Assembly: GCA_021787985.1 (NCBI GenBank)
Contig: JAJYLG010000012.1
Location: forward strand, 1-57,193
Origin: Chloroflexota bacterium
Lineage (GTDB): Bacteria; Chloroflexota; Dehalococcoidia; DSGV01
Length of the DNA stretch: 57,193 bases
Direction of reading: 5' to 3'
A model generated the notes under the pieces. It searched no databases. It was given only the letters and a program-made list of their open reading frames with translations, and was not told the DNA's origin. The position numbers were made by a program, and so were the translations under genes. This document shows positions 1 through 57,193 of this stretch, piece after piece. How positions within the stretch are numbered: position 1 is the stretch's first letter; each line of letters begins with the position of its first letter.

Positions 1-1
1 C

Positions 2-814
2 GCCTGCGCCGTCGACACGGCCTGGTGGGACATGACGGCGTCAGCAGCACGCATGCCGCTGGCGGCGGCCTGGGCCGACGACGTCGCGCTGCCCGTCCAC
101 GTCAACGCCATTGTGGACGCGGCTGAAACGGCCGAGGCCGCCGAGCGGGCGCGCGCCGCGGCCAACGCGGGCTTCACCTCACTGAAGCTCAAGGCCGGCG
201 CCGGCGACCCAACGGACGATGAAACGCGGGTCCGCGTGGTGCGGGAGGCGGTGGGCGGCGGCGTCCTCCTGCGGCTCGACGCCAACGGCGCCTGGACGCG
301 CGACGTCGCGGCGGCGGCGCTCGTCCGGCTGGCACGTTATGACATCGAGCTGGTCGAGCAACCCCTGCCGCCCGACGACCTGCCTGCCATGGCCGAGCTG
401 CGGCGCGTCTCGCCGATCCCCCTGGCGGCGGACGAGGCGGTGACGGGCGAGGCGCGGGCGCGCGAGATCCTGGCGCTCGGCGCGGCCGACGTGCTGGTGC
501 TCAAGCTATCGCGGCTCGGTGGACCCACGGCCGCCCTCCAGGTCGCCGCCGCGGCTCGGGAGACCGGCGCACCGTGCATCGTCACCACGGCATTCGAGGC
601 CGGGCCCGCGCTGGCCGCGGCGCTGCACCTGGCGGCGGCCCTGCCGCGCTCCGGCCCGGCACACGGGCTGGCCACCGGCGGGCTGCTCGAGCGCGTGCTG
701 GTCGCGCCGTGGTCGGACGAGGACGCGCCGCGGCTGTCCCCACCGGCCGGACCGGGGCTCGGCGTGCGGCTGACGGGCATCGACGAGCGGGACTGGCGGC
801 CACTGTCCGCCTGA
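2..814 (+). CDS. Enolase-superfamily enzyme (MR/MLE, o-succinylbenzoate synthase-like), 5' end outside window
   Basis: The reading frame is open from base 2, and the codons before the first ATG (32) still read like the family, so the gene starts upstream of the window. The C-terminal TIM barrel shows the superfamily catalytic set: KLKAG (K-x-K base), three metal ligands in DANGAW, ELVEQP and ADEAV, and the second-side lysine in LKLSRLGG. This spacing matches o-succinylbenzoate synthase, N-acylamino acid racemase and dipeptide epimerase subgroups. The enzyme would abstract a proton alpha to a carboxylate using a divalent metal. Substrate cannot be assigned: no men genes are adjacent, and the neighbour at 962 is an HMG-CoA-lyase-type enzyme, which favours a catabolic role over menaquinone synthesis. 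Confidence 0.85.
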   Translation, partial: ACAVDTAWWDMTASAARMPLAAAWADDVALPVHVNAIVDAAETAEAAERARAAANAGFTSLKLKAGAGDPTDDETRVRVVREAVGGGVLLRLDANGAWTRDVAAAALVRLARYDIELVEQPLPPDDLPAMAELRRVSPIPLAADEAVTGEARAREILALGAADVLVLKLSRLGGPTAALQVAAAARETGAPCIVTTAFEAGPALAAALHLAAALPRSGPAHGLATGGLLERVLVAPWSDEDAPRLSPPAGPGLGVRLTGIDERDWRPLSA

Positions 815-903
815 TGCCGCGGGCGCGTCGCGGCGCGCGGGCGCGCGCCGGATAATGGGCCGCGAGAGCACCCAGGTTGAGGCCGCGCGCCCGCGCAGCC
901 CGT

Positions 904-929
904 CCCCCCGCCTGCGCGGGGGCAGGCTC
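904..929. repeat. 26-bp GC-rich palindromic repeat, copy 1
   Basis: A C-run / CCTGCG / G-run hairpin followed by CAGGCTC. The same 26 bases occur at 24566-24591 inside the NrfD-type gene. This copy is in the 147-bp spacer between the first two genes. It resembles a REP-like dispersed palindrome, but only two copies are visible here. Confidence 0.6.
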
Positions 930-961
930 CGCGAGGACAGGCGGCCGGAAGGGAACCAGCA

Positions 962-1909
962 TTGGACGTGCCACGCTCCGTCACCATCCGCGAGGAGGGG
1001 CCACGAGAAGGATTCCAGATCGAGCCGCTCATCCCCACCGAGGAAAAGGTGCGGCTGATCGACGCGCTCTCGGAGACCGGCGTCCGTTACCTCAACGTCA
1101 CCTCGTTCGTGAGCCCAAAGTGGGTGCCGCAGATGGCCGACGCCGAGGATCTGACGGCCCGGATCACGCGCCGTCCCAGCGTCACCTACGTGGCCACCTA
1201 CCTCAACCTGAAGGGGCTCGAGCGGGCGCTGGCGACGGGCCGTCTGCACTGCCCGGGGGTGCTGGCGGTTGCGGCCAGCGACCCTTTCGCGCGCAGCAAC
1301 CAGAACCGAAGCATCGACGAGATCGAGGCCGAGTACCCCTCGCTCGTGACGCGCTACCGCGAGCTCGGGCTGCCGGTCCATGGCGCAGTGATGGCCGCCT
1401 TTGGCTGCAACTTCCAGGGCGAGGTCCCGCAGGAGGACGTCCTGGCGCGCATCGCGGCGCAGGTGGAGGCGTGCCGGCAGGGCGGTGTCGCCCTCAACGA
1501 GCTGATGCTCGGCGACACGATGGGCTGGGCGAACCCGGCGCAGGTACAGCGGCTGCTCGGCGCGATCCGCGACCGCTGGCCCGACCTGAGGCTGACGCTC
1601 CACTTCCACGACACGCGCGGGCTGGGGATTGCCAACGTCCTGGCCGCGCTGGGGATGGGGATCGACACGCTCGATGCGTCGGTTGGTGGCCTGGGCGGCT
1701 GTCCGTTCGCGGGGCACAAGGGCGCCGCCGGCAACGTGGCCACGGAGGAGGTCGTCTTCCTCTGCCACGAGATGGGCATCGAGACAGGCGTGGACCTGGA
1801 CCGCATGTTGGGGTGCGCGGCGCTGGCCGAGGAGATCGTCGCCCACCCGCTGGCCAGCAAGCTGCTGCACGGCGGGAACCTGGCGAAGTACCGACAACAG
1901 CCGGCATAG
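962..1909 (+). CDS. Hydroxymethylglutaryl-CoA lyase-like enzyme (DRE-TIM metallolyase)
   Basis: A 315-residue pyruvate-carboxyltransferase-fold protein. The N-terminal IREEGPREGFQ corresponds to the family D/R-x-G-x-R-E-G-Q motif, though the usual RD pair is replaced by RE. HFHDTRG carries metal-binding histidines. The C-terminal GGLGGCPFA matches the HMG-CoA lyase signature with its catalytic cysteine. HMG-CoA lyase splits 3-hydroxy-3-methylglutaryl-CoA to acetoacetate and acetyl-CoA, the last step of leucine degradation. The convergent operon at 3101-7982 supplies carboxylase and hydratase steps of the same route. The start taken is TTG at 962; GTG at 968 is an equally possible start. Related citramalyl- or other hydroxyacyl-CoA lyases remain possible. 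Confidence 0.85.
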   Translation: MDVPRSVTIREEGPREGFQIEPLIPTEEKVRLIDALSETGVRYLNVTSFVSPKWVPQMADAEDLTARITRRPSVTYVATYLNLKGLERALATGRLHCPGVLAVAASDPFARSNQNRSIDEIEAEYPSLVTRYRELGLPVHGAVMAAFGCNFQGEVPQEDVLARIAAQVEACRQGGVALNELMLGDTMGWANPAQVQRLLGAIRDRWPDLRLTLHFHDTRGLGIANVLAALGMGIDTLDASVGGLGGCPFAGHKGAAGNVATEEVVFLCHEMGIETGVDLDRMLGCAALAEEIVAHPLASKLLHGGNLAKYRQQPA

Positions 1910-1961
1910 CGGCCGCACCGGCCGCGGCGGCACGGTGACGGGCTGAACGGAGGAAGCGGCG

Positions 1962-3104
1962 GTGAGCGAAGGGCTCCACCTGCCGAGCGAGGACTGGCTC
2001 CGCCTGCTGGGCGGCGACCCCCGCCCGTGGCTGCTCACTTCGAACGAGCCGGCCGCGCGCTGGATTGCTTTGACCGAGATCCTCGACCGCCCGCCAGACG
2101 ACCCCGAAGTCCGGGCCGCGCACGCCGAGGTCCGGCAGGACCCAGGCGTGCGCGCGCTCATCGAGCAACTCCCCGACTGGGAGGCCGACACGCAGCTCTC
2201 CGGCCACGCCAGCCCGGCCTTCGCGCCCAACCTGCTCCACCTGCTTGCGGACTTGGGTCTGCAGGCGGGCGACGACCCGCGGATCGAGCGCCTGCTCGAC
2301 TCGATGCTCGACCACCAGGAGCCGAACGGTCGCTTCGCCTCCTTCGGCCGGAGCCGGGCCTCGCCTGAGGCCGCCTGGGGTGCGCTGCTGTGCGATACCC
2401 ACGCCGTCACCGAGGCCCTGGTTCGCTACGGCCGGACGGACGACCCTCGAACCGTCGCGGCGTTGCAGCGGATGGCCGCCGACCTGGGCGACACGTCCCA
2501 GGGGCGCGCCTGGCCGTGCGTGCCGCACTCCGTCTCCGGGTTTCGCGGCCCGGGCCGCAAGTCGGATTTCTGCCCGCAGGTCACGCTCGAAGCGCTCCGC
2601 ACCTTCGCCCGCCTCCCCGCGGCCGGCCAGCCGCACGGCCTGTTCGAGGCCGCGCGCGTCTCGCTGCGGGCATGGAGCGCACGAGGTGCGGAGAAGCCCT
2701 ATCTGTTCGGCCACGGCATGCGGTTCAAGACGGCCAAGTGGCCGATGTTCTGGTACGACGTCCACTGGGTGCTCGACACGTTAAGCCGTTACCCGGAGCT
2801 ATGGCGTGAGCCGGCCGCTCAGCCCGCCGACCGGACTGCCATGGCGGAGCTGGCCGCCTGTCTGGTCGCCTACAACTTCAACCCCGACGGTTGCGTCACC
2901 CCCCGTTCCTGCTACCGAGGCTTCGAGCGCTTCTCGTTCGGGCAGAAGAAGACCCCCTCGCCGTTCGCAACGGCGCGCCTGATCGCCGTGCTCCACCGCC
3001 TCGGCGACCTGGCCGGCGAGATCGAGACCGTGGACGTGCTGACGCTGTTTAGCTCGAAAGGCCGCTCGGCCGTCGCTCTGCCGCCCAGACCGTCGCGCGC
3101 TTAG
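1962..3104 (+). CDS. Alpha-alpha-toroid (prenyltransferase/squalene-cyclase-like) protein of unknown function
   Basis: A 380-residue soluble protein starting at GTG 1962 behind a GGAGG-type site (about 1948). It has repeated helical hairpins with motifs such as NLLHLLADLG, DHQEPNGRFASF and WPMFWYDVHWVLDTLSRYP, typical of terpenoid-cyclase/prenyltransferase toroid folds. I see no DxDD cyclase motif and no signal peptide, so enzymatic cyclase activity is not supported. The last 4 bases overlap the 3' end of the convergent biotin-carboxylase gene. Proteins of this type are usually annotated as hypothetical in Chloroflexota and Actinobacteria. Confidence 0.75.
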   Translation: MSEGLHLPSEDWLRLLGGDPRPWLLTSNEPAARWIALTEILDRPPDDPEVRAAHAEVRQDPGVRALIEQLPDWEADTQLSGHASPAFAPNLLHLLADLGLQAGDDPRIERLLDSMLDHQEPNGRFASFGRSRASPEAAWGALLCDTHAVTEALVRYGRTDDPRTVAALQRMAADLGDTSQGRAWPCVPHSVSGFRGPGRKSDFCPQVTLEALRTFARLPAAGQPHGLFEAARVSLRAWSARGAEKPYLFGHGMRFKTAKWPMFWYDVHWVLDTLSRYPELWREPAAQPADRTAMAELAACLVAYNFNPDGCVTPRSCYRGFERFSFGQKKTPSPFATARLIAVLHRLGDLAGEIETVDVLTLFSSKGRSAVALPPRPSRA

Positions 3105-5118
3105 CTGTCCGCCTGCCCGTCCCCTGCGGGCTGACCGTCGAGCATGACCAGCACCTGGCCGGCGGCGACCTGCTCGCCCGCCGATACGGCGACGCGCACG
3201 ACCACCCCGTCATGCGGCGCCTCGACCGGCAGCTCCATCTTCATCGCCTCGAGCACGGCGAGCTTCTGGCCTTTGCTCACCCGCTCGCCCTCCTGCACGC
3301 GCACCGCCACCACCAGCCCGGGCACGGGCGCCGTGCAGCTCCCCGCCGCCTCGAGCTCGTCGGTCTCGGCGAAGCGGGGCAGCTCCCGGAAGTCCACCTG
3401 CCCGGCCGGCCCGTTCACGTAGTACACGTCGCCAGCGTGGTGCACGTCCAGCGTGTGCCGCAGGCCGTCCAGCTCGAACGCCATCCGCTCCGGATTCGCG
3501 GCCACGATGCGCAGCTCGTGCGACTCGCCGTCCAGCCGCAACTCCGTCCCGGCCCGGTCGAAGGCGTACGCCACCCGAATGCGCTCTCCCTCCGCTTCGA
3601 GCGCGGTCTGGTGGAGCTGGCTGCGGACGTTGCGCCAGCCGGAAGGGATTGTCCGCAGGACCCGGGCGGTCGCCCGCCGCTCACGCTCGCCGGCCAGGGC
3701 GGCCGCGACGGCATAGACGCGCCGCGTCTGCGCATCGACCAGCGGCTCCAGCAGTTCCGGATGGCGCTCGATGAGCTCCGTGTCGACCTCGCCCGCGAGA
3801 AACTCCGGGTGACGCAGGACGCGCACCAGCAGGTCGCGGTTGGTGCGCACGCCGTGGATCCGCATCCCGGAGAGCGCGGCCGCCAGCCGGGCCGCCGCCT
3901 CCTCGCGCGTCGGCGCATGAACGATCAGCTTCGCCAGCATCGGATCGAAGTAGGCGCTGACCTCGTATCCGGCCACGACGCCGTCGTCGACCCGCACTCC
4001 GGGCACGGCGGCGTGCCCGTAGCGCAGCAGCGTGCCGGTGGAGGGCAGGAAGCCGGCCGCCGGGTCCTCGGCATAGAGCCGCGCTTCGATGGCGTGCCCT
4101 TCCTGAGTCACCTCCCCCTCGTAGAATGGCAAGCGCTCGCCCCGCGCCACCAGGAGCTGCAGCCGGACCAGGTCGAGCCCGGTCACCGCCTCGGTCACGG
4201 GGTGCTCCACCTGGAGACGGGTGTTCATCTCCAGGAAGAAGAACTCGCCGTTCCAGTAAAGGAACTCGACCGTCCCCGCGTTGGTGTAGCCGATGGCGCG
4301 CGCCGCGGCCACGGCGGCAGCCGCCATGCGCTCGCGCAGGTCCGGGTCGACGACCGGGGAAGGCGACTCCTCGATCACTTTCTGATGGCGGCGCTGGACA
4401 GAGCACTCGCGCTCGAACAGGTGGCAGACGTTGCCGTGATGGTCGGCGAAGACCTGGACCTCGATGTGCCGCGCCCGCTCCAGGTAGCGCTCGAGGAAGA
4501 CGGCGCCATCGCCAAAGGCGCTGAGCGCCTCGCGCTCGCCGGACCGCACCGCCTCCACCAGCTCGCGCGCGTCTCGAACGATGTGCATGCCCTTGCCGCC
4601 GCCGCCGGCCGACGCCTTCACCAGGAGCGGGAACCCCTCCTGCCCGGCGGCGTGGACGAGCTGCGTTTCGGTCAGGCCCGATGCTTCCACGTGCGGCAGC
4701 ACCGGGACGCCCGCCCCTCGCATCAGCCGCTTCGCCTCGACTTTCGAGCCCATGGCGCGGATCGCCGCCGGCGGCGGGCCGACGAAGACGAGCCCCGCGT
4801 CGACGCACGCCTGCGCGAAGGCCGCGTTCTCGGCGAGGAAGCCGTAGCCCGGGTGGACGGCGTCCGCGCCCGCGAGTCGAGCGGCCTCGACCATCCGGCC
4901 GATGTCCAGGTAGGTCTCGCTGCTCGCGCTCCCAGCCAGCGGGACGGCCACGTCTGCCTCGGCCACGAACGGCGCCTCGCGATCCGGTTCGGCGTACACG
5001 GCGATGGTCGCGATGCCCATCTCGCGGGCGGTGCGCGTGATGCGGCGCGCGATCTCGCCGCGGTTGGCGATGAGCAGCCGCCGGATCGGCCGTGGGGTGC
5101 CCTGCTCGTCCATCGCCG

Positions 5119-5122
<4 letters not shown>
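3101..5122 (-). CDS. Acyl-CoA carboxylase alpha subunit (biotin carboxylase + BCCP), methylcrotonyl-CoA carboxylase-like
   Basis: A 673-residue subunit. The N-terminal biotin carboxylase domain has [13 protein letters not shown], the ATP-grasp loop [10 protein letters not shown] and the catalytic [15 protein letters not shown] middle BT-like region follows, and the C-terminal biotinyl domain carries the biotinylation motif LEAMKME about 50 residues from the end. It carboxylates its own biotin using ATP and bicarbonate, then hands the carboxyl to the beta subunit. The start is GTG 5122, overlapping the TGA of the upstream beta-subunit gene (GTGA), so translation is coupled. Substrate (3-methylcrotonyl-, propionyl- or geranyl-CoA) is inferred from neighbours: the hydratases and the HMG-CoA-lyase homologue point to leucine/isovalerate breakdown. 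Confidence 0.92.
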
Positions 5123-6714
<1,592 letters not shown>

Positions 6715-6734
6715 GGTGCCCCCGGCCTCCGCGG

Positions 6735-7193
6735 CTACCCGCGCGCGGCCTCAGCCTCGGCCACGGCGCGTGATTTCATCAGCACCTTCCACACGCCGGT
6801 CGCGCAGAGGTCGCCGCCCGCCTTGCGGACCTCCTGGCGGAACGTCAGCACGCCGCCCGGCCCCCGGTCCTGCTTCTCGACGATCTCCACCTCCACGTGG
6901 ATCGTGTCGCCGATGAAAGTGGGCGCCGTGAAGCGGATGTTGTCGATCCCGTAGAACGCGACGAACACGTCGGGCGAGATCGGCACCAGCCCCGAGGCGA
7001 TGGTGAGCACCAGCATCCCGTGAGCGATCCGCTGCCCGAACTGGCTCCGCTTCGAGTACTCCACGTCGACGTGCAGGGGGTACCAATCGCCCGACACGCC
7101 GGCGAAGTTGACGATGTCAGCCTCGGTCAGGGTGCGCCCGCGCGAGACGAAGCGCTCCCCGACCTGGTAGTCCTCATAGTACCGGTCCAGCAT
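6735..7193 (-). CDS. MaoC-like hot-dog dehydratase
   Basis: A 152-residue single hot-dog domain. It starts [38 protein letters not shown]: the Asp/His hydratase-2 dyad is in the GDWYPLHVD segment, followed by [15 protein letters not shown]. The family hydrates 2-enoyl-CoAs. The start codon sits directly after the TAG of the upstream enoyl-CoA hydratase with no spacer, and the carboxylase beta gene follows 20 bp downstream, so it belongs to the acyl-CoA operon. It may act on a branched enoyl-CoA such as methylglutaconyl-CoA or mesaconyl-CoA, but the exact substrate is not visible. Confidence 0.88.
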
Positions 7194-7982
7194 CTAGACC
7201 CCCTTCCACCGCGGTTCGCGCTTCTCGCGGAACGCTGCCAGACCCTCCTGCGCGTCCTCCGACAGCAGCAGGATAGAGAGCTGCGACTGCAGGTAGCGCA
7301 ACGCGTCGCCAAAGCTCATGTCTTGCGCCGTGTAGAACGCGTCTTTGCCCAGCCGCGTCGCCGCGGGCGACTTGGATGCGAGCGTGCGCGCGAGCGCGGC
7401 GACCTCCTCGTCCAGCCGATCCTCGGGGACCGCGCGTGTGATCAGCCCCATCGCTTCGGCCTCCGCCGCGCCGACACGCCGTCCCGTGAACAGCAGGTCA
7501 AGCAGCCGGCGGCGCGGCAGGCCGCGCGCGAGCACGGCGGTGATCATCATCGGGAAGATGCCGACGTCGATCTCCGGGGTGGCGAAGACGGCGCTATCGG
7601 CCGCGATGACGAAGTCGCAGGCGGCCATCAGCCCGAGCCCGCCAGCCAGCGCGTAGCCGCGGACCTTGGCGATCACCATCTTGCCGAGCTGCGCAATCAC
7701 CTCATTGAGCCGGACGAAGCGGTCGCGCTCCAGGTGTTCCAGGAACTTCGAGGTGTCGGCGCTCATGCGGCCGAGGTCCGCGCCGGCGGAGAACGCGCGG
7801 CTGCCGGCGCCGGTCAGCACGACGACGCGCGTGGTCCGGTCATCGCGCGCCCGCGCGAGGCAGTCGAGCAGTTCCTCGATGGTCTCAGGCGAGAGGGCGT
7901 TCATGCGGTCCGGACGGTTGATGGTCAGGGTGCCGATCCCGTCCGGACTCACTTCCCACAGGACGTTCTGGTAGGCGGCCAC
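7194..7982 (-). CDS. Enoyl-CoA hydratase/isomerase (crotonase family)
   Basis: A 262-residue crotonase. It has TLTINRPDRMNALS, the first oxyanion segment AFSAGADLGRMS, the second KVRGYALAGGLGLMAACDFVIA, and PEIDVGIFPMM with the acidic catalytic position. It probably hydrates an enoyl- or methylglutaconyl-CoA. I chose GTG at 7982 because homology begins at VAAYQNVLWEV and a G-rich site lies about 6 bases upstream. The longer open frame reaching 8660 runs into transposase and terminase relics and is not part of this protein. First gene of the minus-strand acyl-CoA operon. Confidence 0.9.
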   Translation of the reverse strand: MAAYQNVLWEVSPDGIGTLTINRPDRMNALSPETIEELLDCLARARDDRTTRVVVLTGAGSRAFSAGADLGRMSADTSKFLEHLERDRFVRLNEVIAQLGKMVIAKVRGYALAGGLGLMAACDFVIAADSAVFATPEIDVGIFPMMITAVLARGLPRRRLLDLLFTGRRVGAAEAEAMGLITRAVPEDRLDEEVAALARTLASKSPAATRLGKDAFYTAQDMSFGDALRYLQSQLSILLLSEDAQEGLAAFREKREPRWKGV

Positions 7983-8145
7983 CGACGTACCCCCCGGTCG
8001 GGTCGGCGCAAACCCGCCGTCCCCGCTGGTGGCATCGTGCGGCGCGGCCCGCGCAGGGTCAAGCCGTGCAGCAGCGCGCCCGCGGCCGCGCGGCGGCATG
8101 GATCGGCATCGCGAGCAGCGGATCTCACGGCAGGTCAGCCCGCCT

Positions 8146-8340
8146 GCGACGGACCGCCAGGTGCCGACCCAGCGCCGAAGCGCTTTACCAACCGCTAGCC
8201 GCACCGCAATCAGATGCGTCGGTGTCTCATGACCGCCGAGGGCAGAGCACTGTACAAGAAACGCAAACAGACCGTCGAGCAGGTCTTCGGCGAGATCAAG
8301 GGAGCGCGCGGCTTCTGTCAATTCCTGCGTGGCGGCGTCG
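8146..8340 (+). pseudogene. IS1182-family transposase C-terminal remnant
   Basis: The segment from ATG 8214 encodes LMTAEGRALYKKRKQTVE then VFGEIKGARGFCQFL, which is the C-terminal DDE-transposase block (T-x-EGRALY-x-xRK-x-x-VEP-VFGxIK-xxRGF). A possible earlier piece, ATDRQVPTQR, sits in another frame at about 8140-8170. The rest of the element is gone and no terminal inverted repeats are visible. It abuts a terminase relic running the other way, so insertion or recombination has joined two mobile-element fragments. Confidence 0.7.
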
Positions 8341-8344
8341 ACGG

Positions 8345-8933
8345 CGCCGCAGAGCGACAACTCCGGGTCGAAGACGAACTGCGCGCGGCGCCGGCCCACG
8401 GTGCCATTGGTCAGGATCGCCCAGTTCTCGAGGTTCCACTCGTGGAGCTCATCAACCACGAGGAAGCAGATGTTCTTGCCGTCGAGCTTGCCCGCGGGAG
8501 CGGCGACGCGCTCGAAACGTCCCGGCCGTCCTCTTGGGCGGACCTCCCGGCGTAGCGGTCCGTGGCCTCCCCGGGCACCGACGGCAACTCGCACATCAGC
8601 TTCGCGGCGTTGAAGACGATGGCGGCCTGGCGGTCCGACGCCGCCGCGCATACCGCCCAAGGGTCAGCTTCGTCGGGGCCGACTATGAGGTGGTAGAGGG
8701 CCACGGCGGCGATCATCGTGCACTTCCCGTTCTTCTTCGGGATGCCGAGCAGGCTCCAGCGGTAGCGGAGGTTCCCCTTCGCGTCGCAGGCGTAGATCTC
8801 GTTGATCCAGTCCTTCTGCCACGGCATGAGCCGGAACGGCCGGCCGATGTGCTCGCCAGAGGGCAGAACGCAGCTCGCCCCCGATCCATGCGGTCACGTG
8901 GGAGCCGTAGGAGTACCAACGACGGGCGGCCAT
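8345..8933 (-). pseudogene. Phage terminase large subunit, truncated and frameshifted
   Basis: Reading the minus strand, the start at 8933 gives ARRWYSYGSHVTAWIGGE. After a frame change near 8870 it continues GRPFRLMPWQKDWINEIY, RYRWSLLGIPKKNGKCT (Walker-A-like ATPase loop) and AAASDRQAAIVFNAAKLM. After another change near 8545 it continues ICFLVVDELHEWN (Walker-B-like) and AILTNGTVGRR. This is the ATPase half of a P27-associated TerL. The nuclease half is missing, cut at the transposase relic near 8345. At least two frameshifts plus truncation mean it is not functional. Confidence 0.75.
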
Positions 8934-8976
8934 GCGTCGAACCTACCATCACCCGCGAGAGTGCGGCGCTGTTACG

Positions 8977-9864
8977 ATGGCGGTGATGAGCCTTCCGGCG
9001 GACGACCCCCTGGTGAGAGCGCTTCAGCAGGTCGATCCCCTGCCTGATGACCGCGGCTCGGCACCAGCGCTGCTTTACCACTACACGTCGGCAGACGGGC
9101 TGATCGGGATCCTCTCTTCGGGCGAAGTGTGGGCCACTCATGCTCAGTCGATGAACGATGCGTCTGAGGTTTCCTTCGCGGCTGACACCGTGGCGCTGGC
9201 GGTCACTGGCGAGCGCGGCCGTCTAGCAGAGAGGCCGTGGGAGGCTTTCCTGGAGGAATGCGAGCATCTGTGCCACACGCACGACCTGCTACTTCTGCCG
9301 TTCTTCGCCTGCTTCTGTGAAGACGGCGACCTCTTATCCCAATGGCGAGCATATGGCGAAGGCTCGGGATTCTCAATAGGGTTCGAAGCGTCAGCGCTTC
9401 CGTCTTTGACGATGCCCAATGTCATGCGTACCCAGCTTCTACGGGTGGTCTATGACCCTGCGCACCAGCGGGATCGTGTTATGAAGGGACTTGCCAGGAC
9501 GAGAGAGGTTTTCGAGAAACTGGGAGCAGAGCCGGCAAGGTTGCATTTCTGGGTGAACGAACTCCTCCCGATGCTTTGTTCTTTCAAGCACCCAGCGTTC
9601 GCCGAAGAGCGCGAGTGGAGACTTGCTTCGCTCCAATGGAACATCGTGGTCCCGGAGGCTATCGGCGTGGAGTTCCGTTCCCGGGCGGGTCTGGTAATCC
9701 CGTTCGCCCGTTTCTCGGGGAGTGGAGGACTACCCATTCGCGCCCTGGGGTATGGTCCACGAGCAAGCCCGGAGCAGGTAGAGAGACAAGTGGGGCTTCT
9801 GGTTGAGCGGTACGGATACGGAACCGTTCCCATCACTTCCTCGTACGCCCCGCTTCGGTCATGA
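8977..9864 (+). CDS. DUF2971 domain protein
   Basis: A 295-residue soluble protein. It has LYHYTSADGLIGILSSGEVW, a conserved ND pair in SMNDASEVSFA, FFACFCEDGDLLSQWRAYG and GSGFSIGFE, and EEREWRLA. This order of motifs is DUF2971, a family scattered in phages, islands and defence contexts, with no proven enzymatic role known to me. Start ATG 8977 is preferred over the open codons from 8932 because homology starts at about LPADDP; ATG 8986 is also possible. It is intact while the flanking terminase genes are decayed, and it sits between TerS and TerL relics on the opposite strand. The base composition looks less GC-rich than its neighbours. Confidence 0.8.
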   Translation: MAVMSLPADDPLVRALQQVDPLPDDRGSAPALLYHYTSADGLIGILSSGEVWATHAQSMNDASEVSFAADTVALAVTGERGRLAERPWEAFLEECEHLCHTHDLLLLPFFACFCEDGDLLSQWRAYGEGSGFSIGFEASALPSLTMPNVMRTQLLRVVYDPAHQRDRVMKGLARTREVFEKLGAEPARLHFWVNELLPMLCSFKHPAFAEEREWRLASLQWNIVVPEAIGVEFRSRAGLVIPFARFSGSGGLPIRALGYGPRASPEQVERQVGLLVERYGYGTVPITSSYAPLRS

Positions 9865-9868
9865 GACT

Positions 9869-10141
9869 CTATGCCATTCGATGAGGCTGCCGCCGCGCAC
9901 GCTTGGCATCGAGGTCCTCCTTCGCGGCCTGCTCCCGGAGATAGGTCACGCCGAGCCGCAGGCGTGCGAGAGGGGTCATGCCGAAGTGCTCCTCGGCACG
10001 GGCGATCTCCCGGTTCAGGTCGCGAAGGCGCCTGAAGAGCGGGTTCAGCATCACCTGCTCGTGGCTCCCCTTCACCAGCGGCGGCCGCGTCTGGCCGCTC
10101 GCCCTGATCTCCACGGCTGGGCTGCTGATCTCGCTCGCCAC
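9869..10141 (-). pseudogene. Phage terminase small subunit (P27 family), N-terminally truncated
   Basis: A 90-residue frame with NPLFRRLRDLNREIARAEEHFGMTPLARLRLGV, the C-terminal P27 TerS signature (helical oligomerisation segment, then xxFGLTPxxRxRL). The family normally runs about 130-160 residues, so the DNA-binding N-terminus is missing or out of frame upstream of 10141. It lies on the same strand and upstream of the TerL relic, the normal TerS-TerL order, with the DUF2971 gene inserted between them. Confidence 0.6.
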
Positions 10142-10290
10142 ACTCCGCGCCGCCCGCCGCTAGAAGTGCGACGTGCCCCCTTGGCTACGGAGAAGAGACC
10201 AGTTGCGAGTTTCCCCTCCAAATGCACTAATGCTGACCCGACGTCCGACCGATAGCGTGCCCGAGGCGGTACGAGGAGGAGCACCCACCG

Positions 10291-10470
10291 ATGTTGCTCT
10301 CGACGTCCACGCGCCGCGGGCCGGGCCAGCTCATTCGGGACGAGGAGGGACAGTCACTCGTCGAGTACGCGTTCGTCGTAATGCTGGTGGCGCTCGTCTG
10401 CGTCGGTGCGCTGACGGCGATCGGATTCTGGCTCTCGGGCCACCTTTCGAGCTTCGCGGGCACGTTCTAG
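10291..10470 (+). CDS. Flp/Fap-type pilin (orphan)
   Basis: A 59-residue protein from ATG 10291 behind an AGGAGG-type site at 10274-10281. A short basic leader ends in RDEEGQSLVEYAF, the Flp pilin processing and assembly motif (G/x-x-x-x-E-Y). A single hydrophobic helix, VVMLVALVCVGALTAIG, and a short tail follow. It would be a prepilin cleaved by a TadV/CpaA-type peptidase. No tad/cpa genes are in the window, so it depends on machinery elsewhere or is a leftover. Confidence 0.8.
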   Translation: MLLSTSTRRGPGQLIRDEEGQSLVEYAFVVMLVALVCVGALTAIGFWLSGHLSSFAGTF

Positions 10471-10559
10471 CGGCGTACGCCTGCCCGGGCGCGCACCAAC
10501 TCTGTCCCGCGGTCTCTCGCGGGCGATAGCAAGGGAACCGGCACCGGCCTGCTATGCCC

Positions 10560-10910
10560 CTACTTCGGCACCGGTGTGAGGTGCACCGTCTGCGCCGTGA
10601 TCAGCCCGTCCTCGAACACGAACGTGTCGACGCCGTCCGTGACCCGGTAGACCCGCGAGTCAGCCGCCCACTCGAGGTAGAGGATGTCGTCGGCGAAGAT
10701 CGTCGTCTTGATGTCCCAGCTCGCGTCTGGGAGCTGCGCCAGCAGCTCTGCGAAGGCGGCGCGCACCTCACCCTTGCCGCGGCGCACGCCGGCGGCCGTG
10801 ATCAAGATGGCATCGTCCGCGTAATCCCGGACGATCTCGTCGAGGTTGGCGGCGACGAGCGCTTCACCGTGGTGCTGGAAGACTTGCTGTGGGGTACGAA
10901 CCGTGGTCAT
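10560..10910 (-). CDS. SnoaL-like/NTF2-fold protein
   Basis: A 116-residue single-domain protein: N-terminal helix PQQVFQHHGEALVAANLDEIVRDYADDAIL, then GVRRGKGEVRAAFAELL and the beta sheet including FVFEDGLITAQTVH. This is the ketosteroid-isomerase-like cone fold. Such proteins can be isomerases, cyclases or limonene-epoxide-hydrolase relatives, or non-catalytic. Nothing here points to a substrate. Stand-alone gene between the pilin and the tRNA. Confidence 0.8.
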   Translation of the reverse strand: MTTVRTPQQVFQHHGEALVAANLDEIVRDYADDAILITAAGVRRGKGEVRAAFAELLAQLPDASWDIKTTIFADDILYLEWAADSRVYRVTDGVDTFVFEDGLITAQTVHLTPVPK

Positions 10911-11001
10911 GGTAGACCCTCTTCCCGGGCCAGGACGAGGCCGCCTCTGTGGTGCTTCTGATCATACCCACGGGGTCAAGCCGGGAACGGGGGGCGGACG
11001 A

Positions 11002-11077
11002 TGGAGCGGGAGACGGGACTCGAACCCGCGACAACCTGCTTGGAAGGCAGGGGCTCTACCAACTGAGCTACTCCCGC
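11002..11077 (-). tRNA. tRNA-Gly (anticodon TCC), CCA encoded
   Basis: Read on the minus strand from 11077: acceptor GCGGGAG pairs with CTCCCGC (11006-11012). The D arm is GCTCAGTTGGTAGAGC. The anticodon stem CCTGC/GCAGG encloses loop CTTCCAA (anticodon TCC), and the T arm contains GGTTCGAGTCC. A discriminator T and encoded CCA (11002-11004) complete 76 nt. All arms pair well. A decayed tyrosine recombinase begins about 110 bp beyond its 5' end. Confidence 0.95.
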
Positions 11078-11184
11078 TGGTTGCGAAGCGAGTGACAGCC
11101 GATGACTGGATCGAGCCCGCACGCTCGTGACCGGTCGGCCCGGGCGTGCGTGCAGACTCCTCCCTCTATTATTACCTCCCAGGC

Positions 11185-12050
11185 CCGACCTCGCGGTCAA
11201 CATCCGTTTCTTCGTGCGCCACCTGCGCGCCGCCAACTGCTCCCCGCGCACCATCCAGACCTTCACCGAGGCCGCCGAGCAGTTCGCCCGTTTCCTCGTC
11301 GACCAGGGTCTGCCCTCACGACTGCCTCAGCTCCGCCGCGAGCACGTGGAAGCCTTCATCGCCCACCTGCTGGAACGCTGGAAGCCGGCAACCGCTACGA
11401 GGCTCGCAGGCGTTCTTCCGCCGGGTGGCGGGGGAAGGGGAGATCGGGACGCCGCCCATGGTCAGCATGAAGCCGCCCCGCCTGCCGGAGAACCCACCCC
11501 CAGTGTTGGGAGAGGAGCAGCGACGCGCCCTCCTGGCGGCCGCCGAGGGCAAGCGCTTCGAGGGGGCGCCGCGATTCCGCGCTCCCGCGCGTGTTCATCG
11601 ACACGGGTGCACGGCGAGACGAGGTCACGGGGCTGCGCTACACCCCTGCCTACGGCGAGCGCAGCGACTCCGCCCTCGACCAGGGGCTCCTGCGCGTCCT
11701 CGGCAAGGGGCGCAGCATCCGCCTGCTTCCGCTCGGAACACGCACCGTGCGCGCTCGGTCGTTACCTCCACATCCGGCACAGCCATCGGTACGCGGCCCT
11801 GCGTTGGCTTTGGCTGGGTCCCAAGGGGCGCCTCACCGACTCCGGCATCGGCCCAGGCGCTGTGCCGCCGCGCGCGCCAGGCGGGGCTCCCCGACGTCCA
11901 CCCCCACCAGCTCCGCCACTCCTTCGCGCACGACTGGCTCGCCAACGGCGGATCGGAGGGCGACTTGATGCGCCTCGCAGGCTGGCACTCGCGCCCCATG
12001 TTGCAGCGCTACGCCGCCAGTACCGCCGACGACCGCGCGGCGACCGTCTC
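11185..12050 (+). pseudogene. Tyrosine recombinase (XerC/D-like), multiply frameshifted
   Basis: The protein can be read only by switching frames at least four times. The N-terminal SAM-like core-binding domain is NIRFFVRHLRAANCSPRTIQ...FLVDQG. The linker SMKPPRLPENPPPVL lies in a second frame. The first catalytic arginine region, MFIDTGARRDEVTGLRY, lies in a third. Then KGRLTDSGI, and the C-terminal box HPHQLRHSFAHDWLANGG / LAGWHS / LQRYA with His, Arg, His and the tyrosine nucleophile. Catalytic positions survive but no continuous frame exists, so it is decayed. It is next to tRNA-Gly, a common integration target, but on the tRNA 5' side. Confidence 0.8.
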
Positions 12051-12066
12051 TGAGCGCAAGCGACCG

Positions 12067-12327
12067 TTATGCGGCGGCCGGTCGTTGCGCGCGACCGCTC
12101 CGCCGTGCGCGCGCCGCGACCGACTTGGCAGCGAGCCGAAGGAAATAGGCCCGTCGCAGGTGCTCGGCCCGGCGGCTCCGCTCCGCGGGCGGCAGGGAGC
12201 CATCCGGGTCGGCCTCGCGCAGGAATCGGTCGAGAAACGTGGGGCGCGCCGCGGCGGTGGCCTCGCGCCCATCGCTGTGGGCGTGGCGGACGTGGGCAGC
12301 GATACGGGCTGCCATCTGACGGCTCAT
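12067..12327 (-). CDS. Small hypothetical protein
   Basis: An 86-residue basic protein (FLDRFLREADPDGSLPP, RRAEHLRRAYFLRLA) from ATG 12327 with AGGGGGAG 5 bases upstream. Its ATG overlaps the TGA of the preceding 64-residue gene (ATGA), indicating coupled translation. No domain is recognised. The conserved-looking helical segment and the strong ribosome site support it being real. The C-terminus is Arg/Ala-rich. Confidence 0.5.
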   Translation of the reverse strand: MSRQMAARIAAHVRHAHSDGREATAAARPTFLDRFLREADPDGSLPPAERSRRAEHLRRAYFLRLAAKSVAARARRSGRAQRPAAA

Positions 12328-12518
12328 CGAACTCCCCCTACGCTCCTCGCGGGCATGCCGCCGGCCGGCGCTGCTTGTCGTGTGGTCGGCCTCGCCCCGT
12401 CCACCGTCCGCTCGTCGGCGAACTCCCGCAGCAGGCTCTGCCGTTGCTCGGGCGCCAGCCGCTCCAGTGCCGCCCGCGCGCGCCTCAGCGCGTCGGCATC
12501 CCCGCCCCATCGCCGCAC
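12324..12518 (-). CDS. Small hypothetical protein
   Basis: A 64-residue protein starting at GTG 12518, which overlaps the TAG of the upstream kinase relic (TAGTG), with GGAG about 8 bases upstream. It contains ALERLAPEQRQSLLREFADE, a plausible amphipathic helix pair. It overlaps the next gene by 4 bp. The overlap chain suggests it was the second gene of a kinase-led operon. No family is recognised. Confidence 0.45.
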   Translation of the reverse strand: MRRWGGDADALRRARAALERLAPEQRQSLLREFADERTVDGARPTTRQAAPAGGMPARSVGGVR

Positions 12519-13320
12519 TAACCCGCTCCGGCGTCCGTGACGCCTCCCGCGATGCCCCCGTCATTCGTTGCCGTCGCCTGGAGATTGCTCGGCGCATAGG
12601 GCGGCGGCAAGCCGAGCGTCAAGGCACACGCGGAGTCTGACCAATCGGAACGCCCGGCCGCGCTGTATACATAGAGGCGAAAGCAATGAAAGGAGGCTGC
12701 ATCGAGGTTTCGGGCCACGTAGGACATCGTCCCGGCTTCCACGGTGGCTACTGGTCTGTCGCCTTCGTAGATCGCATAGCGAGCCCGCCCAGCAGCGGCG
12801 TCGATCCAGCTCAGTTGAATATCAGCCCAGTCGATGACCGTCGTACGCACTCCGTTCGGTTTCGTCGGCACGAGCGGGCGCGGGGTGGGAGTGGCGGTCA
12901 GCGTTGCCGTGCCGCTCGCAGTCTCCCGCGCAGCGATGTGCGCAAGGAGGCCGAGGCCCGCCACGTTCCTTCGGAGCAAAGCGAAGGCCGTCGAACCGAG
13001 CAGGCCCAGTACCAGGAGGAGCAGCACGGCGTTCGTGCCTGTTCTCTTCCGCCGACCTCCCGGCCGTCGTTGCGCTCTCCGCGGGACCTTGCTGCTGCCG
13101 TCCAGCACCGCCAGCAACTCGGCCGCCAGGCGGGGTCCTCTTGCAGCAGCCAGCCCACCACTCGACGGGCTTCCTCCGGCACCCGCGAGAGGTCCGGTGC
13201 CTCCGGCAGGTGCCTGAGGATCACCTCCTGCTGGCTATCGCCGGTGAACGGTGGAGTCCCTGTCAGCATCTCGTACAGCATCACCCCAACGCCGTACAGG
13301 TCGCTGCGCACCACGCGGGC
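12518..13320 (-). pseudogene. Ser/Thr protein kinase (PknB-type) C-terminal part with membrane and Fn3-like segments
   Basis: From about 13320 the minus strand reads RSDLYGVGVMLYEMLTGTPP (kinase helix F region), then PEEARRVVGWLLQEDP. Near 13135 the frame shifts to LLAVLDGSSKVPRRAQR. A transmembrane segment (NAVLLLLVLGLLGSTAFALL) and an extracellular Fn3-like domain (LSWIDAAAGRARYAIYEG ... FRLYVYSAAGRSDWSD) follow. The entire N-lobe and catalytic loop (HRD, DFG) are missing, replaced by an amidohydrolase fragment on the other strand. So it is truncated plus frameshifted and inactive as a kinase. Confidence 0.75.
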
Positions 13321-13584
13321 GTGATCGTGTTGGCTGGGACCGATTCCGTCCCGCATGGCAGGGTGGCGGTTGAGGTGCGGCATCTCGCCTCAGGCGGTCT
13401 GCCGCCTGACGTGGCCCTGGGTGCGGCCTGCTGGACGGCGCGCGCGTTCCTCGGCCTGCCCGGGCTCGAGGACGGCGCGCCCGCCGACTTCCTCGTGTAC
13501 GACCACGACCCGCTCGCCGATCTCAACGTCCTCGATCGCCCGATGCGCATCGTGTTCAATGGCGAGCCGATTCCCACCAGTTGA
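13306..13584 (+). pseudogene. Amidohydrolase (imidazolonepropionase-like) C-terminal fragment
   Basis: Frame reading GVIVLAGTDSVPHG, EVRHLASGGLPPDVALGAAC and PGLEDGAPADFLVYDHDPL, ending RIVFNGEPIPTS. These are the last metal-ligand Asp strand (GTD) and the C-terminal beta-sandwich of metal-dependent amidohydrolases. Everything N-terminal (HxH, carboxylated Lys) is absent. The family-like sequence begins at about 13306, almost exactly where the antisense kinase relic begins, marking a recombination joint. Confidence 0.65.
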
Positions 13585-13732
13585 CTCGGAAGCGACGGGG
13601 CGCAGCTCCGCTCGTCCACCAGCCCGCCTCGGCCGGATGTCACCCACGTCCCACGCTCAATGGCCCGGTACGCCGCGCGGGGTGCGGGCCGGCCCAGCGT
13701 GGCTCCTCAAGGGGTGCGAGAACCGATCACCC

Positions 13733-13860
13733 TCACTCAGCAACCGAATCACCGCCCTTGGCATCAGAGAGCGCAGCCGCCAGGAACCGGTAGGTCCACT
13801 CTTCGACGAACGTCCGCGATCTCGGGGTAACGAACCCGTGGCCGGGTGAGACCACCGGCG
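13733..13860 (-). pseudogene. Possible alpha/beta-hydrolase C-terminal scrap
   Basis: The minus strand reads SPGHGFVTPRSRTFVEEW then TYRFLAAALSDAK before TGA. The P-G-x-GHGF-type motif recalls the catalytic His of dienelactone-hydrolase or prolyl-oligopeptidase folds. No upstream continuation is found. Weak call based on one motif. Confidence 0.25.
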
Positions 13861-13949
13861 ATGGACGCGGACGGAGCGTGGTCGAGCTTCAAGAAGGCAG
13901 ACCGGCGCCCCTCGCGCCGATCGGCGGCATCCGCCGAGACCAACAAAGC

Positions 13950-14417
13950 TCAGTCCTGCTTCGGCTCCAGCACCCAGACCGGGATGCGGCGCTGCGTCCG
14001 CGCCTCAACGAGCGTGAGGAGCGGATGCATCTGCGTCATCGCCGCCCAGAGCCGCTGGCGCTCGTCGCCATCCGCCTCGCGCGCCCTGACGCCGCGCTTC
14101 GTGGGCCGAACTTGCACCTCGGCCTCCGGGTTCGCGCGCAGGTTGCGGCACCACTGCGGCTCCCGGTCGTAGCCGCTGTTGGTGGCCGCCATGACGAGAC
14201 GGGCCTCGAGCTCGAAGTACATGAGCGGCGTCGTCCGGGCCTTGCCGGAGTGCCGGCCCGAGACGTTCAGCGGCGGCACGCGAGGCCGCGCTCCGGGGAA
14301 CCGTGCGCCGACGCGGCCCCTGGTCAGCCGGCAGAGCGCTCGATGGGGCAGTCGGGGGGTGACATGCCTGGAGAAAAAGAACTGGAGTTCCACCTGGTGG
14401 CTGGCGGGACTGCTCAT
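13950..14417 (-). CDS. Deazaflavin (F420)-dependent nitroreductase family protein (Ddn-like)
   Basis: A 155-residue split-barrel protein. Key segments are SGRHSGKARTTPLMYFE (the T-x-GRKSGxxRxTPL phosphate/F420-binding block), AATNSGYDREPQWCRNLRAN (the SxGGxxxxPxWxxNLxAxP block) and IPVWVLEP near the end. These define the Ddn/DUF385 F420H2-dependent reductase family, usually found in Actinobacteria and Chloroflexota that make F420. The start ATG 14417 follows GGGAGGAG by 5 bases. The N-terminal 45 residues are basic and hydrophobic, as in membrane-associated Ddn. Natural substrate unknown. The gene is intact among decayed neighbours. Confidence 0.85.
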   Translation of the reverse strand: MSSPASHQVELQFFFSRHVTPRLPHRALCRLTRGRVGARFPGARPRVPPLNVSGRHSGKARTTPLMYFELEARLVMAATNSGYDREPQWCRNLRANPEAEVQVRPTKRGVRAREADGDERQRLWAAMTQMHPLLTLVEARTQRRIPVWVLEPKQD

Positions 14418-14814
14418 GGAACTCCTCCCGCGATCTCGTTCACCACGACTCGTGACCCCCGCGGCGCCGTGCCGGTCGCATCCTCAGAAGAGTGCTGGGA
14501 CAGCGATTCTGGCTTGGCCCCGTCGGGTGCGTCTTACGTGTTTCCTGGAGGGCGAGCGAACGCTGACGGCAGCCGCCCATCTCCGAGCCGCTCGATATGC
14601 TGGTGGCCGGCGTCGGTTAGGCCAAGCCCGCGGCCGCCCTTGGCAACCAACGAGGAGTTGGCGATGAGCGGAGCGCAGCGTACTATGCGCGAAGGGAGCC
14701 CGCCGGCTGCCTCTCACACCGTCCTGGGCACGCCGCCCTGAGCAGCCGCGCGGAGTTCACCGTGATCCAAGGCTATGCTCAGGCCGCGGTACCGCGGGCG
14801 GCAAGGAGTTGCCG
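14418..14814. other. Intergenic region, no gene seen
   Basis: About 400 bp with no supported coding frame. It contains the promoter side of both flanking genes. A perfect 14-bp palindrome CCGCGGTACCGCGG at 14784-14797, about 20 bases upstream of the lipoprotein start, could be an operator. Confidence 0.4.
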
Positions 14815-15768
14815 ATGTCGATGCTTGGAACCCGGCTCCACCTTCCGTCTCGCTTGCGTCCCCCGGGCCAACGTTCGCGATTGGTCCGTCTCGGTGCGCT
14901 TGCTGGCTGCGTCGTTCTCCTCACCGGCTGCCTTCGCGTGCAAACGGCGATCCATGTGAACGACGATGGCAGCGGCACCGTCTCCGTCTTGCTTGCTATC
15001 GACACGGCGGCCATCAAACAGTTCTGCCAACAGTTCGGTCAGGACTCCTGCGCCCAATCCGTTTCCGGCACGTTCTCGCCCAAGGACATCGACCGCTCAT
15101 CGCTGCCACCTGGGACAACGGTCGCGCCTTACAAGAGCGGCACGTATGAGGGCGTCCGGGTGACGGCCCCGTTTCGGGATCCTGGCGAGATCGTCGCCGT
15201 GCTCGGGAGGCTCTCCAACGCCGTTCCGAGCGGCGATTCGCCCGCGACTTCCTCGCAGCCTCAGCCGACACCTCGGTCTGCCGCGACCACGGTGCGTCCG
15301 ACGAGCACGCCAGCGCCGGAAGGCGCCACCGCGAGCATCGCCGACACATTCGAGACCCTCTCTGTGCGACGGCAAGGCAGCGGCTGGAAGTTCGACGCCA
15401 TCGTCCCGCCTGTGAATCTGTCGAGTAATGGGTCCACGGACGCCTTGGGTGCCGCCTTCAGCCAGGCGATGGCCGCCACGTTCCTGAAAGACGCTTCCTT
15501 CACCGTCAACCTCAAGCTCCCCGGGAAGGTCGTCAAGAGCAACGCTGACCAGGTCGGCAGCGACGGAAGTCTCACCTGGAAGCTGGACATCTTCTCGAAT
15601 CAGCCGAGGACACTCTCGGCCGTGACCGCGACGGCTGCCGGCGCCGGGAATCTGTTCCCGGTCCTCCCGATAGCCGGCGGCCTCATCGTCGCGATCGTTG
15701 CCATCGCTGGACTGATCGTCCTGCGCCGTCGTCGCCGGGGCAGGGAATCGGCCAACGGACAAGTCTGA
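14815..15768 (+). CDS. LppM/DUF3153-like lipoprotein with C-terminal membrane anchor
   Basis: A 317-residue protein from ATG 14815 with AAGGAG 6 bases upstream. The signal peptide ends in a lipobox (VVLLTGC, Cys at about residue 39). It is followed by LRVQTAIHVNDDGSGTVSVL, the start of the LppM beta-domain. A Ser/Thr/Pro-rich linker occupies residues about 140-180. A second beta region and a C-terminal transmembrane helix (LPIAGGLIVAIVAIAGLIVL) with a short basic tail complete it. It would be an extracytoplasmic protein anchored at both ends. In mycobacteria LppM-like proteins affect envelope and phagosome biology; function here is unknown. It stands alone. Confidence 0.75.
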   Translation: MSMLGTRLHLPSRLRPPGQRSRLVRLGALAGCVVLLTGCLRVQTAIHVNDDGSGTVSVLLAIDTAAIKQFCQQFGQDSCAQSVSGTFSPKDIDRSSLPPGTTVAPYKSGTYEGVRVTAPFRDPGEIVAVLGRLSNAVPSGDSPATSSQPQPTPRSAATTVRPTSTPAPEGATASIADTFETLSVRRQGSGWKFDAIVPPVNLSSNGSTDALGAAFSQAMAATFLKDASFTVNLKLPGKVVKSNADQVGSDGSLTWKLDIFSNQPRTLSAVTATAAGAGNLFPVLPIAGGLIVAIVAIAGLIVLRRRRRGRESANGQV

Positions 15769-15832
15769 GGCGGAAGGCTCGCCGGGGCGAAGCGCGCGCC
15801 TGACAGGCCCGACCCTGGCGCTCGCGCGCTGA

Positions 15833-16198
15833 TCAAGCGGCGGCTGCGTTGTCGGCTGCCTCCACGTCCCTGTAGAAGCGGCGGTGCACCCAGTGCTTCT
15901 TCCGGCCTGGGAACGGCAGTCGCGACCACAAGACGCCCGACGGAGGCCCGAGGCGGGTCTGGCGGGGGAGGCGGTCGAACACCCGGCGTGGTTTCGTGGT
16001 CAAGCGCCCCCCCTCGAGGACCACGACGGCGCGGTCGGTGACGGCGACGATCTCGTATGTGGTGAAGAAATAGATGAGCCAGGTGAGGAAGGCCAGGTTG
16101 GGATTCGGCCCTGAGCGGGCCCTGAAGACCTGCTGGATCTGCTCTCCCGGCTCCAGGAACGGCTGCGTCCAGCCCGCCAACCTGTCTCTGAGGGCCAT
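15833..16198 (-). CDS. Small PH-like domain protein
   Basis: A 121-residue protein. I chose ATG 16198 because homology-like sequence begins ALRDRLAGWTQPFLEPGEQI. It has a hydrophobic stretch LAFLTWLIYFFTTYEIVAVTD, then AVVVLEGGRLTTKP and RRVFDRLPRQTRLGPPSG, the pattern of bacterial PH/YvbH-like proteins that report local membrane regulation. An alternative upstream ATG at 16234 adds 12 residues. Function unknown. Confidence 0.6.
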   Translation of the reverse strand: MALRDRLAGWTQPFLEPGEQIQQVFRARSGPNPNLAFLTWLIYFFTTYEIVAVTDRAVVVLEGGRLTTKPRRVFDRLPRQTRLGPPSGVLWSRLPFPGRKKHWVHRRFYRDVEAADNAAAA

Positions 16199-16525
16199 GG
16201 AGGCACGATAGAGCCGCCCAGCGCGGGGTGTCAATGATCAATTTCAATCCCTGTGGACGGCAGCCTTCCACGGGTGCTTCGGCGGCCGGGGTTGCCCGAG
16301 CACGGTCGCTACATCGGCCGCCGTGGCGTCCGGGGTCCGGAGCGCTCCGGCCGGCTGCGCGATGGGCGGCTGGATCGTGCCGTGCTGCCGGCCGTTCGCT
16401 TTGAATGCGGACCGCTGGTACTATCGGCCGTGGGCTGCCCCGTCGAGCCTCCAGAAGCGCGGTTTCCGTCCGCAGGGCAGCGGGAGACCGACGCCTCGCT
16501 CCCATCGTTCCGGGCGGAGCGCCAC
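16199..16525. other. Intergenic region, no gene seen
   Basis: About 330 bp between divergent small genes. Frames are open, as expected from high GC, but show no recognisable domain, and no strong hairpin or promoter stands out. Confidence 0.4.
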
Positions 16526-17053
16526 ATGAAGAGATGTCCGCCGCGCTGGGAGCTGTGCAAGAAGGTCCGGCGTGGCTACCACGTCGCCCCGAAGCACGGC
16601 CCTGCGCGCAACGACGACCGGTACGGGGACAGTGTGTGCCTGGAGCGGCTCTGCGTGGCGTTGGGGACCGCGGCCTCGCTGCGCACGGCCCAACCGCCGA
16701 GAGCGCCGTCCACCAGGTCGCAGCGAGCGCGCCGGGCGCGGCTGGTGCACGGGGAGGTTGTGTGCCTGCTGGGCCTGCTGGCCTGGGCTCTCAGCCATCC
16801 CAGCCTTACGCCCTCGAACGAAGGCCCGGAACCGCCGGTCTTATTCGCCCGCGCTGGCGGCACCACGGTCGTCGTGCCCTGGCGGGTGGTCGGCCGGCTC
16901 CGGAGCGCGCTGGGGCACGAGGCAGAGCCTCTGGCACGAGCGTTGCGCGAGATGGCGACACGCGCCGAGACAAGCTTGTGGGAGCTGACCGACGAAGACG
17001 TCCAACTCCTGCGAGAGCTGCGCGACGCCTTCGTCGCCATACGTCGAAGCTAG
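16526..17053 (+). CDS. Hypothetical protein
   Basis: A frame of 175 codons from ATG 16526. The second half looks protein-like: a hydrophobic segment VVCLLGLLAWALSHPSL, TTVVVPWRVVGRLRSALG, and acidic amphipathic helices ETSLWELTDEDVQLLRELRD. The first 60 codons are Arg/Pro-rich and may be non-coding, so the true start could be a GTG near 16747. No family recognised. Confidence 0.35.
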   Translation: MKRCPPRWELCKKVRRGYHVAPKHGPARNDDRYGDSVCLERLCVALGTAASLRTAQPPRAPSTRSQRARRARLVHGEVVCLLGLLAWALSHPSLTPSNEGPEPPVLFARAGGTTVVVPWRVVGRLRSALGHEAEPLARALREMATRAETSLWELTDEDVQLLRELRDAFVAIRRS

Positions 17054-17293
17054 CGGGCGCCTCCTCAGAGCCACCCGCCGCTCCAGCTCGCGCTGCCGGC
17101 TGCGGGTCCACCCTTGCCCGAAACGGCGAACGAACGACTACAACGGGGCTCGCTGATCCTTGCCGTCAGATGGTGTTCACGGTCCAGCCCTATCTCCGGG
17201 AGGCGTGGCACCAGCGCGGACTGCATCGAGAACAGCCGGTCAGGCCGCTGGTCCTTTCCGTTCGCGGTCGTGGCAATACGCCATGAGGAACTG

Positions 17294-18589
17294 CTAGAGC
17301 AGCGGCGGGCAGGGCAGTAGACGGCACAGCATCGGTGTAGGGGTGGGCGTGGGCTCCGGCGGGTGTGTGGGTGTCGCGGTCGGAGTGAGGGTAGGCTCGG
17401 GAGGGCGAGTTAGTGTGGGCGTGGGGCTCGGCGTGGGCTGGGGGCTCGGCGTGGGGGTGCGCTCCGGCGGCCGCGTAGGCGTCGGCTCGCGGGTCGGCCG
17501 TGGGGTGTGCGGCGAGCGGGGCGACCGTGTGGGAGCTCGAGTCCGCCGCAATGGCCGTGCCGGGGTGCGCGCGGGGATGACCCGGGCGTGTCCTCTCGGC
17601 GCCGGCCTCCGCGCCGCCGTGGTCGGCAGCACGGTGACCGCCACGATGGGCGGGCGCTGGCCCCCTCCGCGACCGAGTGCAAGCGCCAGTCCGGCCGCGA
17701 GCGCCAGCGCCACGGCTGTGCTCGCGACGGCGAGGCGGAACCGCCGGGAATGGCGCGCGATCGAGAGCCGTCCGGCGCACGCCGCGCCATGGGGCGCGCT
17801 CGTACTCCCTGCCTGCAGGCGACTCCAGCCCTCTCGCAGCAGCCGCGCGGGCACAGGCAAGGGCGAGAGCACGCCAAGTACCTCGGCTGGCGCGGTGAGC
17901 TGCGCCGCCAGACCGCGACAGCGATCGCAACGGCGCAGGTGATGATCGACCGTCTCGCGCACGGCCGGAGTGAGGGCGCCGGGCAGCTCCGGCACCAGGC
18001 CGGCTAGCTGCGGGCAATCCTGCCTGCGCCGCGCCACCAGCAGGTCGCGGACGGCGTTGCCCAGCGCCTCGCGCGCGCGGTGCACGAGCACGGCGGCGTG
18101 GCGGACCGGCAACCCGAGCGCCGCGGCCACCTCGGCCGTCGACAGGCCGCGACGGACCGTGAGATCCAGCACCGCATACTGTCGCGGTTGCAGGCTCGCC
18201 GCCGCATCCCAGACCAGCGCGACCGCCTCGGCTGCCTCGGCCTCCTCCGGCGGCCCCGGCTCGACGGCAGCCAGCTCGAGGTGCTCCTCAACCGGCTCGC
18301 CCTGGGGGCTCCGCGTCAGGTGGTTCATGGCCAGGTGGTAGGCCACGCTGAAGAGCCACGCCCGTACGCGTTCGGGCTCCCGCAGCGTCGCACGACGCTC
18401 GAATGCCTGGAGGAACGTGCTCTGCGCCAGGTCCTCGGCCGTTGCCGGCTCGCGCACCAAACGCGCGAGGAAGTCATACACCGCGCCCAGGTAACGGGCG
18501 TAGAGCACGCCGAGCGCTTCTCGATCGCCCTCGCGGAAGCGCGCTGCCGCGGTCGCGTCGTCGACGGCGAGACGCTCCTCCGAGTCCAT
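17294..18589 (-). CDS. ECF sigma factor fused to zinc-finger/transmembrane/Pro-Thr-rich tail
   Basis: A 431-residue protein from ATG 18589. Residues about 15-85 form sigma region 2 (FREGDREALGVLYARYLGAVYDFL, EDLAQSTFLQAFERR). Residues about 125-180 form region 4 (LQPRQYAVLDLTVRRGLSTAEVAAALGL). A C-terminal extension then contains VDHHLRRCDRCRGLAAQL, an anti-sigma ZAS-like H-x3-C-x2-C motif, a transmembrane helix (LAVASTAVALALAAGLALAL) and about 110 residues of Arg/Pro/Thr repeats. So sigma, anti-sigma-like finger and membrane anchor are in one chain, predicting a membrane-tethered sigma factor that must be released or re-oriented to act. The next gene downstream is separated by 240 bp. Confidence 0.85.
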   Translation of the reverse strand: MDSEERLAVDDATAAARFREGDREALGVLYARYLGAVYDFLARLVREPATAEDLAQSTFLQAFERRATLREPERVRAWLFSVAYHLAMNHLTRSPQGEPVEEHLELAAVEPGPPEEAEAAEAVALVWDAAASLQPRQYAVLDLTVRRGLSTAEVAAALGLPVRHAAVLVHRAREALGNAVRDLLVARRRQDCPQLAGLVPELPGALTPAVRETVDHHLRRCDRCRGLAAQLTAPAEVLGVLSPLPVPARLLREGWSRLQAGSTSAPHGAACAGRLSIARHSRRFRLAVASTAVALALAAGLALALGRGGGQRPPIVAVTVLPTTAARRPAPRGHARVIPARTPARPLRRTRAPTRSPRSPHTPRPTREPTPTRPPERTPTPSPQPTPSPTPTLTRPPEPTLTPTATPTHPPEPTPTPTPMLCRLLPCPPLL

Positions 18590-19054
18590 CCCCACCACCC
18601 ATCTGCAGACGGCCGCAGTGTACTCCCGCCTCGGCCGCGGCGGCGTCGACTGCCACGGGATGTACCTCCCTGCGCGTCTTCCAGCGGTGTGACACCGGGC
18701 GAGCGCCGGGATTACGGCCTGCGACTGGTGCGCGATGCTACCCGCGAGGAGGCCAGGCCACGGGCCGACGGCTTCCGCGAGCCTGGAGGGAGCGCCTGGC
18801 CGGCCGGAGTCGGGCGACACGGATCCTGTCGCGGGCGGCGCGCTTCGCCGCCGCGGTGACGGCCGCGTCGGCGCCGTGGCTGGTGAGCCCGGTCCGTGTC
18901 GCCACGCCGGACGGACCGGCCGGCGATCCGCCGCCGAGCGACCGGCCAGCGGCGGCATTGATGACGCAGCGCCCGTGGCTCTGGCACCGTCAGCGGGGCG
19001 AGCGCCGACGGGCAGTCGTCAGCGCTCGCATCGCCTGCCCACCCGACGCGGGCG
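18590..19054. other. Intergenic region, no gene seen
   Basis: 465 bp upstream of the sigma-factor gene and beyond the stop of the TIG-domain gene. It probably contains the sigma-gene promoter. I see no coding frame with domain character, no tRNA and no clear terminator. Confidence 0.4.
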
Positions 19055-20227
19055 TTAGCGGACCGGCGGCATGAGCATCGGGAAGGTCCACGTGCCGTAA
19101 ACGGCCTGCGGCCCCTGCATGCCGTTGTGCACCACGTAGCGGCCCGGAAACTCCCGTGGCGCCAGCCACACGTTGAGCGTGTGGCCGTTCAGCTTTCGGT
19201 AGTACGGGTCGTTCGTCAGGAAGTCGGAGCATGTGCCAGTCAGGCGGGCGTCCGTAAGCCCTTCGACCGTCACGTTGACCACGTGCCTGAGGCCCACCCT
19301 ATGGCTGTACCAGACGCAGCTATAGATGTACCCGCTGGCCGCCGGCAGGACGCGCAGCGGCGCGTTAACCGCGTAGCCAGCCACCGAGCCCTGGAAGACC
19401 ACCGCGTCGTACGCGCCAGCGGGCAGCGTTGCCGGCACCAGCACCCGGATGGCGCCGCTGTTCCAGGACAGGACCGGCGCCGTATAGACCGGCCCGGCGC
19501 TCGTCGCGGTGGTGCGCACCAGCGCCACGCTCCCAGCGGGCGGGCGGCTGCCGAAGTTGGATCCGCGGATGGTCAGAGCCACCCCGGCCGGCACTGGGTC
19601 GGGCGCCAGCGAGGTGACGCGGGGCACCGGCCACATCGGGCCCGAGACGCGCATCAGCTCCCAGGTGCAGTAGACAGGCTGTGCCCCCTCCAGGCCGTTG
19701 TGGGCCCAGTACTCGTTCCGCCACCGGAAGATGTTGATCGTCGTCCCGTTGAGCGGGGCGCAGCGAGACGGTCCACCGCTGCGAGACAGCTTCAGCGCGC
19801 CGCGGCCCACCAGCGTCCCCAGGTCCTCCATCGTCATGTTGGACTCGGGCAGCAGCGCGTAGGTCATGCCTGCCCGCGGGAAGCTGCCCGAGCCGTTGAT
19901 CGCGGTCACCGTGATCGTGTCGCGCGGCGGCAGGGGAAGCGGGAAAACGCCCGCCGTCGGGCCAGACGAAGTCCCGCCGGCTGCCGGCGACCGGCCCGGG
20001 CTTGGTGGCGAGACTGCCGTGCTCTCGTGCGGGTCTCCGGACGTCAGCGCCGCGAGTCCGCGCCCCGCTCCCTCGCCGGCGGGCCCCGTCGCCGCGGTCT
20101 GACGCGTGTCCGAGCCGGCCAGTCCCGGCAGCAGCCCGCCGTTCCGCGCCGCGAAGACGCTCCCTCCCACCAGGACGGCCGCCATGAGCGTTCCCGTCAG
20201 CAGCCGTGTCAGACTTGCGTGTTCCAT
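19055..20227 (-). CDS. Secreted IPT/TIG-domain protein with duplicated flanking module
   Basis: A 390-residue protein from ATG 20227 behind GGAGGTG. N-terminal signal peptide (LTGTLMAAVLVGGSVFA), then a Pro/Ser/Gly-rich region to about residue 100. A central IPT/TIG domain reads PRVTSLAPDPVPAGVALTIRGSNFG. On either side lie two copies of a small module: LNGTTINIFRWRNEYWAHNG followed by GAQPVYCTWEL, and LNGHTLNVWLAPREFPGRYV followed by GPQAVYGTWTF. This implies internal duplication around the TIG domain. Likely cell-surface or extracellular. Function unknown. Confidence 0.75.
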   Translation of the reverse strand: MEHASLTRLLTGTLMAAVLVGGSVFAARNGGLLPGLAGSDTRQTAATGPAGEGAGRGLAALTSGDPHESTAVSPPSPGRSPAAGGTSSGPTAGVFPLPLPPRDTITVTAINGSGSFPRAGMTYALLPESNMTMEDLGTLVGRGALKLSRSGGPSRCAPLNGTTINIFRWRNEYWAHNGLEGAQPVYCTWELMRVSGPMWPVPRVTSLAPDPVPAGVALTIRGSNFGSRPPAGSVALVRTTATSAGPVYTAPVLSWNSGAIRVLVPATLPAGAYDAVVFQGSVAGYAVNAPLRVLPAASGYIYSCVWYSHRVGLRHVVNVTVEGLTDARLTGTCSDFLTNDPYYRKLNGHTLNVWLAPREFPGRYVVHNGMQGPQAVYGTWTFPMLMPPVR

Positions 20228-20818
20228 GGTTTCGCACCTCCGCTTGGACGTCTCGCGGATAAGACACCCCCGGCGCGGTGCGATTACGGTCTGACGAGAG
20301 GAAATGGCGAACGCCCCGCCGAGAGCCGACCTGCTGCCGCTTCCGGGCGTCGCCAGCGGGAACTCGACCAGGTTGACTGTCGTCGGCAGGCTCTCTTGAT
20401 CGTTGGGGTTGCGCGGCGGGGCGCGAGGCGCCCGCGTCGCTTGCTGAGACTTGCCTTGACCACGGCCGGTGGTCGCGGCCGCCGTCGCGCTCGCCGTCTT
20501 CGGCGGCCTGATCGCCGGGCACCCGGTCACCCTCGTCGGCGGCGCGCGCTACATCGGCGCCCCATTCGAACGGGCCGTGAGGCCCCCACCGCATCCGCCT
20601 GACCGTGGCCCACCCTCGGTGGACGGGCAGCGCTTGCCCGCGAGACCGAAGTCACCCCGCTCGGGCGGCCCACCGCCCCGTGCAAGACCGTTGCATGCTG
20701 GCCCCTGGGGCTGCCATCGGCGCGACTGCCGCGCGCACTCACGAGAGCGCCCCTTTGCCTGACGAGCTCACGGATTCGGGCGGGGCGGAGGTCAGTTGTA
20801 CCTCCACCCCGCGTCGCG
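20228..20818. other. Intergenic region, no gene seen
   Basis: 590 bp between the TIG-protein start and the end of the molybdopterin oxidoreductase gene. A hydrophobic plus-strand stretch at 20469-20560 is too short and context-free to call. No repeats or RNA genes noticed. Confidence 0.4.
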
Positions 20819-23800
20819 CTACACCTTCACCACTGTTACTTGCGTGTCGAAGAAGCTGGCGCTTCCGCCGATGGGATCGGTGAGGCTCGTGCCGGTCATC
20901 ACCTTGTCCAGCAGCAGCACCGGGTTGCCGATCAGCCCCGTGCTCCGGCGACGGTCGCCGACCACTCGCTCGCCATCTACCGCCGCGTCGGCCGAGCCGT
21001 AGTTCCAGTGCCCGTATGACAGGCTGACGCTGACCACGCCCGGCCGCAGCCCCTGGATCACTCTGACCTTGCCCTCCACGAAGTGCTGCCCCAGTGGGCC
21101 CAAGTCGAACCGCCCCGTAGGGTTGCTGGGCGAGCTCAGCCGCACCTTGTCTCCGTCATGCATACCGACACGCGCCGCGTCGGCGGCGTTCATCAGCACG
21201 AAGTTCTCCGGCAGCAGCGAGAGCTGCGACCAGTAGTTGGATACCGTCCGCTTGGCACCAAAGATCTCCTTGAACGACGAGAGGTGGAACGTGCCCGCCT
21301 CCGCCGGGACCGGTGTCCCGTCGCTGAAGGTTGCCGGCCGGTATCGCGGCACCCCGGAGTAGTAGTCGCCCGTGATGCTGTCCCGCACCACCGCGACCGG
21401 TTCGACGTACACGTTCCACTGCTTGCCCCAGACGTGCCCGAGGTACGAGCCATCATAGGAGTTGTCGGCCGGCTCGAACCTGCCGCCGCGGTTCAGCACG
21501 TACACCACCTGCTCCCAGTTCTCGCTGCCTACCGCCACGCTCCACTTCGCCGGGTCGAAGACCGCGCCCGGCAGGTGACGCCGCGCTTGCTGGAATCGGT
21601 CGATCTCGCGCTGTCGGCCCGCGGCACGGCGTCTCCGGCGCTGTCGCCGATGGCGATGTTCGCCACGGCCTTCAGGTAGTAGTCTTCCGGCCGGTTGAAC
21701 GGCACGCCCGCAGCGAAGCCGCTCGGCCCGTATCCCGGCGCTCCCAGCTTCTTCGCGATCGCGATCATCATCGCCTCCATGCTGACGGGCATCGTCTCGC
21801 CATCCACGGTCGCGATCTCGGGCACCGGGGCGGCGACGGGCTGCCGCACCTCCGAGGTCTTGGTGATGACCGTCGGCGGGGGGCCGAGGAACGCCCAGCG
21901 CTCGAGGTAGCTGAGGTCAGGGAAGATGTAGTCGGCGTACATCGAGGTATCGCCGAGGACGACATCATCGGCGATGAAGAGCGGGATGCGCTCCACGTCG
22001 CGCAGCATGTGGATCTGCTCGGTCCCGCCCGGGGCGAGCTGCGCGACATTCCCCATGTGCAGCCAGAGGATCTTGATGGGATACGGGTAGGCCGCGTAGG
22101 CCGCCGGTATGACTTCCTGGTACACGTTGGCCGTAAACGGGAACCACGGCCGCTTGGCCGGGTAGCCCGTGAACAGCGTCGACTGCTGATAGTAGGACCC
22201 CTCCCGCGTCAGCTTGGTCCCGAACGCCGCCAGCTTGCCGGGATGCAACGCCGTCAAGTTGAACGGCTGTCCCTTCCCGGTGCCGGCGGCATTCCACGCG
22301 CCGCCGCCGGCGGCCAGCCCGCCCTTCCAGTCCGGGTTACCCACAAGCAGGTTCAGCAGGATGAGCGCCTGACCGGTGTAGTAGCCGACGGTGTGCTTGA
22401 CGGCACCGCGGTAGAACTCGATGGCGGCCTTGTGTCCGTGGCTGGTGAACTCCTGCGCCAGCTCGGCGATCGCCCGCGGATCCAGCCCCGCCTTCGCCGC
22501 CCAGCCGTCGATGCTCTCCGCCGCCGCCGCCTCGCGTGCCACTTGCAGCGCGCTCTTGACCCGCACGCCGTTGATGGCGGTGTCCACCAGCAGGTCGCCG
22601 GTCACCGCCTCCTTCGCGTCGTTCGGATCGAAGGCGACCGGCGTTCCTCCCTGGCTCACCACGAAGCGCTGTTCCGCCTTGGCGCCCGTCGGGACCGGCA
22701 GACCGAGGTCGCTCGCCCGGAGAAGCGCGCCCGGCCGGCCGTCCTCCTCGACGCGGACGAGCCAGGTGGCGTTGCTCCAGCTCTTCTGCCCGGCCTGCTG
22801 CGCCGCCGCCTTGTTCGCGTTCGCCAGGAACCCGCCGTCGTAGCGCCGTTTCTCGATGATCCATTGGATCATCGCCAGCGCCAGCGGCAGGTCGCCGCCG
22901 GGGACCACCGGCAGCCAGCGCCAGGCCTTGGCCGCCGTCTTGCTCAGCCGCGGATCCACGACCGCCATCTTGAAGTTCCGCCCCACCAGTGAGCTCGTCA
23001 CCTGCTCCGCCACCGGCGTGGGGCCGAAGTTCGCCTCGAACGCGCCGGTGCCCCAGAAGATGACGAACTCGGCCGCCAGGTAGTTCGGCTTGAAGACCGG
23101 CTGGCCCAGGTTCCATCTGCCGCCGGAGAACTGGGCGCTCGAGTACTGATACGCGATGTGGTGGCTCAGCTCACAGATCGAGGTGTGGTTGTACCAGTTG
23201 GCCGAGCCCACCGCCCCGTTCGCGAACCGCTGCGCGTACATGTCCCGGCCGGGCTCAATCCGCCCCGCCTGGAAGACGAACTGGTTGTTCTTCGGACCCA
23301 GGTCCGGGTGGTCGGGGTCGATCAGGACGTCCAGGTGAGCGGCATGCTCCTCCTTGAACGCGGCCACCGTCATCGCACCGGACTGCACCTTCGCCACATC
23401 GGCGGCCATCGCCGCCGCTACCTTCGAGTCACGGAGCACGAAGACGTCGTTGAATCCCGGCACCACCCGGTCCTCGCCGATGTCGGAGAAGAGCTTGCCG
23501 CCGCTCACGATCTCCTGGATCGCCTGGTCGAAGGAGATGGTCCGCCACTTGTTCGAGCCGCGCGGTCCGGCGCGCTTGAGGACCTTGCGGATGCGGTATG
23601 GGTCGTACTGGGACTGGACGCCCGACTGGCCCTTGGGACAGAGCTTGCCGTCGACCAGGGCGGCACGCTCGGGAGGTTGCGCGTAGTCGATCCAGGGCAG
23701 CATGTTGAACGGGCTGTACGGGTTGCCGTCGATCTTGACGACGATCCCGTTCTCGATCTTGGCCTTGATCGTGCACTGGGTGTTGCACTGCAGGCACACG

Positions 23801-24033
23801 CTGTACAGCACGTTCTCAGGGCTGGCGAGGCTGTAGGCGTAACGGCCGCGCCCCGCGGCCGCCTTGCCGTGCTCCGCCCCCTGCGTCAGGCTGTCCGTCA
23901 GCTTCGTGGCTCCCAGTGCCAGCAGGGTCGTGCCGCCCAGGAACGCGGATGACTTGAGAAGGGTCCGGCGCGTGATGATGCCGTCACCCACCGGTGCCTC
24001 CCGTTCGACCATGTCCTTCTCGCGCTCGCTCAT
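20819..24033 (-). CDS. ttrA: Molybdopterin oxidoreductase, tetrathionate reductase TtrA-like (one frameshift)
   Basis: A catalytic subunit of about 1070 residues. Tat signal ITRRTLLKSS; N-terminal [4Fe-4S] site CLQCNTQC with a later Cys in GKLCPKGQ; Mo-bis-MGD domains with SICELSHHIAYQYS near the probable Mo ligand. A C-terminal molybdopterin-dinucleotide domain runs NAADAARVGMHDGDKVRLSS to SYGHWNYG. Reading frame breaks near 21605-21615. The first frame runs 24033-21529; the true continuation (EIDRFQQARRHLPGAVFD) is in the frame ending at 20819, as if one base were lost. It follows ttrB and ttrC as in the ttrBCA order. Substrate (tetrathionate, thiosulfate or another oxyanion) is inferred from gene order and family. 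Perfect AGGAGG site upstream. Confidence 0.75.
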
Positions 24034-24045
24034 CGCGCTTTCCTC

Positions 24046-25578
24046 CTATCCCTGCGACGGGCTCGCCGTCCGGGCGGGCTCGCTGCCGAACAACGGCAGC
24101 CACTCCCAGAGCAGGCTGAACACCAGCACGATCAGGGCGATCATCCCGACCGAGGTGGCGAGCTCCCAGAAGCTCGGGAAGTAGTGGTAGCTGAACCGGA
24201 AGTCGCCCGGGTCCACGTACGCCGTCCGCAGCCCCGAAAGCTCAGGCACCACGAAGCCGGGGATGACGATGTTCAGCCGCACCGCCAGGATCCCGGCCAC
24301 CGTCGCCAGCCCGGCCGCGCCATACCAAAGGCGCGGGCTGCCCCAGCTCCTGGCAAGCCAGGCGGCGGCGGCGATCACGATCACCAGCTCGCCGATCCAA
24401 TACCACCAGCCGGCATGATGACGGGTCGGCACCTGCAGCGCGGCGAGGATGCCCGCACGGCCGACCGGCTCGGCTAGCAGCCAGACGTCCGCGATGACGA
24501 ACAGCGCGACCAGTCCGGCCAGCCACATCGCTGTCTGCCGAACCCTGCGAGCGACCGGCCGTGCGCCCCCCGCCTGCGCGGGGGCAGGCTCGCGGCGTCT
24601 CTCCGCGGCAGCCACGATCACGATCGGCACGATCCCCGCCAGGCCGATCTGCCCCAGCCAGAAGACGCCCCAGTAGCGTCCGGTGAACATCGCCTGGAAG
24701 ACATTCACGTCCGACGGCACGCCGCTGTACAGGCCGACGACCACCTCGCTCACCAGCAACAGCAGGTCGAGCCCGATGAAGAGGACGGTGAGCATCGCCA
24801 CCGACCGCAGGATGGGGAGGAAGTCGCCGTCTCGCTTCCCGAAGGCGGCGTAGAGGAAGGTCACCAGCGCGGCGCCGGAGGCCAGCGCCGAGACGAGGAA
24901 CACGACCGGGAAGAGGCCACTGTTCCAGTACGGCCGCGCCACCGCCACCGCGAAGATCGCTCCCGTTCCCCCGTGGACGCCGATCGCGACCGGGATGCCG
25001 ATGCTGCCGAGGATCCGCACCCAGAGCTTCTCCCGGGTCCGCGTCCGCGCGAGCTGCCGCGGGTCCTCCGGCGGCCGGTAGCCCAGCGCCAGGACACGGC
25101 ACAGACCGGCGGCGATGCGACGGCTCGACCGCGCCACGACCACCAGGTCGTCGCGGAGCAGCAGCCACAGCTCCGCCAGGATGAGCACCATGTAGATGAG
25201 GTAGAGCCAGCTTTCGATCGCCATCACCGAGGTGAAGTGCGGCCGGCTGAAGATCTCCCAGAAGCGGTACGGGTGGCCGAGGTCGACCCACACGAACAGC
25301 AGGCCCGCCGCCAGCGCGCCCAGCGCCGACAGCAGGGCCGCCCGGCCGACCTTCTCCAGCGAGTGCATCCCGAAAACGTAGACCATCGTCGAGAGCAGGA
25401 ATGATCCGGCCGAGAGCCCGATGAAGTAGATGTAGAGCGCCACCCAGAAGCCCCAACTGACGTAGCTCGTCATGGCCGTGACCTTCATGCCCGCCACCAG
25501 GCGGTAGCCCACCGTAGCCAGTCCCAGCGCCACGAGCGCCCCAAGGACTCCGTAGTATGCCGTCTTGAGCCGTTTCAT
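24046..25578 (-). CDS. ttrC: NrfD/PsrC-family quinol-oxidising membrane subunit (TtrC-like)
   Basis: A 510-residue polytopic protein (about ten helices) starting at ATG 25578 with GGGGAG upstream. It has NrfD hallmarks: FWVALYIYFIGLSAGSFLLS, FVWVDLGHPYRFWEIF, GIPVAIGVHGGTGAIFAVA and WWYWIGELVIVI. It anchors the complex and passes electrons from quinol to the TtrB iron-sulfur protein. It ends 12 bp before ttrA and begins 11 bp after ttrB, so it is co-transcribed. Internal residues EPAPAQAGG are encoded by a copy of the 26-bp palindromic repeat (24566-24591), an insertion-like loop between helices. Confidence 0.85.
   Translation of the reverse strand: MKRLKTAYYGVLGALVALGLATVGYRLVAGMKVTAMTSYVSWGFWVALYIYFIGLSAGSFLLSTMVYVFGMHSLEKVGRAALLSALGALAAGLLFVWVDLGHPYRFWEIFSRPHFTSVMAIESWLYLIYMVLILAELWLLLRDDLVVVARSSRRIAAGLCRVLALGYRPPEDPRQLARTRTREKLWVRILGSIGIPVAIGVHGGTGAIFAVAVARPYWNSGLFPVVFLVSALASGAALVTFLYAAFGKRDGDFLPILRSVAMLTVLFIGLDLLLLVSEVVVGLYSGVPSDVNVFQAMFTGRYWGVFWLGQIGLAGIVPIVIVAAAERRREPAPAQAGGARPVARRVRQTAMWLAGLVALFVIADVWLLAEPVGRAGILAALQVPTRHHAGWWYWIGELVIVIAAAAWLARSWGSPRLWYGAAGLATVAGILAVRLNIVIPGFVVPELSGLRTAYVDPGDFRFSYHYFPSFWELATSVGMIALIVLVFSLLWEWLPLFGSEPARTASPSQG
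24566..24591. repeat. 26-bp GC-rich palindromic repeat, copy 2 (inside ttrC-like gene)
   Basis: Identical over 26 bases to 904-929. Here it is read through in frame on the minus strand as PAPAQAGG in a predicted cytoplasmic or periplasmic loop. Confidence 0.6.
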
Positions 25579-25589
25579 GGCCGTCTCCC

Positions 25590-26711
25590 CTACACCAGGT
25601 AGTAGACTTTCGGGTCGGTCCCCAACTCTTCTTTGAGACGCTGCGCGTTCGGCTGCGCGATCAACTCCGAGACGAGGCTCTTCGGGTCGCTCTGATCGCC
25701 GAAGTACGTCGCCCGCCCGAGGCAGGTGGTCACGCACATCGGCAGCATGCCGGCATCGAGCCGGTGGAGGCAGAAGTGGCACTTGCGGGCGTTGTCGATG
25801 GGCGATCTCAGCCCCTCGCGTGGCCACAGCTCTTCGTACTCGAAGGAGGGGACAGTCTCGTACTGCTCCAGCTCGGGCGTGCCACTGGTGTAGTAGAGCC
25901 CCCAGTCGAAGGTGCGCGCCTGGTAGGGGCAGGCCGCCAGGCAGTAGCGGCAGCCGATGCAGACGTCGTAGTCGATCGCGACGATCCCGTCTGGGCGCTT
26001 GAAGGTCGCACCCACGGGGCACACCTTGACGCAAGGCGGGTTCTCGCAGTGCATGCACGGGCGAGGGATGAAGCGCATGGTTACGTTGGGGAACGTGCCG
26101 ACCTCCTCCACCAGCACCGGCCGGTAGACTACCCCGGGCGGCAGCTTGTTCTCCGCCTTGCAGGCGACCGTGCAGGCGCTACACCCGATGCACTTGCGCG
26201 CGTCGATCACCATCGCCCACCTACGCTGCTCGACGGGCTTGGCGAGCGCGCGCTTCAGGTCAGCCTCCATGCGCGCGAGCGCGTCCTCGGTCACCGGGTC
26301 GGCCGCCTGAGACGCGACCTGCCCCGTCTGCGGCAACGTCAGGGGACCCAGCGCGAGGAGCGGGTATCCCAGCGGCGCGGCTGCCGCCTGCAGCGTCGCG
26401 TCCGCGGCGGCGTTGGCCTGCCCGATCTCCTGGCGCGCGAGCGATTCGTCCAACGACTCCTGAGCCTGCCGGCGATACTGGCGCCGCAGCCGCGTCGCCT
26501 TCACCACCGCCTTAGCTCGCGCGCGTTCCGCCGCGGACGCCGCGCTCGCCGCCCGGGGGAACACCCCCGCCGCTGTCGCCGATGCCGCCGCCAGCGCCAG
26601 GTTGCGCAAGAATGCCCGCCGATTCGCCGGCCGCCACTCGGTCCCGCCGCCCCCTCGTTCACCCGGAGGCGAGTCGGCCGGCGCCGGCTCCGCCACGTGT
26701 TGTCCGACCAT
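25590..26711 (-). CDS. ttrB: Four-cluster ferredoxin subunit (TtrB-like) with long N-terminal extension
   Basis: A 373-residue electron-transfer subunit from ATG 26711 (AGAGGAG upstream). Tat-like motif [15 protein letters not shown]; then about 110 residues of helical Arg/Ala/Gln-rich sequence not found in classical TtrB (about 240 residues). The ferredoxin core follows with four Cys groups: [35 protein letters not shown], and CHFC plus a later CVTTC. It carries electrons from the NrfD subunit to the molybdenum subunit. First gene of the ttrBCA-like operon. The long N-terminal segment may dock the periplasmic complex. Confidence 0.8.
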
Positions 26712-26949
26712 CCGCACGCTCTCCTCTGAACTCGACCGTTCGGCGCGCAACCGCGGACCTTGCCGTGGTCGCGGGCGTGCCTCCAACAGCCCGTTCGATC
26801 CGACGCTACGCCCGCGGGCCGGCCGTGTCCGTCAGCGAAAGCCAGATCTTGTGTGGCGCTTGCCAAGGAATTCCAGCCGGCCGCGCGTCGCGAAAACCCC
26901 CGCACCGCGTCGGGGGATCCAGGACACGCCGACCGCTATCTTGCGGTCC

Positions 26950-27130
26950 TCGAGCGGTCGTTTCGGCAGCGCGTAGCGGCCAGTTGCGCCCGCCTGCGTA
27001 GGCCCACCTTCTCCATGATCCACGCTCGATGTGTCTCGACCCCGCTGGTGCCAATGCAAAGCTGCTCGGCGACTTCCTGGCTGGTGTGGCCCAGCACCGC
27101 CAGGCGCAGCACCTCTCTGTGAAGAGAGGC
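26950..27130 (-). pseudogene. LuxR/NarL-type helix-turn-helix remnant
   Basis: The minus strand reads HREVLRLAVLGHTSQEVAEQ, then VETHRAWIMEKVGLRRRAQL. The frame slips by one near 26975 and continues RYALPKRPLE. This is the C-terminal LuxR HTH with no receiver domain left and no intact start. It lies about 240 bp upstream of ttrB on the same strand, so it may be a dead pathway-specific regulator. Confidence 0.6.
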
Positions 27131-27344
27131 CGGACGTCAAACGAGACTTGCGTGGCGTCAGCCAAACCCGGCCCTACGGTGCAGACTCCGGCTGAAACGT
27201 GACGCGAATGGATCGCGCGCACGGCTCGGCGCCCGCGCGGCCGCGTCAGAGTCGCACCGTCCTACGGCCAGGAGCGCAGGGAAGCGACGGACGCAGGTGT
27301 CGTGCAACCAGGGAGCTGACTCGGTCCGAGAGGAGCGTCTGGGC

Positions 27345-28436
27345 TCAACGGGCGACTGACGGCTTGGAGGCCGGCGTCGGGGCGGGCGCGGCGGCGAAAA
27401 GCTGGCGGGCCGCGTCCAGCATCGACGGGTCGTGCTGAACCTCGGCTTGGTACAGCCACCACTCGGCACCCCAGAAGTAGACGCGGCTGGCGCCGCTCCG
27501 GCGGGCCACGTCCAGATACTGCCGCAGCAGGCTGGGGGAGATGGTCCGGCTACGGTCGCCCGGCCGGCGGAGCGGGTCTCCCCAGCCAGACGGCTCCGCC
27601 TGGAGCTCCGTGATCCAGAATTGCTTCCCTTCGCCTGCCGCCAGACGCGCCTGGCCGGGCAGGTTGGGGGTGAGCGGACCCAGCTCGTAGGGGTAGAGGT
27701 ACAGGAAGTTGCTCAGGATGCGCTTCTTCAGGTAGACGTCCTCACCCAGAACGTCAGCCTGCGCCAGCGCCGTCTTCCAACGGACGTCCATCCGCGTCCA
27801 AGCGGAATGAGTCACGACGACGGGCCGGTGCAACGGGTCCGTGGCTCGCACCAGCGCGATCTCCGCGTCCACGGCCGCCGGGTCCACGGTCCAGCCGTGG
27901 ATCTCGCTCACGTTCACCACATACGGCTCATTCTCGACCTGCCACGCCTCGACCCAGGGGTTCAGCGCGTAATGCTGCGCCGTTGCCCGCACGTAGCGCA
28001 GCAGGGCATCGCGTAGCCGCGGGTCGGCGGTGTAGTCGGCCATCGTGGGCGGATGGCGGACGGCGGCCGGCAGCCAGGAAGGCGCATACAGCTCGGGGTA
28101 GCCCAGGCCCTTCACGCCCACCACCAGTGTGAAGTGGACTCCATACCGTGCCCCGATCGCGATCAGCCGGTCGGTCTGCGAGAAATCGAACCGGCCCGGC
28201 TGTGGCTCGGTCTGGTCCCAGTACACGCTCAGTCGGACAGCCCGGACGCCCACGTCGCGGACGAGCCGCTCGAAGGAGGCGGCGCAGGGCAGCCCGAGGT
28301 CGGCAGTCTGGCGGCAGGAGAAGCTCACGCCCAGGGCGGGATCGCCCGGCGGCGCGGTGTTGTACCAGTACTGGCTCATGAGCTGGACGCCCGCGGCCAG
28401 GGCAATGACCGCCAACAGGTACGACCGAAGGCTCAC
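27345..28436 (-). CDS. Clan GH-A glycoside hydrolase-like protein with N-terminal membrane anchor
   Basis: A 363-residue protein starting at GTG 28436 with GGAGGT 7 bases upstream. A single N-terminal hydrophobic helix (SYLLAVIALAAGVQLMS) exports or anchors it. The TIM barrel shows RDVGVRAVRLSVYWDQTEP, acid/base Glu in WQVENEPYV and nucleophile Glu in WITELQAEPSGW, about 110 residues apart as in GH5/GH39/GH42 relatives. It would hydrolyse a beta-glycan outside the cytoplasm. Substrate is not deducible. Monocistronic, with a short Pro/Ala-rich C-terminus. Confidence 0.8.
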   Translation of the reverse strand: MSLRSYLLAVIALAAGVQLMSQYWYNTAPPGDPALGVSFSCRQTADLGLPCAASFERLVRDVGVRAVRLSVYWDQTEPQPGRFDFSQTDRLIAIGARYGVHFTLVVGVKGLGYPELYAPSWLPAAVRHPPTMADYTADPRLRDALLRYVRATAQHYALNPWVEAWQVENEPYVVNVSEIHGWTVDPAAVDAEIALVRATDPLHRPVVVTHSAWTRMDVRWKTALAQADVLGEDVYLKKRILSNFLYLYPYELGPLTPNLPGQARLAAGEGKQFWITELQAEPSGWGDPLRRPGDRSRTISPSLLRQYLDVARRSGASRVYFWGAEWWLYQAEVQHDPSMLDAARQLFAAAPAPTPASKPSVAR

Positions 28437-28804
28437 ATCGGTACCTCCGCGCAGCCGACGTTTCCATGGTAGGAAGTGCTCGGCGCCACGGTGCGTGCAC
28501 GACGTCGGGGCGGGTGCTCACTCCTCGGCGGGGCGCTTCAGGCCGGTGCGGCCCGGGTGCCCGAAGGCATCGAGCGAAGGCGAGGCCCCCGCCGCCATCG
28601 CAGCCAGCGATCGGGCGGCAGCGGGGGCACCGGTGAGCGCGCCGAACGGGAGAGCGACCGACAGCGCTAACCTGCATCCCCGAGCGTCAGGCGGTTTGGC
28701 GACGTCCGGGGGAGCGCGCGGTTGACAGGCGCAGGTCGACGTAGGGGGCGTTGGTCGTGTCCACCTCGACGGCCGGGGGCTATACCCGGAGGGAGCTAGG
28801 GGCC
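28437..28804. other. Intergenic region between divergent genes
   Basis: About 370 bp holding promoters for the glycosidase (minus) and the VapBC pair (plus). A TTGACA box at 28722-28727 might be a -35 element for vapB, but no convincing -10 follows. No gene seen. Confidence 0.35.
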
Positions 28805-29092
28805 ATGCCGACCGTAACCGTATCCGAAAAAGGCTGGATCGTCATCCCAAAGGAGATTCGCGACCGCCGCGGCATCCGCAAGGGAGACAAAGTCCACGTC
28901 CTCGACATCGCCGGACGCATCATCATCGTCCCCGCATCCAGAGGCGATCCCGTCGAGGCGGCCTACGGCATGCTCAGGCGACCCGGCGGACCTTCGGCCA
29001 CCCAGGCGCTCCTCCGAGATCGGCGTGCGGAGGCCGAGAGCGAGGAGCGCAAGTACCGCGAGCACAGGGAGCACCGTGCCCGACGGCCTTGA
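28805..29092 (+). CDS. AbrB/SpoVT-type antitoxin (VapB-like)
   Basis: A 95-residue protein from ATG 28805 (GGAGGGAG upstream). The N-terminal swapped-hairpin domain reads TVSEKGWIVIPKEIRDRRGI, GDKVHVLDIAGRIIIVPA. A charged C-terminal tail (RRAEAESEERKYREHREH) would wrap the toxin. It overlaps the PIN toxin gene by 17 bp, the normal antitoxin-first order, and probably represses its own promoter. Confidence 0.85.
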   Translation: MPTVTVSEKGWIVIPKEIRDRRGIRKGDKVHVLDIAGRIIIVPASRGDPVEAAYGMLRRPGGPSATQALLRDRRAEAESEERKYREHREHRARRP

Positions 29093-29501
29093 CAGCGCCC
29101 GCTACGTCCTGGAGGCCTTCGCTGTGATGGCGTTCATCCACGCGGAGCCTGGCGCGGACCGGGTCCGCGAGCTGCTCCATGGAGGCAACGCGGTCGAGCT
29201 TTCCCTGGCCACCGTGAACCTCGCCGAGATGCTCTACCGCATTGAGCGCGACGACCGAGAGCAAGCGGCGGACGCCGTGCTGGCGCGACTGACGCAGGAG
29301 CTCCCCACACGCCTGGTGGAAGCCGACCCCGACCTGAGCGTCCGCGCTGCCCGCTTCAAGGCCATTCATCCCGTCTCCCTCGCCGACTGTTACGCCGTAG
29401 CACTTGCCGAGCGCGTTGACGCCGTCGTCGTCACCGGCGACCCCGACTTCCGCCGCTTCGAGGGTCGCGTCACCGTCGAGTGGCTGTCGATGCCTCAGTA
29501 G
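29076..29501 (+). CDS. PIN-domain toxin (VapC-like)
   Basis: A 141-residue PIN domain from GTG 29076, overlapping the antitoxin. Family motifs: YVLEAFAVMAFIHAEPGA at the N-terminus, NLAEMLYRI with the second acidic residue, and LADCYAVALAERVDAVVVTGDPDF with the C-terminal acidic residues. VapC proteins are Mg-dependent RNases. The first metal ligand, normally Asp in YVLDxxA, reads Glu here, which may lower or alter activity. An earlier GTG at 29025 is possible but lies deep inside vapB. Confidence 0.82.
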   Translation: MPDGLDSARYVLEAFAVMAFIHAEPGADRVRELLHGGNAVELSLATVNLAEMLYRIERDDREQAADAVLARLTQELPTRLVEADPDLSVRAARFKAIHPVSLADCYAVALAERVDAVVVTGDPDFRRFEGRVTVEWLSMPQ

Positions 29502-29605
29502 CGCCGGCGCCGTGCAAGGGAACGCCCAGGAAGCGCGCCACCACGTTGGCTTGACGGCTCCATGGCCTCTCATGGAAGCACTCGAGACCTGCCGGACCGC
29601 GGATC

Positions 29606-29806
29606 TCATGCCGTCGTCTGGTACTCGATCTTGCGCGCCTCCGTGACGTGCCGGGAGGCATCCAGGATCTCGAGCGAGACGAGGTTCCCTTCGTCGTCGC
29701 AGTCAAGGATCACCCCCGGCTTGGCCTCGTCGCTCTCGGCGACAGGGGTGTTCTCCTTCAGGATGACGGTCAGCGTGTCCGTTCCGGGGTCGTAGGTGAC
29801 CTTCAT
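29606..29806 (-). CDS. DUF2283 protein
   Basis: A 66-residue protein: KVTYDPGTDTLTVILKENTP, GVILDCDDEGNLVSLEILDAS. This is a complete DUF2283 domain. Its ATG overlaps the TGA of the upstream DUF4258-type gene (ATGA). DUF2283 genes commonly pair with DUF4258 genes in toxin-antitoxin-like two-gene units; the role here is inferred from that pairing only. Confidence 0.8.
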   Translation of the reverse strand: MKVTYDPGTDTLTVILKENTPVAESDEAKPGVILDCDDEGNLVSLEILDASRHVTEARKIEYQTTA

Positions 29807-30078
29807 GTGCCTTGCCTCCAGTACTTCGCGATCTTGCTGGTGCGATAGGCGGTGACCACCTCGGCGGGGTCCCGGTCCGCGTCAACGAACACGCGAACCA
29901 GGTACCTCCTGCCTTCGAGCTTGACGCGTCACTGCAGGACATCCCGCCCCGGGCGCACGGCCTGCCGCTGCTCGGGCCCGCCCAGCACCCACCGGACGGT
30001 CGCCTCGTCGATACCTCGGCGTTCCATCTCGAAGGCCGCGTGCGGCGTTACCACGAACTCCGCGATTGGATCTGCCAT
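29803..30078 (-). pseudogene. DUF4258-like protein with in-frame TGA
   Basis: The frame from ATG 30078 (AAGGA upstream) reads EFVVTPHAAFEMERRGIDEA, VRPGRDVLQ, then TGA (29929-29931). It resumes in the same frame RVKLEGRRYLVRVFVDADRD, VVTAYRTSKIAKYWRQGT and ends at TGA overlapping the DUF2283 start. Both halves match one DUF4258 domain (about 91 codons), so a single nonsense change splits an otherwise intact gene. The TGA lies in a perfect palindrome TGACGCGTCA (29922-29931). It is most simply a pseudogene or a sequencing error; see findings. Confidence 0.65.
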
Positions 30079-30288
30079 CGCCGGTCCTTGCCTCGCCACC
30101 ACGAGCAGCATCGCGTCGAGGAGGCGCTCCTCCTCTGCTCGCTCTCACGAGCGCAAGGGACCCACAAGGCATTGGCGAAGTAGAGGAACCCCGCGCCGTG
30201 GTCACCGGACGGGTAGCACCCGCGGCCGAACCCAGCACACCCGATGGCCGATAGCGCCGGGCACGCGCCGTTTGCCTACCATGGACGC

Positions 30289-30924
30289 ATGGAGCCCATG
30301 CGCGTGGTCCATATCTCCGACTTCATTTGCCCGTGGTGCTACCTGGGGGTGCACCGCCTCGAACGGCTGAGGCAGGAGTTCGCCCTGGCGGTTGAGTTCC
30401 TGCCCTGGCTGCTGCGGCCCGACCTTCCCGCTGGCGCGCGGCGGGAGGAGCTCTATGGCGGCGCGGCCCGCATGGCGAACGCCGACGCCCGCATACGCGC
30501 CTTCTGCGAGGAGGAGCGCCTGGCGTTCGTACCGCCCTCGCGGGTCCCGGACACACGCCCCGCGCATGCGCTCGTCCTTGCTGCCGGGCGGGTGGGCCGT
30601 GGTGACGAGGCGACCGTGCGCTGTTTCGACGCGCACTTCGCACGCGGCGAGCCGATCGACGATCCGGCCTTCCTCAGCGGGCTGGCGTCAGAGCTGCGCG
30701 TGGAACCACCTGTAGGCGGTTGGTCGGGCGAGGCGGCACGGGCCGCGGTGCTGGCCGCCGTCGAGGGAGCGCGGGAGTGGGGTGTCGAGGGGACGCCGAC
30801 GATGCACTTCCCGCGCGGCTTCTACGTCGTGGGAGCGCAGGACATGCTCTTCCTGCGCTCCGCTTGCCGGCGACTCGGCGCGCCGCCGGCCACCGACGCG
30901 CCCGTGGTCCCGACCGAGGGCTGA
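30289..30924 (+). CDS. DsbA-family oxidoreductase (FrnE-like)
   Basis: A 211-residue thioredoxin-fold protein without signal peptide: HISDFICPWCYLGVHRLERL with the CPWC active site, helical insertion, and the cis-Pro region GVEGTPTMHFP. This matches the cytoplasmic FrnE/2-hydroxychromene-2-carboxylate-isomerase-like DSBA group, probably a thiol-disulfide reductase or isomerase. ATG 30289 is used; ATG 30298 is another option. It converges on the nos operon. Confidence 0.85.
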   Translation: MEPMRVVHISDFICPWCYLGVHRLERLRQEFALAVEFLPWLLRPDLPAGARREELYGGAARMANADARIRAFCEEERLAFVPPSRVPDTRPAHALVLAAGRVGRGDEATVRCFDAHFARGEPIDDPAFLSGLASELRVEPPVGGWSGEAARAAVLAAVEGAREWGVEGTPTMHFPRGFYVVGAQDMLFLRSACRRLGAPPATDAPVVPTEG

Positions 30925-31113
30925 GCTGAGGCACTCCCTCCCAGCTACTTGATGCCCCGGACCACGTCAACCATCGTGGCCACCGTGACCCGTCGGGGAA
31001 GGAGCGGGGCGTAGGGCGGGAAGTAGCCCGCTGACGGCGCCTTCGGGCGGTTGCGGCGGCGCGCTGACACCGCGCTCAACGGCCGCTGACCTGCCGCCGC
31101 GCGCCGAGCGAGC

Positions 31114-31153
31114 GCGCAATTCTGAATTCAAGATTGGGAATTCAGAATTGCGC
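31114..31153. repeat. Perfect 16-bp AT-rich inverted repeat
   Basis: Arms 31114-31129 and 31138-31153 are perfect complements (GCGCAATTCTGAATTC and its reverse) around an 8-base loop. It lies in the 300-bp spacer between convergent genes. It could serve as a bidirectional terminator, though there is no T-run. The AT-rich arms stand out in this GC-rich DNA. Confidence 0.7.
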
Positions 31154-31223
31154 CGCCCCCGACAGGCCCGCGTCGTTGCCTTACGGCGATAGGCAGGGCG
31201 GCCGGCCCTGCAGCACGTCTTCA

Positions 31224-31697
31224 CTACTGTCCGCCCGAGTACGAGGTCACCGGCACCTGCAGGCGCACCGTACCGGCGCGCTCGAACTTCAGCGTGACCC
31301 CGATGCGCTGACCAGCCTTCAACGGACGCGCCACGCCCATCAGCATCACGTGGTAGCCACCGGGCTTCAGCACCACCTCGCCGCCGGCCGGCACCTCGAC
31401 GCGCGCCACGTCCTGCATCTTCATGGACATGCCTTCCATCACCATCGCCATGAGCTGGGCACTCTTGGCGGCATCGGTCGAGACGGACAGCAGCGCGTCC
31501 GTTTCCTTGCCCGCGTTCCCTATCGTGAGATACAGCACGCTGACGTCGTCGGCGGTTGCCCGGGCGGTGGCGTTCGTGACGCGCACGTCGCCGACGCGCG
31601 CGTTCCCGACAGGCGTGCCACCACCGCAGCCGACGACCGTGAGCACGGCGGCGACAAGCATGGCACCCACTGCCGAAGCACGCCTTGCAGGGATCAT
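31224..31697 (-). CDS. PCu(A)C-type periplasmic copper chaperone (lipoprotein)
   Basis: A 157-residue protein. Signal with lipobox VLTVVGC; copper-binding Met/His pattern in LMAMVMEGMSMKMQDV and PGGYHVMLMG, the H-x10-M-x21-H-x-M type site of PCuAC. These deliver Cu(I) to CuA centres together with SCO proteins. ATG 31697 overlaps the TGA of the SCO gene (ATGA) and is preferred; ATG 31709 is also in frame. Last gene of the nos/copper operon, consistent with CuA assembly for NosZ and the small CuA proteins. Confidence 0.88.
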   Translation of the reverse strand: MIPARRASAVGAMLVAAVLTVVGCGGGTPVGNARVGDVRVTNATARATADDVSVLYLTIGNAGKETDALLSVSTDAAKSAQLMAMVMEGMSMKMQDVARVEVPAGGEVVLKPGGYHVMLMGVARPLKAGQRIGVTLKFERAGTVRLQVPVTSYSGGQ

Positions 31698-32446
31698 CCG
31701 CCGGTCCATCCTTGCCTCACCAGCTTCTCCAGGTCGTGCGCCCAGTCGTCCGCGGTGAATCCTTGCGGGTAGATGAGGTGCGCCAGATCGTCGGTTGTGT
31801 AGGCGAGAACGTACGCCGCGTGATTGACGGCGTAGTTGCCGCCGCCCAGCGGCTCCTTGGTCGCCGGCGCCATGCCGAGCGCCCGTTGCACGGCGTCGAT
31901 GGCTGCCTGCCTTCCGGCCAGCCCGATGAACCGCCGGTCGAAGAGGTCCAGCCACTCGCGCAGGCGCTGGGGCGTGTCGCGCTCGAGGTCGGCCGTGACG
32001 AAGACCACCTTGATCTTGGCGGCGACATCCGGCGGCACCTTCTTCAGGGCGCCCGCGATGGTCGCCATCTGCAGCGGGCACACGTCCGGGCAGTGTGTGT
32101 AGCCGACATAGAGCAGCGTTACGTAGCCGTCGGTCGCCTGGCGCAAGCTGAAGGGGGCGCCCGTGGTGTCCGTGAGCGTGACGTCGGGCTTGGCAATGGG
32201 CGGCGTGATCTGGATGCCGTAGTAGCGGCCGGCTTCCGGTCCCCGCGCGGCGGAGGAGGTCGCGGGCGGCGTGCGCGGCGAGACGCGCGACCCGCAGGCG
32301 GCAGCGATGAGGCTCAGCGCGACCACCGCCGGCAGCAGGCGCGCCGGCCAGTTCCACGACGGCCGACCGCGTAGCCGTCGGAGCGTCGAGCGGCCGCGGC
32401 CCGGCGAGCCCCGGCGGATCGGACAAGCCCGATACGCTGGCAGCAT
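31694..32446 (-). CDS. SCO1/SenC-family copper chaperone
   Basis: A 250-residue lipoprotein (signal LLPAVVALSLIAAACG). The thioredoxin-like domain has LLYVGYTHCPDVCPLQMATI (Cu-binding CxxxC) and the distal His in NYAVNHAAYVLAY. It loads or reduces CuA sites. It sits 5 bp after nosL and overlaps the PCuAC gene by 4 bp. ATG 32446 is used; frames upstream of it belong to other genes. Confidence 0.88.
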   Translation of the reverse strand: MLPAYRACPIRRGSPGRGRSTLRRLRGRPSWNWPARLLPAVVALSLIAAACGSRVSPRTPPATSSAARGPEAGRYYGIQITPPIAKPDVTLTDTTGAPFSLRQATDGYVTLLYVGYTHCPDVCPLQMATIAGALKKVPPDVAAKIKVVFVTADLERDTPQRLREWLDLFDRRFIGLAGRQAAIDAVQRALGMAPATKEPLGGGNYAVNHAAYVLAYTTDDLAHLIYPQGFTADDWAHDLEKLVRQGWTGG

Positions 32447-32451
32447 GCCTC

Positions 32452-33114
32452 TCAGCTCCTTCCAGCGGACGAGACGCCACCGCCGGGCCATCGGCGGGTC
32501 GCGCCTCGAAGCGCCGGAGTGCGCTTCGAGGCCGGCGTGCCGGCGGACGAGCCAGGGCGGGGCGGCGCTTGGAGCAGCTCGGCGTACGCGTGAACCGTGC
32601 CCCGGCGGTCGGCCGCGAACTGCTTCGCGGCGGCCGGGCCGGCGAAGGCGGCCAGGTCGAAATCCATCGGCGTGTGCAGCTCGGGGCTCACCACGTACGT
32701 CGCCTGCTCGGCCGGGATCCACTCGCGGGTGTGGTAGTCGTGGACGAACATCGCCTTCACGTCTGCAGGGGCGAGGTGGTGCTCCTGGTAGAAGGCGAAC
32801 ATCTCGCCGAGGTCGTCGAACTTCCACACCTGACTGCGGGTGCCGAGGATCTCGGCCGCCTCTCGCAGGTCGGTGATGAGCATGCCGCAGCGGGCGCAGG
32901 TGTCCCCGGACTGTATCGGGACCGGCCGTACGGCGCCGACACCGGCCCGCCCACAGGCGGCCAGCGCCGGCGACGCGCCCAGCGCCACCAGCACCATGCC
33001 AGCCGCTCGCCGGAGCAGGTCCCGTCGGCTCAGAGGCGGCAGTGGTCGCCACGTGCGGGCCCGGGTGCTCGCCTCTGCGCCGCCGCCGCGGCCATCCCAC
33101 AAAGCCAGGCTCAT
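32452..33114 (-). CDS. nosL: NosL, copper chaperone for nitrous oxide reductase
   Basis: A 220-residue lipoprotein-like NosL: RRDLLRRAAGMVLVALG export signal with twin Arg and a Cys at AACG, then GDTCARCGMLITDLREAA (the NosL CxxCGM copper motif), KFDDLGEMFAFY, and DYHTREWIPAEQATYV. The last about 35 residues are Pro/Arg-rich. NosL supplies Cu(I) to the NosDFY/NosZ assembly. ATG 33114 is used; an upstream GTG at 33189 would extend it 25 residues. Separated from nosY by 175 bp without a gene. Confidence 0.88.
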   Translation of the reverse strand: MSLALWDGRGGGAEASTRARTWRPLPPLSRRDLLRRAAGMVLVALGASPALAACGRAGVGAVRPVPIQSGDTCARCGMLITDLREAAEILGTRSQVWKFDDLGEMFAFYQEHHLAPADVKAMFVHDYHTREWIPAEQATYVVSPELHTPMDFDLAAFAGPAAAKQFAADRRGTVHAYAELLQAPPRPGSSAGTPASKRTPALRGATRRWPGGGVSSAGRS

Positions 33115-33289
33115 GGCTCGTCGCTCCCACCGGGCCTGCGCGCCGGCGGCATCCGCCAAGGCCCGCGCCTCGTGCGTGACGACTCTCATCCTCGCGCCTC
33201 TCGACCGCCCGAACACGGCACCGATCCCTGCTCCCCGGCAGTCCCCGCGGGCTGACCCGTGCGCCGTTCGCTGTGCCGACGTGTCGTGG

Positions 33290-34120
33290 TCACACCGCGT
33301 CCTCGCGCGCGAAGATCCAGTAGCCAGCCACCAAGGGCAGGCTGCTCCACAACGCCAGGAGTCCCACCAGCACGGGCAGGTTCCACCCGCCGAGCGTGCG
33401 TGAGAGGAGCAGCCCCGCCGGGCCCAGGGTCTCCGGCGAGGCACCTGCCGCCAGGATCGCTGCCACGCGAAAGTCGGTGAGCGGGTTCACCAACGCGAGG
33501 GTCAGGAGCTGACCCGCCTGGAGTTGCATGGCAAGGCCGGCGCCCAGGAGCCCCAGGTCACCGACGAAGACGAAGACCAGCCACAGCCCTACCGCCAGCC
33601 CGACGGCCGCCGCCGTCCGCTGCACGAACGCGGACAGGAGCATTCCGACCGCCAGTCCTGCCAGCGCGAGAAGGAAGGCCAGTCCCGCCAGCGCCAGGTA
33701 GGGTCCGGCCTGACCTCCGCCCCCCGCGGCGGCGATGATCAGGCCGGGGAGACCAAAGCCAACCGCGAGGGCAGCCGCCAGGGCAGCCGCCAGGCCGCAC
33801 CACTTGCCGGCAAAGAGCTCCTTGCGGGTGATGGGCTGGGCCAGCAACGTCGCCAGCGTACCGCGCTCGCGCTCCCCCGTCAGGCTCAGTGCACCGACGG
33901 AGAGACCCATCAGCGGGACGATCAGGAGCACCAGGCTGATCAGCGCGGCGGAGGTGCGGCCGAAGCCGGCCAGACCGGCCAGGCCGCCGCCGGCCAGCCC
34001 GAGGTAGGAGAGCCCGAACGACAGGAGGACGAAGGCCCCCGCGTCCATCAGGAACCAGCGGTTGCGCAGCGCGTCGCGGAGCTCCTTCGTCGCCACGGCC
34101 GACACGGCGTCCACACTCAT
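33290..34120 (-). CDS. nosY: NosY, ABC permease for NosZ copper-site maturation
   Basis: A 276-residue six-helix ABC-2-type permease: VATKELRDALRNRWFLMDA at the start, GALSLTGERERGTLATLLAQ (coupling segment), VGLWLVFVFVGDLGLLGAG, VNPLTDFRVAAIL and the C-terminal PLVAGYWIFAREDAV. These are NosY hallmarks. It pairs with the ATPase encoded by the preceding fused gene, overlapping its TGA by 4 bp (ATGA). Role: ATP-driven conformational change in CuZ assembly. Confidence 0.9.
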   Translation of the reverse strand: MSVDAVSAVATKELRDALRNRWFLMDAGAFVLLSFGLSYLGLAGGGLAGLAGFGRTSAALISLVLLIVPLMGLSVGALSLTGERERGTLATLLAQPITRKELFAGKWCGLAAALAAALAVGFGLPGLIIAAAGGGGQAGPYLALAGLAFLLALAGLAVGMLLSAFVQRTAAAVGLAVGLWLVFVFVGDLGLLGAGLAMQLQAGQLLTLALVNPLTDFRVAAILAAGASPETLGPAGLLLSRTLGGWNLPVLVGLLALWSSLPLVAGYWIFAREDAV

Positions 34121-36588
34121 GACTCCTGCTCCAGCTCGAAGTCCTCGACGCTGATCCCCGCGCGGCTCAGCTCCAGGAGAGGCGATGCCTTGTGCCCGGC
34201 TCCCACTTCCACCACCAGATGGTCCGGGTACTCGGCCACGACGTAGCCGCGCTCTCTGAGCGCCCGAGCGGCCTCGTCACGGGGCGAACCGGAAAGCGGC
34301 AGGCGCAGGCGCGAGCCGCCACGTCCGCGGAAGCCCGCGGCTGCCACCTCAGCGACGATGGCGCCGGCGTCGAGCCGCACGACGCGGTCTGCAAGGACCT
34401 GGACCTCGTCGGCATGGTGTGCAGCCAGCAGCAGAGCCGTGCCGCGCTGTTTGAGCTGCGTCAGCAACGCCAGCAGGTCTCGCCGGCTCTGCTCGTCCAG
34501 GTTGGCGGTCGGCTCGTCGAGCAGCAGAAGGGGAGGCTCGCCGATCAAGGCCACGGCCAGCGCCAGCTTGCGACGCATGCCCCCGGAGAGCGCGGAGACT
34601 CGCTTCTCCCGATGGGGGACGAGGCCGGTCAGGTCCAGGAGCTCGGCCACGCTCGCGCCCTGGGCGGCCTGGGCGCCCTTGAAGCGGTGGTAGAAGGCGA
34701 GCGTCTGCGCCACGGTCAGCTCGGCATGGAAGGCGGGTTCCTGGGCCACGTACCCGAGGCAGCGCAAGGCGCGCTTGGGGTCGCGGCGGACATCCCAGCC
34801 CGCCACGCGAACCTCTCCCTGGTAGCGAAGGAGGCCCAGGATACAGCGCAGCACGGTCGTCTTGCCCGCCCCGTTCGGGCCCCAGAGGGCCACGGCCTCC
34901 CCTCGCCTCACCGCAAGGCTGATGTCGTCCACGACCCGCGCGGTGCCGAAGCGCTTCACCAGGTTGTGCACCTGCAACAGCGGAGGTTCGCCGCGCATTA
35001 CTTCCGCCTCCCCGCTGGCCTCCGCGGTCGCCCCCGGCAGAGTTTCCGCGCCCCGCCCATCGCCGCTCACCGATGGGAAGGGCGTGAAAGTGGGCGGACG
35101 CGCGATTTCGTCGCGGCTGACCGTACCGACCGCCGGGGAGCACGGCGCAACAGCGCCGGCCCGATCCCGAGCTCGGCGCCCGCGCAGCGCGCCCGCCAAC
35201 AGGCCGAAGGTCGACAGCAGCATCCCCAGGGCAGCGGTGCCCAGAGGCAGGCGGGAAGGATGCGGCAGCGGCAGGTCGGCCGCCAGCAACGGACGGACCA
35301 GAGGGGACGGGTCCAGGACCACGGTGTTCGGCGTGAAGACCGGGAACGCCATCGCGGCCCAGTCGATGGCGCTGGCGGCTGGGCTCAGCAGGAAGAGCCG
35401 CAGCTCGGGGTGCGCGCTCGCGAGCTGCTCGAACATCCGGCGTGAGACGTAAGGGACATCGCCCACACCGTCGCCGTCCGCGTCGTAACCCGTGTAGTCG
35501 CTCCAGAAGTTGCCCCGCCCGTGCCACGCCCAGGTGATGCCGTCGAGGGTCCCCTCCCCATCGAGCCGCACCTGCTGCTGGTTGTTGAGGAACGAGTTGC
35601 CCCTGAACACATCTCCGCGGAGGGCGGGGTCCAGGGCCAGACCCGCGTCGTTGTAGGCGACCACGTTGTCCTCGAACAGGTTCGGCGCATCCGAAGCGCG
35701 AGGAGATTCGTAAACATAGAGGCCGACGTGATTGTCCAGGATGAGGTTGTCGCGGGCTTCCACCCGATCCATGTCCCGCAGCCCGATGCCGATGCCGGTC
35801 GGGCCGCGGTTGCGGCGGGCGAGGTTCCTTTCCAGCCGCAGGCCAACGCTGTACATGAAGTAGGCCCCGACGGCGTCATCCTCGAACACGTTGCCGACCG
35901 CGCGGCAGTCATCGCTGTACATGAGGTGGAGGCCGTAGCGGCCAGCGCGGAACTGATTGTTCGCGACCGTGCTGTCCGGCGAGAACCAGAGCAGGTCGTC
36001 GCGGGCGCCGGTCACGGTGTTGCCGGTAATGGTCACCCCTCGGCTGTACCAGAGGCGGATGCCGTCGCCCCGCCGGGCCAACGGCAGTGCCTTGCCCGTG
36101 ATGGTGTTCGTTTCGATGCGGCTTCCGGGAGCCTGCTTGAGATAGATGCCGAACAGCACGTCCTCCAGGCGGTTGTTGGCCACGACCACTTCCGGCGCCT
36201 CCACCGAGACCCCGGTGTCCTCGTGATCGAGGCTGGTTCCGCTCCCCCGCACGACGAATCCCTCAATGCGACTGTCCTGGGCCGTAATCCGCACGACGGT
36301 GCCCTGGCCTCCGCCGTCGATCACCGGCCCGCCCACGCCCTGCAAGCGGACAGGATGATCGATCAGCAGCGCGCCTTGGTACTGACCCTGAAGGACGGTC
36401 ACGGTGGCACCGGGGGGCGCCGCGGCAAGCGCCTGCTGCGGCGTGTGGTAGGGACACGTGGGACACACCGTCAGGGAGGCTGCGGGGGCCGTCGCGCCGG
36501 CACGCGCGCCGGCAGACGCGACGGCCGCCGCGAGCGCCGCCAATCCCAATGCCGGCAGAGCGATGGTTCGCGCGAGCCTCCGACTCAC
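34117..36588 (-). CDS. nosDF: NosD-NosF fusion: periplasmic beta-helix copper protein joined to ABC ATPase
   Basis: One uninterrupted 823-codon frame from GTG 36588 (overlapping the upstream TGA). Residues 1-35 are a signal/anchor. Residues about 45-440 are a NosD right-handed beta helix (VVRGSGTSLDHEDTGVSV, RYGLHLMYSDDCRAVGN, NLFEDNVVAYNDAGLAL, WHGRGNFWSDYTGYD). Residues about 449-470 are a transmembrane helix (ALGMLLSTFGLLAGAL). After a 60-residue linker, residues 531-823 are NosF: Walker A WGPNGAGKTT, Q-loop YVAQEPAFHAELT, signature SALSGGMRRK, Walker B LLLLDEPTANLDE, H-loop AAHHADEV. Normally these are two proteins. The helix would place NosD in the periplasm and NosF in the cytoplasm, a topologically sensible fusion. 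Confidence 0.9.
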   Translation of the reverse strand: MSRRLARTIALPALGLAALAAAVASAGARAGATAPAASLTVCPTCPYHTPQQALAAAPPGATVTVLQGQYQGALLIDHPVRLQGVGGPVIDGGGQGTVVRITAQDSRIEGFVVRGSGTSLDHEDTGVSVEAPEVVVANNRLEDVLFGIYLKQAPGSRIETNTITGKALPLARRGDGIRLWYSRGVTITGNTVTGARDDLLWFSPDSTVANNQFRAGRYGLHLMYSDDCRAVGNVFEDDAVGAYFMYSVGLRLERNLARRNRGPTGIGIGLRDMDRVEARDNLILDNHVGLYVYESPRASDAPNLFEDNVVAYNDAGLALDPALRGDVFRGNSFLNNQQQVRLDGEGTLDGITWAWHGRGNFWSDYTGYDADGDGVGDVPYVSRRMFEQLASAHPELRLFLLSPAASAIDWAAMAFPVFTPNTVVLDPSPLVRPLLAADLPLPHPSRLPLGTAALGMLLSTFGLLAGALRGRRARDRAGAVAPCSPAVGTVSRDEIARPPTFTPFPSVSGDGRGAETLPGATAEASGEAEVMRGEPPLLQVHNLVKRFGTARVVDDISLAVRRGEAVALWGPNGAGKTTVLRCILGLLRYQGEVRVAGWDVRRDPKRALRCLGYVAQEPAFHAELTVAQTLAFYHRFKGAQAAQGASVAELLDLTGLVPHREKRVSALSGGMRRKLALAVALIGEPPLLLLDEPTANLDEQSRRDLLALLTQLKQRGTALLLAAHHADEVQVLADRVVRLDAGAIVAEVAAAGFRGRGGSRLRLPLSGSPRDEAARALRERGYVVAEYPDHLVVEVGAGHKASPLLELSRAGISVEDFELEQES

Positions 36589-37250
36589 GCACGACGCCCC
36601 CTTGCGAAGCTGCGGCTGTCCAGCCAGAAGGCCACGGCGACCAGGGCGGCCGCGACCAGGGCGAAATAGTAGCCGGGGCCGAACGCCGCCTCGGTGCGGA
36701 ACTGGGCGATCATCCCCGAACCGAGCAGCCGCGGCGTGAACGCGTGGACGCTGCTGGAGAGCGCGGCGTGCGGGTCCAGGCTGTGCCCGGTCGTGTAGAG
36801 CCGCCAGTACAGGTCCACGACGAAGCCCACCGGATACAGCAGCGGCCCCAGCGCGAAGATCCACGTCCACCGGCCGTCGACCACGGCCGGCACCAGGGCC
36901 AGCAGCGCAACGGCCACGAGGCCCGCCGGCCAGAGCCGCCGTTCGAGCGTGGCGACGTCTTCCAGCTTCTTCATGCCGATGTAGTGGTTCAGCTCGTCGA
37001 TCTCCTGCACGTTCCCCCCGAGACGGGTCACGTGCATGGTGAAGGGCAGCCCGCCGGGATACTGCGGGGCTTCCAAGCGCAGGGACCAGTAGCTGAGCGG
37101 GAAGGAAGCCAGCAGCAGGAGTGCGGCCACGCTCAGCGTCACCCGGACAGCCCGGCGCCTGCGCAGCCAGCCTCGCACTCCCACCGCCACTTCACGTTCT
37201 TGCGTAGCGCCCGCCCGCACACCGCGCTGAACCATGCTCATTCGCGTCAT
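36585..37250 (-). CDS. nos-cluster membrane protein of unknown function
   Basis: A 221-residue protein from ATG 37250 (an alternative ATG at 37241 has a better-spaced GGAAGGG site). About five helices: ALLLLASFPLSYWSLRL, LVAVALLALVPAVVDG, IFALGPLLYPVGFVVDLYWR, and a C-terminal FALVAAALVAVAFWLD. A periplasmic-facing loop reads LGGNVQEIDELNHYIGMKKL with a conserved-looking His. Proteins of this sort sit between nosZ and nosD in several non-proteobacterial nos clusters. A role in NosZ maturation or membrane docking is inference from context. Confidence 0.75.
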   Translation of the reverse strand: MTRMSMVQRGVRAGATQEREVAVGVRGWLRRRRAVRVTLSVAALLLLASFPLSYWSLRLEAPQYPGGLPFTMHVTRLGGNVQEIDELNHYIGMKKLEDVATLERRLWPAGLVAVALLALVPAVVDGRWTWIFALGPLLYPVGFVVDLYWRLYTTGHSLDPHAALSSSVHAFTPRLLGSGMIAQFRTEAAFGPGYYFALVAAALVAVAFWLDSRSFARGRRA

Positions 37251-37325
37251 CCCTTCCGTCCCGCCCGCCACCCGACCCGGCAGCACCGCCCAGGAACGTG
37301 GCGGGCGGGACGCGGAGTCTTCCGG

Positions 37326-39338
37326 TCATGCCTGAACCAGGAAGTAGCCCATCATCTCCAGGTGCAGCGCCGAGCAGAACTCGGTGCAGTAGAAGGGGTA
37401 CGTCCCAGCCGTGTCGGCCTGGAAGGTGACCGTCAGAGTCTGGCCCGGATCCGTGACCACGCCGAGGTTGTAGCCGGGGAGGGCAAACCCATGGCTGGCG
37501 TTCCGGGCCGTCTCGATGTTCGTGATGTGCCAGACCACCGTGTCACCCTGGCGCACCGACACCACGTCAGGCGTGTAGTGGCTGCGCACCGCGGTCATGA
37601 ACACCTCGACCTTGCTGCCGTTGCGCACCACACGCTCCTTGCCCTTCGCCGTCGCGTTGGGGTCCTTGGACCACGTGACGGCGCTCCACCCGACCTCCGG
37701 GTAGACCAGCACGGGCTTGACGCGATCTGCCGGAATGATCTGCGCGTAATGCGGCTCGCCGTCGGGGGTGGGCACGTCGTAGAGCACCTGCATGCCTTCC
37801 GGACGCGAGATGTCCACGAGCTGCAGGTTAACCGTGTGGTGGGGCCCGGTCGGCGCGAACCGGTCGAGCGACCACTTGTTCAGCGAGACCAGGTAGGCGC
37901 CCAGCGGGTTGACCGTGTCGCCGCACACCGCCGCCACGTGGCCGACGTTGTACTGGATCGGCACCTTGCCCGCCAGCTTCCAGCCGTCCTGACGATAAGG
38001 CGCCCCCAGGCTCCAGCGAGCAACGGCGCTCTCCAGGAAGAGGCTGGTGTAGCCGAAGCCCTGGTTGTCGAACTGCGTGTGCAGCGGCCCCAGGCCGAGC
38101 TGCACCTGCGCCTCCATCGCGTCGTCGAAGCGGATGATCGGCAGCCCGTAGGAATCTTGGTCGAAGCTCCCCTTGGCGATGGCGTCCTGGATCTTCTTGA
38201 AGCTGTAGACGGTCACGTGCGGGTCGAGCTTGCCGGAGACCACGATGTAGTCGCCCTTGGGCGCCACGTCCACCCCGTGAGGGCTCTTCGGCTCCGGGAT
38301 CAGGTAGAGCAGCCCGTGCTTGACCGCCATGTCCATCCGGATCAGGCGCATGCCGTTGACGGTGTCCACCATGCCCTCGCTGACCACCTGCTCCGCCTTC
38401 TTCCAGTTGATGACGTGCAGGTAGTCCATGTCCCGCTGCGAGGCGCCCACCTCCATTGGCGGCTTGCCCTCCGCGTCGCCGCCGGTCGCCATCTCGGTGT
38501 TGAACGAGTTGATGAACGCCCATCCGTCGCTGGCCAGCTTGCCGGAGTCGGCGAGGTCCTGGAAGTAGGGCGGCAGCTCCATGGACCAGGATTGGGCCGG
38601 GTCGATGCGCCCTTTCTGGCGGTCGAACTTCCAGAAGGTCACCGCCCCGCGGTACTTGTCCTTGTACTCGTCCAGCGGGGCGTAGCTCCAGCCCAGCGGC
38701 GTGGAGTACTGGCAGGACTCGATCACGTACTCGGTGTTGGGCGTGACGAAGGTGCCGCCGTGGTCGTCGATGATCAGCGGATTCTTCACGATCTGCTTGG
38801 TCATGAAGTCGCGCAGGTCGATGACCGCGATCCGCCCGCCGGCCTTGTCGTTGATGAACAGGAACTGGCCGTCGTAGTCCCCTTTGGTCTCACTCAACGC
38901 CGGGTGGTGCGTGTCGCCCCAGGTCGTGAGCTTCCCGTTCACCTGGCCCCGCTTGAGGATCTCGAGCGACTCGTCGGAGTAGCCCCAACCCTGGTACGAG
39001 GAGTGGCTGAAGACCGGAATGACCTTCAGGATGCGCATCGAGGGAATGCCGTAGACCCACACCTGTCCGGAATGGCCACCCGAAGCGAACAGGTAGTGCG
39101 TGTCCAGCTTCCCTGACGGCGTGTACGTCTTGAGCGCCGCGACGATGTCGCCCGGGTTGAGGTTGCGCTGCTTCGCGATGGCCAGGGCGTCCTGCGGCAG
39201 CCCCGTAGCCGTCGGCTGCGCCGCGGGCCCGGCGGCGCCACCGCCCCCGAGCACGGTCTTGCCGATGACCCCGCCGACCACCAGCCCACCGCCACCCACC
39301 GCTGCGCTCTTGATGAGCTCGCGCCTGGTTACCGCCAT
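37326..39338 (-). CDS. nosZ: Nitrous oxide reductase
   Basis: A 670-residue NosZ reducing N2O to N2 in the periplasm. AAAGGAGG lies 8 bases before ATG 39338. Twin-arginine signal TRRELIKSAAVGGGGLVVGG. A seven-bladed propeller carries the CuZ histidines, visible in TWGDTHHPALS, IIDDHGGTFVT, YLHVINW, SPHGVDVAPKG, LGPLHTQFD, YNVGHVAAVCG and GEPHYAQII. The C-terminal cupredoxin domain holds CuA: NASHGFALPGYNLG and FYCTEFCSALHLEMMGYF (CxxxC, His, Met). All ligands I can locate are present, so it looks active. Accessory genes follow in the same operon. Confidence 0.95.
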   Translation of the reverse strand: MAVTRRELIKSAAVGGGGLVVGGVIGKTVLGGGGAAGPAAQPTATGLPQDALAIAKQRNLNPGDIVAALKTYTPSGKLDTHYLFASGGHSGQVWVYGIPSMRILKVIPVFSHSSYQGWGYSDESLEILKRGQVNGKLTTWGDTHHPALSETKGDYDGQFLFINDKAGGRIAVIDLRDFMTKQIVKNPLIIDDHGGTFVTPNTEYVIESCQYSTPLGWSYAPLDEYKDKYRGAVTFWKFDRQKGRIDPAQSWSMELPPYFQDLADSGKLASDGWAFINSFNTEMATGGDAEGKPPMEVGASQRDMDYLHVINWKKAEQVVSEGMVDTVNGMRLIRMDMAVKHGLLYLIPEPKSPHGVDVAPKGDYIVVSGKLDPHVTVYSFKKIQDAIAKGSFDQDSYGLPIIRFDDAMEAQVQLGLGPLHTQFDNQGFGYTSLFLESAVARWSLGAPYRQDGWKLAGKVPIQYNVGHVAAVCGDTVNPLGAYLVSLNKWSLDRFAPTGPHHTVNLQLVDISRPEGMQVLYDVPTPDGEPHYAQIIPADRVKPVLVYPEVGWSAVTWSKDPNATAKGKERVVRNGSKVEVFMTAVRSHYTPDVVSVRQGDTVVWHITNIETARNASHGFALPGYNLGVVTDPGQTLTVTFQADTAGTYPFYCTEFCSALHLEMMGYFLVQA

Positions 39339-39480
39339 GAGCGGTTGCCTCCTTTCCGATTCCCCGACTTCTTGCCCCTCCACAGGTCACCGGCGCCGTC
39401 TTCGCCCTGCCCCCGGCGTCGCCAGCCCGTGCGACCACACCCTTCGCGAACCACCCGCGATGTCGTGACCGCCGACACCG

Positions 39481-39954
39481 CTAGCGGACGTGAACCGTAC
39501 CAGCCATGTCCGGCTGATGCAGGTCGCATACGAACCGAAATGTCCCGGTCTTCACGAACTTGACCTGGAACTTGCTCTCGCTCCCGGGATTGATCAGGTC
39601 GCTCACGGCGTCCTGGCCACCGGTGGCCTCGCCGGGAACGTGCATGTTGTGAATGGAGGTCCCTTCGTTCTTCAGCAGGAAGGTGACCGTGGTATTGACG
39701 GCAACCGTGACGTCTTTCTGTACGTAGTAGTTGTCTTTCATGTCGATTGTCAGTTCCTTGCCAGTAGGACCCGCGGTGCCGCCGCTCGTCGGCGCCGCGG
39801 CCGTGGCCGTGCCGGTGCCCTGCGGCTGGGAGATGACGCGGCCGCTCTCGCCGCAGGCGGCGGAGATCAGCAGCGCCGCGAGCGCCAGCGCCGTGGCCAG
39901 TGCCAGGGCCCCGCGCCTGCTCCCCAGTTTCAACGTGCTTGCCATCGTCCTCAT
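39481..39954 (-). CDS. Blue-copper cupredoxin lipoprotein
   Basis: A 157-residue protein from ATG 39954 (AGGAG upstream). Lipobox LLISAACG; Ser/Thr/Gly linker; cupredoxin fold from residue about 67 (KELTIDMKDNYYVQKDVTVA). Type-1 copper ligands: His in GTSIHNMHVPG, then Cys, His and Met in FVCDLHQPDMAGTV. A membrane-tethered one-electron carrier, a plausible electron donor to NosZ in this cluster, which lacks c-type cytochromes. It lies 142 bp upstream of nosZ on the same strand. Confidence 0.85.
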   Translation of the reverse strand: MRTMASTLKLGSRRGALALATALALAALLISAACGESGRVISQPQGTGTATAAAPTSGGTAGPTGKELTIDMKDNYYVQKDVTVAVNTTVTFLLKNEGTSIHNMHVPGEATGGQDAVSDLINPGSESKFQVKFVKTGTFRFVCDLHQPDMAGTVHVR

Positions 39955-39974
39955 TCGCTCCTACTTGCCTGTGT

Positions 39975-40394
39975 CTATCGCCGGCTTCCCGGCGTCATCC
40001 CGCCGCCGGCTGGCTCGACGACGAGCTGTCCCTGCATCCGCTGGTGGTTCGGACCGCACACCACGCTGCACAGGAACGGGAACGTGCCGACCTTGTCCGC
40101 CACGAACTCGACGATGGTGTATTCGCCCGGATAGACATCGTTCGTGGCGATGCCGTACCCGCCCAGCACGAAGCCGTGTACGGCGTCGTGGCTGGTCACC
40201 AACAGCCGCACCTTCTCGCCCTGCCGCACCCGGATCTCGTTCGGCCTCCAGATGCTGTTAGGACCGGCGACCAGCACGACCTCACGAGCGCCCTGGTGGC
40301 TGTGCAGCCAGCCGTTGTAGGCGAATGCCGCCGCCGGTGTTCCGACGACCGTGGCCAGCACCAGGACCGCCGCCAGGGACTGCGACCAGCGCAC
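39975..40394 (-). CDS. Small CuA-type cupredoxin (cytochrome oxidase subunit II-like), copy 1
   Basis: A 139-residue protein: N-terminal signal/anchor (SLAAVLVLATVVGTPAAAFA), then a CuA domain with His in SHDAVHGFVLGGYGIAT and the binuclear motif FLCSVVCGPNHQRMQGQL (Cys-x3-Cys-x3-His-x2-Met). The usual two-helix hairpin of subunit II and any oxidase subunit I are absent, so it is a stand-alone CuA protein. Candidate electron carrier or copper donor to the NosZ CuA site, which uses the same ligand arrangement. It ends 20 bp before the cupredoxin gene. Confidence 0.85.
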   Translation of the reverse strand: MRWSQSLAAVLVLATVVGTPAAAFAYNGWLHSHQGAREVVLVAGPNSIWRPNEIRVRQGEKVRLLVTSHDAVHGFVLGGYGIATNDVYPGEYTIVEFVADKVGTFPFLCSVVCGPNHQRMQGQLVVEPAGGGMTPGSRR

Positions 40395-40397
40395 GGC

Positions 40398-40775
40398 TTA
40401 CCCTCCCTTCGCGCGACCGCGCCTCGTGTCGGGATACTCGAGACCCATGGGGAGCTTGAGGTCGTGGTCCTCCACGACTCCCGGATGCGGCACGCGCCCG
40501 TACCGTTGGGCCAGCTCGCGGACGTTGCCGACAAAGGTGGCGCCGCAGCTCAGGAAGGCAGAGCGCACCTCTTCGTGCAGCCGTCGCGGCACCAGCGTGC
40601 TTGCCAGATGGACCCGCGAATCCCCGCGCGAGGCGTCTCCGGCTTCGCCAATCAACACCCCGATCAGGTCCGGCCCGATCTTGCGCTCCTGAAGCGCCGC
40701 GACAGCGCACCAGAGGGACCGCTCATCGGGAAACGACGCCGTCAGGAACGGCGCTTCCGCATCTGCCACAGCCAT
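40398..40775 (-). CDS. Hypothetical protein of the nos operon
   Basis: A 125-residue soluble protein. ATG 40775 is chosen because AAGGAGGT lies about 10 bases upstream; GTG 40787 would sit on top of that site. Sequence: SFPDERSLWCAVAALQERKI, IGVLIGEAGDASRGD, SAFLSCGATFVGNVRELAQR. An alternating beta-alpha pattern with two Cys and no signal peptide. It recalls small stress or flavin-sensor-like proteins that regulate membrane complexes, but I do not recognise a family. Only 3 bp separate its stop from the CuA gene start downstream. Confidence 0.65.
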   Translation of the reverse strand: MAVADAEAPFLTASFPDERSLWCAVAALQERKIGPDLIGVLIGEAGDASRGDSRVHLASTLVPRRLHEEVRSAFLSCGATFVGNVRELAQRYGRVPHPGVVEDHDLKLPMGLEYPDTRRGRAKGG

Positions 40776-40805
40776 CGCCCACTTCACCTCCTTCCACGGT
40801 GACCC

Positions 40806-42227
40806 TCACCCCAGGTAGAGCCACAGCAGCAGCACCGTCGCCGCCGTCAGGACCGCGGCGACCGGAGCCAACGCCCGCAGGCGGTGCGACCGGCCCCCAA
40901 GGCACTCCTCAGCGATGCGGTCCCCCAGCACGATCGAGAGAGCCAGACCGACCAGGAGCGTCGGGGCCTGCAGGTATGGGAGCACCTGGGGGACGTACGG
41001 CGTCCACCCGTGAGTGCCGGTGTGGAACAGGTTCCACGCCCAGCCGAACGGGTCCGACAGCACCGGGATCGCGTACGAGACGTTGATGAAAAGAAACCCG
41101 AGGCTGAACGCGATCCAGGCGGCCAGCCCGAGCGGAACAGCCGTGTAGGCGAACGCCACGAACAAACGCCGCAGCGGGATATGCGTGACGCCGGCCATCA
41201 GCCTTCCCAGCCAGCTCGCCGCCAGGAAGAAGCCCGGGACCACGACCAGCATCGAGCCGACCAGCATGGCGACGTAGCCGAGGAAGTGGACCGGAGAACC
41301 GCTGCCGAGATCCGCCCAGCTCTTCATCCAGCCCCACGGGCCCATCATCACCACGGAGTAGATAATGGCGGCCGCCAGCATGATGAACGCCTTGTAGGCC
41401 TCGTCCAGTCGCCGCTCGGGGACGAGCAGGTCGGCGCCGACCGGCCGCAGGTTGAGCGCGATGTTGTCCAGCGGGCACGTCTTGATGCATTCGCCGCACA
41501 GCCCGCAGTACGAGTTCCGATCCAGACTGCCGGGGTACTCCATCCAGGGGCAGCCATAGCCCTGGGCCGAGCCCTTCATGCACTCCTTCCCCTGGGCTCC
41601 GCAGTGCTTCAGGCAGACATTTCGGTCAACGACCCGCAACTCGAGCGGCGCCACCGTGGAGTACAGACCGATGAAGCCGCTGACCGGACACACATACCGG
41701 CAAAACGCGCGCCGACGGTACAGCAGGAAGAGCCCGAGGGCCACCACCATGAATCCCAGCAGCAGCACACCCGTCACCTTTGGCCGGGTCAGGATGATGG
41801 CGCTGAAGCTCGCCACCGCCGCAAAGGAGAAGTTCTGGAGCCAGATGTTGCGCAGCGGCTTCGGCCACTCCTTCCCCAGCGAGAGCGGCCGCGCTCGGCT
41901 GCGCGGCACCAGGGCTCCGCGACGCTGCACCCACTCGCCGATCGCCGGGATCGGGCACATCGTGCACCACAGCCGTCCGGCCAGCGGGATGAGCAGCACG
42001 ATCAGCAGCGCCCACCAGACGATCCACACGAAGATGATCGAGAAGTTCCGGTTCCCCACGGGCGTCCCGAACAACCCCGTAAGGATCACGAGAACGAACA
42101 CGAAGAGGTTCGCGAGGATGAGCAAGAACGGAAACCAGCGCGAGCGCAGAACCCGCTTGGCCGGTCCATACCGCAGCAGGTTGACACGGCTCTCCTGCCG
42201 GGGCTCGACCTCAGCTATCTGTATCAC
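40806..42227 (-). CDS. NapH/NosR-type polyferredoxin membrane protein
   Basis: A 473-residue protein from GTG 42227. Several helices (FPFLLILANLFVFVLVILTG, IIFVWIVWWALLIVLLIPLA). Membrane-adjacent Cys motifs are CTMCPIPAIGEW and CRYVCPVSGFIGLYS, followed by CLKHCGAQGKEC and a ferredoxin site YCGLCGECIKTCPLDNIALN. C-terminal helices follow. This is the 4Fe-4S half shared by NosR, NapH and CcoG, lacking the N-terminal FMN domain of true NosR. In non-proteobacterial nos operons such proteins (often called NosH) are thought to move quinol electrons toward NosZ or its maturation. It overlaps the upstream CuA gene by 17 bp. Confidence 0.85.
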   Translation of the reverse strand: MIQIAEVEPRQESRVNLLRYGPAKRVLRSRWFPFLLILANLFVFVLVILTGLFGTPVGNRNFSIIFVWIVWWALLIVLLIPLAGRLWCTMCPIPAIGEWVQRRGALVPRSRARPLSLGKEWPKPLRNIWLQNFSFAAVASFSAIILTRPKVTGVLLLGFMVVALGLFLLYRRRAFCRYVCPVSGFIGLYSTVAPLELRVVDRNVCLKHCGAQGKECMKGSAQGYGCPWMEYPGSLDRNSYCGLCGECIKTCPLDNIALNLRPVGADLLVPERRLDEAYKAFIMLAAAIIYSVVMMGPWGWMKSWADLGSGSPVHFLGYVAMLVGSMLVVVPGFFLAASWLGRLMAGVTHIPLRRLFVAFAYTAVPLGLAAWIAFSLGFLFINVSYAIPVLSDPFGWAWNLFHTGTHGWTPYVPQVLPYLQAPTLLVGLALSIVLGDRIAEECLGGRSHRLRALAPVAAVLTAATVLLLWLYLG

Positions 42228-42735
42228 TGGCCCGTCCCCTTCTTCCGACGTACACCACCGTCCCAACAGCGACCATCAGCGCCGCGGCTGCCGTGGCGAG
42301 AAACACCGTGTTCGTGTATCGAGTGCCGGACTGGACGTCGAGCTGGCCGACCATGAAGGGATGCAGCGGGCCGCACGTCTCCGAGCAGCGAAAGCGGAAC
42401 ATCCCGGGCTTGTCGGCCACGAACTCCGCGGTGCTCTCGCCCCCGACCGTCGCGTATGTCTGGATGCCGTATCCCTCCAGGTAGAAGCCGTGCGTCACGT
42501 CCAACGGCTGCAGGTGGATGACGACGCGATCTCCCTGATGGACCAGCAGGCGCTCCGGCGAGTACGAGAACCGCCGCGCTGAAACCGTGAATTCGCGTGT
42601 CACCGCGCTTCCGCCGCGTCGGGGAAAGTACGAGCCCAAGGCAACCGCGAGAACCGCGATCACCATGACGCCCGCGAGCGCCAGTGCTCCCTTTCGCCTG
42701 GCGAACGAGACTGCCCCCAGCCGCATCTGTCGCAT
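42211..42735 (-). CDS. Small CuA-type cupredoxin (cytochrome oxidase subunit II-like), copy 2, with two membrane helices
   Basis: A 174-residue protein from ATG 42735. N-terminal helix LALAGVMVIAVLAVALGSYF; CuA domain with QPLDVTHGFYLEGYGIQTYA and FRCSETCGPLHPFMVGQL (Cys-x3-Cys-x3-His-x2-Met); a C-terminal second helix FLATAAAALMVAVGTVVYVG. The two helices flank the copper domain, unlike copy 1. First gene of the nos operon as seen here. Likely carries electrons or copper toward NosZ; no oxidase subunit I is nearby. Confidence 0.85.
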   Translation of the reverse strand: MRQMRLGAVSFARRKGALALAGVMVIAVLAVALGSYFPRRGGSAVTREFTVSARRFSYSPERLLVHQGDRVVIHLQPLDVTHGFYLEGYGIQTYATVGGESTAEFVADKPGMFRFRCSETCGPLHPFMVGQLDVQSGTRYTNTVFLATAAAALMVAVGTVVYVGRRGRASDTDS

Positions 42736-42852
42736 CGCCTTCCTTCCGTTACGTCCCACGGGGTGGCATCCACCCTCGTGCCGTTCCAACCCGCGTCCTG
42801 CCCGGGCCTCCCGCCCGTTGCGCGGCACCACCGCCGGACCGGGAGCCGCCAG

Positions 42853-43374
42853 TCATGACACGCGGGCCGCGACGGGGAACCTGATGACCGTGGAGCACTG
42901 CGTACCGCCCCACTTCTGTTCGCCCGTGAGCTCCTCCTCCGGTGAAACGCCCATGGCTGCGTACCATCCCGACCGACGGTGGTACGAGCCGCAGGCGGTC
43001 ACACCGCGCCAACCGCTGCGCTCGATCCGCTCGTAGACCGGGCAGCGCTGGACGGCCACGACCAGGGCGCTCTCCGTGCGGCGCAGCACGGCCCCGCCCT
43101 CGCCGTCGCGCAGCCCACGCAGCTCGAACGCCGTCTCCAGGAGGTCGAGCGCGTCCGCCGTCGAGACCGGCGGCTGGAAGGCCAGCAGCCCAGCGAGCAT
43201 GCGCATCTCCTCGCAACCCCTTCGCCGTTCGCCGAGTAGGTAGTCGCGGTTGGCAATCGCCCAGCCGTCTCGTCGAGCGCGCGCCACTACCCACGCCAGG
43301 TCCTCCGAGGCGGAGAAGCTGCGCCTGGCGGCGGCTACCTGATCGGTCGTCAAACGGCTGAGGAGGCTGGTCAT
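42853..43374 (-). CDS. Cys-containing hypothetical protein (possible sensor or ligand-binding protein)
   Basis: A 173-residue soluble protein. Features: LLSRLTTDQVAAARRSFSAS, RRRGCEEMRMLAGLLAFQPP, LVVAVQRCPVYERIERSGWR, VTACGSYHRR, KWGGTQCSTVIRFPV. Four spaced Cys residues and a C-terminal beta-rich half recall V4R or thiazoline-carboxylate-hydrolase-like folds that bind small ligands or metals, but the match is not firm. It is located between the nos operon and the divergently transcribed NarL/NarX pair, so a role in sensing or in the nos pathway is possible. Confidence 0.6.
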   Translation of the reverse strand: MTSLLSRLTTDQVAAARRSFSASEDLAWVVARARRDGWAIANRDYLLGERRRGCEEMRMLAGLLAFQPPVSTADALDLLETAFELRGLRDGEGGAVLRRTESALVVAVQRCPVYERIERSGWRGVTACGSYHRRSGWYAAMGVSPEEELTGEQKWGGTQCSTVIRFPVAARVS

Positions 43375-43539
43375 TGCCGTTGTCCCCGTTCACACCGCCG
43401 CGCCTGGCGCGCGGTCGCGGCCGACGTGGGTGCGTTGTTGCCGCCGGCCGGCCGTCCACCATCTGGCGGCTCCTGCCACGCCCAGTGTTGGGCGCCCAGT
43501 CTGCGGCGTCACGACCGAAAACCTCGGTTGGAGGGGCCG

Positions 43540-43567
43540 GAAAACCCGCGCGTGAAAATCCGCGCGC
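43540..43567. promoter_or_regulatory. Tandem 14-bp direct repeat upstream of the response regulator
   Basis: GAAAACCCGCGCGT is immediately followed by GAAAATCCGCGCGC (12 of 14 identical), ending about 67 bases before the regulator's ATG. Another partial copy, CGAAAACCTCGG, starts at 43516. An inverted repeat CGCCCA-GTGT-TGGGCG lies at 43479-43494. All are in the 260-bp divergent spacer, so they are candidate regulator-binding sites. Confidence 0.35.
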
Positions 43568-43634
43568 CCGCATCGTGCTTCTTGGTACGGAAGCCTTGCC
43601 GGCAGGGTGTTAGATTGAGGGGGGTTCGCTCAGT

Positions 43635-44327
43635 ATGGATGTCATCCGTCTCGTCATCGTCGACGACCACACGCTCTTGCGCGAGGGAACTCGGCGGGCG
43701 TTGGAAGAGCACCCCGACCTGCGCGTCGTCGCCGAGGCCGGCGACGGACGAACCGCCGTGGAGCTCGTGCGGGAGCTCCACCCCGATGTGGTGGTGCTGG
43801 ACATCCGCTTGCCCGAGCTGAGCGGCATCGAGGCGGCACGCGAGATGCTGAGCGCGGTCCCGACGGCCAAGGTCCTCATGCTGACCGCCTACGACGACGA
43901 CCAGTACGTCAGCGCGTCGCTGCAGGCCGGAGCCACCGGCTTCCTGCTCAAGACAGTGTCGAGCGAGGAGTTGGCCGAGGCCGTCCGTGCAGTCGCCAAA
44001 GGCGATGTGGTCCTCCATCCGGCCATCGCGCGCAAAGTGGCGAGCATGTGGGCACAGGCGCCGGCGGGGGCCAGGGAACGGACGCACCGGCTGCTCACCC
44101 AGCGCGAGGTGGAGGTTCTGTGCCTGATCGCGCGCGGTTGTCGTAACAAGGAGGTGGCTCGCGAGCTGGGCGTGAGCGTCCGGACGATCGAGGGGCACCT
44201 GAAGGACATCTTCATCAAGCTGGGGGTCTCCTCGCGCGTCGAGGCCGTGATGTACGCCACGGCGCACGGCCTCGTGTCGGTCGAGCCGCCGTTGGACCAT
44301 GGGGTGCGGTTCGGGGGGCCAGCGTGA
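43635..44327 (+). CDS. NarL/LuxR-family response regulator
   Basis: A 230-residue regulator. Receiver domain residues 1-120 with acidic pocket VIVDDHTLL, phosphoacceptor Asp56 in VVVLDIRLPE, Thr in LMLTAYDDD and Lys in GFLLKTVS. LuxR HTH at about residues 150-210: LTQREVEVLCLIARGCRNKE, SVRTIEGHLKDIFIKLGV. Partner of the kinase gene that overlaps its stop by 4 bp (GTGA). Divergent from the nos side, so a nitrogen-oxide or redox-responsive regulator of the nos operon is a reasonable inference. Confidence 0.92.
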   Translation: MDVIRLVIVDDHTLLREGTRRALEEHPDLRVVAEAGDGRTAVELVRELHPDVVVLDIRLPELSGIEAAREMLSAVPTAKVLMLTAYDDDQYVSASLQAGATGFLLKTVSSEELAEAVRAVAKGDVVLHPAIARKVASMWAQAPAGARERTHRLLTQREVEVLCLIARGCRNKEVARELGVSVRTIEGHLKDIFIKLGVSSRVEAVMYATAHGLVSVEPPLDHGVRFGGPA

Positions 44328-45841
44328 ACGGCGTCCGGCTGCGCTGGGCGACCCTCGTCGTCGCTGCCAGGCGCGGCGTCGCTCGCGGCCAATGGCTTGT
44401 TCGCGCACGGCTGCGGCCGATGTGGCCCGAGCTGCGTGACCGGCGCTTCTGGTTCATCCAGCTCCTCATTCTGCTCATCGTGCTGGCCGACTGGTCCGTC
44501 GACCTGCTTCCCGGCGGGTTCGTCGAGCTGTCGCTGGTGGTCGTCGTGCTGTTCTTCATCCCGGCGGTGTACGCCGCGCTGAACTTCGGCTCGCCGAAGG
44601 CCATCGCCACGATCCTCTGGTACACGGCCCTGGAAGTGCTGGTCATCACCGTCCGCCACGGCCTGGGGGCTGTCGCGCTGACCGAGCTGCTCCTGCTGGC
44701 CGCCGTCGGCGGCGTGGGGCTCTTCGTCAGCAGGAGGATGCAGCGGGAAGCAACCGCGCGACGGCGTGCCGCGGCCGCCGAAGAACGGCTCCGGCACTCG
44801 GAAGCAATGTATCGCCGCTTGTTCGAGGTCAGCCCGGTGCCCCTGCTCGTCGTGAACGAGCAGGGGCTGATACGCGAGGCGAATCCGGCGGCCGGCGCGT
44901 TCTGGTGCAGGTCACCCGCGACGCTCATGGCTACCCCGCTCGCGGAGCTTTTCGGGCCGGCGCGCGCGGCCGAGCTCCTCGCCCCTACCGGTGACGGTAC
45001 CCGGCGCACCCGGGTGCTCGAGATGGAGAACGCGAAGGGGTCGCGGACGTGGATCGAGCCGTCGGTCACCCGCATCATTCCGGACGCGGAGGCCGCACTC
45101 TTTCACGTGCTGCTCCGCGACGTCACGGAGGAACGGCGGCGCCAGCTCGGACTGAGCGTCTACGCGACCAGCGTGCTGCAGGCGCAGGAGCAGGAGCGGA
45201 AGCGCATCGCGCATGAGCTGCACGACGACATCACGCAGTCTCTGATCCTGCTCTGCCGACAGATAAACGACGCGGGGCGCGAATGCCCGCTCTTTCCCTG
45301 CCCCACGACCACCGTCCGTCTGTGCGACGCGCGGCTGTTCGCGGAGGGTCTCGTTGACCGCCTGCGACGGCTGATCCGTGCGCTCCGCCCCCCGATCCTG
45401 GACGATCTTGGGCTCGCCCCATCCCTCGGTGAGCTGGTAGCTGAGCTACGACGTCGGTCGGGCATGCCCGGCGGACTCACCATCGCCGGAGAAGTTCGAC
45501 GGCTCCCCGAAGAGATCGAGCTGGCGCTCTACCGGATCGCCCAGGAGGCGACGACCAACGTTCAGCTTCACGCGCACGCCTCGCATGTCTCCGTCCGCCT
45601 CCAGTTCTTGGAGGATGAAGTGCGGCTGGAGGTCACGGACAACGGCATCGGCTTCAACCTGGAGGACAAAGACCTCGACGCCGGCGAAGCCGTCGGGCTG
45701 CTGGGGATGCGGGAGCGGGCCGAGCTGGTCGGCGGGACGCTCACCATCCGGACGAGTCCCGGCCAGGGGACAGAGATCACCGTCGGCGTACCCTGCGGAG
45801 TCGAGCGGCCACGGCAGCCACGACGAACCGCGCCGGCGTGA
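44324..45841 (+). CDS. HisKA_3-type sensor histidine kinase with PAS domain (NarX/DegS-like)
   Basis: A 505-residue kinase starting at GTG 44324. Three or four N-terminal helices (FWFIQLLILLIVLADWSVDL, VVVLFFIPAVYAALNFG, TELLLLAAVGGVGLFVS) form a membrane-embedded input domain with almost no periplasmic loop. PAS domain residues about 160-275 (MYRRLFEVSPVPLLVVNEQG). HisKA_3 with His297 in RIAHELHDDITQSLI. HATPase at the end with EATTNVQLHAHAS, VTDNGIGFN and GLLGMRERAELVGGTL. Phosphorylates the adjacent regulator. The signal could be sensed in the membrane or by PAS; no heme-binding CxxCH is seen. Confidence 0.9.
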   Translation: MNGVRLRWATLVVAARRGVARGQWLVRARLRPMWPELRDRRFWFIQLLILLIVLADWSVDLLPGGFVELSLVVVVLFFIPAVYAALNFGSPKAIATILWYTALEVLVITVRHGLGAVALTELLLLAAVGGVGLFVSRRMQREATARRRAAAAEERLRHSEAMYRRLFEVSPVPLLVVNEQGLIREANPAAGAFWCRSPATLMATPLAELFGPARAAELLAPTGDGTRRTRVLEMENAKGSRTWIEPSVTRIIPDAEAALFHVLLRDVTEERRRQLGLSVYATSVLQAQEQERKRIAHELHDDITQSLILLCRQINDAGRECPLFPCPTTTVRLCDARLFAEGLVDRLRRLIRALRPPILDDLGLAPSLGELVAELRRRSGMPGGLTIAGEVRRLPEEIELALYRIAQEATTNVQLHAHASHVSVRLQFLEDEVRLEVTDNGIGFNLEDKDLDAGEAVGLLGMRERAELVGGTLTIRTSPGQGTEITVGVPCGVERPRQPRRTAPA

Positions 45842-45886
45842 ACGCTCCCGGGTCCTACCCTTCTTCCGCACCGTGACAGACCGCGC

Positions 45887-48061
45887 TCACGAGCCGTCGC
45901 TCTCCTGCCTGGCACCGCGGTCCCCCAGCAGCCCAGCGGCCCGCGCCCAGCGGTACTTCGCGCCGAGCACCGCCACGGGGGTCTCGGTCGTGTACGGATA
46001 GGCCGGTATCCCGTGCTCGAAGAGCGCCTCGCACGCCGCCTCCACTTCCACGTCGCCGGCCAGGGAGGCCACGACGGGCTTGCGGATCCCCTTGGCGCGG
46101 GCGGCCTCGACCACATCCGCCAGCAGCTCCGCGAAGACCATCGGCGGAGTGATGATCGTGTGCCAGTAGCCGATCACCAGGGAGTGGACCCGCTCGTCCT
46201 CGAGGGCGAGCTCGATGGTGGCCCGATAGGTCGACGGAGGCTCCCCGCCGGTGATGTCGACCGGGTTCCCCGCCGCGCCGAAGGGGGGGATGAACTGCCG
46301 GAATGCCGCGTCGAGATCCGGCGGCATGGTCATCAGGGAGAGGCCGTTGTCGACACAGGCGTCCGAGAGCAGCACTCCGGACCCGCCGGCGCCGGTGATG
46401 ATCACCACGTGCTCCCCCGCCGGCGTCGGCAGCATCGGCAGGCAGCGGGCGTACTCGAGCATGTCCCGGAGCCCGGGGGCCCGCACCACACCCGCCGCCC
46501 GGAAGAGGTCGTCGTAGACCTTGTCGTCGCCCGCCAGTGCGCCGGTGTGTGACCTGGCGGCCGTCGCCCCCGCCGAGGTGCGGCCCGCCTTGAGCACGAT
46601 GACCGGCTTCATGCGCGACACGCGCTTCGCCACCTCGAGGAAGGCCCGGCCGTCCTTCAGGTCCTCCATGTGCATCGCGATGCACGACGTCGCGTCGTCC
46701 TCCTCGAAGAACGTGAGCAGGTCGTCTTCGTCGACGTCGGCCTTGTTGCCGAGCCCCACGATGGCCGAGACTCCGAGGTGCGCGGAGCGGGCGAAGCCGA
46801 GGATGGCCATCCCGATCCCGCCCGACTGCGAGCTCAGCGCGACCGGGCCTTTCACGTCGTAGGGGGTGCAGAAGGTCGCGCAGAGCTTCTCCGGGGTGTA
46901 GTAGAAGCCGTAGATATTCGGGCCGAGGAAGCGAACGCCCCACCTGCGGGCGACCTCCTGCACTTGCGCCTGGAGCTCGGCGTTGCCGGTCTCGGCGAAG
47001 CCCGAAGGGATGAGCACGGCCGTCGGGATGCCCTTGCGGCCTACCTCCTCGAGCGCGCCCGGTACCAGCTTGGCGGGAATGGCGAACACCGCCACGTCGA
47101 CCTCGCCCGGGATTTCCTCCACGCTCGCGTACGCCCGCCGCCCGAGGATCTCCTGCGCCCTCGGGTTCACCGGGTAGATCTCCCCGCCGTAGCCCCCATC
47201 CACCAGGTTGCGCATGACCGAGTTGCCGATCTTGCCCTGCTCGGCCGACGCCCCGATCACCGCCACCCCTCGCGGCCGCAGGAGGCGACGCATGCTGGCG
47301 AGGATCTCCTCTCGAGCGAAACGTTGGTGCACCGGCGGCGGCTCGCTGGAGAGCAGGAAGCGGGCGTCGACGGCAACCACCCCGCGCTCGTCGGCGAGCA
47401 CCGGGTTGAGGTCGACCTCCGCCAGCTCCGGGCAGTCGGCCACGAGCCGCGAGACCGCCACCAGCAACGAGGCCAGCGCCTCGCGGTTCACCGGCGCGGC
47501 CCCGCGCACCCCGGCGAGCACCGGGGCGGCGGCGATCGAGTCCAGCATGCCGAGCGCGTCCGCGTGGCCGAGGGGCGCCAAGCGGAACGTCACGTCACGC
47601 AGCACCTCGACCAGCACTCCGCCCACGCCGAAGGCCACCAGCTTGCCAAAGGTGGGATCCGTGGTCGCACCGACGATCACCTCCAAGCCCCCGCTGACCA
47701 TCTGCTGGACCAGCACGCCGTCGACGCGGGCCGAGGGGGCGTAGGAGCCCGCGGAGGCCAGGATCTCCCGGTAGGCGGCGCGGACCTCCGCGGCGCTGCG
47801 CAGCCCGACGCGCACCCCGCCCGCCTCGGTCTTGTGCAGGATCTGCGCCGAGACCACCTTCGCGACGACCGGGTAGCCGAAGCGCTCGGCGAGCAACACC
47901 GCCTGTTCGGGACTCGTCGCGACGCCCTCCTGCGGCACGGGAATGCCGTTCGCCTCGCACACGCGTCTCGCCTCGTGCGCACCGAGGGAGCTTCGCCCCG
48001 CCGCCACGGCCGCCTGGAGCAGCGGACGCACGACCGCGGCCTCACCGCTTCCGCTCCCCAC
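45887..48061 (-). CDS. ADP-forming acetate/acyl-CoA ligase, fused beta-alpha arrangement
   Basis: About 725 residues. The N-terminal ATP-grasp (beta) domain includes EARRVCEANGIPVPQEG, YPVVAKVVSAQILHKTEAGG and LAEVDLNPVLADERG. The C-terminal CoA-binding/ligase (alpha) part includes GVAVIGASAEQGKIGNSVM, YPVNPRAQEILGRRAYASVE, VALSSQSGGIGMAILG and the phospho-His region ARSHTGALAGDDKVYDDLF. The enzyme makes ATP from acyl-CoA plus ADP and phosphate. The frame is open to GTG 48118, but those first 19 codons (VERLVAVLMRASSEEERVA) are the tail of an integrase relic duplicated at 49700-49764. GTG 48061, with GAGGAG about 9 bases upstream, is the better start. Ends 45 bp from the kinase. Confidence 0.85.
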   Translation of the reverse strand: MGSGSGEAAVVRPLLQAAVAAGRSSLGAHEARRVCEANGIPVPQEGVATSPEQAVLLAERFGYPVVAKVVSAQILHKTEAGGVRVGLRSAAEVRAAYREILASAGSYAPSARVDGVLVQQMVSGGLEVIVGATTDPTFGKLVAFGVGGVLVEVLRDVTFRLAPLGHADALGMLDSIAAAPVLAGVRGAAPVNREALASLLVAVSRLVADCPELAEVDLNPVLADERGVVAVDARFLLSSEPPPVHQRFAREEILASMRRLLRPRGVAVIGASAEQGKIGNSVMRNLVDGGYGGEIYPVNPRAQEILGRRAYASVEEIPGEVDVAVFAIPAKLVPGALEEVGRKGIPTAVLIPSGFAETGNAELQAQVQEVARRWGVRFLGPNIYGFYYTPEKLCATFCTPYDVKGPVALSSQSGGIGMAILGFARSAHLGVSAIVGLGNKADVDEDDLLTFFEEDDATSCIAMHMEDLKDGRAFLEVAKRVSRMKPVIVLKAGRTSAGATAARSHTGALAGDDKVYDDLFRAAGVVRAPGLRDMLEYARCLPMLPTPAGEHVVIITGAGGSGVLLSDACVDNGLSLMTMPPDLDAAFRQFIPPFGAAGNPVDITGGEPPSTYRATIELALEDERVHSLVIGYWHTIITPPMVFAELLADVVEAARAKGIRKPVVASLAGDVEVEAACEALFEHGIPAYPYTTETPVAVLGAKYRWARAAGLLGDRGARQESDGS

Positions 48062-48195
48062 CGCTACGCGCTCCTCTTCCGACGAAGCGCGCATTAACAC
48101 CGCCACCAACCGTTCCACTGCCTCACATCCAACCTCCGGTGCGACGCGCGGGTGGACTGTCCGCCGTCGTGCAGATCTGGCTGCCCCTGGGCGCC
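48045..48195. repeat. ~151-bp inverted repeat, copy A (integrase tail)
   Basis: Bases 48061-48195 match the reverse complement of 49630-49764 with 2 differences in 135. A further 14-base match (48045-48058 against 49768-49781) follows a small indel. Sequence outside these limits does not match. Confidence 0.9.
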
Positions 48196-48270
48196 TGCGT
48201 GATGACCCTCAGCGACAGCCCATGCGTCAGCATCAAGCCTGCCGCCGAGTGGCGCAATCGTCGAAGCGTC
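48045..48270 (-). pseudogene. Tyrosine recombinase C-terminal remnant, copy A
   Basis: The minus strand reads LRRLRHSAAGLMLTHGLSLR, VITQAPRGSQICTTADSP, then in the next frame VHPRVAPEVGCEAVERLVAV. This equals the integrase block xHDLRHSAAxLxLxxGxSLxxVxxxLGHSQIxTTADxYxHVxPEVxxEAVERL. The catalytic GH and the tyrosine are lost and the frame is broken. Its extreme 3' end leads directly into the acyl-CoA ligase reading frame. Confidence 0.7.
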
Positions 48271-48517
48271 ATGAGCACTACCGCCCCTCGACCCGCCTTC
48301 CCGCAGCCGAGCTCGCACCGATCGAGGCGATCTCCGATCAGGACACAGCGGAGGCGCGCGCTGGCACCGCACGCCCTCCGCGCGCAACACTCGGCCCGCG
48401 GCGCGCGACACGATCGATCTGTTACAGGCAGCGGCAGGCGTGGAGACATCGCTCGGCAGTCTGGGCGACTCACGCCGCCACCAGCCAGGCCCGTGCCACC
48501 GTGACGGCGTTGTCGTA

Positions 48518-49249
48518 CTACGCCGTGTCTTCGCGGAGCCTGGCAGCGACCTCGCGGGCAGTGCCCTCTTCGCCGGCCGGAATGGGAACGCGGACGGTCT
48601 CCGCGTCCAGCCCGTAGCGCGTCGGATATGAGTACGTGAACTCGAGCGACGGTCGCCTGCGTTCGACGAGCTTCACGGTCTCAAGTCTCGCGCCGAGCAG
48701 GCTCCAGGTGTGAAGGCTGCCACTCGGGTAGACGCCTTCTTCGGATACAAGAGCCCCCGGGCGATCGTGGGGCCTTGGACCGGCAAGTCTGACGCTCAGA
48801 AGGGCGGCTCCGCCGACGAGGGCGATCAAGCACACCATCCCGAGGAAGACCGAGCGCCCCGCCTCGCGGTCCGGCGCGATCACGAGGAAACCGACTCCGA
48901 AAAGCAGCGCAAAGGCCGAAATGACGAAGAACAGCGTGGTCTTCTCAGCCTTGCTGGCCCGAGCTTCGACAGCCACATAGCGGCGCCATTCCTCGTCCGA
49001 ATACGTCCAGTGGACCAGCAGGTTGCGGCCGTCCAGGATCGCGTCAAGCACGGCCGCACGGCGGATGTAGACGAACCCGGCCGTGGCACCGGCGACGATG
49101 GGCAGGAAGCTGGCGAAAACGATCGCGTAGCCACCGCCCATCATGTCCGTGCCGGAGAGGAACGGGTAGAGTGCGGCCAAGGCCCCCAGCAGCGCGACGA
49201 GAAGCCAGAAGACCGCCCGTTTCCCTTGCCCGTTCCGAAGTCGCTTCAT
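48518..49249 (-). CDS. Membrane protein, four-helix, PH-like C-terminal domain
   Basis: A 243-residue protein from ATG 49249 (GAGG about 9 bases upstream). Helices AVFWLLVALLGALAALYPFL, IVFASFLPIVAGATAGFVYI, TLFFVISAFALLFGVGFLVI and VFLGMVCLIALVGGAALLSV. Between helices 2 and 3 is a soluble segment NLLVHWTYSDEEWRRYVAVE. The C-terminal cytoplasmic part GVYPSGSLHTWSLLGARLE resembles a small PH/YcxB-like module. Function unknown. It is the only intact gene between the two inverted integrase-tail repeats. Confidence 0.75.
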   Translation of the reverse strand: MKRLRNGQGKRAVFWLLVALLGALAALYPFLSGTDMMGGGYAIVFASFLPIVAGATAGFVYIRRAAVLDAILDGRNLLVHWTYSDEEWRRYVAVEARASKAEKTTLFFVISAFALLFGVGFLVIAPDREAGRSVFLGMVCLIALVGGAALLSVRLAGPRPHDRPGALVSEEGVYPSGSLHTWSLLGARLETVKLVERRRPSLEFTYSYPTRYGLDAETVRVPIPAGEEGTAREVAARLREDTA

Positions 49250-49629
49250 CCCGACTGCCTCGACTAGCCCCTCGGTCCGCGGCCAACGTCAGCCGTGGTC
49301 GACTCGGCGCTGACCTGCTGCAACGAAACCGTGAGGGAACGGCCGACAAGGCTCGTGCGAACGACGACGGTAGCATGGTCGCCGAAAACCGCCGCCGTCC
49401 CCGGCGTCATGCTCACGGGCACAACCTGTGCGCAGGGGAACCGCTCCGCGCCCAGTGCCCTCCGAGCGCGCCGACAGTGCCGCGCCGCGCTTCGTGCAGA
49501 CGCGCCCGTCGCCCCCAGGCACGGTCCCACCACCGGGGCAGCCACTCCCGGCAACAACCATCGGGCTACCCCTTGGCTCCGGCGGTCGATCCCCGGCTGG
49601 ACTCCGGCTGCCGAGTCCGCACCTCCAGA
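49250..49629 (-). other. Unassigned stretch with a possible coding scrap
   Basis: On the minus strand a frame ending at TAG 49264 reads VPVSMTPGTAAVFGDHATVV, VRTSLVGRSLTVSLQQVSAE, which looks protein-like (two beta-type strands) but has no clear start and no recognised family. It ends 14 bp before the ATG of the membrane-protein gene, so it could be a truncated upstream operon member. Otherwise nothing seen. Confidence 0.3.
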
Positions 49630-49781
49630 GGCGCCCAGGGACAGCCAGATCTGCACGACGGCGGACAGTCCACCCGCGCGTCGCACCGGAGGTTGGATGT
49701 GAGGCAGTGGAACGGTTGGTAGCGGTGTTAATGCGCGCTTCGTCGGAAGAGGAGCGCGTAGCGGAGCGGGAGCGGAAGCGG
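49630..49781 (+). repeat. ~152-bp inverted repeat, copy B: tyrosine recombinase C-terminal remnant
   Basis: Plus strand encodes SQICTTADSP, then in another frame VHPRVAPEVGCEAVERLVAV, LMRASSEEERVAERERKRG. This is the same integrase tail as copy A in opposite orientation, 97-99% identical over 135 bp. Upstream integrase sequence is absent, so it is only the 3' end of the gene. Confidence 0.85.
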
Positions 49782-49873
49782 GGGCTCCAGGCGCGCCCCT
49801 TGCACGCTGCGCAGTGAGCGCGGTGCGCTTCGGGAACGGGAGTGTTCGGAGGCTGGGCGAGCAGCGCCCCCCG

Positions 49874-49900
49874 TTGACAAGTCGCGCGCCGCGGTTGTAT
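49874..49900 (+). promoter_or_regulatory. Candidate sigma-70-type promoter for fdhD
   Basis: TTGACA (49874-49879) and TTGTAT (49895-49900) are spaced 15 bp; shifting to TGTATC gives 16 bp. They end 27 bp before the fdhD ATG. A reasonable but unproven promoter for the formate dehydrogenase cluster. Confidence 0.4.
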
Positions 49901-49927
49901 CCCGTGCACAACAGGGAAGGGGGAACG

Positions 49928-50755
49928 ATGGCGGGAGTTTTCGCACCGCCGGGTGCGCGAACCCGCGTCGACCGCTGGGACGGCCCGCGCCGCGAGTCGG
50001 TGAGCGACGCCCTGGCGGTCGAGGAGCCGCTTGCGGTTCGCGTCAACGACCAGCCGTTCACCGTCACCATGCGCACGCCCGGCGACGACCTCGCGCTCGT
50101 CGCCGGCCTGCTGTTCGCAGAAGGCGTGATCCGGAGCGCCGACGACATCGCCCTCATGGTCCATTGTGGCTCAGGCGAAGACGCGGACTGGGCGAACGCG
50201 GTGAAGGTCGTTCTGGGTGACGGCCGAACGGTCCCACTCGCCTCGGCCCGCAACCTGGTCAGCGCCACGAGCTGCGGCCTGTGCGGCAAGACGACGATCG
50301 ACGCGCTGCGCGTGGACCAGGAGCCGCTGCCCAACGGCCCGGCCATCCCGGCCGCCTTGCTGTATGCCCTTCCCGAGGCAATGCGCGCCCGGCAGGAGGT
50401 GTTCGCCAGCACCGGCGGCCTCCACGCCGCAGCCCTGTTCGACGCCGACGGCCAGCTCGTCGCGGTCGGCGAGGATGTCGGCCGGCACAACGCCGTCGAC
50501 AAGGTCATCGGGCGGGCCCTGACGGACCGGCTGGTTCCGCTCGAGCGACACGTCCTCATGGTCAGCGGCCGCCTCAGCTACGAAATCGTGCAGAAGGCGA
50601 TCGCGGCTCGCGTGCCGGTGGTGGCGGCCATCTCGGCGCCGTCGACGCTCGCGGTCGAGCTGGCCAGCGCCTTCAACCAGACGCTGGTGGGATTCCTGCG
50701 GGGAGAACGCATGAACGTGTACTGCGGAGGCGACCGTATCCTCAATGGACGCTGA
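49928..50755 (+). CDS. fdhD: FdhD, sulfurtransferase for formate dehydrogenase maturation
   Basis: A 275-residue protein from ATG 49928 (GGGGGAA upstream). FdhD features: AVEEPLAVRVNDQPFTVTMR, TPGDDLALVAGLLFAEG, the active Cys pair SATSCGLCGKTTID, STGGLHAAALFDADG, GEDVGRHNAVDKVIGRAL and VSGRLSYEIVQKA. It carries sulfur from a cysteine desulfurase to the Mo-bis-MGD cofactor, essential for FDH activity. Begins the fdh gene group. Confidence 0.95.
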   Translation: MAGVFAPPGARTRVDRWDGPRRESVSDALAVEEPLAVRVNDQPFTVTMRTPGDDLALVAGLLFAEGVIRSADDIALMVHCGSGEDADWANAVKVVLGDGRTVPLASARNLVSATSCGLCGKTTIDALRVDQEPLPNGPAIPAALLYALPEAMRARQEVFASTGGLHAAALFDADGQLVAVGEDVGRHNAVDKVIGRALTDRLVPLERHVLMVSGRLSYEIVQKAIAARVPVVAAISAPSTLAVELASAFNQTLVGFLRGERMNVYCGGDRILNGR

Positions 50756-51221
50756 AGACCGCAAGCGCACCCTGCGCGCCTTCACCTACGGCCTGTATGT
50801 CGTCGGCTGCCGGCACGGCGACGATGCCAACGCCTTCACGGCCAACTGGTGCACCCAGATCTCCTTCGATCCGCCGTTGCTCGCGCTTTCGGTGGAGAAG
50901 GACAGCCACTCCATCGGGCTCATTCGTACCAGCGGCAAGTTCACGGTATCCGTGCTTCCCTCTGGAGAGCGCGGGCTCGCCGGCCTGCTGGGAAAGCCCT
51001 GGGCGCGCGTTCCCGACAAGCTCCGGCAGATCGACTCGTTCGACGCGCCCAACGGCTGCCCCGTGCCGCGCATCGCGCTCGGCTATGTCGAGTGCGCCGT
51101 TCGCGGCGAGTGCGACGCCGGCGACAGCGTGGTCGTCGTGGCCGACGTCGTCGGCGCGCGCTGGCTCGGCGACGGCGAGCCGCTCACCATGGCCGAGGCG
51201 GGGTTCAAACATGCTGGCTGA
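50745..51221 (+). CDS. Flavin reductase-like FMN-binding protein
   Basis: A 158-residue protein: DRKRTLRAFTYGLYVVGCRH, NAFTANWCTQISFDPPLLAL, VEKDSHSIGLIRTSGKFTVS. This is the split-barrel flavin reductase domain (FMN-binding T/S-x-N-W region). The ATG overlaps the last 11 bases of fdhD. It could reduce flavin with NAD(P)H or be a redox auxiliary. Its link with formate metabolism is positional only. Confidence 0.85.
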   Translation: MDAEDRKRTLRAFTYGLYVVGCRHGDDANAFTANWCTQISFDPPLLALSVEKDSHSIGLIRTSGKFTVSVLPSGERGLAGLLGKPWARVPDKLRQIDSFDAPNGCPVPRIALGYVECAVRGECDAGDSVVVVADVVGARWLGDGEPLTMAEAGFKHAG

Positions 51222-51294
51222 CCGCTCGCCACCCGGCCACGGCAAGAAGGGAGCGCGAGCTCCGTCGCCGGGCTAGCTCAGCAGGGAGGACAGC

Positions 51295-54200
51295 ATGGTC
51301 ACAACACGCCGGGGATTCATCAAGCTAGGCGTTGGCGCCGGAGCCGGTCTCGCCGCCGGCACCAGCGTTCTGGGATTCCCCACCGACAAAGTCGAGGCGG
51401 CTACGCGGACGCTGAAGATCGCGCAGGCCCGCGAGTTCCACAGCGTCTGCCCGTATTGCGCCGTCGGCTGCGGCATGATCGCCTACGTTCTCGGGGACGA
51501 GGCGCGCAACGCCGTGCCGACGGTCGTTCACATCGAGGGTGATCCCGACAGCCCGATCAACGCCGGCGCCCTCTGCCCCAAGGGCGCGACCACGATGCAG
51601 CTCACGGTCAACCGGCGGCGGGTGCTGAAACCGCTCTACCGCGCGCCGGGCGCGGCGGACTGGAAGGAGATGAGCTGGAGCGAGGTCCTCGACCTGCTCG
51701 CCCAGCGCATCAAGGAGACGCGCGACCGCACGTTTGTCACCGTGGACTCCAAGGGGAACACGGTGAACCGCCAGGAGGGCTTCGCGGTCGCGGGAGGCGC
51801 TGCCTTCTCCAACGAGGAGGGGTACCTCATGGCGAAGCTCTTCCGTGCCCTGGGGACGGTGTACATCGAACAACAGGCGCGTGTCTGACACGGCCCGACG
51901 GTGGTCAGTTTGGCCACCACCTTCGGGCGCGGCGCCATGACCAACCACTGGCGCGACCTGGAGCACGCCGACGTGATGTTCATCGTCGGCGCGAACCCGG
52001 CCGAGAACCACCCCTGCGGCTTCCGCTGGGCCCTCGTCGCCCGCGAGAAGCGCGGCACCAAGATCGTCCACGTCGACCCGCGCTTCACCCGCACGTCCGC
52101 CGTCGCCGACTACTACATGCCGATCCGCGCCGGCACCGACATCGCGATGCTCGGCTTCCTGATCAAGACGGCGATCGAGAAGAACCTCTACCACGAGGAG
52201 TACGTCAAGCACTACACCTCGGCACCCCTCCTCGTGAAGGACGGGTTCGGCTTCAAGGACGGCTACTTCACCGGCTGGAGCGCATCCGCGAACGACTACA
52301 CCGACAAGTCCACCTGGGCCTACCAGCTCGACTCGAGCGGCTACGCCAAGCAGGACCCGACGCTGCAGGACCCGCAGTCCGTGTTCCAGCTCATGAAGCA
52401 GCACTACTCCCGCTACGACGTGGACACGGTCTCGAAGATCACGGGGGCCACGGCGGAGCAGCTCCAGAAGCTGGCCGACATCGTCCTATCCACCGGCCGG
52501 CCGGACAAAGTCGGCTGTGCGCTCTACGCGGTCGGCTACACGCACCATTCCAAGGGCGTGCAGATGATCCGCACGCTGGCCATGCTGCAACTCCTGCTGG
52601 GCAACGTGGGGCGGCCCGGAGGCGGCGTGGACGCCGAGCGCGGGCACGCCAACATCCAGGGGAACACCGACAACGCGATCTCGTGGGAGCTTCTGCCGGG
52701 CTATCTCCGTATCCCGCTGGCTGGTCAGGAGACGCTGGCCGACCACTTCTCCGTCAACGTGCCGAAGAAGTTCGACCCGAAGTCGATCAACTATCTCTCG
52801 AACTACCCGAAATTCCTGATCAGCCTGCTCAAGGCGTGGTGGGGGAACGCCGCGCAGAAGTCGAACGACTTCGCCTACAGCTACCTGCCGAAGCCCGGCG
52901 CGCCCTCGTCCTGGCTCGACATCTTCAACGCCGCGTACACCGGCAAGCTGCAGGGCCTGATCATGAACGGCATGAGCCCGGCCAACATCGGCCCGAACAG
53001 CAACGCCGTGATCAAGGCGCTCGGCAACCTCAAGTGGCTGGTCGTGATGGACCCGTTCGAGACCGCCACCTCGCAGTTCTGGAAGGACGCACCCGGAGCC
53101 GACCCGGCGAAGGTTCAGACCGAGGTCTTCCTCCTGCCCACCACCCACTGGCTCGAGAAGGACGGCGCTTTCACCAACTCGGGCCGCTGGGCGCAGTGGA
53201 AGGACAAGGCGCTCGGCGCACCCGGCGATGCCAAGGACGACGCCTGGGTCTTCACCCAGCTCTACCAGCGCCTGAAGGCCGCCTACCAGAAGGGTGGGAC
53301 ATTCTCGGACCCGATCCTCAACCTCACCTGGGACTATCTGGACCCGTACTATCCGTCGTTGACGGAGATCTCCAAGGAGATCAACGGCAAGGACTTGACC
53401 ACCGGCAAGCAGCTCGCGTCCTTCGCGCTGCTCAAGGACGACGGCACCACCTCCTCGGGCGACTGGATCTACTGCGGCTCCTTCACCGAGGACGGCAACC
53501 AGATGGCGCGCCGCAAGACGACCGACCCCACGCGCATGGGTTTCTACCCCGAATGGGCGTGGAGCTGGCCGCTCAACCGACGCGTGCTCTACAACCGCGC
53601 CTCGGCCGACCTGCAGGGCCAGCCGTGGGACCCGACCCGGCCGGGCATCCTGTGGAACGGGAAGCAGTGGGTCGGCGACGTGCCCGACTTCCCGCCCACC
53701 TCGCCTCCGTCCGACGGGATCAAGCCGTTCATCATGCTGGGCGAGGGCGTCGGCCGCTTCTTCTCGCTCGGCCTGCTCGTCGACGGCCCGTTCCCCGAGC
53801 ACTACGAGCCGGTGGAAAGCCCAACTCCCAACCTGCTGCACCCGAACGTGAGCGCCGACCCGAAGGCGGTCCGCTTCCCGTCGGTGCAGGACAAGTTCGG
53901 CACGCCCGACCAGTTCCCCTACGTGGCGACCACCTACCGCGTCACCGAGCACGAGCACTACGTGACGATGAACGTCCCCTATCTCGTCGAGGCCATGCCT
54001 GACATGTTCGTCGAGATCCCCGTCGAGCTGGCGCAAGAGAAGGGAATCGTGAACGGCGGCCGGGTGAAGGTGCGGTCGCTGCGCGGCGAGATCGAGGCCG
54101 TGGCCGTGGTCACCAAGCGGATGAAACCGCTGCAGGTAAACGGCAAGACGGTCTACCAGGTCGGCATTCCGATCCACTGGGGCTACGTCGGCATTCACAA

Positions 54201-54297
54201 GGGCGGCATGGGGAACACGCTGACCAACTTCGTCGGTGACGCGAACGCCCGGACCCCCGCGTTCAAGGCGTTCCTCGTCAACGTCGAGAAGGTGTAG
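51295..54297 (+). CDS. fdnG: Selenocysteine-containing formate dehydrogenase alpha subunit (FDH-N/O type)
   Basis: A 1000-codon frame interrupted only by TGA at codon 198 (51886-51888). Sequence on either side is continuous: YIEQQARV, Sec, HGPTVVSLATTFGRGAMTNH, exactly the FdnG/FdoG active site. Tat signal TTRRGFIKLGVGAGAG; [4Fe-4S] site CPYCAVGC with Cys in GALCPKGA; Mo-bis-MGD regions ADVMFIVGANPAENHPCG, HVDPRFTRTSAVADYYMPIR and QGNTDNA; C-terminal domain PVELAQEKGIVNGGRVKVRS. Length, Tat export and beta/gamma neighbours match E. coli FDH-N. It oxidises periplasmic formate to CO2. GGGAGG upstream of the ATG. A SECIS-like hairpin follows the TGA. Confidence 0.93.
51893..51928 (+). promoter_or_regulatory. 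SECIS-like hairpin for UGA decoding in fdnG
   Basis: Four bases after the TGA. Outer stem GCCCGA (51893-51898) pairs with TCGGGC (51923-51928). One C/T mismatch, inner stem GGTGGT (51900-51905) pairs with ACCACC (51916-51921), 10-base apical loop CAGTTTGGCC. Position immediately 3' of the UGA fits bacterial SECIS elements bound by SelB. SelB and other Sec genes are not in the window. Confidence 0.7.
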
Positions 54298-54307
54298 GTG
54301 CGCGGCG

Positions 54308-55213
54308 ATGAGCACTCCGTTGGACCCGCTCGCCATTCGCCGGATCTCGGCCAGCCCGTCACCGAACCCTTCGATTCGCAACGGCAACGTGCCGGCCGTC
54401 GCCAAGCTGGTCGATATCGGGCTCTGCATCGGCTGCAAGGCTTGCGAGGTGGCGTGCAAGGAGTGGAACGACCTGGGTGTGGAAGACACCTACAACTTCG
54501 GGTCGTACCAGAGCCACAAGGCGCTCACCCCGAACACGTGGGACCTGATGCTCTTCAACGAGGTGGAGATCAACGGCGGGCTGCAGTGGCTGATCCGGAA
54601 GGATAGCTGCCTGCACTGCGACGAGCCGGGCTGTCTCCTCGCCTGCCCCGCGCCAGGCGCCATCGTTCAGTACGCCAACGGCATCGTCGACTTCAACCAG
54701 GACAAGTGCATCGGCTGCCAGTACTGCCTGGTGGGCTGCCCGTTCGACATCCCCAAGTACGATCCCAAGAGCCAGAAGGTCTACAAGTGCACCTTGTGCG
54801 TGGACCGCGTCGGCGCGGGGCTGGAGCCGGCCTGCGCCAAGGCATGCCCCACCGCGGCGATCAAGTTCGGCACCAAGGACGACATGCTCGCCGAGGGCAA
54901 GGCGTCCGTCGACCGGCTGAAGCAGCGCGGCTTTGTGAATGCCACGCTCTACGACCCGCCCGGGGTCGGCGGCACGCACATGATGTACGTCGTGCCGCAC
55001 GGCGACCGCTTGGCGGACTACCAGCTCCCCACGAACCCGACGCCACGTCGCGGCGGGCTGGGCGTGCTCGGAGCTTGGAAATGGGCCGGGGCCGGCCTGC
55101 TCTGGGCCGGAACCGTCGGGCTGGCCGTCCACTTCATCCGCTTCCGAGGCGCACGCATCGACGCCATCAAGGCGCGTGAGCGTGAGCTCGAGGAGCAGGA
55201 AGGCAGGCGATAG
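54308..55213 (+). CDS. fdnH: Formate dehydrogenase beta subunit (four-cluster ferredoxin with C-terminal anchor)
   Basis: A 301-residue subunit from ATG 54308. Cys groups: GLCIGCKACEVACKEWND, CLHCDEPGCLLACP, KCIGCQYCLVGCPFDIPKYD, and CTLCVDRVGAGLEPACAKAC. A C-terminal transmembrane helix (AGAGLLWAGTVGLAVHFI) anchors it, as in FdnH. It transfers electrons from the alpha subunit to the gamma cytochrome b. It begins 10 bp after fdnG and ends 2 bp before fdnI, so it is operonic. Confidence 0.93.
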   Translation: MSTPLDPLAIRRISASPSPNPSIRNGNVPAVAKLVDIGLCIGCKACEVACKEWNDLGVEDTYNFGSYQSHKALTPNTWDLMLFNEVEINGGLQWLIRKDSCLHCDEPGCLLACPAPGAIVQYANGIVDFNQDKCIGCQYCLVGCPFDIPKYDPKSQKVYKCTLCVDRVGAGLEPACAKACPTAAIKFGTKDDMLAEGKASVDRLKQRGFVNATLYDPPGVGGTHMMYVVPHGDRLADYQLPTNPTPRRGGLGVLGAWKWAGAGLLWAGTVGLAVHFIRFRGARIDAIKARERELEEQEGRR

Positions 55214-55215
55214 GA

Positions 55216-55857
55216 ATGGAGGCTGCACGGGCACAGCAGCAGGCCGTACCCGCCGACGTCAAGCGCTACAACTTGTTCGAGGTCGTCCTCCACTGGCTGA
55301 CATTCGCCTCGTTCCTGATCTGCCTCGGGACTGGACTCGCCTTCGCCTATCCCCGCCTGTTTTGGCTCACGAACTTCTTCGGTGGGCCCCAGACGAGCCG
55401 CGAGGTCCACCCCTGGGCGGGCATCGCGTTCGCCGTGGGCCTCTTGCTCATGCTCCTCCTCTGGGGGCTGGACGAGCTTCCCGCGGCCGGCGACATGCAG
55501 TGGTGGCGAAGGCTCGGCGCCTACGTCTCGCTTGGCGACGCGTACCACGAGAACGGCCGCTTCAACGCCGGCCAGAAGCTCTATTTCTGGGTGATGCTCC
55601 TCGCCGGCGTCGGGCTCTTCGCCTCGGGGCTCCTCCTCTGGCAACGCGATTGGTCGGGTGCCGAGGCACGCTCGTGGATGCGGCTCGTGCACAACGTCGC
55701 CTTCGTCGGCTCGTTCGGCTTCCTGATGCTGCACGTCTACATGAGCGTGGCGATGTACCCCGGCACCCTCGGGGCGATGCTGCACGGTCGCGTGACGCGC
55801 GGCTGGGCGCTCCTGCACCACGCGCGCTGGTATCGCAAGAAGTACGGCCTGCAGTGA
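55216..55857 (+). CDS. fdnI: Formate dehydrogenase gamma subunit (cytochrome b556)
   Basis: A 213-residue four-helix cytochrome b: RYNLFEVVLHWLTFASFLIC with the first heme His, EVHPWAGIAFAVGLLLMLLL with another His, YFWVMLLAGVGLFASGLLLW, and MRLVHNVAFVGSFGFLMLHV with the remaining His residues. It binds two b hemes and reduces quinone. The TGA overlaps the fdhE GTG. Length matches FdnI (about 217). Confidence 0.93.
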   Translation: MEAARAQQQAVPADVKRYNLFEVVLHWLTFASFLICLGTGLAFAYPRLFWLTNFFGGPQTSREVHPWAGIAFAVGLLLMLLLWGLDELPAAGDMQWWRRLGAYVSLGDAYHENGRFNAGQKLYFWVMLLAGVGLFASGLLLWQRDWSGAEARSWMRLVHNVAFVGSFGFLMLHVYMSVAMYPGTLGAMLHGRVTRGWALLHHARWYRKKYGLQ

Positions 55858-56723
55858 CGACCACCGCGGGCCCCGTAGTGCGCCGCTGGGAGCGACGCAT
55901 CCACCGGGCAGAGGCGCTCGCCTCTGCCCGGCCGGAGGCGGCGGAGATCCTGCGCTGCTACGTCGCCCTCGCCCGCTGGCAGGCCGAGACCGCCGTGGCG
56001 CTCGACGCAGCCCTGCCCGAGCCGGCCGAGCGCCCGGCGGGACCCTTGCCAACAGAGGAGTACCCGCTTCTCCGCCACGACGACCTGTCCCCGTCGGCCC
56101 TCTACCGCTTCACCGGCGGCCTGGCCACCGCGCTGGACGCCGGCAGCCCGCTGCTGCGCGAGCTCGCAGCCCGTCTCCGCGACGAGCCCGAGCTGGGACG
56201 GGCGGTCGTCGCGGCGTATCCCGCTGGCCAGACGACCGAGCTGGCGACCGAGACCGACCTGCCGCCGGCGGTGCTCGAGCTCGCCGCGCTGGCCACGTGG
56301 CAGCCCTTGCTCGAGCTGCTCGCCCACCGTGCGCGGCCGCTGCTCGACCTGCCCAACTGGTACCAGCCCACGTGCCCCTTCTGCGGCGGCACGCCCGTTT
56401 GCTCTACCCTCCAGTCCTTCGGCGAGCCACGCGGCCAGCGGACCGTGACCTGCGAGCAGTGCCTGCTCGAGTGGCCGGTCCACCGGCTCGCCTGCCCCGA
56501 GTGTGCGGCAGACCGCGAGGGCGCGTTCAGCCCGCTGGAGGCCGAGCAGTACCCGGGCATCCGGGTCGATGCCTGCAACCGCTGCCGCTGCTACCTGAAG
56601 ACCGCCGATGCCCGCAAGGACGGCCGCACGGTGGCGCTCGTCGACGACATGGCCACCCTGGCGCTCGATCGCTGGGCGGAGAGCCAGGGACTGCACCGCC
56701 TGGCACCGCCGCTGTTGCGGTAG
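55854..56723 (+). CDS. fdhE: FdhE, formate dehydrogenase accessory protein
   Basis: A 289-residue protein from GTG 55854 (GTGA overlap with fdnI). The C-terminal rubredoxin-like halves carry CxxC motifs PTCPFCGGTPVCST, TCEQCLLEWPVHRLACPEC and VDACNRCRCYLKTADARKD, the FdhE iron-binding set. FdhE interacts with the FDH catalytic subunit before export and is needed for active respiratory FDH. Its presence supports the Sec-FDH complex being assembled. Confidence 0.9.
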   Translation: MTTTAGPVVRRWERRIHRAEALASARPEAAEILRCYVALARWQAETAVALDAALPEPAERPAGPLPTEEYPLLRHDDLSPSALYRFTGGLATALDAGSPLLRELAARLRDEPELGRAVVAAYPAGQTTELATETDLPPAVLELAALATWQPLLELLAHRARPLLDLPNWYQPTCPFCGGTPVCSTLQSFGEPRGQRTVTCEQCLLEWPVHRLACPECAADREGAFSPLEAEQYPGIRVDACNRCRCYLKTADARKDGRTVALVDDMATLALDRWAESQGLHRLAPPLLR

Positions 56724-56750
56724 CCGCCTCCCGGCTCCACCCTGGGGGCG

Positions 56751-57193
56751 ATGCCCTTCTTCCAGCACCCGGACAGCTTCCGGCAGTACTTCGAGCTCCA
56801 CGGGCGGGCCAACCCAGCGCCGGCGATCGTGCTGTGCCACGGGGCCGGCGGCAATGCGCTCTCCTGGTGGCAACAGCTCGCGGCCCTCTCCCGCGACCAG
56901 CCCGCGCTCGTGTTCGACCACCGCCACTTCGGCAGGTCGCCCGATGTTGCCGGCGGGCCGGGCCGCGCGGCGTTCGCCACCGACCTGGCGCGACTCCTCG
57001 ACCACTTGGCGCTGGGGCCCGTGGTCCTCGTCGCGCACAGCATGGCCGGCCGGACAGCCGTCGGGATGCTCCGTCTGCGGCCGGATCTCGTGCTCGGCGT
57101 CCTCTTCAGCGGGACGCACGCCGGCGCGCTCGACGATGTCAGCCGGGCACTCCAGCACTACCACCGCGCGGGCCCCCTTGGGCATCTCCCGCT
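56751..57193 (+). CDS. Alpha/beta hydrolase, 3' end outside window
   Basis: Open frame from ATG 56751 to the window edge (147 codons, no stop). Alpha/beta-hydrolase features: IVLCHGAGGNALSWWQQLAA (HGxG oxyanion region), VFDHRHFGRSPD, and the nucleophile elbow VVLVAHSMAGRTAVGML with Ser in HSMAG. The catalytic Asp and His would be beyond the edge. Starts 27 bp after fdhE, possibly the last gene of that transcript. Substrate unknown. Confidence 0.85.
   Translation, partial: MPFFQHPDSFRQYFELHGRANPAPAIVLCHGAGGNALSWWQQLAALSRDQPALVFDHRHFGRSPDVAGGPGRAAFATDLARLLDHLALGPVVLVAHSMAGRTAVGMLRLRPDLVLGVLFSGTHAGALDDVSRALQHYHRAGPLGHLP

Follow-up and report, generated by a model that had tools for sequence, protein, structure and literature searches.

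Biological removal of N2O depends on an enzyme that requires the NosDFY complex for its construction. In the window analysed here, a 57,193-nucleotide contig (JAJYLG010000012.1) from a Chloroflexota bacterium, NosD and NosF appear in a single open reading frame beside nosY. We asked whether this frame is a genuine fusion of nosD and nosF, how such a fusion could arise and keep a workable topology, and what it would mean for the number of each subunit in the complex.

The nosDF reading frame and its neighbours

The gene and its parts lie on the minus strand as follows.

34117..36588 (-): nosDF fused gene, 823 aa; open frame whose GTG start shares 4 nt with the upstream stop
36499..36588 (-): N-terminal signal sequence, residues 1-30, MSRRLARTIALPALGLAALAAAVASAGARAG; AlphaFold2 helix at 3-29
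35293..36468 (-): NosD right-handed beta-helix, residues 41-432; TIGR04247 and P. stutzeri NosD 7o0y_A
35170..35244 (-): predicted transmembrane helix, residues 449-473; AlphaFold2; net charge 0 before it and +4 after it
34999..35169 (-): predicted cytoplasmic linker, residues 474-530; disordered, pLDDT <50
34120..34989 (-): NosF ATPase domain and its C-terminal domain, residues 534-823; 7o0y_B match and AlphaFold2

The initial annotation described NosD and NosF as one polypeptide without giving the strand, and the frame bears this out: on the minus strand, 823 codons stay open between GTG 36588 and the stop codon at 34117-34119. The frame might open farther upstream; we took GTG 36588 as the start because this codon overlaps the previous gene's stop (GTGA) and a good signal sequence begins there. 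The NosD model TIGR04247 scores 409 bits over residues 51-432 (model positions 2-377 of 377), above its curated cut-off of 300, and a domain search places Pfam NosD at residues 160-367 and ABC_tran at residues 554-695. The ATPase is complete, as had been proposed, with intact Walker A (GPNGAGKT, 570-577), signature (LSGGM, 667-671) and Walker B (LLLLDEP, 687-693) motifs, and these columns are invariant or almost so across an alignment of 35 fused proteins.

An AlphaFold2 prediction of NosDF, made from an alignment of 35 fused proteins, has a mean pLDDT of 83.5, mostly above 90 in the beta-helix and mostly above 85 in the ATPase. Between these two parts it places a helix at residues 449-473 (block pLDDT about 80), in close agreement with the transmembrane helix originally put at about 449-470, and it leaves residues 473-532 disordered. 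With its N-terminal side outside and its C-terminal side inside, the helix gives the topology first suggested. Its hydrophobicity is moderate, at a Kyte-Doolittle value of 1.67, and the value falls below 1.5 in 5 of the 36 other fused genes.

Because ABC ATPases are alike and many of them hit the NosDF chain, the ATPase half could be an unrelated ATPase joined to NosD. We consider this very improbable, since the solved NosF 7o0y_B (its positions 5-285) aligns with residues 539-822, C-terminal domain included, and the chain thereby combines complete ABC motifs with the NosF C-terminal domain. Moreover, nosY follows directly after the ATPase half. An alignment of neighbouring split NosFs gives 398 bits for NosDF versus 190 for the best further ATPase in the genome, though this alignment includes the window's own row and hence leans towards NosDF. 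In the assembled genome (189 contigs, about 96% complete), we found no other convincing NosF and no second NosD above the TIGR04247 cut-off.

The neighbouring genes are as follows.

37326..39383 (-): nosZ, clade II N2O reductase; TIGR04246, 855 bits
36585..37286 (-): membrane protein, NosB-like in its position between nosZ and nosD
33290..34120 (-): nosY permease; ABC2_membrane_2, matches 7o0y_D NosY (E 5e-22), ATGA overlap with nosDF
32452..33444 (-): NosL-like copper lipoprotein inside this frame, judged by sequence and position only, with its start somewhere within
31694..32416 (-): SCO1/SenC copper chaperone domain; PF02630

The nosZ and NosB-like genes lie upstream of nosDF, and nosY, the NosL-like frame and the SCO1 domain lie downstream. 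The adjacent nosY and the linked nosZ are features of a NosDFY system; the locus departs from the descriptive, non-curated picture of three separate polypeptides in that NosD and NosF share one frame. The Pseudomonas stutzeri system (PDB 7o0y series; NosDFYL 7osf) has the same operon setting, with nosZ and copper chaperones, and its NosD beta-helix, NosF with C-terminal domain, and NosY all match by sequence. Its NosD and NosF are separate, however, whereas the window joins them in a single chain that also contains a membrane helix. P. stutzeri NosD has 436 aa, and the match ends at residue 421.

Several further features were observed around nosZ. The NosB-like protein was matched by no Pfam or NCBIfam model, and relatives of it are encoded in 76 related loci. 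The NosZ N-terminus (39240-39383) carries a Tat-like motif (TRRELIKSAAVGGGG), though the TIGR04246 family is named 'Sec-dependent'; Thermomicrobium roseum NosZ has a similar N-terminus (SRRGLLG), and a simple RR motif is present in 8 of 71 related NosZ proteins. Upstream of nosZ are three small cupredoxin genes (39481-39954, 39975-40394 and 42211-42831), two of which hit NosZ models in their C-terminal CuA part, and a gene for a NapH-like ferredoxin protein (40806-42266) adjoins them. These cupredoxins are possible electron donors to NosZ.

Fused genes in other genomes

We searched 400 genomes from the window's own phylum and added a scan of genome contigs that kept the 80 closest relatives; together these yielded 98 NosD loci that could be used, counting that of the window. 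NosD and the ATPase share one frame at 37 of these loci (the window and 36 others), a fraction that is not an unbiased prevalence because the contig scan retained only the closest relatives. Two loci were left unscored as fused or split, one interrupted by Ns (L037) and one at a contig end (L082). The fused carriers belong to Chloroflexota, Planctomycetota, Armatimonadota, Calditrichota and Tectomicrobia, together with one KSB1 MAG and unplaced MAGs. This search for other chains combining NosD with an ABC ATPase had been proposed, and the nosDF fusion that it found spans at least five phyla.

These genes bear directly on whether a sequencing, assembly or base-calling error deleted a nosD stop from the window, one contig in a draft genome assembly. 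One relative does show such an artefact: in CP059258.1 (L109; 7278-11051), an apparent NosB-NosD-NosF-NosY frame is artificial. We rejected this 'triple fusion' because the record contains Ns throughout and has them at the frame breaks: an NN falls precisely where NosF meets NosY, and others lie close to NosB/NosD and within the NosD helix. The window's junction contains no N, and the assembly has neither a stop nor a frameshift between residues 470 and 531, the interval where one would have separated the two proteins. A hidden one is very unlikely given that the other 36 fused genes come from nearly as many separate assemblies and that a finished isolate genome annotates the fusion as one CDS. 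The missing-stop error is effectively refuted.

That finished genome is T. roseum DSM 5159, whose plasmid NC_011961.1 carries the fused CDS at 172989-175340 (L115:5911-8262; 783 aa, WP_012643063.1). The protein has the same order of NosD, helix, linker and NosF and is 44% identical to the window's. Permease and NosL genes follow directly, with no separate ATPase gene in between. RefSeq names the protein as NosD only, leaving the ATPase half unnamed.

Two Thermoflexus loci (L049 and L073) also carry a fused gene, as in the window. For the nos system of Thermoflexus hugenholtzii, excerpts of the published account (PMC8129789) list nosZDYL and no nosF, consistent with an ATPase hidden inside nosD, and make no mention of the fusion. 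The same excerpts report that this related cultured organism consumed no N2O in tests, so that activity with a fused NosDF in T. hugenholtzii is at most predicted. Our literature search, with most subscription papers outside its scope, found no published NosD-NosF fusion, which does not prove that none has been reported.

Origin of the fusion and predicted topology

The fusion had been presented as a different architecture for the maturation machine. This is too strong, because the NosD of split relatives already has a C-terminal membrane helix, and the parts, their order and their topology are the same in these relatives. Each of the 59 scored split relatives has a hydrophobic helix at the C-terminal end of its NosD (Kyte-Doolittle >=1.57), and the stretch after it is on average more positively charged (+2.5). 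A C-terminal helix is likewise reported for the NosD of Bacillus azotoformans (PMC3475470), which, with the split clade II loci L041 and L105, resembles the window in this respect. In the split clade II loci examined, nosF directly follows nosD, mostly with a start/stop overlap, and a stop codon parts the two proteins, unlike in the window. The 3′ end of nosD is an xTGA start/stop overlap in 45 of the 59 split relatives, and in about half of the split loci this overlap is clearly the nosF start. By comparison, four proteobacterial NosDs (Phaeobacter, Cupriavidus, Azospirillum and Rhizobium) have no such helix (at most 0.81), and neither does the solved NosD (436 aa), judged by its length.

Where NosD already ends in a helix and the genes overlap, little beyond loss of the stop is needed for fusion. 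We propose that nosDF arose when the nosD stop was lost at a translationally coupled nosD/nosF junction, with the pre-existing helix preserving topology. Stop loss, with a frame adjustment for the -4 overlap, would convert an anchored NosD into a chain of correct topology; an unanchored NosD would not yield one.

On a tree of NosD alone, fused and split forms interleave, with 12 state changes, at least 6 of which are forced by supported branches. A single clade of all fused genes is rejected (log-likelihood difference 372, p-AU 1.4e-9), also after leaving out L037 and L082. This tree alone does not separate gain from loss of the fusion; we favour repeated fusion, since in the Proteobacteria examined, too, the two genes are split and overlap. 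Transfer of fused genes between phyla is likely in some cases. Loci L013 (Chloroflexota) and L056 (Isosphaeraceae) lie close together on the tree, likely through such a transfer, or else one bin is misassigned. In sum, nosDF is a genuine, recurrent variant of NosDFY, made of known parts in a joined form.

Several steps would allow the joined chain to work. The N-terminal signal would export it, so that the NosD beta-helix folds outside the membrane, and the chain would cross the membrane once, at residues 449-473. The NosF ATPase would hang on a flexible cytoplasmic linker of about 60 residues, dimerise and drive NosY, and NosDF-NosY would assist in assembling the NosZ copper centre. We infer the export, dimerisation and NosY partnership from homology, and we infer that the full-length chain is translated. 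Taken as a whole, we hold it highly probable that this is a real nosD-nosF fusion, with an exported NosD, a single crossing and a cytoplasmic NosF working with NosY, and that it originated by stop loss.

Alternatively, the inserted chain could be cut into separate NosD and NosF and form an ordinary complex, as proteases could reach its long disordered linker (473-532). We regard cleavage as unlikely: the alignment of fused proteins showed no conserved linker motif, and the linker's length (15-57 residues among relatives) and sequence vary freely. Codon-position counts between close pairs found fast linker evolution with little third-position bias and no clear selection on its sequence; the linker sequence is therefore of little use for judging selection for the joined state.

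Subunit numbers and a candidate internal start

The complex had been described as one NosD on a NosF2Y2 core, and the chain counts of the solved entries agree: in the PDB 7o0y series, NosD has 16 chains in 16 entries, NosF 30 in 15 and NosY 34 in 17, giving 1:2:2. From this it had been argued that joining the two must bring NosD and NosF into equal numbers unless the chain is processed. The argument holds if only the fused chain is made, in which case each ATPase pair would carry two NosDs. It is weakened by two sequence elements at the junction that could yield free NosF.

35007..35011 (-): GGAGG, 8 nt upstream of ATG 34998; could serve as an internal ribosome-binding site
34996..34998 (-): ATG in the nosDF frame (residue 531), from which free NosF could start; three codons ahead of the NosF domain

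Internal initiation at this ATG had been named earlier as a way of producing NosF separately. The gene would then give two products, NosDF from GTG 36588 and free NosF from ATG 34998, the second adding to the fusion and not replacing it. For the junctions of 32 non-redundant fused genes, we obtained expected counts by shuffling the linker codons. In 11 of them a Shine-Dalgarno-like site accompanies a start codon (4.9 expected, p 0.0015), and strong sites occur in 7, the window gene included (1.4 expected, p 0.0005); these P-values are guides, as the motifs were self-chosen and several were examined. Such start sites are several-fold rarer within the bodies of NosD and NosF than at the junction.

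The presence of a motif is no proof of initiation, however, and the enrichment could be a relic of a former nosF start after recent fusions. About two-thirds of fused genes have no Shine-Dalgarno-like junction site, and the linker has no start codon at all in 5 of 36, so that a dual product is not general and chains made only in fused form probably occur too. For the window gene, where the junction motifs suggest that free NosF may also be made, we judge a dual product to be a real possibility, somewhat short of an even chance. If so, a mixture of NosDF and free NosF could keep the 1:2 ratio. More tentatively, site-bearing genes might assemble NosDF, NosF and two NosY (1:2:2, set by translation), with site-less genes making a symmetric complex that carries two NosDs; we think this division rather doubtful.

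Recognition of nosDF corrects the annotation of fused genes: when these are named as NosD only, genomes that carry nosF can seem to lack it, and Thermoflexus is a likely case. Where a gene makes only the fused chain, a ratio of one NosD to two NosF would require processing, and this natural tie between NosD and NosF therefore makes the question of subunit numbers directly testable.
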